Part shown: in pieces, positions 1-64,000 of the stretch | Layout of the letters: every line of letters begins with the position of its first letter | How positions within the stretch are numbered: the stretch's first letter is position 1 | Source: Brachionus koreanus | Taxonomy: Eukaryota > Rotifera > Eurotatoria > Ploima > Brachionidae | Length of the DNA stretch: 64,000 nt | NCBI GenBank assembly: GCA_016987375.1 | Contig: PJRA01000263.1 | Span: 1,248,169-1,312,168, forward strand | Direction of reading: 5' to 3' | The notes under the pieces: model-generated | What the model saw: the letters and a program-made list of their open reading frames with translations, nothing else | Told to the model about the DNA's origin: nothing | The model's database searches: none | Made by a program: the position numbers and the translations under genes

Positions 1-1333
1 TAATAAAAAATATAAAATATGTTATTACATTAATCGTGCTTAATAGTTAACTAATTTATTTAGTTTATTTTTATTTAGATCTTTAAATCATTATTCATTT
101 TTTCTATTAAATGAGACTCGATCATGCTAAAATTGCTAAGCTATATATCTTTTACAGTCTTGCATAATTTTGCCTTATAAACATTAATAAGTTAAAAAAG
201 GTTAGAATAAAATTTTACTTTTGTTTTCAATTTTTACTGACAAAAGGTTTTATTTAAATAAAAAAAACATTATTTTTATACTTTACAATTGTTTTTTTTT
301 TCAATTTTTTCTGGCAAAATACTTTTTAGATTGAATTTTTTTCAAAAATCTTATAAATAAATTTTTATAAAACAAGCAGAAAAGAACTTTCTGTTTAAAA
401 AAAACTAATTAAAACCTAAAATATTTCAAATAATTAAGAATACTTTTTTTTCAAATGACATAAACATTAAATTTTGTTATTAATGTGTTTTTTATGATTT
501 ATTCTAAAATTGTTCTTTTTATTCTAATTATTTATTCATTGAAATTTAAAAATTGGCATTTCACCTAAAATTTTTTACTAGAAATTTCATATTTCAAATA
601 CCCTAAAATATTTCGGACCCTAATCTATATCCTGAAAAATATCCCTAATAAAAAAGCTACTCAAGTCTTTTCAAAATCTCAACAAATAAAGAAATTTTAA
701 GTCACCTAATTTTATTTTCATATTTTCTTGCTGATTAATAAATATTCTGTAATGATTTTGTAATTTAAAGAAATTAAAATTAGGTAAGGATAAACATTTT
801 TCAATAACAATTAAATCATAATTTGGATTCTAATTTTTACTCAAATTTATCATCAAAATAAAAATATTTTCACAAAAATTTTTTATCCATTTTTTACTCT
901 GAATCATATTAAGAATTTTTTCTTCAAAAATTAAATCTAAATTTATAAAAATCCTAAAAAAGAGTTCGAATGAAATTCATTCCCTTTTTTGATTAGAAAA
1001 AATTGGATAAATTACTCAAAAAACTAAGTAAAATTCAATAATAATTACAATTTAATGAATTATTTAAAAAATTTAAAATTATAATAAATTCAAAAGAAAT
1101 ATTAACGCTATTTTATTTTGATTGTTACAAAATCTGATATGCATTGATGCCTTCTACAAACAAACAGAAGCATAAAGAAGGTTTTATGCTCTGCTTTAAG
1201 CGACTAGAATCAAGCAACAGTTAGTATCCAATCCTTGTATCAGGGAAACAAAGCACTTAAATGGTCATTGGGAATAAAATTAGGAAAAAAATTAATAATA
1301 TTATTGGGAATAACATTAAAAAAAAAAATCTAA
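1..1333. other. AT-rich intergenic stretch
   Basis: No gene recognised. Mostly homopolymer-rich A/T sequence. A slightly less AT-rich patch from about 1140 to 1260 contains a short frame starting at an ATG near 1147 that is broken by stops within about 25 codons. It may be the outer edge of the decayed gene-like stretch that follows. Confidence 0.5.
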
Positions 1334-2036
1334 ATATTTAAAATCAAAACTCCATTAGGCTTAGCATCTACTACTATTCCAGTTGAAAAATGGTCAAAGT
1401 TAGACACTGCTAAGGATCGTTTTGAAATAGTAGAATATGAATACAGCTATGAGGAAATAGATGAAAGTGAGAGAGAATGTAAAGAAGATATTTTTGATCT
1501 TAAGGAGTATGATTTAGAAAATATTATTGAAGTACCAGCTATTCAAACGGACCAAGAAACAGTTGAAGATGCACATGTTGAAACTTCTGCAAATAGATTT
1601 TTAGGTATTCGGATATATGTAAGCAAAATCAAATCATGCAAGCAGAAAAAATGAGATTAAAAAGCAAAAAATATTTTACCCGAAGTATACATTTGAGAAT
1701 TTGTTTTAGTATCTATTTTTGAAGTAGATTAAGGTCTTACAGAAGCTCCAAATTTACTTAGTATATACAGCTATAGACCTAGATTATGAAAAAAAGCTAT
1801 ATGTATTTGTTTGTGAGCTTTGAGTACTAGTTGATCGTTTTCAAAGAATTATGTTGGATTTAGTCGCTAATTGTTTACTGAAATTAGAGTTTAGGACAGA
1901 TAACTAAATCAAAGGAATCAGACAAGCAAGAAATGAATTGTCTATAGGTGGTAGACAAGGAATTTATCTTAGAATTTTAGTTATTAACTGTTGTATCGTG
2001 TTAGCGCATGGTGATTATGTGATCATCACACACTAA
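1334..2036 (+). pseudogene. Decayed gene-like stretch, family unknown
   Basis: Two consecutive open segments stand out from the A/T background. Segment 1 (1334-1654) is a 106-codon open frame with no internal ATG. It is strongly acidic, with a Glu/Asp-rich middle (around residues 30-65), and ends in a lysine-rich tail. Segment 2 (1728-2036) is a 102-codon frame broken only by two stops, with hydrophobic stretches and balanced amino acids, unlike the Lys/Asn/Phe/Ile runs of neighbouring non-coding frames. The lack of a start, the two stops and the absence of clear splice sites suggest a decayed gene, or possibly exons of a gene I cannot assemble. I do not recognise the family. A domesticated or dead transposon ORF is an alternative. 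Confidence 0.3.
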
Positions 2037-4663
2037 CCGAAACATCTAGAACGCTCTAGAAGCACACCCTACTCTCGACACGCATAGACTTATCACTTGA
2101 TTTTTTAGGATTAAGACATTAATTGATTGAATAAATAAAAAGAGTTTTGGCAGAATTTTTTATTTTATATCATTTCACGTTAAGTATCGTAAATATCAAA
2201 ATTTACGATCACACAAATGTTGCTATTTTCGATGAACTTACTTAAATTCTTGATAATGCTAAGACAACCAATTTAAAAAAAAAACTCATTACAAATCTGA
2301 GCTAGTAAATGAAGCTTTATTAAATTTTTTTTTTATTCACGGATCAAAGATTTGTATGCGCCCTTTTTTTCGCTACTGTAATAGTAGGAAAATTTAAATA
2401 TTTTTTAATTTTTAAGATTTTCAAAAGATTAGATTTTGCTAAATATTTTACCAAGTTAATCAAATTATTTCAATTCAATTCGCTTTTTCAATTTTCAAGG
2501 TTAATTAACAGTGCTCATGTCAATAATGACCCTCATTTATTTTATTTTATAAAAGTAATTAGAAATTAAAAAATTATTTAAAAAAGTAAGTTATAGAAAC
2601 ATTTAAATTAATTTTTTTGAATTTTTTTTCAAAATCTGTTAACATCAAATTGATATTATTGAAAATAGATTGCTTTAAGATGAATCTCTTGATCACAAGG
2701 CTATTTATTAGTCTTACATAAAAAATATTCAAAGGTTTTTTCACCATTAGCCGTTTTTGACATTGATTCTATTTGATTTCCGCTATTCCTTAAATTGTAT
2801 TTTAAATTTCTTGAGTCATTTTTATTTAATTTCTTTTTTAAATTTTCAGGTGAATCATGAAAAAAATGTTTTATTGGCAAAAGATAGCAAGCAAGATATT
2901 TTACCAAGTAAATCTAATTATGATTAAAGAACAATTAAAAAACGATATAACTAGTCTTGTCGAGTCATCTGAATTCAAAATTCAATCATCAAAATTTTTC
3001 ATCTTTGTTTCATTCTTGAATCATCTTATCAATTGTTAATGAGTTTTTTTGGATTAGAGCCAAGAAAACGTTCATTCTTAGAATAAATTGATCGTTTTAT
3101 ATTATTGGTTAGTGCTAAATCGATGTATGGATTTTAACATTCCTTTTTTTCAATTAACAGACCATCCCATCTATTCTTGTTATCATAATTTGATCATGAG
3201 AAAATTTAACCTTTCAAACAGTAATTAACAGAATCAAGACTTAGTTATCACAAAAAATTGTTTTTTATCATAAAGAGGTAGTTTTTCTGAAAAGATTTTG
3301 GAAACCAATAATTGTCTATTTTTATTTTAATTTTAAAATTTTCTTGTTTTTTTTAGAGATACCTTTAAAAACTCGATTACTGTATTCATCAAAGGAAAAA
3401 AATCGTAAAAACAGAAATAATGGGAAAAAATAATAAATAGACTATAACATCAGCCAGAAAATTCATACCTCTAGCCGTAATACATAATTAATACTTGAAA
3501 AAATTAAATAACACATTAAGTCCGAAATTTATAAATTTTTACTATTTTGTAATAGGTAATTTAATTGGGAGTAATGTACTTTGATTTAAGATCTATTCAA
3601 GCTGCTACTAGTCTAGTTATAGGACTATTAAGTAATTCTAAAATAAATAACTTAAAGAATATAAAATTAAAAAGTCGTTCTAGTGAGAAAATGTGTATTG
3701 ATGTTCGTTTCAAATCAAACATGTTGATAAATTCTGAATTATAGTTAGAAAATTTTAAAAAATCTCTTGGTTTCAAATTTTTTATTTATTATAATTCCTA
3801 AAATTGCTTGAAAAATAAAAAAAAATATTATTTAATAATGAAATAAATTTAGATGTAATTAAGAAAGTTTTCATCAATTATTTTCGATGAAATATACTAA
3901 TTTTCATCGTCGAAATTAGATGAAATTGTTCCTAACTCATTAATGATTCATCTATCAATTTTCATCGATTTATCATCGTTTTTTTTGTGACTGGGTTTTA
4001 GCTTTATCTTTAAGGATTCAAATTTTCTAATATCTTCTTATTTGATTTTAAATTATTAGTTAAAAAATAATAGCAATTTAAAATTTATAATTAATTTTAT
4101 TTTTTTATCTAATTATTATTCTATCTATATCAAAAAATAAAATTAATTAATTTGATAATTATAAAAAACAATTTCTTTATTTAAAAAAAAGTTATTAAAA
4201 TTTTTAAATAAAAAGAACCTAGCAAAATGTTTATTTCACAAATAATAATAAAATATAAAGTTTTTAAATAAAATTAAAAATCTAAATGTGACTAATGCAG
4301 ATTTATTAAAAATTTTAGATAATTAAGACTTCAATTTAAAATCAAAATAAAAAATAAAATTCTTTATGAATTCTTTCAATCTTAACATTTAAAGATTTTA
4401 AAAGTAAAATAAAATAAAAAATGTTTAATTTTTTTAATTATTCAACTTAAGTTTAAAAAACTTTTCAAAATAACTAAGTCTTTTTTATTCGCCATAAAGC
4501 TAAAAAATTTTGAATTTGTTATTTTTGAATTTGAAAAATTTTGATAGAGTTAGTTAAGTAAACATACTTTTAAAAAAAATTATCAAAATTTTCTCTTTAA
4601 ACAATTACATTCTATTAAACTATTAAACTGTTTTATCTGTTAAATTGTTTAATACTTGTATTA
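2037..4663. other. Gene-free AT-rich stretch
   Basis: No gene recognised. The short open frames near 2.7-3.0 kb on both strands have non-coding composition. From about 3868 to 3982 the motif TTTTCATC and its complement GATGAAA recur at least six times in both orientations, next to a GTGACTGGG end at about 3987. This looks like the terminus of an old inverted-repeat element, but no partner end was found. Confidence 0.4.
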
Positions 4664-5455
4664 ATCTCACAAGTTTTTAATAGATATTCTAGGAAAGGAT
4701 ACAAAAAAACATATTACCGTTTAGGTGCTTCGCAAGTCAGATACTTTTAGAAATAACTTTTTTCATTTTTAAAACTTAGCAAAGAATACAAAAAAATTAA
4801 AACATTTTGGGCTTTGATTGATCGATTAATTAGGTTGATTTCTATTGAAAAACAAAAAACAACTTTATTTTTTATTACAAAAAAAAACTCATTTTTTACA
4901 CAGACTAAATTTGGATGATAAAAACCTTGTATAAGTATGAGCTGATAAATTTTGCAAAACGAGTTTTAAAAGATACTTAAAAAATTTATTTTATTTTAAA
5001 TCTTTTTTCCCCAAAATTCACAATGCCGATGATTATTTGTTTGATTACTAACTAAAGGATATAGAAATATATTGAGGTTGGTTTTATAATGAAAATTTTT
5101 AATTTAATAAAATTATTTATCAAGTTAGAACATATAAATATTTAGAATTTTAAATGAAAATTTAAAATTAAAATATGATATTTTCTTCTCATTTATTTAG
5201 TATCAAATTGAATTAAAACTTTAATTTCAATTAAACTTTAAATAATATTTTTAACATAAGTGAAATGAAGTTTTGTGAAAGCATCCAACTTCTAAAAATT
5301 AATAATCATTTATAACTAATGCTTATTTTGATTTTTTTTTCATATATACAATCGCAAAATACATTAATTGTATGGTTTTATAAAAGATCTTTAATATTAA
5401 AGGATTTTTTAATTTTAAACATAAAATTGACAGTTTATTTGTGGATTTTTTTCTT
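4664..5455. repeat. Segmental duplication, block 1, copy A
   Basis: About 790 bp that is near-identical to 9871-10660 (copy B), with only scattered substitutions and small indels. For example, copy A has an extra AAGTAT near 4935. Both copies contain the CTTCGCAAGTCAGATACTTT segment and the same run up to a GTGGATTTTTTTCTT end. No coding capacity was recognised. Copy A is followed by 1.47 kb, including the ODF3 gene, that is missing from copy B. Confidence 0.9.
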
Positions 5456-6012
5456 TTTATAATTCAAACATGAATATTTTCATCTGATTAGAATTATGAT
5501 AAAGGAGAAGATTGTACAAAGAAATTGGAATTATTCATTATAGATAAAAATTTTCGAGATAAGCTAAAATCTTTTGATCAAGCAATTTACAAGATTACAT
5601 ACAATTTTAGCAAGAAGAATTTGAGAAGTTTTTGCTTCAATTTTATCCTAGCAACCAAAAGGGTAATAAATACCAGCAAATGTCACACGATTTAAAAATT
5701 ATCTAAGATATATTTTTTATTTATTAAATAATTCATAAAATATTCTAATAAAACAAACTAATAACTTAGTCAAATTTCTAGCTGTGATATAAATTAAAAA
5801 AATATTGGCAACGTGCTCATTCTAGTAGAATAAACTCATTAGGCAATAATTATCTAAAATTAGCTCATGATAAACGTATCTAAGAGAAATAAACATAGAA
5901 AATTTTATTTTCATTATTCTCTTTTGTCCCGAATTAACTCTAATAAAATATAAAGAATTTTTTTTATAATTTTTTAAAAACAATAAAATAAAAAAGAAAA
6001 GAAGAAAATCAA

Positions 6013-6836
6013 ATGTCAACTGGTTCACTAAGTGGTCGCTATTTGCCCGATGGTAGCTTGAATATAGCTGGTCGATGGAAGTCACCAGGTCCTGGAAAGT
6101 ACCTTTTGCCGTCTTGTACTGGTTTTAAAAACCACGATTTTACTCTGGAAAAGCGTCCAGCATATACGATTGGACAACGTTGGAAAGATTTAAGTTAATA
6201 AAGAGATTTTGTTTGAAAAAAATTATTTATTTTGATTAATATTTTTCAGGCAAAGACGAAAACTCACCGGGTCCAATATATTTGCCTCGACCTGGTGTCA
6301 CAAATCGAGGTTTAGTCCGATCATCAACCAGCTACATTAACAGCCGGCCGAAGGACAGCGATCAGCAACTAGGTCCAGGGCCAATGGACTATTTTCCTGA
6401 AAAATACAAGCATGCAAGTCCGGCATATACTATCGGCACAAAACATAAGCATCTTGAAATACCTACTCATCCTGTTGGACCTAATCAGTATATTTTACCG
6501 TGTACAATTGGTAACAGTAGTTTTCAAGCAAATATTAAAAATGCGCCAAAATACAGTTTATCAGGAAGAAATAAATTTATGAGTATTACTTATGGAATGG
6601 ATAATTCGCCATCTAAATTGTATTATCCTTCATTAGAGCAAGTAAAGGCGAATGCGCCTAGATGGACTATAGTTAGTAGAAATTATTTGCCCGAAATGGA
6701 TAAATCTACACCTGGACCAAATGCTTACAGTTCTCAAAATAGATCATTTATTTTAAAATCAGCTCCCAAGTATAGCATGGGCATAAGACATTCAGAGTTT
6801 TGTTCAACTGGTTTTTCGAAAAATGATGAAGAATAG
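6013..6836 (+). CDS. ODF3: ODF3/CIMAP-like sperm-tail protein with STPGR (SHIPPO) repeats
   Basis: Two exons: 6013-6193 and 6250-6836, with a 56-bp GT-AG intron. The codon is split 1+2 and rejoins as Ser61. The product is 255 residues, essentially the length of human ODF3/CIMAP1A (254). Pro-Gly-Pro repeats lie near residues 24-30 (SPGPGKY), 66-71 (SPGPIY), 102-110 (GPGPMDYFPEK) and 214-220 (TPGPNAY). The C-terminus has the family's Ile-Arg-His-Ser ending. The family comprises microtubule-associated proteins of outer dense fibres and axonemes, so a role in sperm or cilia is inferred. The ATG is the first in frame and opens directly into the family N-terminus. AATAAA follows at 6891. The gene lies between two shared blocks of the local segmental duplication and is missing from the other copy. 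Confidence 0.9.
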
Positions 6837-6918
6837 CTATTTAATGTTTTTTTTTTGTTTAAAGGCTTAAATTGATCGCAAAAATTTTCTAATAAATATT
6901 CAAATAAATTTTCAAATT

Positions 6919-7143
6919 TTATATCTGTAATTTAAATTGGTTTAGGTAAGTAAAATACCATCCTGTGTGAGGACTATTTTTATCCTGAAGAAACTGACCT
7001 AGCATTCTGTTGACCATAAAAAGATATTTTTCTTGAAATAAAGCATAAATTCGTTCTAATTGTTCATAATAAAGTTCAATTTTTGATTTCTGGTTTTGAG
7101 AAATTGCTGCTGATTGAGTTTTTTCTTCGACAAAATTTTCATT
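6919..7143 (-). pseudogene. C-terminal coding-like fragment, unknown family, in duplicated block
   Basis: On the minus strand a 74-codon frame runs from an upstream in-frame TAA (7144-7146) to a stop at 6919-6921. Its composition is protein-like, with a Glu/Leu/Tyr-rich amphipathic helix, then Asn-Arg-Met-Leu and a Gly-Trp-Tyr-Phe segment near the end. In the second duplication copy (around 11364-11460) the equivalent of the upstream stop reads Gln, and the frame stays open further upstream, so copy A seems to have lost a coding frame. No usable acceptor or start codon for the whole segment was found. It is probably the end of a gene broken in both copies. Family not recognised. Confidence 0.35.
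6922..6984. repeat. Segmental duplication, block 2, copy A
   Basis: About 60 bp matching 10701-10764 (AAATTGGTTTAGGTAAGTAA and onward to GTGTGAGGACTA). It overlaps the 3' end of the coding-like fragment on the minus strand. The two copies diverge abruptly on both sides. Confidence 0.8.
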
Positions 7144-7746
7144 TTAATTTTTAAGAATTTTATTTAGCAAATGTTTTGAATGGCATTCAATTTTGTATGA
7201 GTTTTAGTATTGTAAAGATACTAAAATCAAAAATGCTCAATTTTATATCAAAAAAAGAAGAATTTATTGATTCAACTTAATATTTAGAAAAAAATGTTTT
7301 TATATTTTAACAATTAAATAATTATATTTTATCTTTTTTTAAATGAATGTATCCTAATTCAATTGAATCCAATCAACTTAACATAAGAGATAAAAATAGA
7401 ATTTCAAAATCTTTTAAAAATCAAAATTTGACTCTTTTTTTTTTTTTTGAAAAGAAATACATTCAATATAGTTTAAAAAGTGCGGAAAATAACTTGTTTA
7501 TCTAACAAATAATCTAAATGATTAAATTAAGACTTTAGTTAAACTTTTGATTTTTAAGAAAGCTGAAAATTAAAATCTTTTAAAAGATTGAATTATAGTC
7601 AAATTTCTTTCTTTACAAAATTAAGTAAAAGATATTTTTAGAAATAACTCTGAATTAAGATTTGATTTTTTTTGTCAAGAAAAACCCAATTAGACATTTT
7701 TCTTTCGAAATAATTTTCAAGTAATGTTTTATTTAAAAGTCAAAGC
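7081..7746. repeat. Segmental duplication, block 3, copy A
   Basis: Matches copy B, where the sequence is split: 7081-7105 corresponds to about 10782-10806, and 7106-7746 to about 11364-12007. Copy B thus has roughly 560 bp between two parts that are adjacent in copy A. Identity is high, with small T-run length differences and a few substitutions. After 7746 the copies diverge. Confidence 0.85.
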
Positions 7747-7799
7747 AGCGTGAATTTTCATTCAAAATTTTCAATACAAAAATTAAAAAATTTTATAAC

Positions 7800-8110
7800 T
7801 TTTGTTCTAAAGGCCCAAATTTGTTCTGCTGTTTAAACAAAGTGAAACAATTGTTGTTTCATAATCTGTTAATAACTTTTTCAAGAAGTTTTCTTTGAAT
7901 TCATTGCACAATTGATTTTCGAAATCTGTCAAATCATGAGAAACAATTGTAAGCCTTGTTTATCAAATTAAGGTGACTAGATATCATCGATTAGGATGTT
8001 TTAATGATTTGATAATTGTTGAGTTATAAGCTTTGGATTGCTTTGAATAGCAATAGAAAGATCATGCTGACCGATAATGGCTGGTTTACTTGAGCCATTT
8101 TTCCTTTGAA
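7800..8110 (-). pseudogene. Coding-like minus-strand fragments, unknown family
   Basis: Two short frames look coding on the minus strand. One (about 8100-8000) reads Gly-Ser-Ser-Lys-Pro and onward to Gln-Gln-Leu-Ser-Asn-His. The other (about 7965-7810) begins Ser-His-Asp-Leu-Thr-Asp-Phe-Glu. The first has a diverged counterpart at 11105-11320. No splice arrangement joins them cleanly. They may be exons or relics of the same broken gene as the fragment ending at 6919. Family not recognised. Confidence 0.25.
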
Positions 8111-8462
8111 TACTCGAATCTCACTACTAGATTTTTAAACAATCTTACATTCTTCATATATAAGTTCAAATTTGAATTTTATTGTTCTAATGATATTCAC
8201 ATTAAATATTGAGATATAAATTTTCAGTTAGATTTGAATTAAAAAAATATAAATCTGATGAATTTATTTGTATTTTATTTATTTTTTTTTTTATATATTG
8301 TTTTTCAGAAATAATTTGAAATATTTACGAAAGTAGCATTCATACATAATTTGAAATTAAAAATAATAAAAAGAACGAAAATATTTTTCATTTTTTTTTT
8401 ATTAATAAAATAAAAATTTTAATAAAATAAAAAAGAGGCATTATTTTTTGATAAATTGTATA

Positions 8463-9634
8463 ATGTCAATATCAATTGAAAGCAAACGTCAACTAATCGA
8501 AGATCACATAAGCAAAATATTCCAGGAAAAGAATAAATCGGATTTATTGGCGCTTGATTTTGAAATTAACCTGTTGCTATGTGCTGCCCAGAGCTACAAA
8601 CATGAGTCTGCATTGAAACCTTTTCCGTCAACGTTTCTCTCCGATTCAACAAATACAAAAAACTTTGACCAACTACTTTCGGCACTTCTTTCGTTTCCGC
8701 CGGTTCTTGAATGGAAAAACAAAATAAAAAAATTCAATCAAGACCAATTATGTGTTATATATTGGATATTAATGCATAAAAATTATAGTCTAAATATATG
8801 CACTAGCATTGATAAAGAAAAGCTTATGAAATCAGCCAAGTGTGTGCATGACTTTGCTACACCAAGTCACATATTTGAAGTTAAATATTCAAATGAAAAA
8901 GACAGAAAATTCGATCAAATAAAACAAAATACAATTGATGAACTTGATCTTGAAGGTGGCGCGACATCAATTTGTTTCCATGGCACCCGAATGGATAATC
9001 TTTATTCAATTATGCATATGGGTCTATTATCACACCTCAATAAGGTACAATAATTTAATTCTAACTATTTTTCAAAGTTAAAATAAAATAATTATTTTAG
9101 AATGGGATATTTGGAGAAGGAACTTATTTGAGTCAGGAGCCTTCGTTGTCTCTGCACTATAGTCCTTCATGCAAAACTTGGTCGGGTAGTTTGATAGGAC
9201 AACAAATGTCTTGTCTTCTTGTTTGTGAAACTATCAATCATCCTAGACATGTAAAAATTGGCATAAATGGTAAATAATTAAAAAAATAAATGAAGAAAAT
9301 GTAAAATAAAATTTATTTAGAGAGCGCTCTGATGGAAGACAAAAACGGAAATAGCAAAACTGTACCTGAGAAATATTTACTAGTAAAAAACAATGAATAT
9401 GTTAGAGTCAAATATGTTCTTTTGTATGCTGAAAAAGCCAAAAAAGTAATCAGAAACAGTCAATTAGTAAAATTTATTTCCGATAATAAATTTTTGCTAC
9501 TACTGGTTTCCTATTCAATTTTGCTTATGTTTATCGGATTGCTTAATTCAAGAACGTTCAACAAGTATTTTAAGCTAAGCTATAGACGATTTTATAATTA
9601 TCTGCTTGGTGACGCATCATCATCTTATGAATAG
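8463..9634 (+). CDS. PARP16: PARP16-like mono-ADP-ribosyltransferase, tail-anchored
   Basis: Three exons: 8463-9044, 9101-9269 and 9321-9634. Introns are 56 and 51 bp, both GT-AG, and phases match (0, then 1+2). The product is 354 residues; human PARP16 has 322. The helical N-terminal region has the family's Leu-X-Pro-Phe-Pro motif (LKPFPS). The catalytic fold shows a His-Gly-Thr-Arg motif (His173) and Gly-Glu-Gly-Thr-Tyr (Tyr203), followed by VKYVLLY, so the H-Y-Y signature of mono-ADP-ribosylating PARPs appears intact. A hydrophobic segment near the C-terminus (FLLLLVSYSILLMFIGLL) matches the ER/nuclear-envelope tail anchor. In vertebrates PARP16 modifies PERK and IRE1 in the unfolded-protein response; that role here is inferred. 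ATG 8463 is the first ATG in frame. AATAAA lies just after the stop (9651). Confidence 0.93.
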
Positions 9635-9870
9635 AAGCAAATTTTGTAGAAATAAAATAAATAAATTCTGGTCATGTTTTACTGATAATCTTAGCCTAAC
9701 AGTAATGACCATCATTAATTAATAAATATTCAAATTGTAAATTAGTTAATTTAGAGCTATTTTAAAGTTTCTTCTGGATTGTTTACCGAATTTTTTTTCT
9801 AATAAATTTTTATTAAAAAATGTTAAAGTTTATTTTTTTCTATTATTGTGAAACTCAATATTAATTAAAA

Positions 9871-10660
9871 ATCTCACAAGTTTTTAAAATAGATATTCTA
9901 GTAAAAGATACAAAAAAAAAATTTTACTGTTTAAAAGCTTCGCAAGTCAGATACTTTTCGAAATAACTTTTTTCATTTTTAAAACTTAGCAAAGAATACA
10001 AAAAAATTAAAACATTTTGGGCTTTGATTGATCGATTAATTGGGTTGATTTCTATTGAAAAACAAAAAACAACTTTTTTTTATATCACAAAAAATAAACT
10101 CAGTTTTTACTCAAACTAAATTTGGATGATAAAAACCTTGTATGAGCTGATAAATTTTGCAGAACGAGTTTTAAAAGATACTAAAAAAATTTATTTTATT
10201 TTAAATCTTTTTTCCCCAAAATTCACAATGCCGATGATTATTTGTTTGATTACTAACTAAAGGATATAGAAATATATTGAGGTTGGTTTTATAATGAAAA
10301 TTTTTAATTTAATAAAATTATTTATCAAGTTAGAACATATAAATATTTAGAATTTTAAATGAAAATTTAAAATTAAAATATGATATTTTCTTCTCATTTA
10401 TTTAGTATCAAATTGAATTAAAACTTTAATTTCAATTAAACTTTAAATAATATTTTTAACATAAGTGAAATGAAGTTTTGTGAAAGCATCCAACTTCTAA
10501 AAATTAATAATCATTTATAACTAATGCTCATTTTGATTTTTTTTTCATATATACAATCGCAAAATACATTAATTGTATGGTTTTATAAAAGATCTTTAAT
10601 ATTAAAGGATTTTTTAATTTTAAACATAAAATTGACAGTTTATTTGTGGATTTTTTTCTT
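9871..10660. repeat. Segmental duplication, block 1, copy B
   Basis: Near-identical to 4664-5455. It begins about 240 bp after the PARP16 stop codon. It is joined through about 40 bp of unique sequence straight to block 2, so the region that holds ODF3 in copy A is absent here. An open frame at 10524-10709 has non-coding composition. Confidence 0.9.
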
Positions 10661-10700
10661 ATTCATTTATTCACATTTAAAAAGTCAAAATAATGGAGAA

Positions 10701-12007
10701 TATCTATAATTTAAATTGGTTTAGGTAAGTAAAATACCATCCTGTGTGAGGACTAGTTTTATCTTACTAGAATTTCAAAATCTTTTGATTTCTGGTTTTG
10801 AGAAATTTAATACAATACAACAGAAAAAAATGTTAGGAATTCATATAACATTATTTTTTTAAAGTCAAAAGAAAGTCTTGTAAATACAACATTGTGCAAA
10901 ACTCAAAGTTCAAAGACCAAAAGACAGCCAGTTGCTGACAGTTTACAAATCATTAGCAGACTTTGACTTTTTGTGTAACTAAGTATGATGAAGTTTGTTG
11001 CACTTACAGAAATAATTAAAATCCTTTAGACAAAAAAGTTATAAGCTCTTTAAGCATGAATTTTTGTTCTATTCTTTTTTTTTTACCAATTTTCACAAAA
11101 CTTTGATTTCTATTATGTTAAGGTGCACTTCTCATTGCAAGTGATGAAAAACCACCTGAAAGACCGTTCATCTTGAGGATTTTTTAAAAAAATTTCTTCC
11201 AAAGTTCATTTGATAATTGACTTGCATCAGCCGTACGTAAGGCATTCCGATCTAGAATGGACAGTCTACCTGAGCCTTTCTTCTTTTCTCTTTACTTGTT
11301 TCACCAGTTTAGCCTTCGTATTTAAAATACATTCAACTAGACATATTTCATATAAGTAACTCCTGCTGCTGATTGAGTTTTTTCTTCGACAAAATTTTCA
11401 TTTTGATTTTTAAGAATTTTATTTAGCAAATGTTTTGAATGGCATTCAATTTTGTATGAGTTTTAGTATTGTAAAGATACTAAAATCAAAAATGCTCAAT
11501 TTTATATCAAAAAAAGAAGAATTTATTGATTCAACTTAATATTTAGAAAAAAATGTTTTTATATTTTAACAATTAAATAATTATATTTTATCTTTTTTTA
11601 AATGAATGTATCCTAATTCAATTGAATCCAATCAACTTAACATAAGAGATAAAAATAGAATTTCAAAATCTTTTAAAAATCAAAATTTGACTCTTTTTTT
11701 TTTTTGAAAAGAAATACATTCAATATAGTTTAAAAAGTGCGGAAAATAACTTGTTTATCTAACAAATAATCTAAATGATTAAATTAAGATTTTAGTTAAA
11801 CTTTTGATTTTTAAGAAAGCTGAAAATTAAAATCTTTTAAAAGATTGAATTATAGTCAAATTTCTTTCTTTACAAAATTAAGTAAAAGATATTTTTAGAA
11901 ATAACTCTGAATTAAGATTTGATTTGATTTTTTTTGTCAAGAAAAACCCAATTAGACATTTTTCTTTCGAAACAATTTTCAAGTCATTTTTCATTTAAAA
12001 GTCAAAG
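10701..12007. repeat. Segmental duplication, blocks 2 and 3, copy B, with inserted segment
   Basis: Shared parts are 10701-10764, about 10782-10806, and 11364-12007. The 560 bp at 10807-11363 has no counterpart at the same place in copy A. It contains minus-strand coding-like fragments at 11105-11320: a frame beginning Lys-Gly-Ser-Gly-Arg-Leu, then one stop, then Met-Asn-Gly-Leu-Ser-Gly-Gly. The first is loosely similar to the 8.0-8.1 kb fragment. Copy B is therefore rearranged relative to copy A and not a simple duplicate. Confidence 0.8.
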
Positions 12008-15000
12008 CATCAACATTCATCTCGGTTAGATTTTGGAATATTTTGGGACAATGACGCATTAATCAAAATAGATTCTGTGTTTGATACCATTTATTTATTC
12101 ATTTTGTATCAAGAAAAAATGTCCAATATTCAATGTTTAGCATTTAACAATTTATTCTTCTAATATCTTTTATCTGGTAGAATCGATAAATAATCAATTA
12201 AATGGAAAAGCTTTTGATAAAATTATTTTTAAAAAATATTTGATCTGAGTTAATTCACACAAGTTAAAATAAGTTAATAAGTCTGATATTTGAAAAAGAC
12301 AGTTAGATTATGTGTTACAGTTTTGAACATAAATTTTTATGTCTTAATTAATTAAATTTACTTAAATATTAATAGAAATGTTGTTATCAAGCAATCAAAA
12401 ACGAGTAAATGCATGATTTATTTTTTCATTTTATTTTGTTGATTTGCAATTTTTGTCAATTTCTCAAAGTCAAAGCTACTTAAAAAATATTTTTATGCAG
12501 GTAGTTAAACGTGTTTTATATGTCTGAATAATATCATAAAGCTCAGGAATTACGTTAAGAATATAATTTAAGCTAAGCAAATAAATATAAAATTGAAAAA
12601 GATATAATTTTTTTAATTAATTTATTTCCCTAGGGAGACATGGTATTAATATTTTTCTCAAAATTGAGTTGATACTTTGCTACGACTGAGATAAATTAGC
12701 TAAAAATAGGCCAGCATCGCGCTTTTTATGTGCAGCTAGCTAATTTTGCCATACTTTGCAAATAATTTCAATAATTGGAAAATTAAATTCAGCAAGACAT
12801 ATGTTTTAATCCAAACTAAAAATATTAAAATGAGAAAAATAAATCTTGCTGTCATTGAAAACAATTATATTGGTTCAAAGACTAGCGTAAAATTCAATCA
12901 TCAAAAAGAGCGCAAGATTTAGAAAAATTTAAAAAAGATTATTTTTTTAATTGATTTTATATATCTGTTTGATAAAGTGTCTGGATTAGAGATTTAAAAT
13001 GAGGCACTAAGGAAAATCCCAAAGGTTGAATTTAAGAGAAACATTTTTTTTTAAATTTATTTAAAATATATAAGGAATCTTAATGTACATTTCCCTTAAC
13101 TCTCAACCTTTTTTTTCTTAACAAAAATTTCCGACCAGTTTTAATCAGAAAAAAAACTAAAATTTCCTTTAAAATCGTGTTTATTTAGGTAGTCTTTTTT
13201 ATTTTAATTAACTTATTGCATCAGATATCCTGTGATGCAAAAGGTTTCTTATTGAAAGTTTTTCATTTGAAAATTGTCTATGAATGTTAATTTTTCATTT
13301 TTGCAATTTAAGGTGTGTCAAAGCTGAACTAACAAACAAGAAAATTAATTTTTTCGTAAACATTTTTGAAAAAAATTGTGTATGATTTTTATTTCTAATT
13401 CGGATTTCTTATTTATTTAAAAATTTTCTAAAATGAATTTAATTTTTGATTTTTAAAACAAACTAGAGCAAATTTTAATGAAAGAATTATTATCAAAACC
13501 ATAATCCCATTACATTTTACTATAATTCAAACGTAAGTAAACAATTAGAAAACTGCTTTAACTCTATGCTATCTAAAGAGTAGTCTATTAATTTCAATAA
13601 GTCTTTGCTTACCTAACTAAGAAGCATCTAAAGACAATTAGCTTTTTTTATACTGCTTAATTTTTATATATTGAAGTTAAGATGAAATTTTTAAATTTTA
13701 ATGTATTGTTGGCCTTTAAATTTAAACTAGTATTCGAGCAGAAAGATAGGATAAATTTAATTTTATTAAGAACACTTATAATTTTGTTTCGTTGCCTTAA
13801 AATTAAAATATTTTTTTAACTAGCTTAAGAAAATTTTTTTTAAATTAAAATTTTTCTTATCTCTACGTAGTTTTTTTTCTCATTACATGCATGTTTTTGA
13901 GCCTCTCTTTTTTGATAAAAAGCAGAAAGATTTATTGCTTATTTAATTGATTAGATTTATTAAAATTTCAATTTTCAAAACCAAGAATTGATTAATGAAA
14001 AATTTTAAATTATTTGTTAGATTTTACACATTTCATCGTTAAACTAATGCCTTCCGAAGCTTTAATTTTTTTTTATTGTCCAAGTAGAAAAATAACAAAT
14101 AAGCTTTTTTTTCATAAAATTCGATTAAATTTATTTTTTAATGTGGGCTCAGTAGGGAAAAAACACATGATTCCTAAAAAGGAAAAAGTTTATTAAAAAC
14201 ATCATAAGTTCGATTTTGCTCTTTTTCTTAAACTCTTTGTTTAGTTTTTTTTTTGAAAAAAAAATCTAAAATTTTTGTTTTTAATTAGATTAAAAATAAA
14301 GTTCATCTAGTTTGAACAATATCAAATTAACTTTTTTAGACTTGGACATTTTTATTAATCAAATAATTTTTTTTGGATCAAGCATTTTAATTGAATTATT
14401 CAAAGCCTAACAAACATTTATTCAAACAAAAAAGCATATGGTTTAAAAACGCTTTACACGGTCCTTGGTGCTAAATGATTACAACATACGTAATTTCATT
14501 TAAGTAGTACTAAAAAGGTATTAAAAACTACTCCAAAGAGAAAGCTCTTGAAAGTGTAATTTACTCAATGTTAGGATTTTAAGATAACTAATTTGCAAAA
14601 AAATAAAATCAGGAGCATTTAAAAGGCCAAATATTGATTAAAATATGAAATATATTTATTCAAGGCACTTCGATTACTAAATAAATCATAAAATGATGCT
14701 ATCGTTTTTGATAAGCAAAAAAGTAAAAAAGTATCTAGATTTTAGCTTAAGCAAAGCTTTGTTTTAGTTTACCATTTAAAATTTAAACCCTGATTTTTCA
14801 ACATGGTAAAAATATAGATATATTTTTCTTAAACAAAATAAAAAAAAAGGGTTTTTTTAATTTTATATTTTTTTCAAAATTTAAAATTACTAATTTTGTG
14901 AAAAAAATTTAAAGTGAAAACAAATTAAAAATTTAATCAGAAAATTAATTTTCTTCTCAAGTGTTGCATTCAAATGTGAATTTAATATTAGTCAGAAAAT

Positions 15001-18000
15001 TTAAATGATGATTAAAAAATTTAGAAGACTGGTAACAGATATTAGATGGATGATTGAATTAGTAAATTACTGATTTAATAGTTATTTTATTAAAAAATAT
15101 GGAAATAAATTTAGAAAAAAAACTGTTTAACCATGCCACAATTATTTAGAGATTTTTTCAAAGTCAAAATTTAAAAAATTCTTTTGTTAAAATATTATTT
15201 AACAATGGTTTTCAAGCAAGTAAATTCTTTTCACTTCCTACCTTTTATTCATATAAGTAAATTGAAAAAAAATTTTTTTTTTCACTTGTTATTTAAATTG
15301 ATAATTGATTTTGAAAAACTAATTTGTTCAATTTATTTAATAGTTATGTTTAATTTTAATTTTTCTTTATTCTAAAATATTTTTTATATAATCATTATCC
15401 AAAAATAAAAAAGAATAGAAATTACGTTTTTGATAATTTTTTTAATTGAAAAGACGTTTTAATTTTTTCTGAATATTTTAGATATCCTTAGCTGAATAAG
15501 ATAATAAAAAGTTAGAATATGTTCTGATGGTAATTTTTTTAATTTTGAATTTTAAAAATTCTATTAAAGACTAAATTGATTAGGTTTAAATCAACATAAG
15601 TTAATTAAAACAAATAGTAGTCCATAATTGTAAAATTTGAATAATCATGATAGTTTAATCATTAGGTAAAACCAGACTTTGAATTTTTTTTAAATTTTGC
15701 CGAAGTCTGCTATTTATAATAGATAATATGAATAATAGATTTCAATCTCTCAAAATTTTTTTTTAGAAAAAAATTTAAATTTCTTATAAAAATAAACTTT
15801 TAAATAAAAATGTAAAAAAGAAAGTAAAAAAAAATTCGTCAATTTTTTTTTCTCTTGTAAAATCAAAAAACCAAATTTTAATTTTTTTCAATTAAGCTTT
15901 TAGTGTTTAAAAAATACTTACCTTCAATTGTGAGTAAATTTTTATTCGAAAATACATCATGCAACAACTATAAAATTATAATTCTAACTTAAATAATAAG
16001 CTATTTATAAAAATCGGATAAATTTGTCTTAGCTAACTCAATCTTAATAGTTAAATATCGAAAGCCTTATTATAAATTCTTTTTAGAAATCCAAGTTTGT
16101 CTTAATTAGAAAATTTTTGAATTTATCTAATGATACTTTTAGGATATATGTGCTTTCCGTTGAGATATAGATAATAATTGTAAAAACAAACTTATTTTTT
16201 CAATTCTCTCAACTAAATTTTGTTTGCAGTTTGATAATTTTATCAGCATTGGTATTTTTGTTTATTCATGAATGTTTTCAATAAGCAAAAATGTGTTCAG
16301 CCATCTTTTGATTTGAAAGCAATTTTTTTTTTGCTTAATTAAAAAGACTTTTAAAATGAGCAAAAATCAATCGTATTTAATTTTTTTTCTTAAACACTTC
16401 AAGTGTTGACAATTTTATTCATTTGTTCAAAATTGTCTGTTACTTAATTATTTGAAAAAGCCATTAATTAAAAAAAATTCATTTCTCTGTTTAATTACAG
16501 TTTATTTATTTAATCGGCAATCATTTTAAAGCTTAAATGCATAACAAAGCTTTGCTAGCTCAGAATAGAATAATTATAAAGCTAAAAAATTCAAGTAATT
16601 AAAGATATTAATCCTTATTGTAAGGGCTATAAAAATTTACGAACATAAAATTTCTGGTTTTTTTATAAGTCTCGTTAGGAAAAAAGCATTACAAAATAAC
16701 TTATTAAAAAAATAAGAAAACAATTTTTGACATCGTTCTGATTGATATAAGGCAATTGTATCCTGAAATATTTATTTTAGTAAAATTTTGTGCTTTGGTA
16801 TCAATCTAATTTGAATCAATTAATTTAGTTTCTTTTATTAATATTATTCATTTTTTTATTATTTACTCATTTTTTTTAACTAAATAAATTAAATCAACTT
16901 TGTTGACTGATGGAATTTTTCTTAATCTGTTTCCTCAATTTTAATCTTTGTTATTTTAAAAGGCTTTAGGCATTTAATTATTTGATTAGGTTATGAGCCT
17001 ACTAATACATTTAAAAATCAAGCAAATAACTTTTAAAAATTACAGTGGTAAAAATTTGGTCGTTTAAAAAGATAATAATAATTTTATATATTTTAGAAAA
17101 AAATTTTTTTGCTACTGAAATTGATTCTGAAACAAAATAGAACGATGTCAAAAACTATTTTCATATTTTTTTATCTTTTAATTTATTTAAATTCTATTTT
17201 AAGAAAATTTAATATGCTCCTAACAATTTTCCAGGTCATACAAGTCTAGTTTTATTTTTAGCCATCAAGTAAGTCGATCTAAAATTAGAGATTTTTGATT
17301 GTAGCTTGCAGTTTAAAGAATATTATTAGTTAAGTATTTCTTTCAGCAGTTAAATCTATAAGGACTTACGCCTCTTAAAAATTGCTTCGAGAAACAATTA
17401 ATAAAATGAATTTTAGTAATTAATATATTGAACAATTTAAAATAAATGCGTCCCTTACTTTGACTGATATGATTTATGTTATTATCATCTAAAATATTCA
17501 TTATAAGCTCTTGATTTAATTATTTAAATATCTTTTTAGTAAAAAATTGAAACAAAAAATGTAATCATAGAATTTTTTTAATGTTTTTATCAATTATTTT
17601 AATCTGATAAGTGTTGTGTGAAAAATTATATAAATTTAAAAATCAAATAAAATGATTAAACAAATTTATAGATCTCAGTAAGATTTAGGACAAATGACAA
17701 ATCTCTCTCAGGAACCAAATATTGTTCAAATTTACGTAAATATATGGAAATATTCAAATTAATTAGAATAATTGTTTTACTAGAATTTTTCATCTTTTTA
17801 AAAAATTAAGTTAATTAAGTAATTGTGAATATAATTAAAATAGTAGTAAGTTCGTAAATAGTCTGTTGAATTTAAGTAATAACTAATAACTAGTTTACTA
17901 AAAAGGTCATAATCCTTTATCGTCTTACAGCTTTATATCGAATTTGAACAGCATAGGCCTAAGCAACAAAGAAGATTTATTAGATTATTTATTAGTTTAA

Positions 18001-21000
18001 AAAAATGGATAAACCCTGATTTTTATTAGTTGATTAAATTTCTAAATATTTTGCCATAATTCAATAAAAATAAAAATTTTACATTTATCTAAAATTTTAT
18101 TATTTAGATTATGTCTGATTTCTAAAAGGTGTTTGAATGATAATTAATCAAATTCCAAGCCTAGGAAAAGGAAGAGACGGCTGAGATTAAGAGCTAGAAT
18201 TACACTTAGCAATGATTAACTAGTTTTTAACTAGAATGAATTTGATTGATTTTGGTATTTTTGAAATCACAAAAGTTGAAAAGTAAATTTCTAAACTCTA
18301 ATTCAAAATTATGTCGAGATAAAATGTTATCTTTAAAATAAAATAGAAAACATTCGGCAAATTAATTGTTCCTAAGGCAATTTAAATACTTCTAGGCAAA
18401 ATATTTCTAAATGAACTTTTTTTAACTATTTGTTCCATAAATATCAACTGTCAATGTCAAATTTTAGATTCAAGTGGTTCACCAGACACTTCGTTTTAAT
18501 GATTTCTATTAACATATGAAAAGACCATGCAAACAAAAACATTTTTTTAAAGTTTTTTCAAAGGAAATTTTAAAAAAATGTCATATTGTTCGAAAAAAAC
18601 AAAGAATTAATTTATTTTTTGTCTAAATACATTCAGTTTTATTGTTAATTATTATCGTGAATTTTAAAATATCGAAGCCAGTTTTTTTGCTAAAATAGAT
18701 TCTTTATTGTAAAAATATTAATAAAAATTAGTTTTTATTTTATATGTTAAATAAGCCTATTTAAAATTTGAAATAAAATGTCTTCTACAAAAGATAATAA
18801 ATTTTTCGAGATTTTTAAAAGTCAACTATATCTTAAAAATAGATGTCCCTCTTATAAATTAAATCAGCATATGCACAGAGGAAACAGCAACATGAAATTT
18901 TTTTTCGAGAGGTCTGATCTATTTCAACATTTTTTAGATCATAACAGTTAATGTATAAATGTAAAAAAAAATTTTCAATAAGGTAAAAAATATGATTTTT
19001 GATAGAAAATATCAACCCTTTTTTAACAATTAAATAGGTTTATAAATTAAACAAAGCCAAAAAAAGAGAATTTATTCTCCGATTCAGTCGAAGTTTTTCT
19101 AATTAATTTTAATAATCAAATAAATATGGATCTACTGTAGTTAATATTTTGAGCAATGAGAGTTTCAAAATTTAATCTGATTAAAATTAGTTCTTATTTT
19201 GTTTCTTTTTTTTCCGGTTGACTTAGGAATTAAGATTAAATTTAATTTTTTTTGTCTACTTTAATTTAAGCACATTTTTCCATCATAAATATATTTTTGG
19301 AGTAATTTAGTTTATTTTTATAATTATGAAGTATATTTAAATATAAAATTGCTAAAAAATTTATTTTTAAAGCTAATTAGAAATTTTTAAATAAAAAGAT
19401 AAGTAAAATTGAGCTGAATTTTGAGAATCTTTTTAAAATTTTATGTTACCAAAGAGAAATTAACTGGCTGCCCAAATAGTTGCCCGAGTATTAATTCAGA
19501 AACCAATATCATACAATAAAAATATAGTAAGATTTCATACATTAATACTTTTAGATTTTAGACATAATTATAATCTAACATAAAAGCTCATTTGGATATT
19601 TATTTGAAAAATTTCTCTATATAAATTCGTTATGATATTTTCCACTATTTCAAAAAAATCTCAATTTAAAGCTTTTTGATATATAACAATAATACATAAC
19701 TATAACAAGTGCTAAAGATTTTAAATGTATTGAGAATGTAAAAATAAGAGCCTCAATGCTTGTATTCGTAACTACCCTTAGTTAAAGAAGAGAAAGTGGC
19801 AATTTAATCCAATTTAATCTTCTAAAGTGATATAAATCAATTTTATTTTTAAAATAGGATAATAAAAATTTATTAACAATGAACTCTTCTATTTTGATGT
19901 ATGAACTTCTGTAAAAAGTTGTTTATTTTAGTTCCTTAGTAGTTTAGAACTTGTATTGTCAATGAGAAAAAAAATCAAAAAATTTTCTTAAATAAAAAAT
20001 TTTTGGTTCTTTTAGGTTATTTCAGTTTTTTTTTTAAATTTTGGTTCTCAAATCATTAACGGGGTTACACCCCAGTTTAAGGCCTCGAATGAATTAATTG
20101 AAAAGAGATGCCTTAAATATTTTTTATTAAATTTTCAAGAAAAAAAAACCTTTTAAAATAAAAAAAACTAAAGAAAAATAGGTGAAAGAAAGTTAAATGT
20201 AACTCAAAGACACAAAAAGATCTATAGAGAAAAAAGATCTAAGTTTTAAGTAAAAAAATCATTAAAATATATCATTAATATTCCATCTTCGTCTTTTTAA
20301 ATAAAATTTTCTTTTTAAATAAAAGTTTTGAGCTATGAGAAAAAAAGATCCAAAGATTACTAAAAAGTTCATTGTCTATGTCTATGTTTAGAAGGCAAAA
20401 AAGAAAGGTAAATTTCAGAACAAGTTCAAATTTCATATTTGATTCACCTAAAAAATTGATAAAATTTTAATGAAACAAGCTAAATTTTCATAGATGAGGT
20501 TAAATAGGTTGATTATTTTAGAAAAATACGTTAATTAGAAATTATTTATAAATATTACAATAATATTTAAGTTAAAATTTCGTCTTCAAATAATTTGTTT
20601 CCTCTTTTTTATATTGATTTTTATTAAATTTTGCAATTCAACAATATTTGATAAGCATTATAATTAAAAATTTAACTTCTATTATCATTAAAAATAATAA
20701 TTCTTTGTTTTAATTACTTCATGCTATTCAAAATAGAGTATAATGCTGAGAATTAGAATAATTTCTATTTTTGGGACTGATTCTTCATTCAAATTGTATA
20801 TTTATTTTCATGTTGCTATCACTTAGAAAATTTCAAAATTCTAAAAAAAAGAAACTATTGTAAAAATATTTTATTGATTTTGCAGACAAGTTTTTTTTAT
20901 CGAATCGGTGTTTTGTTTATTAGCCAAGCTAAATTGTAATTAATCATTTAAAAAAAAAGAATTGAAATAAATAATTTTTAGATTATTTAAATCTTTAAAA

Positions 21001-22495
21001 GATAAATGGTTTTGATGGATTTGAGTCTTTTCAAAATTAATTATTTTTCAACAATTATATGTTTTGAAATTTGATGAGTATTTATTCGAATATGACACGC
21101 TCAAAGCGTGTCTAAATTACACTCAGCAGTCAGCCCGTTAGCTAATATCGAGTTTATAATTACCAATCGAAATTACAATTGCATAAAACATGCTTCTCTT
21201 ATCACGTATTTATAAATTCTAATTTATTTTGACTAAAACAAAGCTTGATGATGATGTTTGGCAACGCAATTTATTTCATTAAGATTTATCTTGAAATGTG
21301 ACTTGAACGAGTTTTAACCAAGTGGATACAGGAAATTGATTTTCAATCAAAATAGAGTTTTTCAATCAAAACTTTGTTTTACATTAAATATCATTTTAAG
21401 CTTACTGCATAAAGCTGTTTTGTAACAAGCCTACCTTATTGTTTGAATACATTTTATTTGTGATTTTCATTAAATTTTAGGCAATTTCATTAAATGAAAA
21501 AAATTAATTCTTCTTCGGATATTATTTTATTAAACTGATATTTAAAGATAATCTTCAAATCAGACTAAGTTTTTAAATATTTATTGAATTTTTTATTCAA
21601 TTAATAATTATAATTTTAAAGATTGTTTTTAAAAATTAAATAATTTTTTGAGTATTCAAAATAATTTATTGATTTTTGAAATCAAACAGAAACAATTTTT
21701 AAAATTATTTATATAAAAAGGAGTTTTTTTTTTTTGAAAGTTGAGTAGCTTAAATTAATAATTAGTTCTATTTTTAAATTTTTTGTTTATTTATGTGGTA
21801 AAATTTTAAATCAAAGATGTCAAATTGACAGAACTTAATCACAAAAGCAGAATGATTGAGTAGACTTGATTTTTTTTGTCTTTAAGAATATGATGAATTT
21901 ACTAAATGACTCTCAGGGAGTTTTGTGATTTACCTAGAAAAATTTTTAATGGATTATTTAATTTTTGGGAATTTTGAAAATTCTTAAGCGATCCAAGCCA
22001 GATTTGACAATAATAAAGGACAATTATAAACCATGTATATCATTTATTAATTGATCTATATTTATTTATAATTCCCTTAAACAAATATATCATGCTTTGA
22101 CGATTTCTGATATGCTCAAGAATGTGCTTTATTAATGTTTTTAAAATTTAAATGAAATTACATTTTAATCATCTAAAAAATAACTAGACAAAAGTGAAAA
22201 TTCAATAAATATAAAGCAACTTATTAAATCTTTTTTGAATTATGCCAACATATTTCTTTCTGAAAGGCTGCTAAATTTATCATTTTCAATTAGCTTCATT
22301 TTTATAGATGATTTAATTCAAGAAATTTTTCAATTTTTATATTGCAAAATGTTTTACTTTAAGAATTAAATAGAGGATATAAAAAATATAAAATATATTG
22401 TTTTTAAGCTTTGTATCATAATATTTTTTTCATGTTGGGTCACCAAAGTCGTATCTCCTTCTTGCACCAATCTTGTATACTTTCCTCAGTTTAAC
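12008..22495. other. Gene desert of about 10.5 kb
   Basis: No recognisable gene, RNA gene or intact element. Open frames here (e.g. 14014, 15184, 18833) are short and made of Phe/Lys/Ile/Asn from A/T runs. Two GC-rich hairpins stand out: a 5-bp stem at 20061-20073 (GGGGT/ACCCC) and an 8-bp perfect stem with a 3-nt loop at 21094-21112 (GACACGCT/AGCGTGTC). Unrecognised introns or non-coding RNAs cannot be excluded. Confidence 0.5.
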
Positions 22496-22499
22496 TTTT

Positions 22500-22605
22500 T
22501 ACCTACCCCTAGTGGACAATAATCACAATATTTATGTCTGCTCTTTTAAAGACTTTGGTGCTTTCACCTCCTATTAATCATTATATGATCAATTTGGTCT
22601 ATAGT
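22500..22605 (-). mobile_element. RTE-type retrotransposon relic, end of endonuclease domain
   Basis: The minus strand reads IDQIDHIMINRR, matching the Asn-Gln-Ile-Asp-His-(V/I)-(L/M)-Ile core at the end of RTE/craniofacial-development-protein-2-like AP endonuclease domains. It continues in a shifted frame as a Val-Phe-Lys-Arg-Ala-Asp segment. Stops and frameshifts show it is dead. The surrounding 22.44-22.65 kb is less AT-rich and probably belongs to the same relic. Confidence 0.6.
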
Positions 22606-22659
22606 TTTATTATTGAATTTTGAGGCTTCTTAATCTGATTAGAAAAAATTAAACACGTT

Positions 22660-24035
22660 TCAAATTACATTTCTGAGGAAATTCCTAAGAATAGAAAAAA
22701 TAACTAGACACAATAAAGTACAAACAAATGAGTCAATGTATAAAAAATAAAAAAGACTGTAGTGGCTCAGACGTAATTTTTTCAATGGACTCTTCAAAGA
22801 TGACGAAAGGCAGACCGATATGCAGTTATATGGAGTTTGACAGTCACGCAATATTTCAAGTAGGTAAATTCAGAGCTTAGAACTAGAAATTTCGGCTAAG
22901 TATTATAATTTTTATATCCAAACTAGCAGGATCTCCTGACATTGAAGACACTGAGGTATCTAAAACTATAATGGAAATTTTGTTAAAAAGTTAAGATTTC
23001 AAAAACTAATTTTACTGTTTTCATTTATTATTGTGAGTACAAGAAATTTTAAACTTCTTGATCACTGTTACTTGCAAATGATTAAAAATTTTAAAAAGGA
23101 AGATAAATTGAAAAATTTAATTTTTAAAAATATGGTTTAAATTGATTTAATTTTATTTTATTAATTTTAACAAAAAAAATTAAAACAAAAGGTTATTTTT
23201 TTTAAGCAATTTTTGAATGATGAATTAAATTTAGTAGATTTTTTAAAATCATTCATCATAATGATGTTTGATCTAAAATAAATAGTTTTCAGCCTAAAGA
23301 AAGTTTTTTTTTGAAAAAAATATTTTTAACTTTATGAATTTTTTAAAAAGTGAGATTAACTTGAAGATATATTATTCAATAGTCATATAGTAACAATAAA
23401 AAAAGCTATATTAAAATAATCATCAAAGAAAATCTATATTGGAAACTAATTATCTGTGGTTTTATATTTGAGATTGCGAGAAAAAATTTATAAATATTCA
23501 ATTTTTGTTTCATAATTTTGGAAAAACAATCTTAAATTTCAAAAAATACATTCGTAAAATTACAGATAATTATGGCACAAGATACGTCAAATTAAAACAA
23601 ATCTATTAAAAAAAAGGTTTATTCTTATTTAATCAAGACAAATTTATTGTAATAAGCTTTAGATTTTTCAGTATTCTATTAATACAATTGTAGCTATTAC
23701 TCTTTTTTACTCCTTTTTCCTTTTGTAAAAATTCAAAAATTTTCAAAATTGAGGGTTTAAACGAAAGCGAAGGCTATTCGGACAAACCCAGGGGCATTCC
23801 CCACAATTATATATTTAATAAAAATAAAAATAAAAGACAAATTTATAAATTTAAGCACTCGAAAAAAAAACAAGAAATTAGATAAGTACTTAATTGACTT
23901 TTTTTAAATGACCTTCATATTAATTAAATAAACCATTTAAGAAAAGAAAACATAATATGAATAATAATTAGTAAAATTAAAATGAAATTTTTTTTTTATT
24001 TGAAAACACTAAAAAACTAAAAAAAGTTATTTATA
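22660..24035. other. Gene-free stretch
   Basis: No gene recognised. A GGGG-CATT-CCCC hairpin at 23791-23802 is followed by an A-rich tail of AATAAAAATAAAAATAAAAG type at about 23817-23840, which resembles the 3' end of a retrotransposon without a visible body. Confidence 0.4.
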
Positions 24036-25065
24036 ATCTCAGTTATTAGTCCTCTTTTATTTAGTATATACATAAAATATCCCTAAAAGAAATAAAGCAA
24101 ATAATGAATACTCTTTGCTTTTTGCAGATGATCTAGTTACATTCTACATTTATAACAAAAAAGGGAAGCTCGATAAAATGATAATTAAATTCACCAACGA
24201 ACTAAAACAATGGCTTTTTAAATGGAAAATGAAGATATCAGTTGAAAAGTCATGTTCTGTAATCTTTTCTAGGTACAAAAAAGAGAGTGAAAATCTTAAC
24301 TTAAAAATTTATGGAAACAGAATAGTCAGCCAAAAAGAAATCAAGATTATTGGCATTAAATTTGATTCCAAGTTAAACTTTAATATACTGGTAGACGAAT
24401 TTAAAGAACGCTACAATAAAAGGTTAAATATTATTAAGATATTGTCAAATAAAACATGGGACCTTAATCAAAAAACATTAGGAAACCTTTAGAAATCTTT
24501 AATCGGATCAATCGTAGACTATTCTTTTCCTTGCTTGAATTCATTTTCAGAAAAAAATATCAAAAAATTACAAGCAATTCAGAATACAGTTGTAAGATCT
24601 ATGCTTAGATTAAAATATAATACTCCCTGCAATACAATGCATCACGAGGCTTATAACAAACTTAAATTACTTATAGTCTCAAATGGACTTGTTGAGTTGA
24701 GTGAGAGGTATGTTGGGACAGGACTAAATCATTCAATTCCATTAGTATCAGACTGGAATACAAAGAAAACGGTTTTAAATCAAGAAATATCAAATACCCG
24801 ACTCTATTGTGTAACTGCTACCTTATTATTTCTTCCTCTTTTCTTTAGTCATCAGATAATTAAGCATACATATCCTGTTACTACTTATTTCTTTTTATCT
24901 ATTTTTTAATATTTTCATATAATTTTTCTTTTTAAATTATGCTTACTACATTTTATTCAATTCTTATATTTTATTTTCATTTGATTTTATTTTGATTATA
25001 TATTTTTATTTTTAAATCTGAAGGAGCATTAGCTCAAAACAGAATAAAAATAAAAAAAAATAATT
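24036..25065 (+). mobile_element. CR1/Jockey-type non-LTR retrotransposon fragment, copy 1
   Basis: 5'-truncated element holding the end of the reverse transcriptase and the C-terminal region. SVISPLLFSIYI at about 24040 is followed by a frame slip, then FADDLVTFYIY (the FADD catalytic box) at about 24121. It stays in frame to 24909, apart from one TAG stop at 24490-24492. The C-terminal part contains the YSFPCLNSFSEKNIKKLQAIQN and HHEAYNKLKLL regions typical of the thumb and RNase H-less tail. The 3' end is a short GAGC/GCTC hairpin (25024-25035) and an A-rich tail. It is the same family as 37720-39015. TTATTTA occurs at both edges and may be a target duplication. Confidence 0.85.
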
Positions 25066-25161
25066 ATTTAGAATTAACTTTGTTGCTGAATTTTTTAATC
25101 TACTTTGGATTATAATAATTGTCTTTTGATATACCAAATGTAACATTGATTAGAAAAAAGT

Positions 25162-25347
25162 GTTTCTAAACAAGATAGACAGCTTGCTTAAGCACATGCT
25201 CTAGAACATGCCCTCCCTCAATATTTTCCTTTTTATTTATTTTTATCTATGAACTAACCTCAACGGCATGCTGATGAACTTTGGGCTAGAACATGCTCTA
25301 GAGCTACTTATGTATTGCTCTAGAAACTGTCTACTTTGTTTAGAAAC
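25162..25347. mobile_element. MITE-like element with about 21-bp inverted ends
   Basis: The left end GTTTCTAAACAAGATAGACAG and the reverse complement of the right end differ at only two positions. Inside, CTAGAACATGCYC-type motifs recur in both orientations. No open frame fits. Clear target-site duplications were not found, so the superfamily is undecided. Confidence 0.5.
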
Positions 25348-25450
25348 GTACTGTAAATCTTTATATCAATATTAGAAGCTTTTAGTTATGTTTACTTCAT
25401 TCCAATATTATTGAAAATTAAAGACAAGCAAATAATTCATTTATAGAAAT

Positions 25451-25687
25451 TAGTGTTGGAATCCGTAGACACGGTCACTAAACCGTTCTAAAATTTTTTT
25501 GGTCGCAACTGTATTCGTCAAATTCGGGCAACTAAGATGAGGGCGGTCATTTGATCGGTCTCTTTTTCAGATCGCGATAAATACGGCCGACTATTTTGCG
25601 GGAGGTCATGTGGTCATTCCAAAACGGGCTAAATTTTTGTTCAAAAAATCTTTAAATTTAATAATTATTTAATTTAATCCAACACTA
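25451..25687. mobile_element. hAT-like MITE, 237 bp
   Basis: Terminal inverted repeats TAGTGTTGGA are perfect over 10 bp. Flanks are ATAGAAAT (25443-25450) and ATAAAAAT (25688-25695), an 8-bp target duplication with one mismatch. A TAGTG start and 8-bp duplications are hAT hallmarks. The interior is GC-rich for this region and carries several CGGTC motifs in both orientations, possibly subterminal transposase sites. It is non-coding. Confidence 0.65.
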
Positions 25688-25695
25688 ATAAAAAT

Positions 25696-27111
25696 AAAAC
25701 ATGTTATATTTTAATTGATTATTCAAGCAATAATCATAACAATAATCAATCTATCAAAATTTCTGAATAGTCAACAATTTTTATTCAACACTTTACTAAT
25801 TTAAATCTAAAAAAATTTCGCTAAAATTTCAATATCTGATTGATTAGCAAAAAATTAATAAGAGTAAATGACATAGGTTTTTTTTTCGTTTTGAATAAAT
25901 CTTATTGACAAACAATAAATTTATTTTAACAAAATATCTTTTAATCTTATGTTCAAAGAGATTTCCGTCATTAATTTATCAATTTTTCGAACAAAAGAAT
26001 CAATTAATTCTTATTTTAGATTTAATAGTTATGTTTATTTATATTAATGAGTACCTAATTTCTGATAGATAAACCGAAAGTGAAAAAAATATAAAGAATT
26101 AATTTTAAGAAATAACTATTGAATAATTGTTCGTAAGAGTAAAAAATTGATAATTTTATCGACTAAATGTTTTATTTTCTATAGGTTAAGTCTTTAAATA
26201 ATTTCAAAATTTAATAAAGCCTAATCTGATTTTCAAATTATTCTAAATTTAATTAGATAAATTTACTTTTCGCACGTTAGACATAACGTGCAAAAAGTAC
26301 TGATTTCAGATAACTTAAAAAAAGATAATCTTGAAGTTAATCGTATTTCTATAAAGTAAAGGAAGCTTAAATTGACAGTATATTTTGACGGATTAAAAGT
26401 TTTATGTATAGACACATTCAAATGTTAAAAAAAAGCATCTATAGTTACGTTATTTATATTAATGCATCTAGAATACATTGTATACTGCATTTTAAAGAGT
26501 TGTAAATATTTATAATAGTTTAATAATTTTGTTAATTATTAAATTGTGGTTAAATAATTTTTTAATTGAAAATTTGTGGGCATGACACTTATTTTAGCCT
26601 ATTCTTCTATTTTATCTAATTTTTAGAATGCATATTAGAATCAGGTTCAAGTTAATTATTTATTTTAGTAACAATTTTAAAAAATTTAATGTTTTTTTTT
26701 GAAAATAAAAATTATTATTTGAACTTTTTTTTTAATTAAAAAAAAAAAGTCAAAAGACAATTTTAATTAATTTTCTTTGAATATTATTTGTTTATTTGTA
26801 CCTAACTAAAGCTTCCTCAAATAAAAATATTGTTTTATAAATTTTAAGTCTAAATATAAAATTAAAATTATAATCATATAATCAATAGTACTTTGTTTTG
26901 TTCTTTTGAAGCATAACTCAACTCAATAAAATAAAGAGAATAAAAATAAAAAATTTAATTTATTCTAAAGAAATTTTTTTTAGAAAATTTTTGTTTTAAC
27001 TTAAAGTCGTCATTTCACAGTTCCATTTTTTTTTTTTAGATAAGATAATGTAAAAATGCAGTTTTGAATAAAAAAGCATTGACAACTTAATTTAAAAAAT
27101 TTAAAACAAAA
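25696..27111. other. Intergenic stretch upstream of the GPCR
   Basis: No gene recognised. A strong hairpin lies at 26264-26299: a 15-bp stem with one mismatch and a 6-nt loop, including GCACGTT/AACGTGC. The final few hundred bases presumably hold the GPCR promoter and 5'UTR, but no specific element could be assigned. Confidence 0.4.
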
Positions 27112-28527
27112 ATGAACATTTCACTTGAAAACTCATCAAATACAAATGAGGGTCCAAGTCCGTCATTGTTTTACATAATATCAATGCTATGTGTTCTAAC
27201 ATCAATAGTTATGACAACTCTAATTGGAAATTTTTTAGTCATCATGGCCATAATGACAACTAAGTCACTAAAGACTGTTACAAATAGCTTTATTTTGTCA
27301 CTGGCTGTTGCCGATACTCTCGTGGCCATATTCGTTCTTCCACTTTCCATCTACATGGTCATATTCGACAATTGGATATTTGGCAATCTTTTGTGCGATT
27401 TGTGGATAAGTTGCGATGTCGGCTTGTGCACCGCTTCGATTCTCAATCTATGCTGCATTAGTCTTGACCGGTACTTTGCCATTACTCGACCACTTAAGTA
27501 CTCGCGACAGCGCAGCCCAAAACTAGCCAAAATAATGATCGCAATTGTCTGGATTGGCAGCTTTCTGATTACATGCCCGCCAATTTTCGGCTGGAGGGAC
27601 ACTAACCGAAAGCCAAACACCTGTACCCTTAACCTTCTGCTTAGCTACAGAATTTACTCGTCTCTAGGCTCCTTTTTTCTCCCTTGTTTCATCATGGTTT
27701 TTGTTTATTTAAGAATTTTTAAAGTTATACACGATCGGGAAAAGTATTTAAAAAAATCGGCCAATTCAGCGACAACTTTCTCGTTTATGAACAAAGAAAA
27801 GACCAAAAAAGTGTCTGAACGTGACGAAATATTCGAAGAGAAGCGCTCGTTTGCTGATGTAATAAAAAGGCTGAGAAGAAAGTCGGACATGGATGCAATC
27901 AAAGGTTTCATTTCAGACAAAAAGTGCTCGAATGCGTCGCTAGTCAACTATCAGGCTAAAAATTCACTAACAAAGCTTTCGAATCCGAACAATCTAGTGG
28001 GAGAGAAATTGGCAGGTACGGCGAGCGTCCGCTACAAGACCTCGTCGATTGGGTCGTTTAAATACCCCGATGGAAAGCTCAGAGGCGGAAATCAGGAACA
28101 AATGAGGCTACTGAAAGAAAGCAAGGCGGCCAAAACTCTGGCCATTGTGGTCGGCGGTTTTATTCTATCATGGTTGCCATTTTTTATAATGTATGTACTT
28201 GAAGCCGTTTTGCCGCCTGGTAGTGTGACCAAAGCCCTGTGTGATTGGATCACTTGGCTCGGCTATGTAAATTCCGCGATTAATCCGTTCATTTACGCTT
28301 TTTGCTCTAAGCAATTTCGATCCGCTTTTTATCGAATATCATTTGGAAGTCTTAAGTCAACTTCTCAAGCGAGTTCGTTCAAATATCAGAATAATTTGTA
28401 TTTTTTGTCAAATAATTTTTATAAAGTTAATCAATCGAATGGCACATTTAGTAATTCGAATCAAAGTTTCCCAATGATTGTCTCTTTAGGAAACAAAAAG
28501 CGAAATAGTCGTATTGAAAATTTTTAG
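27112..28527 (+). CDS. Biogenic-amine GPCR, class A (alpha-adrenergic-like octopamine or dopamine type)
   Basis: Intronless, 471 residues. Seven membrane segments can be traced. Asp102 is exactly 18 residues before Arg120 of the Asp-Arg-Tyr motif, placing it at 3.32, the amine-binding position. Cys95 is the TM3 disulfide cysteine. TM5 reads Tyr-Ser-Ser-Leu-Gly-Ser, giving serines at 5.42, 5.43 and 5.46, as in catecholamine and phenolamine receptors. TM6 has KAAKTLAIVVGGF and SWLPFF (Ser in place of the usual Cys at 6.47). TM7 has WLGYVNSAINPFIY with Tyr7.43. The third intracellular loop is long (about 130 residues) and basic. The TM6/TM7 signature is closest to octopamine alpha-type receptors, but D1/D2-like dopamine receptors are not excluded. 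Codons are less AT-rich than the flanks. AATAAA lies at 28624. Confidence 0.9.
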   Translation: MNISLENSSNTNEGPSPSLFYIISMLCVLTSIVMTTLIGNFLVIMAIMTTKSLKTVTNSFILSLAVADTLVAIFVLPLSIYMVIFDNWIFGNLLCDLWISCDVGLCTASILNLCCISLDRYFAITRPLKYSRQRSPKLAKIMIAIVWIGSFLITCPPIFGWRDTNRKPNTCTLNLLLSYRIYSSLGSFFLPCFIMVFVYLRIFKVIHDREKYLKKSANSATTFSFMNKEKTKKVSERDEIFEEKRSFADVIKRLRRKSDMDAIKGFISDKKCSNASLVNYQAKNSLTKLSNPNNLVGEKLAGTASVRYKTSSIGSFKYPDGKLRGGNQEQMRLLKESKAAKTLAIVVGGFILSWLPFFIMYVLEAVLPPGSVTKALCDWITWLGYVNSAINPFIYAFCSKQFRSAFYRISFGSLKSTSQASSFKYQNNLYFLSNNFYKVNQSNGTFSNSNQSFPMIVSLGNKKRNSRIENF

Positions 28528-28974
28528 TTCTACACCACCACTGATGAAACCTTGATTTTTATTTTTCAAAGAATTTTTTTTTTTTTTTAATCAAATCAAT
28601 TTTTGTAACTAAGTATTTTTTTTAATAAAATTCAAATAGTAAAATGTTTTTTTTTTTCGGTTTTCTTAAATAATTTTCCAGATTTATTTTTCACTAAGCT
28701 TTAGTCATGAAAAAAGAGGTCGCCATGATAAAAAAGATGTATTTTTTAGTTATCAATGGCTAGAATTTGTATAAAATTGCTAGTGATGGATCGTACTTTA
28801 ATTAATTTTGTTTAAACTGATAAAATTATAGTCGACTAAAATATAGTTTAGTCAAATTAGTCAAACTAAGTACAAAAATTTTGAAAAGTGAAATATAGTT
28901 TTCGGGAATAGTATGATATTAAGAAAAAACTAGTTTTTTATCAGATATATGAAATAATTAACATATCAGTACCA

Positions 28975-29310
28975 TTCCCTCAATACCATTTCGTTTTAAA
29001 TTGTAATAAAAGCTTTGAGTGATTCACTCTATTGAAGGCTTTAGAAAAATCTGTATAGAGTACATCCACTTGATTGCCTAGAGATATTTGATGTGTCAAA
29101 AAATCAAGACTCTCGAGGAGGTTTGTAGTACACGATTTATGAAGAATAAATTCATATTGTAATTTATTAATTAATTTATTTGCAAGACAAAAATTTAATA
29201 CCAAATTTCTAATAATTCTCTCTGCAATACGGCATGGTATCGATATGATTGGGATAGGCCTTTATTTTTTACGGTCTGATTTATTTCCTTTTTTGAAACT
29301 CATTAAAAAA
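28975..29310 (-). mobile_element. Non-LTR retrotransposon RT fragment, N-terminal part
   Basis: The minus strand reads FKKGNKSDRKK, one stop, RPIPIISIPCRIAERI, then a 74-residue open frame with CTTNLLESLDF and VDVLYTDFSKAFNRVNH. These are the FKKGDKxDxxNYRPIS, QxGF/TNLL and DFxKAFDxVxH blocks (RT domains 0-2) of Jockey/CR1-type enzymes. It is truncated after the DFSKAF block and has a stop, so it is inactive. It differs clearly from the 24-kb and 38-kb copies. Confidence 0.8.
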
Positions 29311-29558
29311 GATATTTGATAATTAAGTTGATATTAAAAATTAGTGTGAATTAAAAAAAATCTCCTTTCGTCCTATTGAAGTGATTTTGATAACGCGCTT
29401 GTTTAATTTGACCCAATAAAAACCAAGAGTCCATTGATGATCGTCAATCGTGTGTACTTGAATAATTTTTTTCTGTCGTGAAACTAGAATCAAGATCTTT
29501 TGACCAATTTATAACAAAATTTATAACACATTTCAAAAATTCGTTACTTGTGACCTCT

Positions 29559-29830
29559 GAGCCCGTATAGCCGAGTGGTTTGTGTGTTAGTCATGCAAAC
29601 AGAGGGTGTAGGGTTCAAAACCCATTGAGGGTGGAAAAATCTTCAAAATATCTCTGCAATACGGGGCGCATTTTTAAACCNNNNNNNNNNNNNNNNNNNN
29701 NNNNNNNNNNNNNNNNNNATGCAGTAGCCTCTGTGTCAGATCGGAGCTGTTGCTCAAAAAGGTACTTGAAAAGAAGATGAGCTCCTCCCCATTATTCACT
29801 AGGATAGAACAGGGTAAAATAAAAAAAAAA
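29559..29830 (+). mobile_element. tRNA-derived SINE, copy 1, with 11-bp target duplication
   Basis: The head starts GCCCGTATAGCCGAGTGG, with an A-box (TAGCCGAGTGG, about 29568-29578) and a B-box (GGTTCAAAACC, about 29612-29622) in a tRNA-like spacing. The body runs to an A-rich end (GGTAAAATAAAAAAAAAA). It is flanked by the perfect repeat TTGTGACCTCT (29548-29558 and 29831-29841). Positions 29681-29718 are N. The 5' GCCCGTA could pair with TACGGGGC at about 29660, beyond the B-box, so the acceptor-stem partner seems displaced. A functional tRNA is unlikely because no normal acceptor or anticodon stem closes. A second copy begins at 43552. Confidence 0.85.
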
Positions 29831-29841
29831 TTGTGACCTCT

Positions 29842-31539
29842 AGTGCATTGTTAGTACTAGGAAACCCTTTGGGATATTTTTGCGACGAGATCTGTCTTTA
29901 TTTTCGTTTTGACACTGGAGCTAGTGCCCTTCATATGATCTTTGATTTGTCTTTCAACATGAGCCCAGAATATTATGCGTTTGTTTTTTATTTTTGTCTG
30001 TATTTTAATTTTTTTTAGTAGAAAATACTTTAAAATCAATTTTTTCGGGTGTTATAGTCCAAGAAGAAACTGCAAACAAATCATCATCGTTATCCGTAAT
30101 TTGACCTCTACTTTCAACCCAATTCTTTAAGCCTGCTAAGTCTTATAATTATCTCTTTTTTAAGATAAAGAAATAAGCGATAAGGAACCCCAGATCACCC
30201 AATTGAATTCAATCAAGTAATAAAAGATCAGGCGAAAGTGATGTTGAAATAATATAATAAGATAAATTAAAAACTGGAAAAATTAAAAAAACTTTATCCA
30301 AGTTCAATTCAAAAAATAAAAATTGTGTTTAAAATTAAATAGAATAAAATCTAACTTTTTTTTATAGACATCTTCGAAAAGTAATGTATAGTAAAAAATA
30401 TCCGGCTGAAAGAAGATTTGATAGTAAAGCTTAAATGCACGAAAAAAACAAAGAAAAAAATAAAAATAAAACTAATTTTTTTATTAAAATTATTATTATT
30501 ATTATTATAATTACAAAAAAAATTAAAGTAAAAAAAATTTAAAAATAAACTTTTATCTTTAAAATTAACATTATTTCAGTTGTTTAGGTAATAGACCGAT
30601 TGTATCGGTCGGTTGGCATGAGTTGATCGACGTTTTTGGTTGGTTAGAACAGCAAGAAAAAAAAACAAAAAAAAATTAAATAATTTGATTTTAAAATTTA
30701 AAAAAAAAATAGGATTTTTATATAATTTTTCTAAAAATAAAAATAATTCTTGAAAAAGATTATAGTTTTTAAGTTTTTTTTTAAGACGGACTGAATAGGA
30801 CGGTTGGGTCGACTATTATTTATTAGAACCGCTGTATGTTAATGATTAAATTAATTTTTTTAAACACTATCAAAATTAGATACTAAAATAGTTTTTTTTG
30901 ATACCAAATAACATAAATTAGATACTTTACTAAATATTTTAATTATAACCGCATTTGATTGCGAGTGAATCACTAAAAATAATAAAAATTAAATAGATAA
31001 GTATTTGATTAAAAAGAAAATTATCAATTTTCGTATTCTAACTTGGTTAAAAAAAACAAACCTAACTAAACGTAATTAAATCTATTAAAGAGATAGAAGA
31101 AAATAATTTTTAAAAGATTATCAGCATGTGTTTACTTTAAAACTGAGAATCAGTTCGATGATGATGAAAACTTTGTTATTAAAAATACAGAGACAGAAAA
31201 TTTTAATAGTGCTTGACAAAGAAATAAAATTTAACAGAAATTTTATCATTTTATCATGCATGACATTTTAGCTTTGATTAAATCGAAATAAGTTTTTGAT
31301 CAAAAGACCAGAATGAAATGCAAAGGCCTTTGCAGTTAAAATTATATATTATAATTTTAACCATGTCTGATTTATTTTATTAGCATAAAATAAACCTAAA
31401 AAAACTGAATATACATGGCTTCTTGATTCAAACACAAATTCTAATTATGATTACTGCAATTATAACTTTTATTGAGTTTTAACTCTTTAAAGATATTTTT
31501 GTAAAAAATTTAATTAATTTACAAAGATTTTGTATTGTG
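29842..31539. other. Intergenic stretch with a possible element and a TTA microsatellite
   Basis: No gene recognised. A short (ATT)n run lies at about 30487-30508. Between 30577 and 30834 the ends resemble hAT termini (CAGTTGTTTAGG and the complement of a CAGCGGTTCTAA end) and the interior has CGGTC motifs, but flanking 8-mers do not match. The remainder is A/T-rich without recognised features. Confidence 0.35.
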
Positions 31540-34500
31540 ATGAAAATTAAGCTGAAAACATTAAAGAAAATTCGAAACATAAAATATAGACTAAGTATAT
31601 ATTTTTAGATTCAAACTTTTTTAATCCTTGGTTCAATTTAAGTTTTTTTTAGTTATTTGTGGAATATTTTTCTTAATTTTTCTGATAAATCAAGATCGAA
31701 AAAAAATTGAGAGAACAAAAAGACATGAGAAGAAATTTCAAAAAGAAGAAATTTGTAAAATTCCACATTTGAATTATAACCTCCCTTTGGAAAAATTTAA
31801 ACCAAGTCCAAAATGCACTATTCAGCAAAATTGGGGAACAATCGACCCAATTGATCACAAATGGAAATTAAATAGAAATATTCAATTAAAAATAAATTCA
31901 ATTGATTGCAGCTTTCGCAAAGTTGAGAGAATAGATGATTTTAGGATAAAATTGGGAAAATTTTCAATGCTAAAAGAGGACCAAATTATTCTGCACGATG
32001 TTGTTGAAGTGGAATGTGTTGGCAAGAATAAAACAAATAACACAATGGTTAAATTCAATAATTTATATGTTCAAGTCGTAGATAATGAACCTTTAGTAAA
32101 ATTTAAAATTGAAAGAAACGAAAATGGGTGCTTTCCATACAATATAATTCTTCTAAGCTATGATTCAGTATCTAGAGTATCTTTTACTAGAAGATTAAAA
32201 AAAACATTTGACTTAATTAGAAAAACAGACAATTTTTATGTTTTAGAAGGCTATAACATTGTTGGCGATGGAACGCCTCAAGGTTAGAAAAAACAGATTT
32301 TTTTAATTATTTTAATTTGAAGGAATATCCAGGTTCCAGATTCTTAAATTTATACTTAAAATTCTAATGCTAAATTAGTCAGTACAGTGGGCTTAAAATT
32401 TGTTTTAACTATTGAACATGTTTGGGAATCATTTTTGGTTGTTGAGCATCGATTTTTTTCTTTTTTGATTTTTGTTTTTCACATGACTTAGACTAAAAAC
32501 AAGACTTAGAGCAAACATTTGAATCCAGTTCCATACCATATGTAATAAGATAATCAAAGATGATCTAGGTGTTAAATTACACATTTCTATAAAATATTAG
32601 TTATTTTATCTAAAGTATTTTTTTTCAAAATTTCAAATATATTGATCAAAAAGATTTTTTTTTTGACAAAATTTTTTCAAAAAAAATTTTTAATCACAAA
32701 TATAACTTGGCCAGAAAAAAGTCGATGCTCACCAACCCAGAATGGTTTGACTGATTACATATATACGTTATTGATCGCAAATTGGACATGAGGCTTGTTT
32801 TTTTTTATTTTATTAAATTATCTGAAAACAAGTAAATCTAAAAAATCATTAATTTAAATTAAATTAAATCATGTGACTAACTCAATTATAAAAAGGAAGA
32901 AAAAATCTATAGAATCTAATAATATAGATATCTTAATCCTAGCAAGTTAGAAAAACTTTACTTATTTTATAGCTTAATTTTATTTTGTTTTTTTTACACC
33001 ATCCTCATGGTGTTTACTGAATAAATAATTAATTAATTAATTAATCAGAATGATCAGGATTTTTAAAATGAAATATATATGTTTTTAAAACAAGTATATT
33101 AAGTTAAATAAGTTAAATGTGTTTTATAAATATAGTTTATACTACGTTGACAAATTTTGGACAAATTAAATTAGTTATATGTTCTTTTTCAGATACATAA
33201 AGACATTTTTTTTAATGGCATATTGAAGTTTATGATCAAAATTTAACGATACCCAACTATTTTGCATAATTCTGCATTCAGAAATCGTTTGCAGAAATTT
33301 GCACGCCTAAAAAATTAAGATTAACATTGAATGTTTACTTTATAAATATGTTTCTAAAATAAATTTTTTAATAAAAAATATTTTAAAACCTTTTTTCTTC
33401 AATCATAAATCAATTTGCCTTTTCTTTTTTAAGTATAGAAGAATGTATAAATTATTTTTAATTTTTTTCTATAAAAGCACTTATTCCCATATTTACTGGT
33501 AATACTGAAGAAGAACTGCCTAGTGCACTGAAAAATGATCCAAATGGAAAATATGTAGATGAAGTTTATCCATTTATTTGGAAAGAGTTGCATGAAAAAA
33601 GTGAGATAAATATTTAGTAGATTTAAACTAAAATTGTTGTTTTTAGATTATACTTCAATATATCTCGACGATTGGCCGCATGTTGGTGCTTTCACATACA
33701 GAATGAGAGGCTTTAAAAACCATGTAACTAAGCATTATCCCAAGCAGTATCAAATTTACATGCGAAAAAGAGACATGTTATCAAAGAAGATCAATGATTA
33801 CTGTAATGGAGACACTAAGAAACATAAAATTATGATGAATCTTTTGACTAACTTCAAAGAGATCTATTATAATAAACAGTCAAGTTTAGCAATTATGCAT
33901 TATGTTGAAAACTCACATGATTCTAATGACCATTTACACTGGTTAGATGACGAGATATTTGATTTTCTTCAAAACGGATTCAGAAAGCATCTTTTTGATG
34001 ATACAATAATATTTCTGTATTCAGACCATGGATCGTTCAATAAATTTCGATCATCACAGCGTTATCTTGAAGAAAGACTTCCGTTTTTTTCAATATATCT
34101 TCCAGATAGCTTTGTACAAAATAATGAACAAAAAGTTAAAATATTCCAGAATAATATTGCAAAATTAACGTCACCTTTTGATATTCATGCAACACTACGT
34201 GATTTAACATGCTTAAATATGGAAAAAAACCATGATCGACAACGATCTATTAGTTTATTTGATAATATTTCGGTCTTCAGATCATGTGATGATATTGGAA
34301 TAGCAGAACACTTTTGTTCTTGTTCAAGAGACTGGAAATCAGAGAATATTAATTCTAGTTATATAATAAATGCAACAAATTTTGCAATTCAATCAATTAA
34401 TGATATAATAAAGCATAGAATAGATTTATGTCAACGTTTGAAGTTAAAAAAAATCATTTCAGCGGAGCAATTATATCTGAATGAGAATTTTTTGTATAAA

Positions 34501-34731
34501 CTTTCATTTATTACTTTACCTAATAATGGAGTTTATGAGACAATTGTATACAAAGGTGAGCAAAAAAAATTTGAATTTCATTCTGAAAACTTTAGCATCA
34601 AGTCAAAAAATGATATCAGTCGAATCGATTCTTACGGTGAACAGCCTTGGTGTGTTGCAAAATTTGGCTCAATTCCTGGACTTATGCTCGACTTAAGAAA
34701 GTTTTGCTTCTGCTTTTCAAAACAAGCATGA
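31540..34731 (+). CDS. DUF229 sulfatase-like type II membrane protein
   Basis: Four exons: 31540-31594, 31653-32282, 33478-33600 and 33647-34731. All introns are GT-AG with consistent phase-1 junctions (1+2). Introns are 58, 1195 and 46 bp. The product is 630 residues. A short basic N-terminus is followed by a single hydrophobic anchor (about residues 19-30), so a Golgi or secretory lumenal topology is inferred. Family signatures: NIILLSYDSVSRVS with a following RRLKKTFD, EGYNIVGDGTPQ running across the exon 2/3 junction into ALIPIFTGN, an acidic YLDDWP block, and FLYSDHG followed by LPFFSIYLP. These match DUF229 (PF02995), an invertebrate-rich family with an alkaline-phosphatase/sulfatase-like fold; the substrate is unknown. 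Exon 1 is an inference from phase and small-intron size, because exon 2 has no ATG before the anchor. Confidence 0.85.
32996..33045 (+). repeat. Retrotransposon-like 3' end inside the DUF229 intron
   Basis: A 6-bp stem hairpin (ACACCA/TGGTGT, 32996-33013) is followed by TTACTGAATAAATAATTAAT and an (AATT)n tail. A compact GC-rich hairpin followed by a simple-sequence tail is typical of non-LTR or SINE 3' ends. No body could be recognised upstream. Confidence 0.35.
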
Positions 34732-36038
34732 TTTCAAACTCAAATTCAACAACTAAATCAAGGGTTTAAAAATTTAGATAAATATTTTTTTTTGTTTTGT
34801 GTAAATTTCTACTTTTCAAGTAATTAAATTAGCTTATATTGCCTTATTAAAATTAAAAATTTCACAATACCAACTAAAAATTCTAAAAATATATGAAAAA
34901 ATATCGAAAATTAGAATTTCGAAAAATTAAGATCAATTTACTATTAAGACCATATTATTCTAAACAAATAAAGTTAAACTTGATAGACAGTTAGAAAAAA
35001 AAACTAGTAAAATATTCAAAAAATATGATGAAACTGAAAAAAAGAAAAAAAAATCTAAAAAAAATTATACTAATGTGAAGTTTTGTAAAACTAAAACATA
35101 AATAAAACTTATATTTTTATCTTTTATTTTTTTGGCTAAAATATATATTAAACTCCATTTTTAGCAACTTTTGTTGAAGCTTTGGAACGTACCAGATTTC
35201 ATAATTAATAATAATAAATAATAGTACAATTTGTGTTAGGTGATTGACGAGACATTTGTCAAAACAAACCAAAGATATAATTGAGAAGTGTAGTCTAATC
35301 TTTTCTAAGCAAAATATATTTTAAATAATTTTTTGATATAATATTGTGAAATTGAAAAGAAAAATTAAAATATCAAAAATAACTTTTTTTTATAAAACAC
35401 TTAAAATTTGTCTTATTAATTGAATTTTAATTTTTAAATTTTTTTTTACATTGTAAATAAGGCGCTCATTGAAATAAACGAATAAACCGAAATTTCAAAA
35501 ATCACTTTTTTTTTTTAAATTTTTCGTTTTATTTTCTTAGTATTTTAAAATAAAATCATTATCATAGCTTAGATTTTCGTATAGAATGATGTTGACTTTC
35601 TCATTTTTTTATTTATTACTTTCTACCACATCGTGAAGTTTTTCTTTTAGAGGATGACAAAAAAATTTATTTTTTAATTTTTTTAAATAAATTGCTTACT
35701 AAATTATTTCAACATTTGATCAAAAGTTAAAGAAAAAATTAATCGCTAGCAAATTAAATAGAATAAACAAAAAATTTATTAGAAAAACAGAAATTTTTAT
35801 TTATTATTCAACTTGATAAAATTAACTAATTTTAAATCACTCAATTTTATTATTTTAATTAATTGATTTTTTAATAATATTATTAATTGGCTAGTTAATG
35901 ATTTAAGTCAACTATGCGACAAATATTACAACTCGATACAAAAGTTTTAACATTAGATAAAAATTAATTGTGTACAATGAAAAAAAATAAAAATAAAATC
36001 TAATTGAACTCAAATGAAACAATTAAACATTAACGAAA
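34732..36038. other. Intergenic stretch between DUF229 and securin-like genes
   Basis: Very A/T-rich, with no gene recognised. The two flanking genes are convergent, so it must hold both 3'UTRs. AATAAA-type signals are too frequent by chance to assign. Confidence 0.45.
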
Positions 36039-36761
36039 TTAATGTTCTTCGAAGCTATCCTCCCAAATCTTGGGCATCAAATCGTCTAAGCACTCCATAT
36101 CCATCGTTTTTAGCTCAATTTTTTTCTCCATTTTTTTTAATGATTTTCTAACTTTTTTCATTTCCATTTCAAAAAGATCATTCTCATCTTCATTCTCATT
36201 AATCATTATCTTTTCCTCAATGTCTGCTCCGAAATAAAAGCCTCTATTGTTTAGACTAGTGGTAAAGACAGTATTTGATGGAGCTAGTAAAAACTCCGAC
36301 AAACGTCCATCACCAAAAAGATCATCAAAATTGTCGTATTTGGAACCAATAAATCTTTCAGCTGGAGGAAACTCTTCTTCTTGACCATCTTTTTTTGCAC
36401 ATTGAATTTGCTGAATGTCATTAATTTTCAATTTAGAAAAACTTTTAGTCACTTTGGTCTCCGATGATGTACTTTCTACCTTTTTAGTTGGAGTTATACC
36501 AATATTTGACTTATGACGACTTGATGTAGTATTTAGCACATCGCAAAGAGCTCTACGTGGCTTACCAGATGTATTCACAAGCTCTTTGACATTGCTGATC
36601 AAAGCTTTTCTTTCCGACGAAATAACTGGAGTGGAATTAAGCTTTTCGTTTTTAATTTGATTATTTACGAATGATTTTGTGTTTGCTAAACCAAAGGTTT
36701 TAGGTCCTGATAGACTGCTAAAAGTGGTCGAATTTTCTTTATCAATCGTTTTTGAAGTCAT
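36039..36761 (-). CDS. Securin-like separase inhibitor (PTTG family)
   Basis: Single open exon of 240 residues on the minus strand. It starts with an N-terminal KEN box in the context Asp-Lys-Glu-Asn (residues 7-10), followed by RKAL (51-54) and a complete destruction box RxxLxxxxN (Arg69-Asn77, RRALCDVLN). Further on, an acidic run leads into FPPAERF (131-137), comparable to the EIEKFFP separase-binding segment of securins, and then an acidic, phenylalanine-containing C-terminal half. The order KEN box, D-box, basic/Ser-Thr linker, then acidic ExxRF region fits securin, the APC/C-degraded inhibitor of separase. Securins are poorly conserved, so another APC/C substrate is possible. The start codon is directly preceded by TTTTAG (AG at 36762-36763), suggesting a 3' splice acceptor at the ATG. 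Confidence 0.6.
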   Translation of the reverse strand: MTSKTIDKENSTTFSSLSGPKTFGLANTKSFVNNQIKNEKLNSTPVISSERKALISNVKELVNTSGKPRRALCDVLNTTSSRHKSNIGITPTKKVESTSSETKVTKSFSKLKINDIQQIQCAKKDGQEEEFPPAERFIGSKYDNFDDLFGDGRLSEFLLAPSNTVFTTSLNNRGFYFGADIEEKIMINENEDENDLFEMEMKKVRKSLKKMEKKIELKTMDMECLDDLMPKIWEDSFEEH

Positions 36762-36763
36762 CT

Positions 36764-37496
36764 AAAAGTATCAAAGCTTAAAATCTAATTCAAACAAGTG
36801 ATGATCTTAAAAGTTTTTAAATTTGATTTTAGACAAGTATACACTTGAATTTAAGTGTTTTTTTCTTTAAAAAAAAAAACGGATTATTTTATAGCTTAAA
36901 CAAAAGGAGGTTTAAATGTGCTAGTTTTAAAAATTCAAAGATTTAAAATATAGATTATGCTTAAGTTTTCAAACAAGCAGATACAAGCTGACCATTTCTT
37001 TACATATTTTTTAATTGCTTTTTCATCAGCATCTATTTACAATTAAAATTAAAATAAGAACAATATATATAAGTTATTTATAAAAATCAATGAATATATC
37101 CAAATTAAATGGAATGTGCGTCTTAAGACAAAGGTTCCAAAAAATCTTTATTCTTATAAGCCAGACCAAAGGCCACATTAATAAAAAATTTCCGTCTTTT
37201 TAATTGATAAAATATTATTTGTGATGTAAAATTTTAAAGATTTACAGACATGTAAAACATATCGGACAATTTGAGCAGAAAAAACAAAAAATTAATTTTT
37301 CTGGTATTTTTTAATAGGATGTGCTAATTCAGAATATTTTATTTTTTTATTTATGTGACAATTATGTTAGAAATACGGCTCCTTTAAATTTCTAAGGGTC
37401 AAATGCTTTGAAATGGCATGTCTCAGTCAATTTAACGCTATACACTACCAATTTTCACCAGAATACTCAAATTTCATAGAATAAATTAATAATTGT
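36764..37496. other. Intergenic stretch
   Basis: No gene recognised. It lies upstream of the securin-like gene (minus strand), so its proximal part should contain that promoter; nothing specific can be assigned. Confidence 0.4.
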
Positions 37497-37700
37497 TATA
37501 AAAATTTCATAACTGAAGTAGTAAAGCTCAAAAAAAATTTTAATATTTGTATGGTCAATGGTCATTATATGGACCCAGAACCTAAAATGAAAACTCAAGG
37601 GACCGGTGTAAATTTGACACCTTTTTTTATGCTATATATCGTTGGGACTGTTCATCAGATTACCGAAAATCAATTTTTTTTAAAAAGGATTTATTCATAG
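37497..37700. repeat. Dispersed repeat, copy 1
   Basis: Diverged copy of 52843-53032. The clearest match is CTCAAGGGACCGGTGTAAAT here against CTCAAAGGACCGATGTCAAT there, extending to a shared GATTTATTCATA end. It is non-coding and its type is unknown. It abuts the 3' end of the retrotransposon that follows. Confidence 0.6.
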
Positions 37701-37719
37701 TAGAAACTTTTAAATTATT

Positions 37720-39015
37720 ATTTGTTTACTTATTATTATTTATTTGTTTTCTGGAGCGAGCTAGAGCTCCTTCAGAATAAAGTAAAAAAAAAAGATGTAA
37801 ATAAAATTTAAAAGACATAGGTACATGTGACAGAAGTTTACATAGCTGAAGCTTCATGAAAAAAAGAGGAAATAGTAATGGAGTAGGATATTCAATATAC
37901 TTTGATTCGAAGTCTGGTTTGTATTCATCCACTAGTCTGACAACCAATGGAATAGAACTATTCAGTCCTGTCCCAACATATCTCTCACTCAGCTCAAAAA
38001 GCCGATTTGAGACTGTTAGTAATTTAAGTTTATTAAAAGCCTCATGATGCAACATGTTGGAGAGAGTATCATATTTTAACTTAAGGATAAATCTGATTGC
38101 TGTGTTCGGAATTGCTTGTAATTTTTTGATATTTTTTTCTCAAAATGAATTCAAGCAGGCATTCGCATTAAGAATAGTCTAAAATTGATCCGACTAAAGT
38201 TTTATATAGATTTCCTAGTGAGTTTTGAGTAAGACACCATTTTTTATTTGACAAATAATATTTAACTTTAATTCGTTCTTTAATTCGTCTACCAGTATAT
38301 TAAAGTTTAAATTGGAATCAAATTTAATGCCAAGAAACTTTATTTCTTTTTGGCTGACTATTCTGTTTCCATAAATTTTTAAGTTAAGATTTTCACTCTC
38401 TTTTTCGTACCTAGAAAAGATTACAGAACATGACCATTACAACTGATATCTTCATTTTTCATTTAATAAGCCATTGTTGTAGTTCTTTGGTGAATTTAAT
38501 TATCTTATTTTCGAGTTTCCCCTTTTTATTATAAATGTAGAATGTAACTAGATCATCTGCAAAAAGTAAAAAGTATTCATTATTTGTTTTGTTTCTTTTG
38601 GGGATGTCATTAATATTTATACTAAATAAAAGAGGACTGATTACTGAGCCTTGAGGAAGACCTGCAGTTATTTGATATTCTTTGCTCGGGGGATCACTCA
38701 TATTAACCTTAAATGTCCTAGAGTCCAAAAAGGATCTAATCCAGTTAGTCAAGTAATGAGGTAGATTCATTTTAATCAATTTAACATTAAATTATGAATT
38801 TGGTCAGGTCCTGATCCCGATTCGTTTTTCAATCTCTTTAAAGCTATAATTAATTCATTTAGGCAAATGGATCATTAAAATTACACTTATCATAATTTCA
38901 GAGTTAAGAATTAAGTATTTCGAAATCTTTTCAGGATCTATTTAATCAGAATTAGGACTAAATATTGAAGATAAGAGTTCTCCGAAGCATGTTTCCTTGT
39001 CTTCATTAGTTTTGA
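37720..39015 (-). mobile_element. CR1/Jockey-type non-LTR retrotransposon fragment, copy 2
   Basis: Same family as 24036-25065 but longer at the 5' side. Reading 39015 to 37720: a degraded linker (CFGELLSSIFSP), IGIRT/GSGPDQI-type sequence with frameshifts, then a 106-residue open frame with NWIRSFLDSRTFKV, GLPQGSVISPLLF and LLFADDLVTFYIY (RT blocks 3-5), then the C-terminal part with HHEAFNKLKLLTVSN. The 3' end has a GAGC/GCTC hairpin (about 37758-37769) and an AATAATAATAA tail. Several frameshifts and stops make it inactive. Confidence 0.85.
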
Positions 39016-41425
39016 ATTCCTTGACTATATAAGATATATGAGCATGATAAAAGATGGTTTCAAATTAACACCGATACTTTGGTTGTAATATACCTTTTAC
39101 TATTTTCATTATGAAAGGTATATAATTTTGAGAGTAAGTAAAAGAGTTTTCAAATTTTATTAATATTTTACCGTTAATTGTATTTATAATTAAAAATTTT
39201 CATATTCAATATTTTAATAATCCTAAATTTCAATGCACTAAACATAACTATTTGTGGAATTTATTCAGCAATAAAAAATTTCAAAAATTTTTCTTTTTAG
39301 ACTTTAAAATCAAACCTTTAATTTATTTTCACAAAAATAAATATGTAAAGTTGCCTAAGATCAAAATTTCATAGTTTCATTTTTCTTGTGATTTGGCGCA
39401 TAATTCTTTGCTCCAAATATTTTTGAAAACAATACTAAAAAATCAATAAACCAAGAGCGTTTTATCTAAATTTTTTTGAAGAATGAGTTTTTATCTTTTT
39501 TAAAAAATTCAGTGGATATATTTTAAAAATGTCATGTGTATTGTAAATTATTTCAGACTGCTTTGACCAAAATTTTTAAGTAATCATTTTAGTAATTTTT
39601 TTTTTTAATTTTGGACAATTATTTCTTTTTAATTAAATTTTCTTTTTAGTAATATTGATTTAAAAGACCTAAAAATTCTGAATAATTTAAAAATTTGATA
39701 TTTGTGTAATCAAATTTTTTATTTATATCTAAAAAAATAAAAATATTTTTATAAAAACAATAACTAATAAGATGGTTAAGAGCTCAGCATCAAAATCTCT
39801 TTTATTTGAGGCTTTTGTAAATTTTATTTTTATCAATCCAAATGAACTTAGAATTTTTTGTCTTAAAGAAAAAAATCATAAAACATAATTATTAACACTT
39901 TAAAAATTGAACATTTTTATCAATTATTTTAGACATGGGTCTAATGATGATAGGGTAACATGGTTATCTTTTTTATTCACAATTCATTATGGTTTACATC
40001 TATAAGAATAGAGTTTTAAACAAATTTAAAATTTATGGTTAAATATAAGTTAAAAATGTCACGTGATTTTAAATGTTTATATTCCCATTGAATATCGGAG
40101 ACTCATTTTTACTTGAAATAAAATATGGTTTCTCTTTTTGGTTGTAATGATTCTTAAAAAATTATTTTCTAGATATTTGTTTTTATTTGACCCATTTTTT
40201 TTTAAATAATTAAATTTTTTTGTGATGATAATTATTTTAAAAATTCTAGTTTATTTTTTCATACTAAATTAACAAATTTCTAGCTAATTTGTTTCTATCC
40301 ATTAACAAACATTAAGCATTTAAAGGAATAGATTTTTGACAACTAATTTTTGAAGATGATAGAAAGAAATTACTTATGAAAGGTAATTTATGTTCAATTT
40401 CAAAGTCTAAATATTTTTATTTTATTATTTTTTTTCTTTAAGACAAAATCAAAGACTTGTGAAATTTGAAATTTTTAAATTAGAAAATAATTTTATATTC
40501 AATTGTATACTTAAATTCGATTTTTTGAGAGGCCAAGAACGCTTCATAGTCTAATTCGATTGATAAAAATAAAATTAAAATTACAAAATTTTGTTTTTAT
40601 CAGATTTTAATCTTGGTCAGCAAATATTAAATTAAATGATGATCATTTCACAAAACTCCTACTTTAGCTTTGAGATAAATACTTCAAAATAAAATTTTAA
40701 AAATTGAATATTTGAAAAAAAATAAAAAGCGCAAAAGCTTTATATAATCGGCTATCCTGATTAGACTTAGGAAAGAGTTATATCTTGTTCAAAATTATAC
40801 AATATTTTAAACTAGCTTGGCATACACAGCATATGGGATAAAATTGATTGAATAAACTAATTTTTTTTTCATCACATTTTGCCGAGTGGCCCAGTTCTCT
40901 TGATCACTTCTTTTTATTCAAACAAAGCACTTTTTTTTTTAACAAAATTATTTAAAATAAAATATTTTCTAACAATAAATAGAAAACGCAAATTTTTAGC
41001 TCTTATTTCGTCATTATTTTTCAACATTCGATTTTTGCCATGTTTAAATTGGCTTTTTTTCTCAAAATAGATGATTTCTAGAATTATATTAAAATAATTA
41101 AGCAATTTTTTTTATTTTATCTTAAAGTAAGCAAAAAATTTTTGATTAGACACTTTGACTAAATGATGCCTAGACTTAAATAGAGCAACATTCAAGCTTT
41201 ACTTGCTATCGAGAAATTATGAGCCAGGTTATGTAACTAAATTTCATATTCAATGTATGTAATGTAGCTAGGTTTTATCTTATTCTAAACGCCAAAGAAA
41301 TGCTACACTTCACATAGAATGCATATAAAGGTAAATGATTTAAGGCGTGTTAAATTTAAAAGCAAAATAGAGCTTTGAACTATTTAAAAAATTTAGTCTA
41401 ATTGCTTACATTTTTGCCATATTTA
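39016..41425. other. Gene-free stretch upstream of GLDC
   Basis: No gene recognised. Short open frames at 40879-41105 overlap on both strands and have non-coding composition. The final few hundred bases should contain the GLDC promoter. Confidence 0.45.
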
Positions 41426-41429
41426 GAAA

Positions 41430-44400
41430 ATGTTACCAAACATCTTAAGGATAGCAAAAAGTGAAAAGTTTCTAAGGCTAGTTTCCAATCGATTTGTTTC
41501 GGCCGTAACCGATTCCCAAAATACCCTAGCTTATCGAGAAAACTTTGCCACTAGACACATCGGTGTTAATGGAAAAGATGAGGCTGAAATGCTTAAATTA
41601 TTGAATGTGAAATCCTTGGATGACTTGGTTGATAAGACAGTTCCTAAGAACATCCGTCTTAATCGAGATTTGAATCTAAGTGAACCTTTGAGTAATTTTT
41701 ATTCAACTAAAATTGAACATTTTTCTATATTAATTGATTTAAAGCCGAGCAAGAGATGCTCGAGTATGCAAAGCAAATATCTTCTGAAAATCAAGTCTAT
41801 AGATCATTCATTGGTCTTGGCTATCACAATTGTCACATGCCACCAGTAATTTTGCGCAACATTTTTGAAAATCCTGGATGGGTGACACAATACACTCCTT
41901 ATCAAGCTGAACTGTCTCAGGGTCGTCTTGAGTCACTTTTAAACTTTCAAACAATGATTTGCGACTTCACTGGACTTGAATTTGCCAATGCCTCTTTGCT
42001 TGATGAAGCTACTGCTGCTGCTGAAGCCATGACTCTTTGTGTTAGGTATAAAAAAAAAAGAAAAAAAATTCTAAAAATAATAATTTTGCTTAATTTTGAA
42101 GAAATAATAAACGAAGAAAATTTTTGGTGTCAGATCGTGTTCATCCACAGACTATAGATTTGGTCAAAACTAGAGCCGAACCGCTCGGAATTGAAGTCAC
42201 AGTTGAAAGCTTATCTGAAATGAAATTTGATTCAAAGGATGTGTCAGGTTTTTTATTCCAATATCCAGATACTGATGGATCCTTGACCAGTTTGGAATCT
42301 GTGATCAAAGCCGCCAAGGACAATGGCACAGTTCCGGTGGCTGCGACAGATTTGCTTTCGCTGTGTTTAATAAAGAGTCCGAAGGAGATTGGCGCTGAAA
42401 TAGCTTTGGGCAATGCTCAACGATTTGGCGTGCCGCTCGGCTTCGGAGGACCTCATGCAGCCTTTTTTGCATGCACAGACAAATTTAAACGTGACATGCC
42501 AGGCAGAATTATTGGCGTTTCGCGTGACTCTAACGGAAAACCAGCCATGAGATTGACTCTTCAAACTAGAGAGCAGCACATTAGGCAAGACAAAGCAACT
42601 AGCAACATTTGCACCGCTCAGGCTCTACTAGCAAACATATCTGCTTTTTATGCTGTCTATCATGGACCTGAAGGATTGAGAAAAAAAGCCAACCATGCTC
42701 ACTTGCACACTTTATTACTTGCTGAAGGCTTGAAGAATTCAAATAATCAAATTGTGAATGAGAACTTTTTTGATACAATCAAGGTCAAACCTAATTTGTC
42801 TGTTGCCGAAATAAAGAAAAGAGCTGAACAAAAAAAAATAAATCTCAGATACTTTGACGATGGTCAGCATGTAAGTTGTTAAATTTTGAAATTTATTTTT
42901 AGAATTTTTAAAATTAAAAAATTTGCAACCATCGTTGAAATAACTTGCATAAAATTATTGAAATTTTATTTTATTTTAAGTTATTTGTAACATAATTTTT
43001 AGAAAAGTTTGTCTTAAATTTTCTTCAACTTTTAAGTCACCAAAAAATTAACTTAAACTGTTCATATCTGTTTTTAATTTAGTTACATGTTGAGATTACT
43101 AAAATTAATTCAATTAATTGTATGGATATTACTTTAAATTAATCAAAGCTTCTCAAACTTAGTTTTTTTCTTTTTATTTTCTAAAAAAGTAAATTAGTCA
43201 TGTAAATTTGAGATCGAAAAATTGAAGAATAAATGTGATAGATGTTTTCAATCCGAAAATATGTTTATTTTATTTCTTTTATCAATAATTTTTATTTTAA
43301 TTGATTTTTATCTTTTATCTATAAAAATGATATAATATGAATTTGAAATTTAAACTTTAATAATTTTTTTAATCTAAAACTCGTTCCATTTAAAGCTAAC
43401 ACTCAAATTTTGTCATTGCAAAAGCCTTAAAAACCTGTTTTTAAAAATTCACAGAAATAAAATTGAATAGTCAACTGAACTTATTTTAGATTAAACTTAA
43501 ATACAAAAATAAATTAAAGGTGATTAAAATGCATTTGAAATGTGATTAAAAGCCCGTATAGCCGAGTGGTTTGTGTGTTAGTCATGCAAGCAGAGGGTGG
43601 AAGGTTCAAACCCCACTGAGGGTGGAAAAATCTTCAAATGTCTCTGCAATACGGGGCGCATGTTTAAACCCCTTTCANNNNNNNNNNNNNNNNNNNNNNN
43701 NNNNNNNNNNNNNNNNNNNNNNNNNNNNNNNNNNNNNNNNNNNNNNNNNNNNNNNNNNNNNNNNNNNNNNNNNNNNNNNNNNNNNNNNNNNNNNNNNNNN
43801 NNNNNNNNNNNNNNNNNNNNNNNNNNNNNNNNNNNNNNNNNNNNNNNNNNNNNNNTTTCTATAATTATATAAATTAAATTGTCGAATTTTATGTTACATT
43901 ATTAATTAAATTTGAGTTAAAATTGATCTTTTTAGAATAAATCAATCAAGTTTAAATATCTTGAATAGCAAATATTCTTTTTTTACTTGACTGCTGAAAA
44001 GTTCAATCTTAGATAAAATCTAATACATTAAAAATGATTTATAAACTTTTAAATAAAAAATTATCGAATTTTAGATTGGAGTTTCGTTAGATGATACTGT
44101 CACATCCCAGGACCTAAATGATTTATTAGAAATTTTTGGCTCGAATCAAAACTTGAATCAATTAGTTCAAAATGTAAATGTAGCTGAGCTAAAAAACAAC
44201 TTGAATTCAAATGAAAACCAATTTAGACGTGAATCAAATTATTTACAGCATCCAGTGTTCAATTCTTACCATTCAGAAGCACTATTAGTCAGATATATGA
44301 AATTGCTAGAAAATAAAGACATATCACTAGTTCATTCAATGATTCCTTTAGGCTCATGCACAATGAAGCTCAATGCCACCACTGAACTAATTGTAATAAA

Positions 44401-45855
44401 ATCAATTGTATCTGTTTTTTTTTTTTTTAATTTAAAATTTTTAGCCATGCTCTTGGAAAGAATTCGGTTCAATTCATCCATTTGTTCCACAAAACCAAGT
44501 AAAAGGCTACTATAAAATGTTTGACGAATTGGCCAAAGATTTGTGTGAAATAACCGGCTATGACAAAATTTCATTTCAACCAAATAGTGGAGCTCAGGGA
44601 GAATATGCTGGTTTAAGAGCTATCATGCAATATTTGAAATCAAATGGGAAAGGTGACCGAAGAGTCTGTCTAATTCCAACGTCGGCTCATGGAACAAATC
44701 CAGCGAGTGCAGCCATGGCTGGAATGAAAATTCACAAAGTAAACGTTCTTAAAAATGGTGCTATTGACATGAATCATTTGAACGACCTAGTTAAAAAATA
44801 TCAGGATAATTTAGCTTGTGCCATGGTCACTTATCCATCTACTTTTGGTGTTTTTGAATCGAGAATTGAGGAAATGTGCCAAATAATTCATGAACATGGA
44901 GGTCAAGTTTATTTAGACGGAGCCAATTTGAACGCTCAAGTAGGACTGTGTAGACCAGGTGACTATGGTTCCGATGTATCACATTTGAATTTGCATAAAA
45001 CCTTTTGCATTGTAAGAAAAAAAATTTTTTCTAGAATAAAAATTTTTAAAAATATTTTTCATTAAGCCTCACGGTGGTGGTGGTCCAGGAATGGGTCCAA
45101 TTGGCGTCAAAGCTCATCTCGCTCCATATTTGCCATCTCACTCTTTGGTTGACATTGAAGGTGTCCAGAGAAGTAATTCGTTTGGTTCGTGCTCAGCTGC
45201 TCCATTCGGTTCATCTTCTATTTTGCCAATATCATGGGCTTATATCAAAATGATGGGTAACCGTGGTCTTCAAAGAGCTACTAAAGTGGCCATTTTGAAC
45301 TCAAATTACATGATGAAACGATTGGAGAAACACTACAGTATAAACTATGTTGGTGAAGAGGGCTTCAGTGCTCATGAGTTTATCATAGTTGCAGACTTCA
45401 AAGCATCAGCTAATATCGAGGCAACTGATATAGCCAAACGTCTGCAAGACTATGGCTTTCATTCACCAACAGTAAGCTGGCCTGTGCACGGAGCACTAAT
45501 GGTTGAACCAACTGAATCTGAAAGCAAAGACGAATTGGATCGCATGTGCGATGCTTTGATTAGCATTAGAGAAGAAATAAGAAAGATTGAAAAAGGTGAA
45601 TGGGATAGAAACAATAATCCGCTCAAGAATGCACCACATACGCAAGAAGTTTGTGTAAACTCCAATTGGAACCGACCATATTCAAGAGAAACAGCTGCTT
45701 ATCCAATTGTAAATATTGAATATACTAATTTAGAAAAAATAAGATTAACTTTTCACTTTAAGAGCTATATAAAACCCGAATCAAAAATGTGGCCAACATG
45801 TGGAAGAGTGGACGATTCCTATGGTGATAAAAATTTGAATGTAAAAAGAAACTGA
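41430..45855 (+). CDS. GLDC: Glycine dehydrogenase (decarboxylating), mitochondrial P-protein
   Basis: Seven exons: 41430-41691, 41745-42045, 42102-42870, 44075-44392, 44445-45011, 45067-45708 and 45763-45855. All are GT-AG with matching phases and give 983 residues (human GLDC 1020). The basic, hydroxyl-containing N-terminus suits a mitochondrial presequence. Family landmarks include YRSFIGLGY and [10 protein letters not shown], [42 protein letters not shown], and [19 protein letters not shown], whose Lys carries pyridoxal phosphate. The P-protein decarboxylates glycine and passes the aminomethyl group to the lipoyl H-protein in the glycine cleavage system. Exon-6/7 splicing removes a 54-bp intron that has no stop and keeps frame. 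A SINE and a 178-bp gap lie in intron 3. An acceptor-like AG (41425-41426) sits three bases before the ATG. Confidence 0.97.
43552..43677 (+). mobile_element. tRNA-derived SINE, copy 2 (inside GLDC intron 3)
   Basis: About 125 bp of SINE head, nearly identical to 29561-29680, with A-box TAGCCGAGTGG and B-box GGTTCAAACCCC. The B-box here is closer to a canonical tRNA box than in copy 1. It runs into N at 43678-43855. After the gap the sequence is ordinary intron, so the 3' end and the target duplication are hidden. Confidence 0.8.
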
Positions 45856-46634
45856 ATATTTTTTAGATATAAAGCGTTAAATTTTTAAAAAACTCTAAAT
45901 TAAATTTTAGTTCTTTTTTTTTTTTAATATTTTTATTTTACCATGATATTTGATCGCTAAGACATTTTAATATCCGAATGTTTAAATTTTCAAAATTTAA
46001 AATAAATTTTTTTAAAAATTTTATCCAAGAGTTTACATTAATTCAAAAGAAAAATTCGATTATATAAAACTGTATTAATTCTTAATAAGTAAAAAAAAAA
46101 CTTTGTTTAAATTTAACTTGTAAATAAAAATTTTAATATGATTTTTAATTCATTTTTTTTTTTAAATATTTTAAATTAAAATTTAAGAATCATCTTTAAA
46201 GATTTTTTAGTTATTTTTTTGTTTTTAGCTTAGACTTTTAGAACTAAGAATATCAAGTCTTTTTTGAAAAAAAATTTCATAAAAGTTATATGTTTTAATA
46301 ATTTTAATCTGATAAAATTTATAAATAAAAGCCATTCAAATATGAAATTTTTAAACAAAGAATATAAACTAGATTTTTAAAATAAATTGCATTTTTAAAG
46401 GCCGGATTTATTTAATATTAGCATCAATTTGTTTTGTGAAAATTAGTTTAATAAAACAAGACAAAATTTTAAAAGTTCTACCATATTTTTTTAAAAGATC
46501 AAAAAAAAAAATAATTGTATGGTGCAGCATTCATTATTAAGATCAACCTTGAAAACTCAGCAAATTTTTTTTCCTTATTCACTCCTTGTGGAAACAAAGG
46601 GTCATTACTTGACCTTCATGCTATTGGAAATTTT
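45856..46634. other. Intergenic stretch downstream of GLDC
   Basis: A/T-rich 3'UTR and intergenic sequence with no gene recognised. A short frame at 46515-46700 overlaps the retrotransposon relic on the other strand and is not credible as a gene. Confidence 0.45.
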
Positions 46635-46781
46635 CCTACCATACGTAGCTATTGGGGTATTGAAGGGCTTTTTTTAGTATTCTTTTTTCTTTCATTCTAA
46701 GTACATGTCCGAATAATCGCAATCTTTTGTTCTTAATGCCCTGAATTAATAATCTTTGTTTTTTGAAGCCAATCATGACAT
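46635..46781 (-). mobile_element. RTE-type retrotransposon relic, C-terminal GHVLRM region
   Basis: The minus strand reads IKNKRLRLFGHVLRMKEKRILKKALQY, the Arg-Leu-Arg-X-X-Gly-His-Val-Leu-Arg-Met block found after the RT of RTE/CR1-like proteins. It is followed by a stop. It closely resembles the region at 58.68 kb (RLRWLGHILRMKEKKRPKK). Confidence 0.7.
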
Positions 46782-48428
46782 CTTTCAAACTAAGACTAAG
46801 ATGAAAAGGATGAAAAATAAATTTTATTTTTATTGAAAATTTAAAAAAGTAAAAAAAAAAAGAAGATTTTTTGACTCTTTAATATTTTTATTTAGTTAAA
46901 AAATATAAAATTTAATCACAAAAATTTTTAAGTTGATTAGCTCGTGTCAATTGATTACTAAAATTGTGACCACTCGTGCACAAGTTTGACCAGTTTTGGT
47001 ACTAAAAATCATTTCTTTAAAACTTAATAACCAAAACATTTGGTTCAACTTTTGGCTAGTGAGAAGTAATGAAAATTAATTTATTATTTAAAAAAATATT
47101 TTAAATATAGTTCGGAAAAGTCTGACTGGTTGGAATGGAAACTTAGTTCTTCCTTTTAGCCTTATGAAAAATATTTTTGAAAAGAAAACTTAATTTGAAC
47201 CAAAATGATAAATAAGATTAAGGTTAAATTACACCATTATCCCCTTATTCAATATTTCAATTATATTTTAATTGTGTATTTGATGTAAAAAAAATTCATC
47301 TGAACAATTAGAAAAAAAGTATTGTATTTGCTAAATGAATGCAACTAATGAATGTTTTAATATACTTAAATGTTTATCTTTTATGAAAATAAAAAGCTTC
47401 AAATAAAATTTTTCTGTAATAAAAACACGAATTTTTGTAAATATTTATTTTTTAAAAAAATAAATAATAATTTTCTAATAAATGGACTCTTTTTTTTATT
47501 AATTTTTCAATTACTTTTTGAAAAATCCATTGAATTTTAATAAGCTGGCTTACACAATTTTCAACATTATTATTAATTATCTTTTAAATGCTATATTAGA
47601 AACACGATTGAAAAAAGAATAAAATTAAAAATGTAAGCATAAAAACTGTTTCTTTCAATTAAATAGTAAATTTGTGTACTTAAAAATAAAACAAAACAAA
47701 TATTTACTAAACAAAAATAAACATAAATTAAATTTTATTTGTGCTAACTAAATTTTCTAATTACTTTTTTAAAATCAAAGAATAAAATTTTAAATTTTAA
47801 CTTTATTGAATTGTTGTTTCTACTCCCACCTTTTTCTTTTTAAATATAAAAAAAGAAAACTCTTTGTTGTCATCTACCAAAAACTGAAAATGCAAATACT
47901 TTCAATAAGTTTAATAAGGCTTATTATTATCCTTATATATGTATAGCTAATTATAGTTTTGTAAAGTTTAATGAACACTTAAACTTTTAATTATTTTTTT
48001 TCTAATTGTTTTTAGGATCCAATTTTTCAATTTATGTTGCTCTTTGAAAAATAAAAAAAGATAATTTCCCATAGAATAAATCTAATTTTTAAAAAATTTT
48101 AGCGAAGCTGTCTAAAAAAATTGCGTGAAATTTTAGAAGAGCATATAAGACTTAATATTCAAGAGCCTTGTGAAAAAAATTAATAAAATTTTACGAGCCC
48201 TAAAATATTAAACTAAAAAAAAATTATAATTATTATCTTATAATTTTAACTCGTTAAAATGCCTCCATTTCCATGACAACAACTTCAATTTACAAAAATT
48301 ATTTAAAATTCAAAGTAAAATTATTTTATGCTCAACATAGAGTCTTCTCTATACGAAATCAAATTCAACAGAAAAAAAATTCAATAATATTATTGTTAAT
48401 ATAATGAACAAAGAAGCCCGGGCTCAAA
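46782..48428. other. Intergenic stretch upstream of AGBL4
   Basis: No gene or element recognised; A/T-rich throughout. The region immediately before 48429 presumably holds the AGBL4 promoter and 5'UTR. Confidence 0.45.
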
Positions 48429-51400
48429 ATGGAGAATCGGCTGAAGGCAAATTTCAGTCCATTTAACTATCAAAACACTAAGCTAAATATTTTTTTAGAC
48501 AGCGACTCAGATTTAATCAATGAACAGCTTACTGGCAACATACACAAAATTGCCATAGTGCCACCTAATTTTAGTGGTAAGCCAAAAAAAGGACATCTCA
48601 TATTTGACGCCTGTTTTGAATGCGGTAATCTAGGCAGAGTAGACTTCATATCCGAATTCGAGTATGATCTTTTCATCAGACCTGACACATGCAATGCTCG
48701 ATTTCGGATTTGGTTCAATTTTACTGTTGAAAATGTCAAACAGGAACAAGTAGAAAAAATAAAAATTAATTTAAAAAAAAATAATTATTTTTTTAAAAGA
48801 GAGTTATTTTTAATATTGTTAACTTTAGTAAATCAAAGTCTTTATATCGAGAGGGTATGTCTCCACTTGTTAAGTCAACCAGTCGTCCCAAATGGCAGCG
48901 AATTCCGGCAAAAAACGTTTTCTATTACAGGTGCCCCGAACACAAACGAAATTATGTGATGTCGTTTGTGTTTTGCTTTGATGTTGAAGATGACGTCTAT
49001 CAATTTGCCTATTCGTTTCCGTATTCCTACACAAAACTGCAAAACTACCTGCAAATATTGGACAACCGAGGCCTTGACTACTACGAGCGTGAGTTATTAG
49101 CGCTTAGTGTACAACAACGAAGACTTGATTTGATCACAATTAGCGACTCAGAGCTAAAACAAAATACACAAAAAAAGCGAAAATTAGTCATTATAACTGC
49201 AAGAGTGCATCCAGGCGAGACACCGTCGAGCTACGTGTGCCAAGGCTTGATTGAATTTTTGGTCAGTCCGCATCCGATTGCCAAGGTTCTAAGAGAAAAT
49301 ATTATTTTCAAAATTATTCCAATGCTCAATCCAGATGGTGTCTATTTGGGAAATTATAGGTTTTTTTAATAAAATTCCAGGCTGTTGAGCATATTTTAAG
49401 ATTGGTTTTAGATGCTCTCTAATGGGCTTCGATCTTAACCGGGTCTGGCAAGACCCATCGCCATGGGCTCATCCGGAGCTATTCGCAACCAAATCTCAGG
49501 TCCTGAATCTCGATAAAGACTCAGTTAGTTCAAATTTTTATTTTTAAAAAAAAGCTTTTAAACTAAAATTAAGTAAGTTTTTATAAGAATTAAATTTTAA
49601 ATGAAAAACATTATTCTAGATTTGATTGATTTTTGTTTTGATCAAAATAAAATTTAAAATAATTTAAAGACAATCGAGATAATCTAAGAGATCAATAAAA
49701 TGAATGACAATTATCTGTTTTATAGTTGTTTAAAAACATTAAGAATTAAATTTCCATTTGATTTATTCATTTTAATTCTATATTGAAAGCTTGGCTTCTT
49801 GTGTAAACATTTATTCACCTTTTATTTTATTGTTATTTTAATTATTTGAAGCCTTTTGGATAAATTTAAAAATAGAATTCGTATTTAAGTGAAAAAAAAA
49901 GGATTTGAATTAAGTTAATCAAATTATATGTCTTAAAAATAAATTCAACTATTTTAAAAATGAATGAATATTTTTTCGATCAATACCAAGTGAAAAAAAA
50001 AATTTTTTTATTCTATTTAAAATATTTTAAGAATGTAATTTCTAAGCATTTTTTTTATCTATACACTAAAAAGTTCGTCTTATTATTAATAAAAATTTCT
50101 AATTTAGTTTTTTGGACAGTTGAATGTTTTTATTTGGAAATTAATAGATTTTATTTTGAGAATTAATTCAAGATTCCTTTTTTTTAAAAGCTATTTTCTA
50201 AAATTTTATTTCAAATAAAAAATATTTAAGATTAAAAGGGGGTCTAAAACCCCATCGGGCATCATATTACTAAATAAAATGACTTGGTCAAATTTGGTAC
50301 AATAGATGAGGAAGAAAATTTAGAATTGATTACAAATAGTCATTTTAGAAAGTTTTAAAATTTAAAATAAATAAAAAAAAATCATCCAGGTTTTGAGTAG
50401 TAAGAAAACTCAAGTTTAAATCAACAATTCTTGAATAAAACTTGAAAAAAAATAAGATAAGCTTAAACAGTAATCAATTTTTTTATTACTTTTTTTTAAA
50501 GATTTGAAAAATTAATTATTCTAATTAAGTTCATTTAAGTTAAATTTTCAAACACTTACCTTTAGAACACTTTATCACTTACTCTTACTAACCCTTTAGT
50601 TTTTTGTTCAAATTTTAAAGTCTAATAAAAATAAAATATCAAAACGATGAATTTAGTAGTATATGTATATTTGGTTTATAAATTAAAAAATGAACAAGTA
50701 AATTTTTTAATTCTGAGAGCTTAAAAGATTGTCGTTTTTGAATCACTAAAAAATTCTGAATAACAAATTATAAAATTAAGAAAATTAAAAAAATTCTGAA
50801 TAAAAAAAAAAAACATAACTTGCAAATTGGGCATTTTGTTTTACTTTTATTTCAATACTTTTATTTTTATGTGAAATGTAATCTTGTGTGAATGGCTTAG
50901 TTAATCTGTAGAGTTTTTGTTTGTCAAAGTCATCTCTTAGAGTTCGTTAATATTTTTGTACTATGCTGTCGTTAAAAGATCTTTGTTCTTGCTTTTTTGA
51001 TCGCTTTAAAACCGTAATAAAGAATTAAAGTGATCAGCATTTTTATTATTGTTGAAGACAGTCATTAGTATCTAAGATTTGAAGCCAAAATTTTTGAGCT
51101 GTTTGATGTGAAACGGGACACTAATTCGTGTTTTTAATGATTCTTTCTCTCTGACTTCATTCAAGCTTGTAATTAATTTCAATACCGAGATAGCGGTAGA
51201 AATCGACTGTTTCTAGGATTTTCCTTTCAGCAAAAGTATAAATTTTTTTTCAAAGAAAAATTAAAAATAAAAGATAATTAAGATGAATTTCAATACTGTC
51301 GTTAGTTTTTAAGTTAAATTCAACTTGAAATTATTTGTTTTTTATTTAATAAATTTAATCATTTTTTAAAATTTATTTTTTAAATCGTATCTTAAAACAA

Positions 51401-52412
51401 AAACATTTTAAAATTATTTAATTTTTATTACAAAATAATTTTATTTTCATTGAAAAAAAATAAAAAAATGAGTCAAATAAAATGGGTCGAAAAGTCACTC
51501 CGACCTCTGAGTGTTAAATACTTTATAAGTTAATTGAAAAAAAACACAGATAAAAATAATTTCAGATAAATTTGAGAGGATCTACAAAGATCTGTTTTTA
51601 AATTTTAAATAATTTTTTTTTAAGACTTACGATCTTGATTTCTACATAGATATACATGCTCATTCCACCATGATGAATGGTTTTATGTATGGCAATATAT
51701 ACGAAGACTCGAACAGATACGAGCGTCAAGCTATTTTTCCCAAGTTACTTTGTTCAAATGCCGACGACTTTTCCATGAGCAGCACTTCATTTAACCGGGA
51801 CGCTGTCAAAGCTGGAACTGGTAGACGAACTCTGGGAGGAAGTTTGGACGAAAAATGTCATTGTTACACTCTTGAGGTTTCTTTTTTCTCCTATCAGCCA
51901 TCAGGATTCAATCATCCCATTCCCTATACAGAAGAAGAATGTATGATTAAAATAGTAAATTAATACGATTTAAAAGTTTTTTTAGACATGAAATTGGGGC
52001 GAAATTTGGCAAGGACATTTTTGGATTATTATAAGCTTCAGAATTACATTGTTTTTAATCCGTCGACGGCAATAATGCCAAAGCTTAATGGCTCAACCGG
52101 ATTTTCAACTTACAGATCTTCAACTGTTTTAAATAATAACAGTGCAAATGGAGGAATGTTGGGGTTTGTTTGATTAAAAATTTTTTGTTTTTTAATTTTA
52201 GAAATTAAACTTTCAGAAATAATTTAAATGGTAAAAGTAAACGGTCTTCATCAAACATGGGGCAACATTTAAAGCCTATATGTTCATCTAGTATGAGCAA
52301 TAATAATGGCCACTCAAGTTCGTCCATGTCTAACGGCTCACAAAACAGTAATATGCCGAACTCGGCTAATGATACAAAGCCCAAGTTTTTTGTTGACAAT
52401 GGGCTAGAATAA
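48429..52412 (+). CDS. AGBL4: Cytosolic carboxypeptidase 6 (tubulin deglutamylase)
   Basis: Six exons: 48429-48749, 48800-49359, 49412-49523, 51625-51940, 51986-52163 and 52217-52412. All are GT-AG and in phase, giving 560 residues. The N-terminal domain carries GHLIFDACFECGNLGRVD and FEYDLFIRPDTCN, almost as in vertebrate CCP6. The M14 metallopeptidase domain has the zinc motif HPGE (His244, Glu247), DIHAHS (His342 as third ligand) and catalytic Glu415 in YTLEVSF. RCSLMGFDLNR and SFNRDAVKAGTGRR are also conserved. CCP6 trims polyglutamate side chains from tubulin and other proteins. The last exon is a Ser/Asn-rich, poorly conserved tail. The 2.1-kb intron 3 holds a dead RT fragment. AATAAA lies at 52453. 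Confidence 0.95.
51040..51245 (-). mobile_element. Reverse-transcriptase relic in AGBL4 intron 3
   Basis: The minus strand reads RKILETVDFYRYLGIEINYKLE, then a stop, then SQRERIIKNTN. The Tyr-Leu-Gly-Ile/Val-X-Ile/Leu core corresponds to the RT thumb-proximal block (typically FxYLGxxIxxxL). Multiple stops follow. The clade is uncertain. Confidence 0.5.
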
Positions 52413-52842
52413 ATATGTGAAAAAGGTAACAATGTATAAAAATAATTTGTAAAATAAATGTTAGCCTGGAGCCGTTTTTTTTAATTAATTTTATTTTTGC
52501 TTTTTTTTTAATAAAGAAATTTTAACATAATGCAAATTAATATTTCAAGAAAATATTTGAAAAAATTTGAAGTCTTCAAAAAAATACAGCAAAACAGTTG
52601 CACTTTTTTTGAAGGTGTCCGTTTATTTTAATAATTGCAAAATAATGTTTGACAAAATTTGTTTGAAAAATTCACAACTTTTCTCCAAAATAGACCATTG
52701 AATTTTTAGTTATTTTTTCCAATAATCCATATTTTGCTTTTATTTTGTTAGTTTGACCGTTACACAACTTGAAATATAGATTTTCATTATTTGAACAAAT
52801 AATTGTCAAGCAGTAAATTAAAAAAAAATGTTTAAAGTTCAA
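52413..52842. other. Intergenic stretch downstream of AGBL4
   Basis: Contains the AGBL4 3'UTR with a candidate AATAAA at 52453-52458. No further gene recognised. Confidence 0.5.
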
Positions 52843-53032
52843 AAAAATTTATTCATAATTGAAGTCACAAAAAGAAAATTTTCTAAGTTAATGAAAAAAA
52901 TCGAAAACTTTAACACTCAAAGGACCGATGTCAATTTGATACTTTAATTTTGATACTTTTTGCTCTAAATCTTAGAGACTACTCATCAAATTTCAAAAAT
53001 CAAATATTTCTTAAATAGATTTATTCATATTA
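52843..53032. repeat. Dispersed repeat, copy 2
   Basis: Diverged counterpart of 37497-37700 in the same orientation. The CTCAAAGGACCGATGTCAAT core and the GATTTATTCATA end are shared, with an A/T-rich middle of different length. Type unknown. Confidence 0.6.
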
Positions 53033-53692
53033 ATAAAATCAAAAAATTTTAAATGTCTTTGAATTACCGTTTATGAGATAAATATATCCCTTTAAAGTTC
53101 ACCGGCCTGCTAATTGAAAGATACTAAGATTTTTTGATTTGGAGCGTTAATATCTTTCATATATCTAATAATTCTATAATATAAAGCGACTTTTTTTGTA
53201 ATTTTATTCTACGTTTTAATAAATTTGTTAAATAAATGGAAAATAAGAATAAATGATGGTTAAAAAATAAAATTTGCCAAAATTTTATCAATGATATAAA
53301 AAGGTTAAGGTTTTATTGTATTACAATAATTTATTGTCCATTCGGTGATTCATTGTACTTATTTAATATGAAAAAGAAAGAATAGGAAACAATCATTAGA
53401 CTTAATGTTATTTTTAAAGGGCAAGTTTTTATAAATAATTGCTTCATACCAATTATTTATTTAAAATATTAATATTAAATATGATTAAAAACTGAGTTTA
53501 AATTAAACAACGTAAGTTCAATGAATAAAAAATTTTGCCACATCTTATTTCCAAAAATTTTAAAACGTATTTAAGTCATTTAATTAGAACTTATTAAAAT
53601 TCATTTTATAAAAGTTTTATTTGAATTTTTTACTAAATTTAACCTTAACAAAAATAAAAAAAAATTTTTCCATTTGCTTGATAAATAGATTT
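53033..53692. other. Intergenic stretch
   Basis: No gene recognised. It includes the probable 3'UTR of the minus-strand RS-domain gene. Confidence 0.4.
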
Positions 53693-54187
53693 TCAATGTC
53701 TGTTATGTGACTTTCTTCTTTCCCTTGAAGAGCTTCTCTTTCTCTCTCTCGAGCAGCTTCTTTTCCTGTCTTTACTTTTCTTTCTTTCTCTACTATGTGA
53801 CTTTCTTCTTTCCCTTGAAGAGCTTCTCTTTCTCTCTCTCGAGCAGCTTCTTTTCCTGTCTTTACTTTTCTTTCTTTCTCTACTATGTGACTTTCTTCTT
53901 TCGGTAGAGTGATGAATTCTTCTATGTTTATCTTTACATTTTTTATGACAACAGCAATGACGATTTTTTTGACATTTTTTTTTTCTGTCCAAGACATCTG
54001 AATTTTCTTCATCTGAATGACTTTGTGTATCTTTTTCCTTTTCATCATTCTTTTTCTTATTTTTGGTTTCTTCGTCATCATCACTACTTGAACTAGAACT
54101 AGAACTATCGCCATCTTTATTCAAAATCTTCTTAAATGAATCAATTAATGATGATTGGTATTCAATGCTTGTTTTTTCTTCAGTCAT
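53693..54187 (-). CDS. Small RS-domain (Arg/Ser-rich) protein
   Basis: 164 residues on the minus strand. The N-terminus is non-repetitive (about 25 residues), followed by an eight-serine run and an Asp/Glu/Lys-rich segment. A Cys-His cluster (residues about 72-85, CQKNRHCCCHKKCKDKH) follows, then an RS domain of SRER, SRERKRSSSRERRKS and RKKSKDRKRS units. The RS part contains two exact 30-residue copies encoded by a 90-bp tandem DNA repeat. RS domains are typical of splicing factors and regulators of phosphorylation-dependent nuclear assembly, but no RNA-recognition motif is visible, so the function is unknown. A second minus-strand frame (53617-54114) is also open through the repeat and reads a Glu/Lys/Arg-rich sequence. 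I favour the RS frame because it has the longer unique N-terminus. Splicing to another exon is possible. Confidence 0.55.
   Translation of the reverse strand: MTEEKTSIEYQSSLIDSFKKILNKDGDSSSSSSSSDDDEETKNKKKNDEKEKDTQSHSDEENSDVLDRKKKCQKNRHCCCHKKCKDKHRRIHHSTERRKSHSRERKKSKDRKRSCSRERKRSSSRERRKSHSRERKKSKDRKRSCSRERKRSSSRERRKSHNRH
53705..53894. repeat. 90-bp tandem repeat, about 2.1 copies
   Basis: The unit starting ATGTGACTTTCTTCTTTCCC (plus strand) at 53705 recurs exactly at 53795 and begins again at 53885 before diverging at TCGGTAGAG. Ninety bp is a multiple of three, so both overlapping minus-strand frames stay open across it. Identical copies suggest a recent duplication. Confidence 0.9.
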
Positions 54188-55419
54188 TTTTAAAAAACAC
54201 TTTTTTATTTATCTATATTTAAAAATGTATAATTTTATAATTTATATTATATTATTAATAACAAGATAAATATTGAAAACTTCAGATACTTGAGCTTTTA
54301 GTCAAATATGAACATTTTGTTGGCATAAGATTTATTTTTTAGAATAATGAAAAACAAAATCACAAAAGACCTTTAAAGAATTTTAATTTATGATTAACAA
54401 AATTAGCTTGAAAGCGCTTAAAACATCTTCAATTTGATCTGAACATCAACATTTTAAATTTCCAAGTTCGATTGATGGATTTATTTTTAATTCAGATATA
54501 TCTTAATTAATAACAACAATAGAATAGAATAAATTTTTAAGATTTAAACCATTTTTCTTTTAATATAATGTTTAAAATAAATTGAAAACAAAAAGAATAA
54601 AACAACAAAATTAAAGAAATTTCAAAAAGAAAATAAATGCTTTAAACAAAATAAGTTTTTTTTTTCTTTTACAAGAGTGACCGAGAAATAGACAATGAGA
54701 ATATTAAAAGGAAAAAATCTTTCTATACTTTTTGTATTTTATGGTATTTAATTTTAAATAAAAGTCCTCTAGTTTAAAACAATCCGTAAGTGTGACATTA
54801 AAAAGCAATTATCAAAAACAGGATTATATTGATAAAGCAATTGGTGAAAAAATCTAACGGTTAAAATGGCATGAAGAAAAAAAAGCTCTCCTAACAATAG
54901 CATTTATAGAATCAGATAAGTCAAATGAACATTCTAAAATAGATTAATCAATCAAATCTGATAACAGATAATGTGCAAAAAGTAATATTGAAATTTTTGT
55001 CTATTTTTGGTGTAAAAATATCGCTTGATTGAGCTTCGACTGCATATTTTAATCACTATTTTTATTTTATATTTAATAAAATAGTACCACCAGCTTTAAC
55101 ATTTAAATTTTTATATGTATGACAATTTTTTTTTCAAAGAGTTAATGGTTTTTTTTTTAATGTGCTCTGGTAGGTTCATAATAAAGGTTATAAATAAGTT
55201 AACTCAAAAATAGTTTTAACATTTTTCTAAATATTAAAATCTCATTGGTTATCCATGGTTTGATCTATTTCTAAAGTTAACGTCTTTTTAAGATACAAGA
55301 TATTTTTAAAATTTCAAAATTTTAATGCTTATATGATAAATAAATGTTCGTTCTTTTCAAAGCTAATATTCACATGAAACTCAATCGAAAAAGTCAACTA
55401 CTAGTTAAAAACATGTATA
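54188..55419. other. Intergenic stretch
   Basis: No gene recognised. It lies upstream of the RS-domain gene (minus strand) and runs into the RTE relic. Confidence 0.4.
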
Positions 55420-55593
55420 GATCCCTGTATCTTAACTTCATTGAAAGCCTATGTGATCATAAAAAAAGCTTTATGAGCCATATTAAGATCATTTGTTCTG
55501 TCAAACAAGATAACAAGCATGTGGATTAGCAAAAAAGCTTGAAGACTTAGACTTTTCGGATTATATAGTGCTAATATGTAGACGCAAAATTAG
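55420..55593 (+). mobile_element. RTE-type retrotransposon relic, RT part, left of nested insertion
   Basis: The plus strand reads FIESLCDHKKSFMSHIKIICSV (similar to the RTE block around ESLW), then KLEDLDFSDYIVLICRRKI. The latter matches LEDLDFADDIALLS, the RTE catalytic block, with FADD decayed to FSDY. The next residues of the protein are found only at 58332, after a 2.7-kb insertion. Internal deletions and stops show decay. Confidence 0.7.
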
Positions 55594-58331
55594 TAGTGAT
55601 GGTGGTTAACCAACGCTTGGTCGACCAAATTTGCCAACTTTGGTTAACCCAAATCAGGTTAGCCAATTTATGGTCGAACAAATTTTGGTTAACTAATATT
55701 TGGTTCTTAATTTGGTCTCCCAAAAAAAATAAATAAGCTGGCTATCCAACTAGTAGTAGTAGTAGTAGTAGTTTGATGACTGCGAGTTGCCGGATGACTC
55801 CAGCAAGAGAACCTTAGTCCTATGAGCAGCCTGTTCTCTGGTCGTCAACCTTCTTCTTGAAGGAGTTGACACTCGGTGCGTCAATGACTGCATCGNNNNN
55901 NNNNNNNNNNNNNNNNNNNNNNNNNNNNNNNNNNNNNNNNNNNNNNNNNNNNNNNNNNNNNNNNNNNNNNNNNNNNNNNNNNNNNNNNNNNNNNNNNNNN
56001 NNNNNNNNNNNNNNNNNNNNNNNNNNNNNNNNNNNNNNNNNNNNNNNNNNNNNNNNNNNNNNNNNNNNNNNNNNNNNNNNNNNNNNNNNNNNNNNNNNNN
56101 NNNNNNNNNNNNNNNNNNNNNNNNNNNNNNNNNNNNNNNNNNNNNNNNNNNNNNNNNNNNNNNNNNNNNNNNNNNNNNNNNNNNNNNNNNNNNNNNNNNN
56201 NNNNNNNNNNNNNNNNNNNNNNNNNNNNNNNNNNNNNNNNNNNNNNNNNNNNNNNNNNNNNNNNNNNNNNNNNNNNNNNNNNNNNNNNNNNNNNNNNNNN
56301 NNNNNNNNNNNNNNNNNNNNNNNNNNNNNNNNNNNNNNNNNNNNNNNNNNNNNNNNNNNNNNNNNNNNNNNNNNNNNNNNNNNNNNNNNNNNNNNNNNNN
56401 NNNNNNNNNNNNNNNNNNNNNNNNNNNNNNNNNNNNNNNNNNNNNNNNNNNNNNNNNNNNNNNNNNNNNNNNNNNNNNNNNNNNNNNNNNNNNNNNNNNN
56501 NNNNNNNNNNNNNNNNNNNNNNNNNNNNNNNNNNNNNNNNNNNNNNNNNNNNNNNNNNNNNNNNNNNNNNNNNNNNNNNNNNNNNNNNAGATCGTTTATG
56601 AAGACCACGAAGAGCGTTGGACCTATGACTGAGCCTTGAGGGACTGAACTCATAACTGGTGTCCAGTCCGAGCAATTCTCTCCAAGGATAACTCTTTGCC
56701 TTCTGCCCGATAGAAACGCTCTGATCCATCTGAGAACGGTTCCACCTATCCCGTTAGCCGAAATCTTGAGCAATAGACGTTCATGCGGAACCTTGTCAAA
56801 AGCTTTGGCAAAATCGGTATAGATGACATCTACTGGGCATTTGTCTGCGAGTGCCCTTGTCGTCAAATCAGCTGATTCTAAGAGGTTCGTCACACAGGAC
56901 TTTCTAGGAACGAAACCGTGCTGCTCCTTACATATCAGGTTGTTGGCTACTAAATGTCCAACCAAACTGTCCCTAACCATGCTTTCCATGATCTTAGTGG
57001 CACTGAGGTTAGTGAAACTGGTCTGTAGTTACCCGGGTCTTTGCGACAACCTTTTTTGAAGATTGGGGTCACGTTGGCGTCCCTCCAGCATGACGGTACT
57101 TCTCCTTCAGCGAGTGAGCGTGCGAAGATCATAGCTAGTGGTACTGCCCAAGCGGAGGCACATTTCTTGAGAACTAGAGGGTGGACGAGGTCATTACCTG
57201 GCGACTTATCTTCCCTCAAGTTCGATAGACGTTTTTCCACCTCTGCTGTTGTAATATCTAAATTTATCAGGCGAGATTTGATGACTGGTCTCTCCTCAAA
57301 GTCCGGAGGACTTTTGTCTTCTTTTTCATTTGCAAAAACTGAAGAGAAATGAGCGTTTAGTGCATCAGCAATCACCTTACCTCCGCTATACTCGATATCA
57401 TTCGAAAATATCTTCACGATTCCTTGCTTGACTGACTGCTTAGAACTGATGTAGGTGAATAATCGCTTTGGATTCTTTTTATCGTTAGCGAGACTTAGTT
57501 CAAATGTCCTCACGGCCTTTTTTGTGGCTCTTTTAACATTAGCACTCATAACTCTGTATTCTTCAGCTGTGGACTTGCTCCACGAGTTATCGTTTATATA
57601 TTTCAATTGTCTCTTGCGTTTTACCATTCGTTTTAGTATGCTGTTAATCCACGGGGCATCGGTCCTCCTTCTAGGCCGTGCTATTGGAATGAAATCTCTG
57701 CATAGCTGGCTGTATACACCAAGAAATAGACTATACATGACGTTGACTTGCTGTTCATTGAAGATTCTGGTCCAGTCAATTTTGCGAAGCTCTTTTTCCA
57801 TTGCCATGTAGTCTCCCTTGTGTACGGGCAATCGACGACGAGGCGGAGCACCCTGTTGCTTATCTTTTGATGCTATGGTTAGTTCCCATTGCATCACTAC
57901 GTGACCTTGAATGGCTGGACCAAGAGGAGGCGCCTGCTTCACCTCATCGACTCTTGCTGGATCGTCGGTTAGGATCAGGTCCAAGGTGTTTGTGGTCTTA
58001 CCAACTAAAAAAAGATGATTTTGCTTTTAACAAAAAAAAATGATTAGGATAATCTCTAAACTATCAAATATGGCTAAAATCTTTATCAAAGATTAATTAA
58101 AGAATTAATTTTATTTTGTTCAAAAATTAATGTCTTAAAATTCTATTTTAATTCTATATTAAAATTTTGACCTCAAAATTTAAAAAATTTCAAAATTTGT
58201 TTAGATAATTAAATTTTGGTCAAAATTTGGTCGACCGAAATAGTCGACTTTAAAAAGCCAAAAACTGGTTAGCCAAAAATTGGTTAACCTAAATTGGCTA
58301 ACCAGCTAACCAAGCTTAACCAACATCACTA
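55594..58331. mobile_element. hAT-like element with nested retrotransposon
   Basis: The ends are inverted repeats. The left end TAGTGATGGTGGTTAA and the complement of the right end TAGTGATGTTGGTTAA differ at one of 16 positions. Both sides carry the perfect 8-bp duplication AAAATTAG (55586-55593 and 58332-58339). Without the retrotransposon inside it, the element is about 480 bp and non-coding. It is dominated by GGTTAACC, GGTCGACC and TTGGTTA palindromic motifs near both ends, probably subterminal transposase sites. An 8-bp duplication and TAGTG termini indicate the hAT superfamily, non-autonomous. It interrupts the RTE relic. Confidence 0.8.
55753..58000 (-). mobile_element. CR1/Jockey-type non-LTR retrotransposon, GC-rich, nested
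   Basis: Reading 58000 to 55753: the end of the AP endonuclease (TLDLILTDDPARVDEV); a linker with PWINSILKRMVKRKR; SPGNDLVHPLVLKKCA; then the RT blocks VTPIFKKG, GNYRPVSLTSV, EQHGFVPRKSCVTNLLE, VDVIYTDFAKAFDKVPHE and VPQGSVIGPTLFVVFIND. There follow 693 N (55896-56588) and a C-terminal DAVIDAPSVNSFKKKVDD. One frameshift lies near 57000, between the frames 56950-57984 and 55820-56989. The 3' end is a (CTA)n trinucleotide tail. Target duplication CCAACTA occurs at 55746-55752 and 58001-58007. Near-balanced GC content against an AT-rich host suggests a recent insertion. It is 5'-truncated. Confidence 0.9.
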
Positions 58332-58890
58332 AAAATTAGGTGAACAACGCTAAAACAACTGGACTCAAAATTAATATGACCAAAGCAAAAGTTATGTGAA
58401 TCAACATCAAATTGTATACCGATTGCTGATGCACATATTGAGTGTGTAACCGAATTTACGTACTTAAAGAAGGACCAGATCATTCGCAAAATCTAAATCT
58501 TCATCGTAATAATTAGTAATAAATGTAGGGGTATGTGTGAATTCGACAAGAAAAGTCTGAAAACCTCCTACACTGGAAGCTTGCGGAGGATTCTGGTGAT
58601 ACACTGGCCCGAGACATTGTCAGATGTTGATCTATAGAAAAAAACAAATTCAGGACCATCAAGTCAATACATCAAGAGAAAAAGATTGCGATGGCTTGGA
58701 CATATACTTAGAATGAAAGAAAAAAAGAGACCCAAAAAAACCCTTCAATGGACACCTCAAGGACGGCGTAAGACCAGAAGTAACATGGAGGTCAACAATC
58801 AAGAAAGAGCTCAACGAAATAGGAATAATTTGGGGGAGAAGCTAGAATATAGACAAAAGATCGAATTGAGAAAAAATCAAAAGCAATAAC
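58332..58890 (+). mobile_element. RTE-type retrotransposon relic, right of nested insertion (RT end and C-terminal domain)
   Basis: Continues the protein interrupted at 55593. It reads TTLKQLDSKLI and, in a neighbouring frame, GLKINMTKAKVM. Next are ECVTEFTYL (the RTE ECVxxFTYLG block), LRRILVIHWPETLSDVDL, KRLRWLGHILRMKEKKRPKKTLQWTPQGRRK and an EVTWRSTIKKEL-type ending. Frame changes occur between blocks, so the element is dead. The order and motifs match craniofacial-development-protein-2-like RTE products. Confidence 0.8.
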
Positions 58891-59052
58891 CATATGCTCC
58901 AAAAAAATTGAATCGATAAAAAAACAAGAACATGATTCTTTTTTCAAAATTTTTCTTAAATCGAGATTTTTGGTTAAGAGAAAACATAGAACTTGGAGAA
59001 GAAGAGGTTTTTACATTTGGTTTTTGACTATGAATTTTTTTTTATTTACAAG

Positions 59053-59149
59053 TAGACTTGTTTATAAGTCACAGTTTCAAGTCTAAGTCAGAAAAAGTCA
59101 AGTCAAAGTTATGACTTGACTAAAGACTTGTGACTTGAAAACAAGTCTG
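59053..59149. mobile_element. Fold-back MITE with 8-bp target duplication
   Basis: 97 bp with inverted ends YAGACTTGTTT followed by AAGTCACA on both arms. It is flanked by the perfect 8-mer TTTACAAG (59045-59052 and 59150-59157). The interior repeats AAGTC/GACTT in both orientations and would fold into a long hairpin. The 8-bp duplication suggests hAT. A GACTTGACTC-type cluster at 62765-62815 may be a damaged relative. Confidence 0.65.
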
Positions 59150-59157
59150 TTTACAAG

Positions 59158-59521
59158 CGTAGATTTCTTTTTTCTTGAAAAAATTAACCATCATGTGAAT
59201 ATAATTTGTCATTTGGGTTACTATTTGTCAATATTGCACAGACTAGACTTACTTTTATTCCAATGACCTATGGAAAAGAGTCAAGTAATTGCAATTTTCT
59301 TTTGGTAATTATTCAAGTGTTATTAACCAGCAGAAATAAATTTAAGACATTTTATTTTGCATTACTTTTTTTTCAATAAATTAAAATAAATAGAAAATAT
59401 ATGGTAAGTGAATGCATTGACAATAAATCTAAAATTAAATTGAAAAACAAATTTTAACTCATAAATAATTAACTGGTAATTTTTAGATTTTTTCAATGAC
59501 CGCTAATCATGGTATTTTTAG
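59158..59521. promoter_or_regulatory. Upstream region of SKI-like gene with acceptor at the ATG
   Basis: A/T-rich sequence with no gene. It ends in TATTTTTAG directly followed by the ATG (59522), a good 3' splice acceptor. It could be a trans-splicing site or the end of a 5'UTR intron. No specific promoter element is assigned. Confidence 0.35.
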
Positions 59522-60988
59522 ATGAATGAATCAGATAGCCATGTTATATCAAAAGATAACTCGACTATTTATCCAAACGAACAAGCATCAAATTCAATCG
59601 CTCAGCCATCAATTGGACTAAAACTCATTCTCAAACGTCAACACGGTGACAAATACGAAATAAGAAATCCAAATTCAGCCTCTTCTAATTGTTCCTCGAA
59701 TTCGTCGCGGCCAAAACGTGAAGCAGCTCGCAAGGTAAAGTTCGATTTTGAATCAGACGAGTCGCCTGTCAAAAAAAGACCTAAAAACTCTACCAATCAT
59801 GCGGTAAAAATTCCAAAATTGCATTTAATCAATTACACTGAGACATGTATTCCCTTCGAACCTTGTGAATTGGTCGAAAAAAATGACGCGTTGCTCAATC
59901 AAATATCTGAACATAATGTCAAAATAGCTGTCAATCATTCAGTGCCATTTCCCATTGCATTGGTCGAAGATAAGACAAACATTGTGCACACCAAGGCTCT
60001 TTTGATGATTCACCTCTATCAGTCCTATTCAAGTCCTTGCATCATTTGTGTTCTATGCAAACAATTTTTCAGCATACCTGATTTTTCCAAACATTTTCAC
60101 ATTGGCGAAGACGACTTGGACACTGAGAGCAGTGACGATGAACTAGATCAGAGTTCATTTCGCGCATTCCTTAACGAATTGGAGGAAAAAAAAGAAAAAA
60201 AACTGAAAAAATTGAGAAAAAAATCCTATAAAATTTTGCCTTATTTTTTGAATCATAATAACGAGCTGAATGAAAATCAACTTAAAACATGGAAATTGTT
60301 TTCAAGCAAATTTTCAGCGTTCAAATCGAACAGACAAAAAAAAAAGGACGATCATAAAGAAATCGAAAAGCAAAAAGAAGCAGAAAAATTGGCTAAAAAA
60401 AGACTACGAATGCCCAGGCCAAAGTCAAAACGTAAGCCAGATCCTGAATTGTGCAACTGGGACTTTATTAGTGATGAAAAAGAGGACAAATATTTTTTTA
60501 TGAACAGACATCGTTTAGAATGCGAAAAAATTGTTTATTTGGAAAAAAACGGTCGGCGTCTGTCTGACATAGACACAGACTCGGACCAAGAAGTCAAGAC
60601 TCCCAACAAGTTGACTCTGCCACATGATAAAAAAGAAAACAGAGCACTAGACACCAATGAACCTGATTTATCTTTGTCAGAAAACGAGGATGACGAAGTT
60701 AATGAAGACATAATTAAAAAACCCTCTAAAGAATCTCCCATTTATTTTTATGACACTCCACCCTCAAAATTACAAAAGCAGTTTAATTACTATGAAAACC
60801 TGTCGCCTAATGTTATCAAATACATAAATGAAGGAGAAATTTTAGTACAAAGTCTTAGTTTAGTAATGTTTAATTTGTATAATAAATTCAATCAGAGAAA
60901 AGAAGTGCTGTTGTCTAAGACTGATGAAAATCGTCTCAAATGGTTGAGCATTGTGCTGGATTTGGACATTATTAAATCCAAAAAATAG
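59522..60988 (+). CDS. SKI/SNO-like protein with SMAD4-binding (SAND-like) region
   Basis: Single open exon of 488 residues. Residues about 145-193 align with the SKI/SNO SMAD4-binding domain: VPFPIAL, ALLMIHLYQSYSSPCIICVLC, then FSIPDFSKHFH, parallel to SKI [28 protein letters not shown] and HKFVVHSH. Possible zinc ligands are Cys173, Cys176, His191 and His193. The CHWGF block that normally follows within about 10 residues appears only at Cys311 (CNWDF), after about 115 residues of acidic then Lys/Glu-rich coiled-coil-like sequence. No Dachshund-homology domain was found before it. Several Asp/Ser and basic clusters suggest a nuclear protein. SKI/SNO proteins are corepressors of SMAD signalling; that role here is inferred. 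An upstream exon is possible, because an acceptor abuts the ATG. Confidence 0.65.
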   Translation: MNESDSHVISKDNSTIYPNEQASNSIAQPSIGLKLILKRQHGDKYEIRNPNSASSNCSSNSSRPKREAARKVKFDFESDESPVKKRPKNSTNHAVKIPKLHLINYTETCIPFEPCELVEKNDALLNQISEHNVKIAVNHSVPFPIALVEDKTNIVHTKALLMIHLYQSYSSPCIICVLCKQFFSIPDFSKHFHIGEDDLDTESSDDELDQSSFRAFLNELEEKKEKKLKKLRKKSYKILPYFLNHNNELNENQLKTWKLFSSKFSAFKSNRQKKKDDHKEIEKQKEAEKLAKKRLRMPRPKSKRKPDPELCNWDFISDEKEDKYFFMNRHRLECEKIVYLEKNGRRLSDIDTDSDQEVKTPNKLTLPHDKKENRALDTNEPDLSLSENEDDEVNEDIIKKPSKESPIYFYDTPPSKLQKQFNYYENLSPNVIKYINEGEILVQSLSLVMFNLYNKFNQRKEVLLSKTDENRLKWLSIVLDLDIIKSKK

Positions 60989-62400
60989 TTTATTTTTTAG
61001 GTGGTAGTTTTAGTTTAATTTTTTTTGCTGATTTTGGAAATTTAATTGAACTGTTTATCAGAAAAATTTTTAAACTTGATTATATTTGAAGAATGAATAT
61101 TTTTGAATGAATAAGATCCGGTGATCTTAAAAAAATTAGTATTTAAAATTCTTATTTTGATACTTGAGTCCGTTTGTCAAATGTAAATACCTAAAGTTTG
61201 TTTTTTTTTCTTTTTTTCATCAATTACAGCATTAATGACTCTATTTGTCTGAGATTCGATTTTTTTTGCTTATGTGAAACTTTCAAGTAATAAAAACTGA
61301 CACGTTATTGAATAAGAAAATTAAAAATAAATTTTTTTTTCCAAAAAATTTTCTATGTCTTTTTATACTCATTTTCTTTGTCAAAAAAAATTAAAATCAT
61401 TTAAATTTGAAAAATAAAAATTTTAAAATTTAATTAAAAAAATTGTAATAAACTGAATAAAAAAATCGAAAAAATTAAGTTATTTTTATACAAAATTCTT
61501 TAGAAAATTATCTCTGGTACTCAAAATTAAAGTAATGAAAGAGAAATAACAAAATTAAATTTTTAATCAATAGCTATTTTGCATTAAGTCCTGCGGTACC
61601 TTTGGCCATCCATAGAATGGCAGGTCAATTTATTAGTATTTTTAAATAGTCAACTTTTTTTTAAGGTAAAGAAAACATTTCTTTATAAGAACTTTTATAA
61701 AAAAGAAAATTTTGATAGTTTTTGAAAGCAGCGATTGGGAATCTTGACTTGATAGGGAAACTTTTTGACTTTTAATCTGAACATCTCCATTTTTAAGACT
61801 ACGAATACGAATGACTACGAATCTCCATTTTTAAGAGGTAAAAGTGTTGTTTAAAATTATAAGTTACACTCTTTCATTTAAGACTAAATTAACCAAAATA
61901 ATGAATCAATTTCTAAATACAATCATTAAAATTTAATATTTTAACTATAAGATAATAGAGATAATAATGCCCCAGGTTCGTCCAAATGGTTTACACCTTC
62001 GTTTGAACCCAATTGCCACGCAAAATTTAATAAAAAAAATTATAAACATGTAGAAAAATTAAAAAATTTAAAATTAAATCTATGTACAATTTGTGAATCT
62101 GGAGAATTTATCCATAGGTGTCTCAAATCTTTTGAATGACTTTGCTTGTTGTATCAACATATACACGTGAATCTCATTTGCTTTCAAATCTTGTTTCGAT
62201 TTGTTTTGATTTGATTGGAAAGATGCTTTTATTCTTGATGTTCCAACGTTAAAGCACTAATCAAATAGTGATCTTATGATTTGTATAATGTTAATTTCAG
62301 CTTGATTGAGTTTGACCATTTAAAGCTTCTTATTCTTCTTATAAGGTAAGTTTTAGGAACCATATATTTTCCAGATGTTCTAAATTGTGCTTAAACGATA
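60989..62400. other. Intergenic stretch downstream of SKI-like gene
   Basis: No gene recognised. The region 61960-62030 has a slightly higher GC patch (CCCCAGGTTCGTCCAAATGG) of unknown origin. The part from about 62150 on may already belong to the RT relic that follows. Confidence 0.4.
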
Positions 62401-62580
62401 GTTTTGGGACAAGCTTGTTACCGAAGAAGATCGGTTGTTGATGCTAAAGCCCCATTTATTGCAGAATTGGTTCATCTTGTCAATAGCACTTTGTAAATAA
62501 TATTCAATTTCTTTTATTGACATGCAGTTTATCCAGATGCATAAGTCGTCAGCGTAGAGTGCTACTTAGTATTCATGAAT
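62401..62580 (-). mobile_element. Non-LTR reverse-transcriptase relic (YADD box)
   Basis: The minus strand reads VALYADDLCIWINCMSIKEIEYYLQSAIDKMNQFCNKWGFSINN. This is the YADD catalytic box followed by the LQxAIDKxxxWCxxWGFxIN block of Jockey/I-type enzymes. A stop just upstream and no flanking RT blocks show a fragment. Confidence 0.75.
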
Positions 62581-63685
62581 ATTAAGACCAAAAAAAATAA
62601 ATTAGTAAAAAAAAGAGAACATAAAAAATGATGATTCATTTAAAAAACTGTATAATTTGAATTAGTTTTTTTTTTAACTTTTAATTGAAAAAAAAATCTC
62701 AATAATTAATAGAAAATCTTTTTTGCAATAAAATTTTTTCGAATAAAAAAATCTTATTTTTGACTTAAAGACTTGACTCATGACTCATAAGTCATGACTC
62801 TGACTCAGTAATCACGAATTTGCTGAGTCCCTATCTCTGATCTTTACATGCTGACCATCATTTGAAGAACAAAATTCATTTAAATTGAAGATTTGAAGAC
62901 TCGAATTCTGCAACTAATAATTTTTAGCATTTTTTTTTATAATTAAATTTCATTTTAAAAATAAAATATAAGTTTAGTGAAAAAAGAACAAAAAGCGCAG
63001 AAATATTTACAAAAAAATTTATTCTATTAATTAATGGTATTTCTTTAGACCGAATTTACTTATAATATCAGAAATGAAATTACAAATACTTTAATATTCT
63101 TTTATTTCTTGTTTCATAAGTGAAAGCCCTTTGAATGACTTTCATAAGAAATAAAAAATTCAAATTAAAATTTCCAGTGAAATAAACAATTTTTTTTTGA
63201 AAAACAAAAGAATTTTTTAAATATGTTTTGTCATAATAATTTTTGTTTTTTAAATGCTTTTCTAAAATATTCTATAAAGTTTTAAATAAAAACTTCAATT
63301 AAGGTACTCAAGTGATCAACTGATCTCTACACATCACCATATCAATTGAAAGTAAGGAAAGCTAAGTATTTTTCTTCAAGACAACGCTAGAACAATGGTT
63401 CATTTTTTAGAAGACGAAAATTAAAAAAATTGTCTAAAAATGAGCAAAATTCCGATAAATTTTTAGTTTTTGTATTTTGAATTTTTTTGTCTAAAAAAAA
63501 TCTATTACTTAATAAACATAAATCTGTATTTAAAAGATTTTAATAAATAAATTTTTTGAAATTTGTTAAAACCATCACATTTGTAATTTTGGAATAAATG
63601 AATGAAATTAATTTAACAAATTCTTAAGACAAAATAAAACAAATAATTAAAAATTCAAATTCAAAAAATTTAAAGTTATATTTTT
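62581..63685. other. Intergenic stretch upstream of ZNHIT6
   Basis: No gene recognised. Between 62765 and 62835 GACTC/GAGTC and GACTTG motifs recur in both orientations, resembling the interior of the 59053-59149 fold-back element. The remainder is A/T-rich. Confidence 0.45.
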
Positions 63686-64000
63686 ATGAAAAAAATGACT
63701 TCGAGTTTAGCTGAGCAGTATTCAATAGATATTCCTTCTACTTCTAAATCGGAAAATGCATGCGAAATGTGTCAAAAAATCCAATCAAAATACAAATGCC
63801 CAGGTTGTGGTATAAAAACCTGCTCTCTATTATGTTGCCGCGCTCACAAGGAAAAAACTGGTTGTACTGGTCAAAGAGATAAAACAAAATATGTTTCGAA
63901 AGAGCAATTCAATGAGAATCTGTTGATAAACGATTACAGATTTCTAGAGGAGCAGTCAAGGATCATAGATGCGTATCAACGAGCATCAGAGCTAGGTGAA
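63686..64000 (+). CDS. ZNHIT6: Box C/D snoRNA protein 1 (HIT zinc finger), 5' part
   Basis: Partial: 105 codons from ATG 63686, open to the window end. The zf-HIT domain (about residues 26-62) has the full ligand set: CEMC, KCPGCG, TCSLLCC, and an AHKEKTGCTGQ end. It is followed by RDKTKYV, EQFNENLLINDYRFLEE and a helical segment, in the same order as human ZNHIT6/BCD1 (RDKTAY, F..MNLLSDYRFLED). BCD1 is an assembly factor for box C/D snoRNPs and acts in the nucleus. A second ATG three codons downstream (63695) is an alternative start. The C-terminal half lies outside the window. Confidence 0.93.
   Translation, partial: MKKMTSSLAEQYSIDIPSTSKSENACEMCQKIQSKYKCPGCGIKTCSLLCCRAHKEKTGCTGQRDKTKYVSKEQFNENLLINDYRFLEEQSRIIDAYQRASELGE

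Follow-up and report, generated by a model that had tools for sequence, protein, structure and literature searches.

In RTE-type LINEs a reverse transcriptase with an FADD block precedes a characteristic C-terminal region. In CR1-like LINEs an endonuclease end is followed by the reverse transcriptase, copies are 5'-truncated and a short repeated tail closes the 3' end. The end motif given for hAT terminal inverted repeats is YARNG. Mar, a hAT MITE of Drosophila, retains conserved terminal inverted repeats and 8-bp duplications in 79% of its copies; these duplications fit nnnTAnnn, and a full-length copy has been found as a relic (PMC3517528). In nested clusters of such elements, insertion order is read from which element interrupts which, as set out in the REANNOTATE paper (PMC2672092).

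Here we describe a cluster of this known kind in a Brachionus rotifer. The window, by which we mean the whole stretch of 64,000 nucleotides analysed, lies at C1:1248169-1312168 of the genome used for comparison (83 Mb in 92 contigs). A receptor gene encoded there matches Brachionus plicatilis at 86% over 80% of the gene's length and B. calyciflorus at 68%, and a further match reaches 92%, which makes the host probably a member of the plicatilis complex. The window contains an RTE-type relic split by a hAT-like MITE that is itself split by a CR1-like LINE, and this three-layer nesting is real and well bounded. The cluster is flanked by two diverging reading frames: the first begins near 54187 and runs on the minus strand, and the second occupies 59522-60988 on the plus strand. 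The features are as follows.

55410-55593, plus strand: RTE relic, left part; reverse-transcriptase region with decayed catalytic block
55586-55593, no strand: left copy of the 8-bp target-site duplication AAAATTAG, a perfect match to 58332-58339
55594-58331, plus strand: hAT-like MITE, arms at 55594-55752 and 58008-58331, split by the CR1-like insertion
55594-55609, plus strand: left terminal inverted repeat TAGTGATGGTGGTTAA, from sequence and genome end search
55746-55752, no strand: left copy of the CR1 target-site duplication CCAACTA, present once at the uninterrupted site in 4 of 18 siblings
55753-58000, minus strand: CR1-like LINE, 5'-truncated, with 3' tail (CTA)n from 55753 onward
55896-56588, no strand: 693 N, assembly gap or withheld stretch, wholly within the CR1-like LINE
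58001-58007, no strand: right copy of CCAACTA, from sequence
58316-58331, minus strand: right terminal inverted repeat, reading TAGTGATGTTGGTTAA on that strand
58332-58339, no strand: right copy of AAAATTAG, a perfect match to the left copy
58340-58927, plus strand: RTE relic, right (3') part, with DNA matches to many genomic copies

Each layer can be compared with its closest described system. The relic resembles RTE-type LINEs in having the reverse-transcriptase block and the typical C-terminal region in the same order, and differs in its advanced decay, which includes deletions and an inverted filler. The inner element follows CR1-like LINEs in its endonuclease end followed by reverse transcriptase, its 5' truncation and its short 3' repeats; it differs in its tail unit, CTA. 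The MITE has in common with Mar short, non-coding copies, terminal inverted repeats and 8-bp duplications. Unlike in Mar, neither nnnTAnnn duplications nor a full-length relic were found in the rotifer, and arrays with many GGTTAACC/GGTCGACC-like motifs lie near the ends of the copies in the sibling alignment. Compared with the clusters treated in the REANNOTATE paper, the same principle of reading order from interruption applies, and the window adds empty sites in siblings and relative identity. The nesting is of a known kind (PMC2672092).

The borders of the MITE were examined through its ends. The two 16-bp inverted ends agree at 15 of 16 positions. A genome search with the end pattern returned 91 matches at no more than one mismatch, as against 3 for a reversed-pattern control; at up to three mismatches the excess disappeared (1539 matches, control 1845). 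From the list of 91, 18 sibling end-pairs were chosen by eye, and two singletons lacking a second end (L027 and L028) stand outside this count. A perfect 8-bp duplication borders 11 of the 18 siblings, or 12 of 19 with the window included, and the remaining pairs of the 19 agree at 7 of 8 positions (four), 6 of 8 (two) and 4 of 8 (one). When left and right flanks were combined from mismatched copies, only 2 of 342 combinations reached at least 7 of 8. No perfect 9- or 10-bp duplication was seen among the 18 sibling pairs. These siblings are 192-1224 bp long, all but one of them within 192-950 bp, and the window MITE is 73.3-91.6% identical to them. The two arm searches, with 40 candidates out of 51 and 40 out of 77 scored, set lower bounds on copy number; they gave 21 arm-paired copies, of which 20 span 295-730 bp and the window copy alone is longer, at 2738 bp. 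Being short, non-coding and multicopy, with conserved ends, these elements form a MITE family. The initial annotation had proposed looking through the genome for copies with the same ends and without the inner insertion, and such copies were found among the siblings.

That annotation had also called the middle element hAT-like, with 16-bp inverted ends and a perfect 8-bp duplication. The duplication of AAAATTAG is indeed perfect and the ends differ at one position; the hAT label is one that we infer from end motif and duplication length, with no transposase linked to the element. The end TAGTGATGTTGGTTAA begins TAGTG, which fits YARNG, the motif given for hAT and not exclusive to it. Matches to the hAT dimerisation domain number 65 in this genome, and the 14 control genomes in the same search were silent. 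The match nearest to the family places from the arm searches lies 4.2 kb outside a copy, and the MITE ends are absent from the three hAT loci that were read. Scanning three 3.2-kb hAT loci for inverted repeats with duplications gave nothing. An autonomous partner was found neither by these approaches nor by the end search at up to three mismatches or the searches with both arms. This absence of a transposase linked to the MITE ends would also suit an element from a different superfamily with 8-bp duplications, such as a P-like one. Such an origin would agree with the MITE duplications, which on our reading lack a clear Ac-type or Buster-type motif, and with the use of YARNG as an end motif of the P superfamily too, as given in PMC2820524. 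Two P-type transposase families had no match in the genome; as the controls for both were also silent, that search is uninformative. Set against the 65 hAT-domain matches and the TAGTG end, we consider a non-hAT origin unlikely and continue to treat the middle element as hAT-like.

On the outer side, the RTE relic is recognizable on both flanks of the MITE. In tblastn against the RTE frame of a genomic copy (L050), its left part gave three collinear pieces, 55410-55478, 55456-55521 and 55526-55570, each weak singly (E 0.8-1.1). About 60 codons have been lost by internal deletion between 55521 and 55526. The third piece holds FSDY in place of FADD, confirming the decayed catalytic block that had been placed just before 55593. 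In a shuffle test, 55410-55522 scored 73 against the same copy; the maximum in 300 shuffles was 43, and none of the 300 reached 73. At the DNA level, 55519-55590 is 86% identical to C49 over 72 bases. The right part, from 58340 to about 58927, matches many copies at 73-86% in long rows. Within this flank, 58474-58503 is an inverted copy of the relic's own catalytic block. It belongs to a short filler that stands, between 58477 and 58522, where about 165 bases of the normal element would be expected, and it looks like a product of repair or template switching. No Pfam domain was found in the C-terminal piece. Protein matches to L050 numbered 1256, the 120 listed being those with the reverse-transcriptase domain PF00078; schistosomes, a turtle, fish and an annelid are named among them. 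The RTE label is a provisional one. Elsewhere in the window, two minus-strand stretches have translated matches to reverse transcriptase: 38546-38767 (E 5.8e-08), likely a further LINE fragment, and 29010-29159 (E 1.4).

The relic is interrupted at 55593|58340, and joining its flanks with one copy of AAAATTAG had been said to make the RTE protein alignment continuous. A single alignment spanned the joined junction in 9 of 41 related loci, corresponding to 8 genomic places as L036 and L047 overlap. In the other 32 there was none: several break at a 25-nt deletion in the RTE alignment a few bases upstream of the duplication, and some match the right part only. In some of the relatives, then, the joined flanks do behave as one RTE element. 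Across 14 RTE copies, hand-picked among those matching around the junction, the summed score was 1678 at register 0 and lower at all 14 slips from -9 to +9, slips being able to lose score by construction. With both duplication copies kept, the sum rose from 1678 to 1703: of the 14 RTE copies, 9 scored higher, 3 lower and 2 the same. In our interpretation the 8 additional bases fill in some of the adjoining 25-nt deletion. The junction test therefore cannot tell a single retained copy from two, and the one-copy point is carried by the perfect duplication and the sibling family, not by the junction score. The span 55594-58339, which had been put forward for removal, does include the element; the element itself ends at 58331, and 58332-58339 is one copy of the duplication. 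One might argue that the MITE never interrupted an RTE element, and that it is flanked by two RTE fragments by chance or has captured an RTE piece, given that an RTE piece sits within a sibling MITE at C34. At this locus the left and right RTE parts run collinearly in a single orientation and meet at the duplication, which makes this reading extremely improbable. Interruption of the RTE relic by the MITE remains our preferred reading.

Similar reasoning applies to the inner border. The inner element had been described as CR1/Jockey-type, with a CCAACTA duplication and a (CTA)n tail. Both the duplication and the tail are present; the (TAG)n run adjoining 55752 is the tail read on the minus strand, and the 7-bp duplication itself ends in CTA and so overlaps with the tail unit. 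Tails of 3-5 CTA units occur in four relatives. In 4 of the 18 siblings (L011, L018, L021 and L022), a single CCAACTA with the same flanks is read through, which shows directly what the target looked like before the LINE arrived. In the other 14 the stretch is absent or different. The reverse-transcriptase domain RVT_1 was detected by Pfam at E 2.2e-15. A frameshift near 56990-57010 breaks the coding sequence: 56950-57984 is open in one frame and 55820-56989 in another, with an overlap between them. The first codons look like the end of an endonuclease region, and the LINE is accordingly 5'-truncated. For the N-terminal piece Pfam gave no meaningful domain, its sole hit (an unrelated family, E 0.044) lying below the cut-off, and for the out-of-frame piece it gave none. 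A truncated 5' end, short 3' repeats and a target-site duplication are all present. As the organisms named among the listed protein matches (120 of 656) are mostly birds, plus a turtle and Hydra, the element looks CR1-like rather than Jockey. Its best relative, on C28, is 97% identical over 1305 bases, and the five longest relatives, C28 included, are 92-97% identical. Short pieces range from 81 to 100%, the 100% being an 86-base stretch on C24 and the others falling at 81-95%.

The reported gap at 55896-56588 is present as 693 N inside this inner element, and N runs also lie in or beside the same element in L072, L073 and L074. A scaffold that joined unrelated repeat copies across the gap could mimic nesting. 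The gap, though, is entirely within the CR1-like element, and the sequence runs without a break through the two MITE-CR1 junctions and the two RTE-MITE junctions. The stretches left and right of the gap fall on one element in L074, spaced about as expected: 785 bases in L074 (66 being N) correspond to 703 in the window, indicating that the gap is about the right length. With the duplications AAAATTAG and CCAACTA both perfect as well, an assembly artefact is very unlikely, and the nesting is best taken as genuine. The N runs in or beside the three relatives suggest that a young CR1-like repeat may break the assembly. Beyond the cluster, a CAAGTC/GACTTG-rich stretch at 59054-59149 has a 20-bp inverted repeat (90%) and a 38-base match of 95% in L057, and is possibly another small repeat.

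The order RTE, then hAT, then CR1/Jockey had been read from the sequence, and it holds when layers and borders are compared with the genome. What the sequences show is the borders, the duplications, the empty sites in siblings and the order of nesting. Best identity to relatives rises inward, from about 86% for the RTE relic through 91.6% for the MITE to 97% for the CR1-like LINE; the 86% rows for the RTE cover 207 bases on C34 and 72 on C49, other long rows being at 73-81%. This rise is a consistency check on the order, not a dating. At another locus (L026, C34:616167-617390), the opposite nesting was found: a sibling MITE whose duplication agrees at 7 of 8 positions encloses some 950 bases of RTE. 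This insert begins with an inverted part and continues with one in sense orientation, which is 92% identical to another copy over 579 bases; the arrangement looks like a twin-primed 5' inversion. About 380 bases of the MITE are missing at the insertion site, and a duplication around the insert was not established. RTE activity seems to have gone on after the MITE family began spreading, and because an RTE sits inside a sibling MITE at C34, the order seen here does not extend to the families as wholes. A combined proposal is that the TAGTGATGTTGGTTAA-ended MITEs overlapped in time with RTE activity, MITE and RTE being nested both ways round at different loci, and were also moved by a transposase outside the recognizable hATs of this genome, either lost or from a different superfamily with 8-bp duplications; it is an unlikely one.

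Cumulatively, we favour three successive insertions, RTE-type LINE, hAT-like MITE and CR1-like LINE, by the following mechanisms, with a probability of roughly 0.93: 1) an RTE-type LINE would have inserted between two genes and then decayed; 2) a non-autonomous hAT-like MITE would have entered it by cut-and-paste, duplicating AAAATTAG; and 3) a CR1-like LINE would have entered the MITE later by target-primed reverse transcription, duplicating CCAACTA, losing its 5' end by truncation and retaining its (CTA)n tail. The enzymes and mechanisms in these steps, like the superfamily of the MITE, are inferred.

Such nesting is ordinary in animal genomes, and this locus, whose families we leave unnamed, is of a known kind. 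No description of it was found in the literature searched, which is not to claim that none exists. No open question is settled by it. As a worked example it is clean: three layers with readable borders, empty sites in paralogues and identity rising inward together act as a local relative clock for the three families of elements in this Brachionus rotifer.
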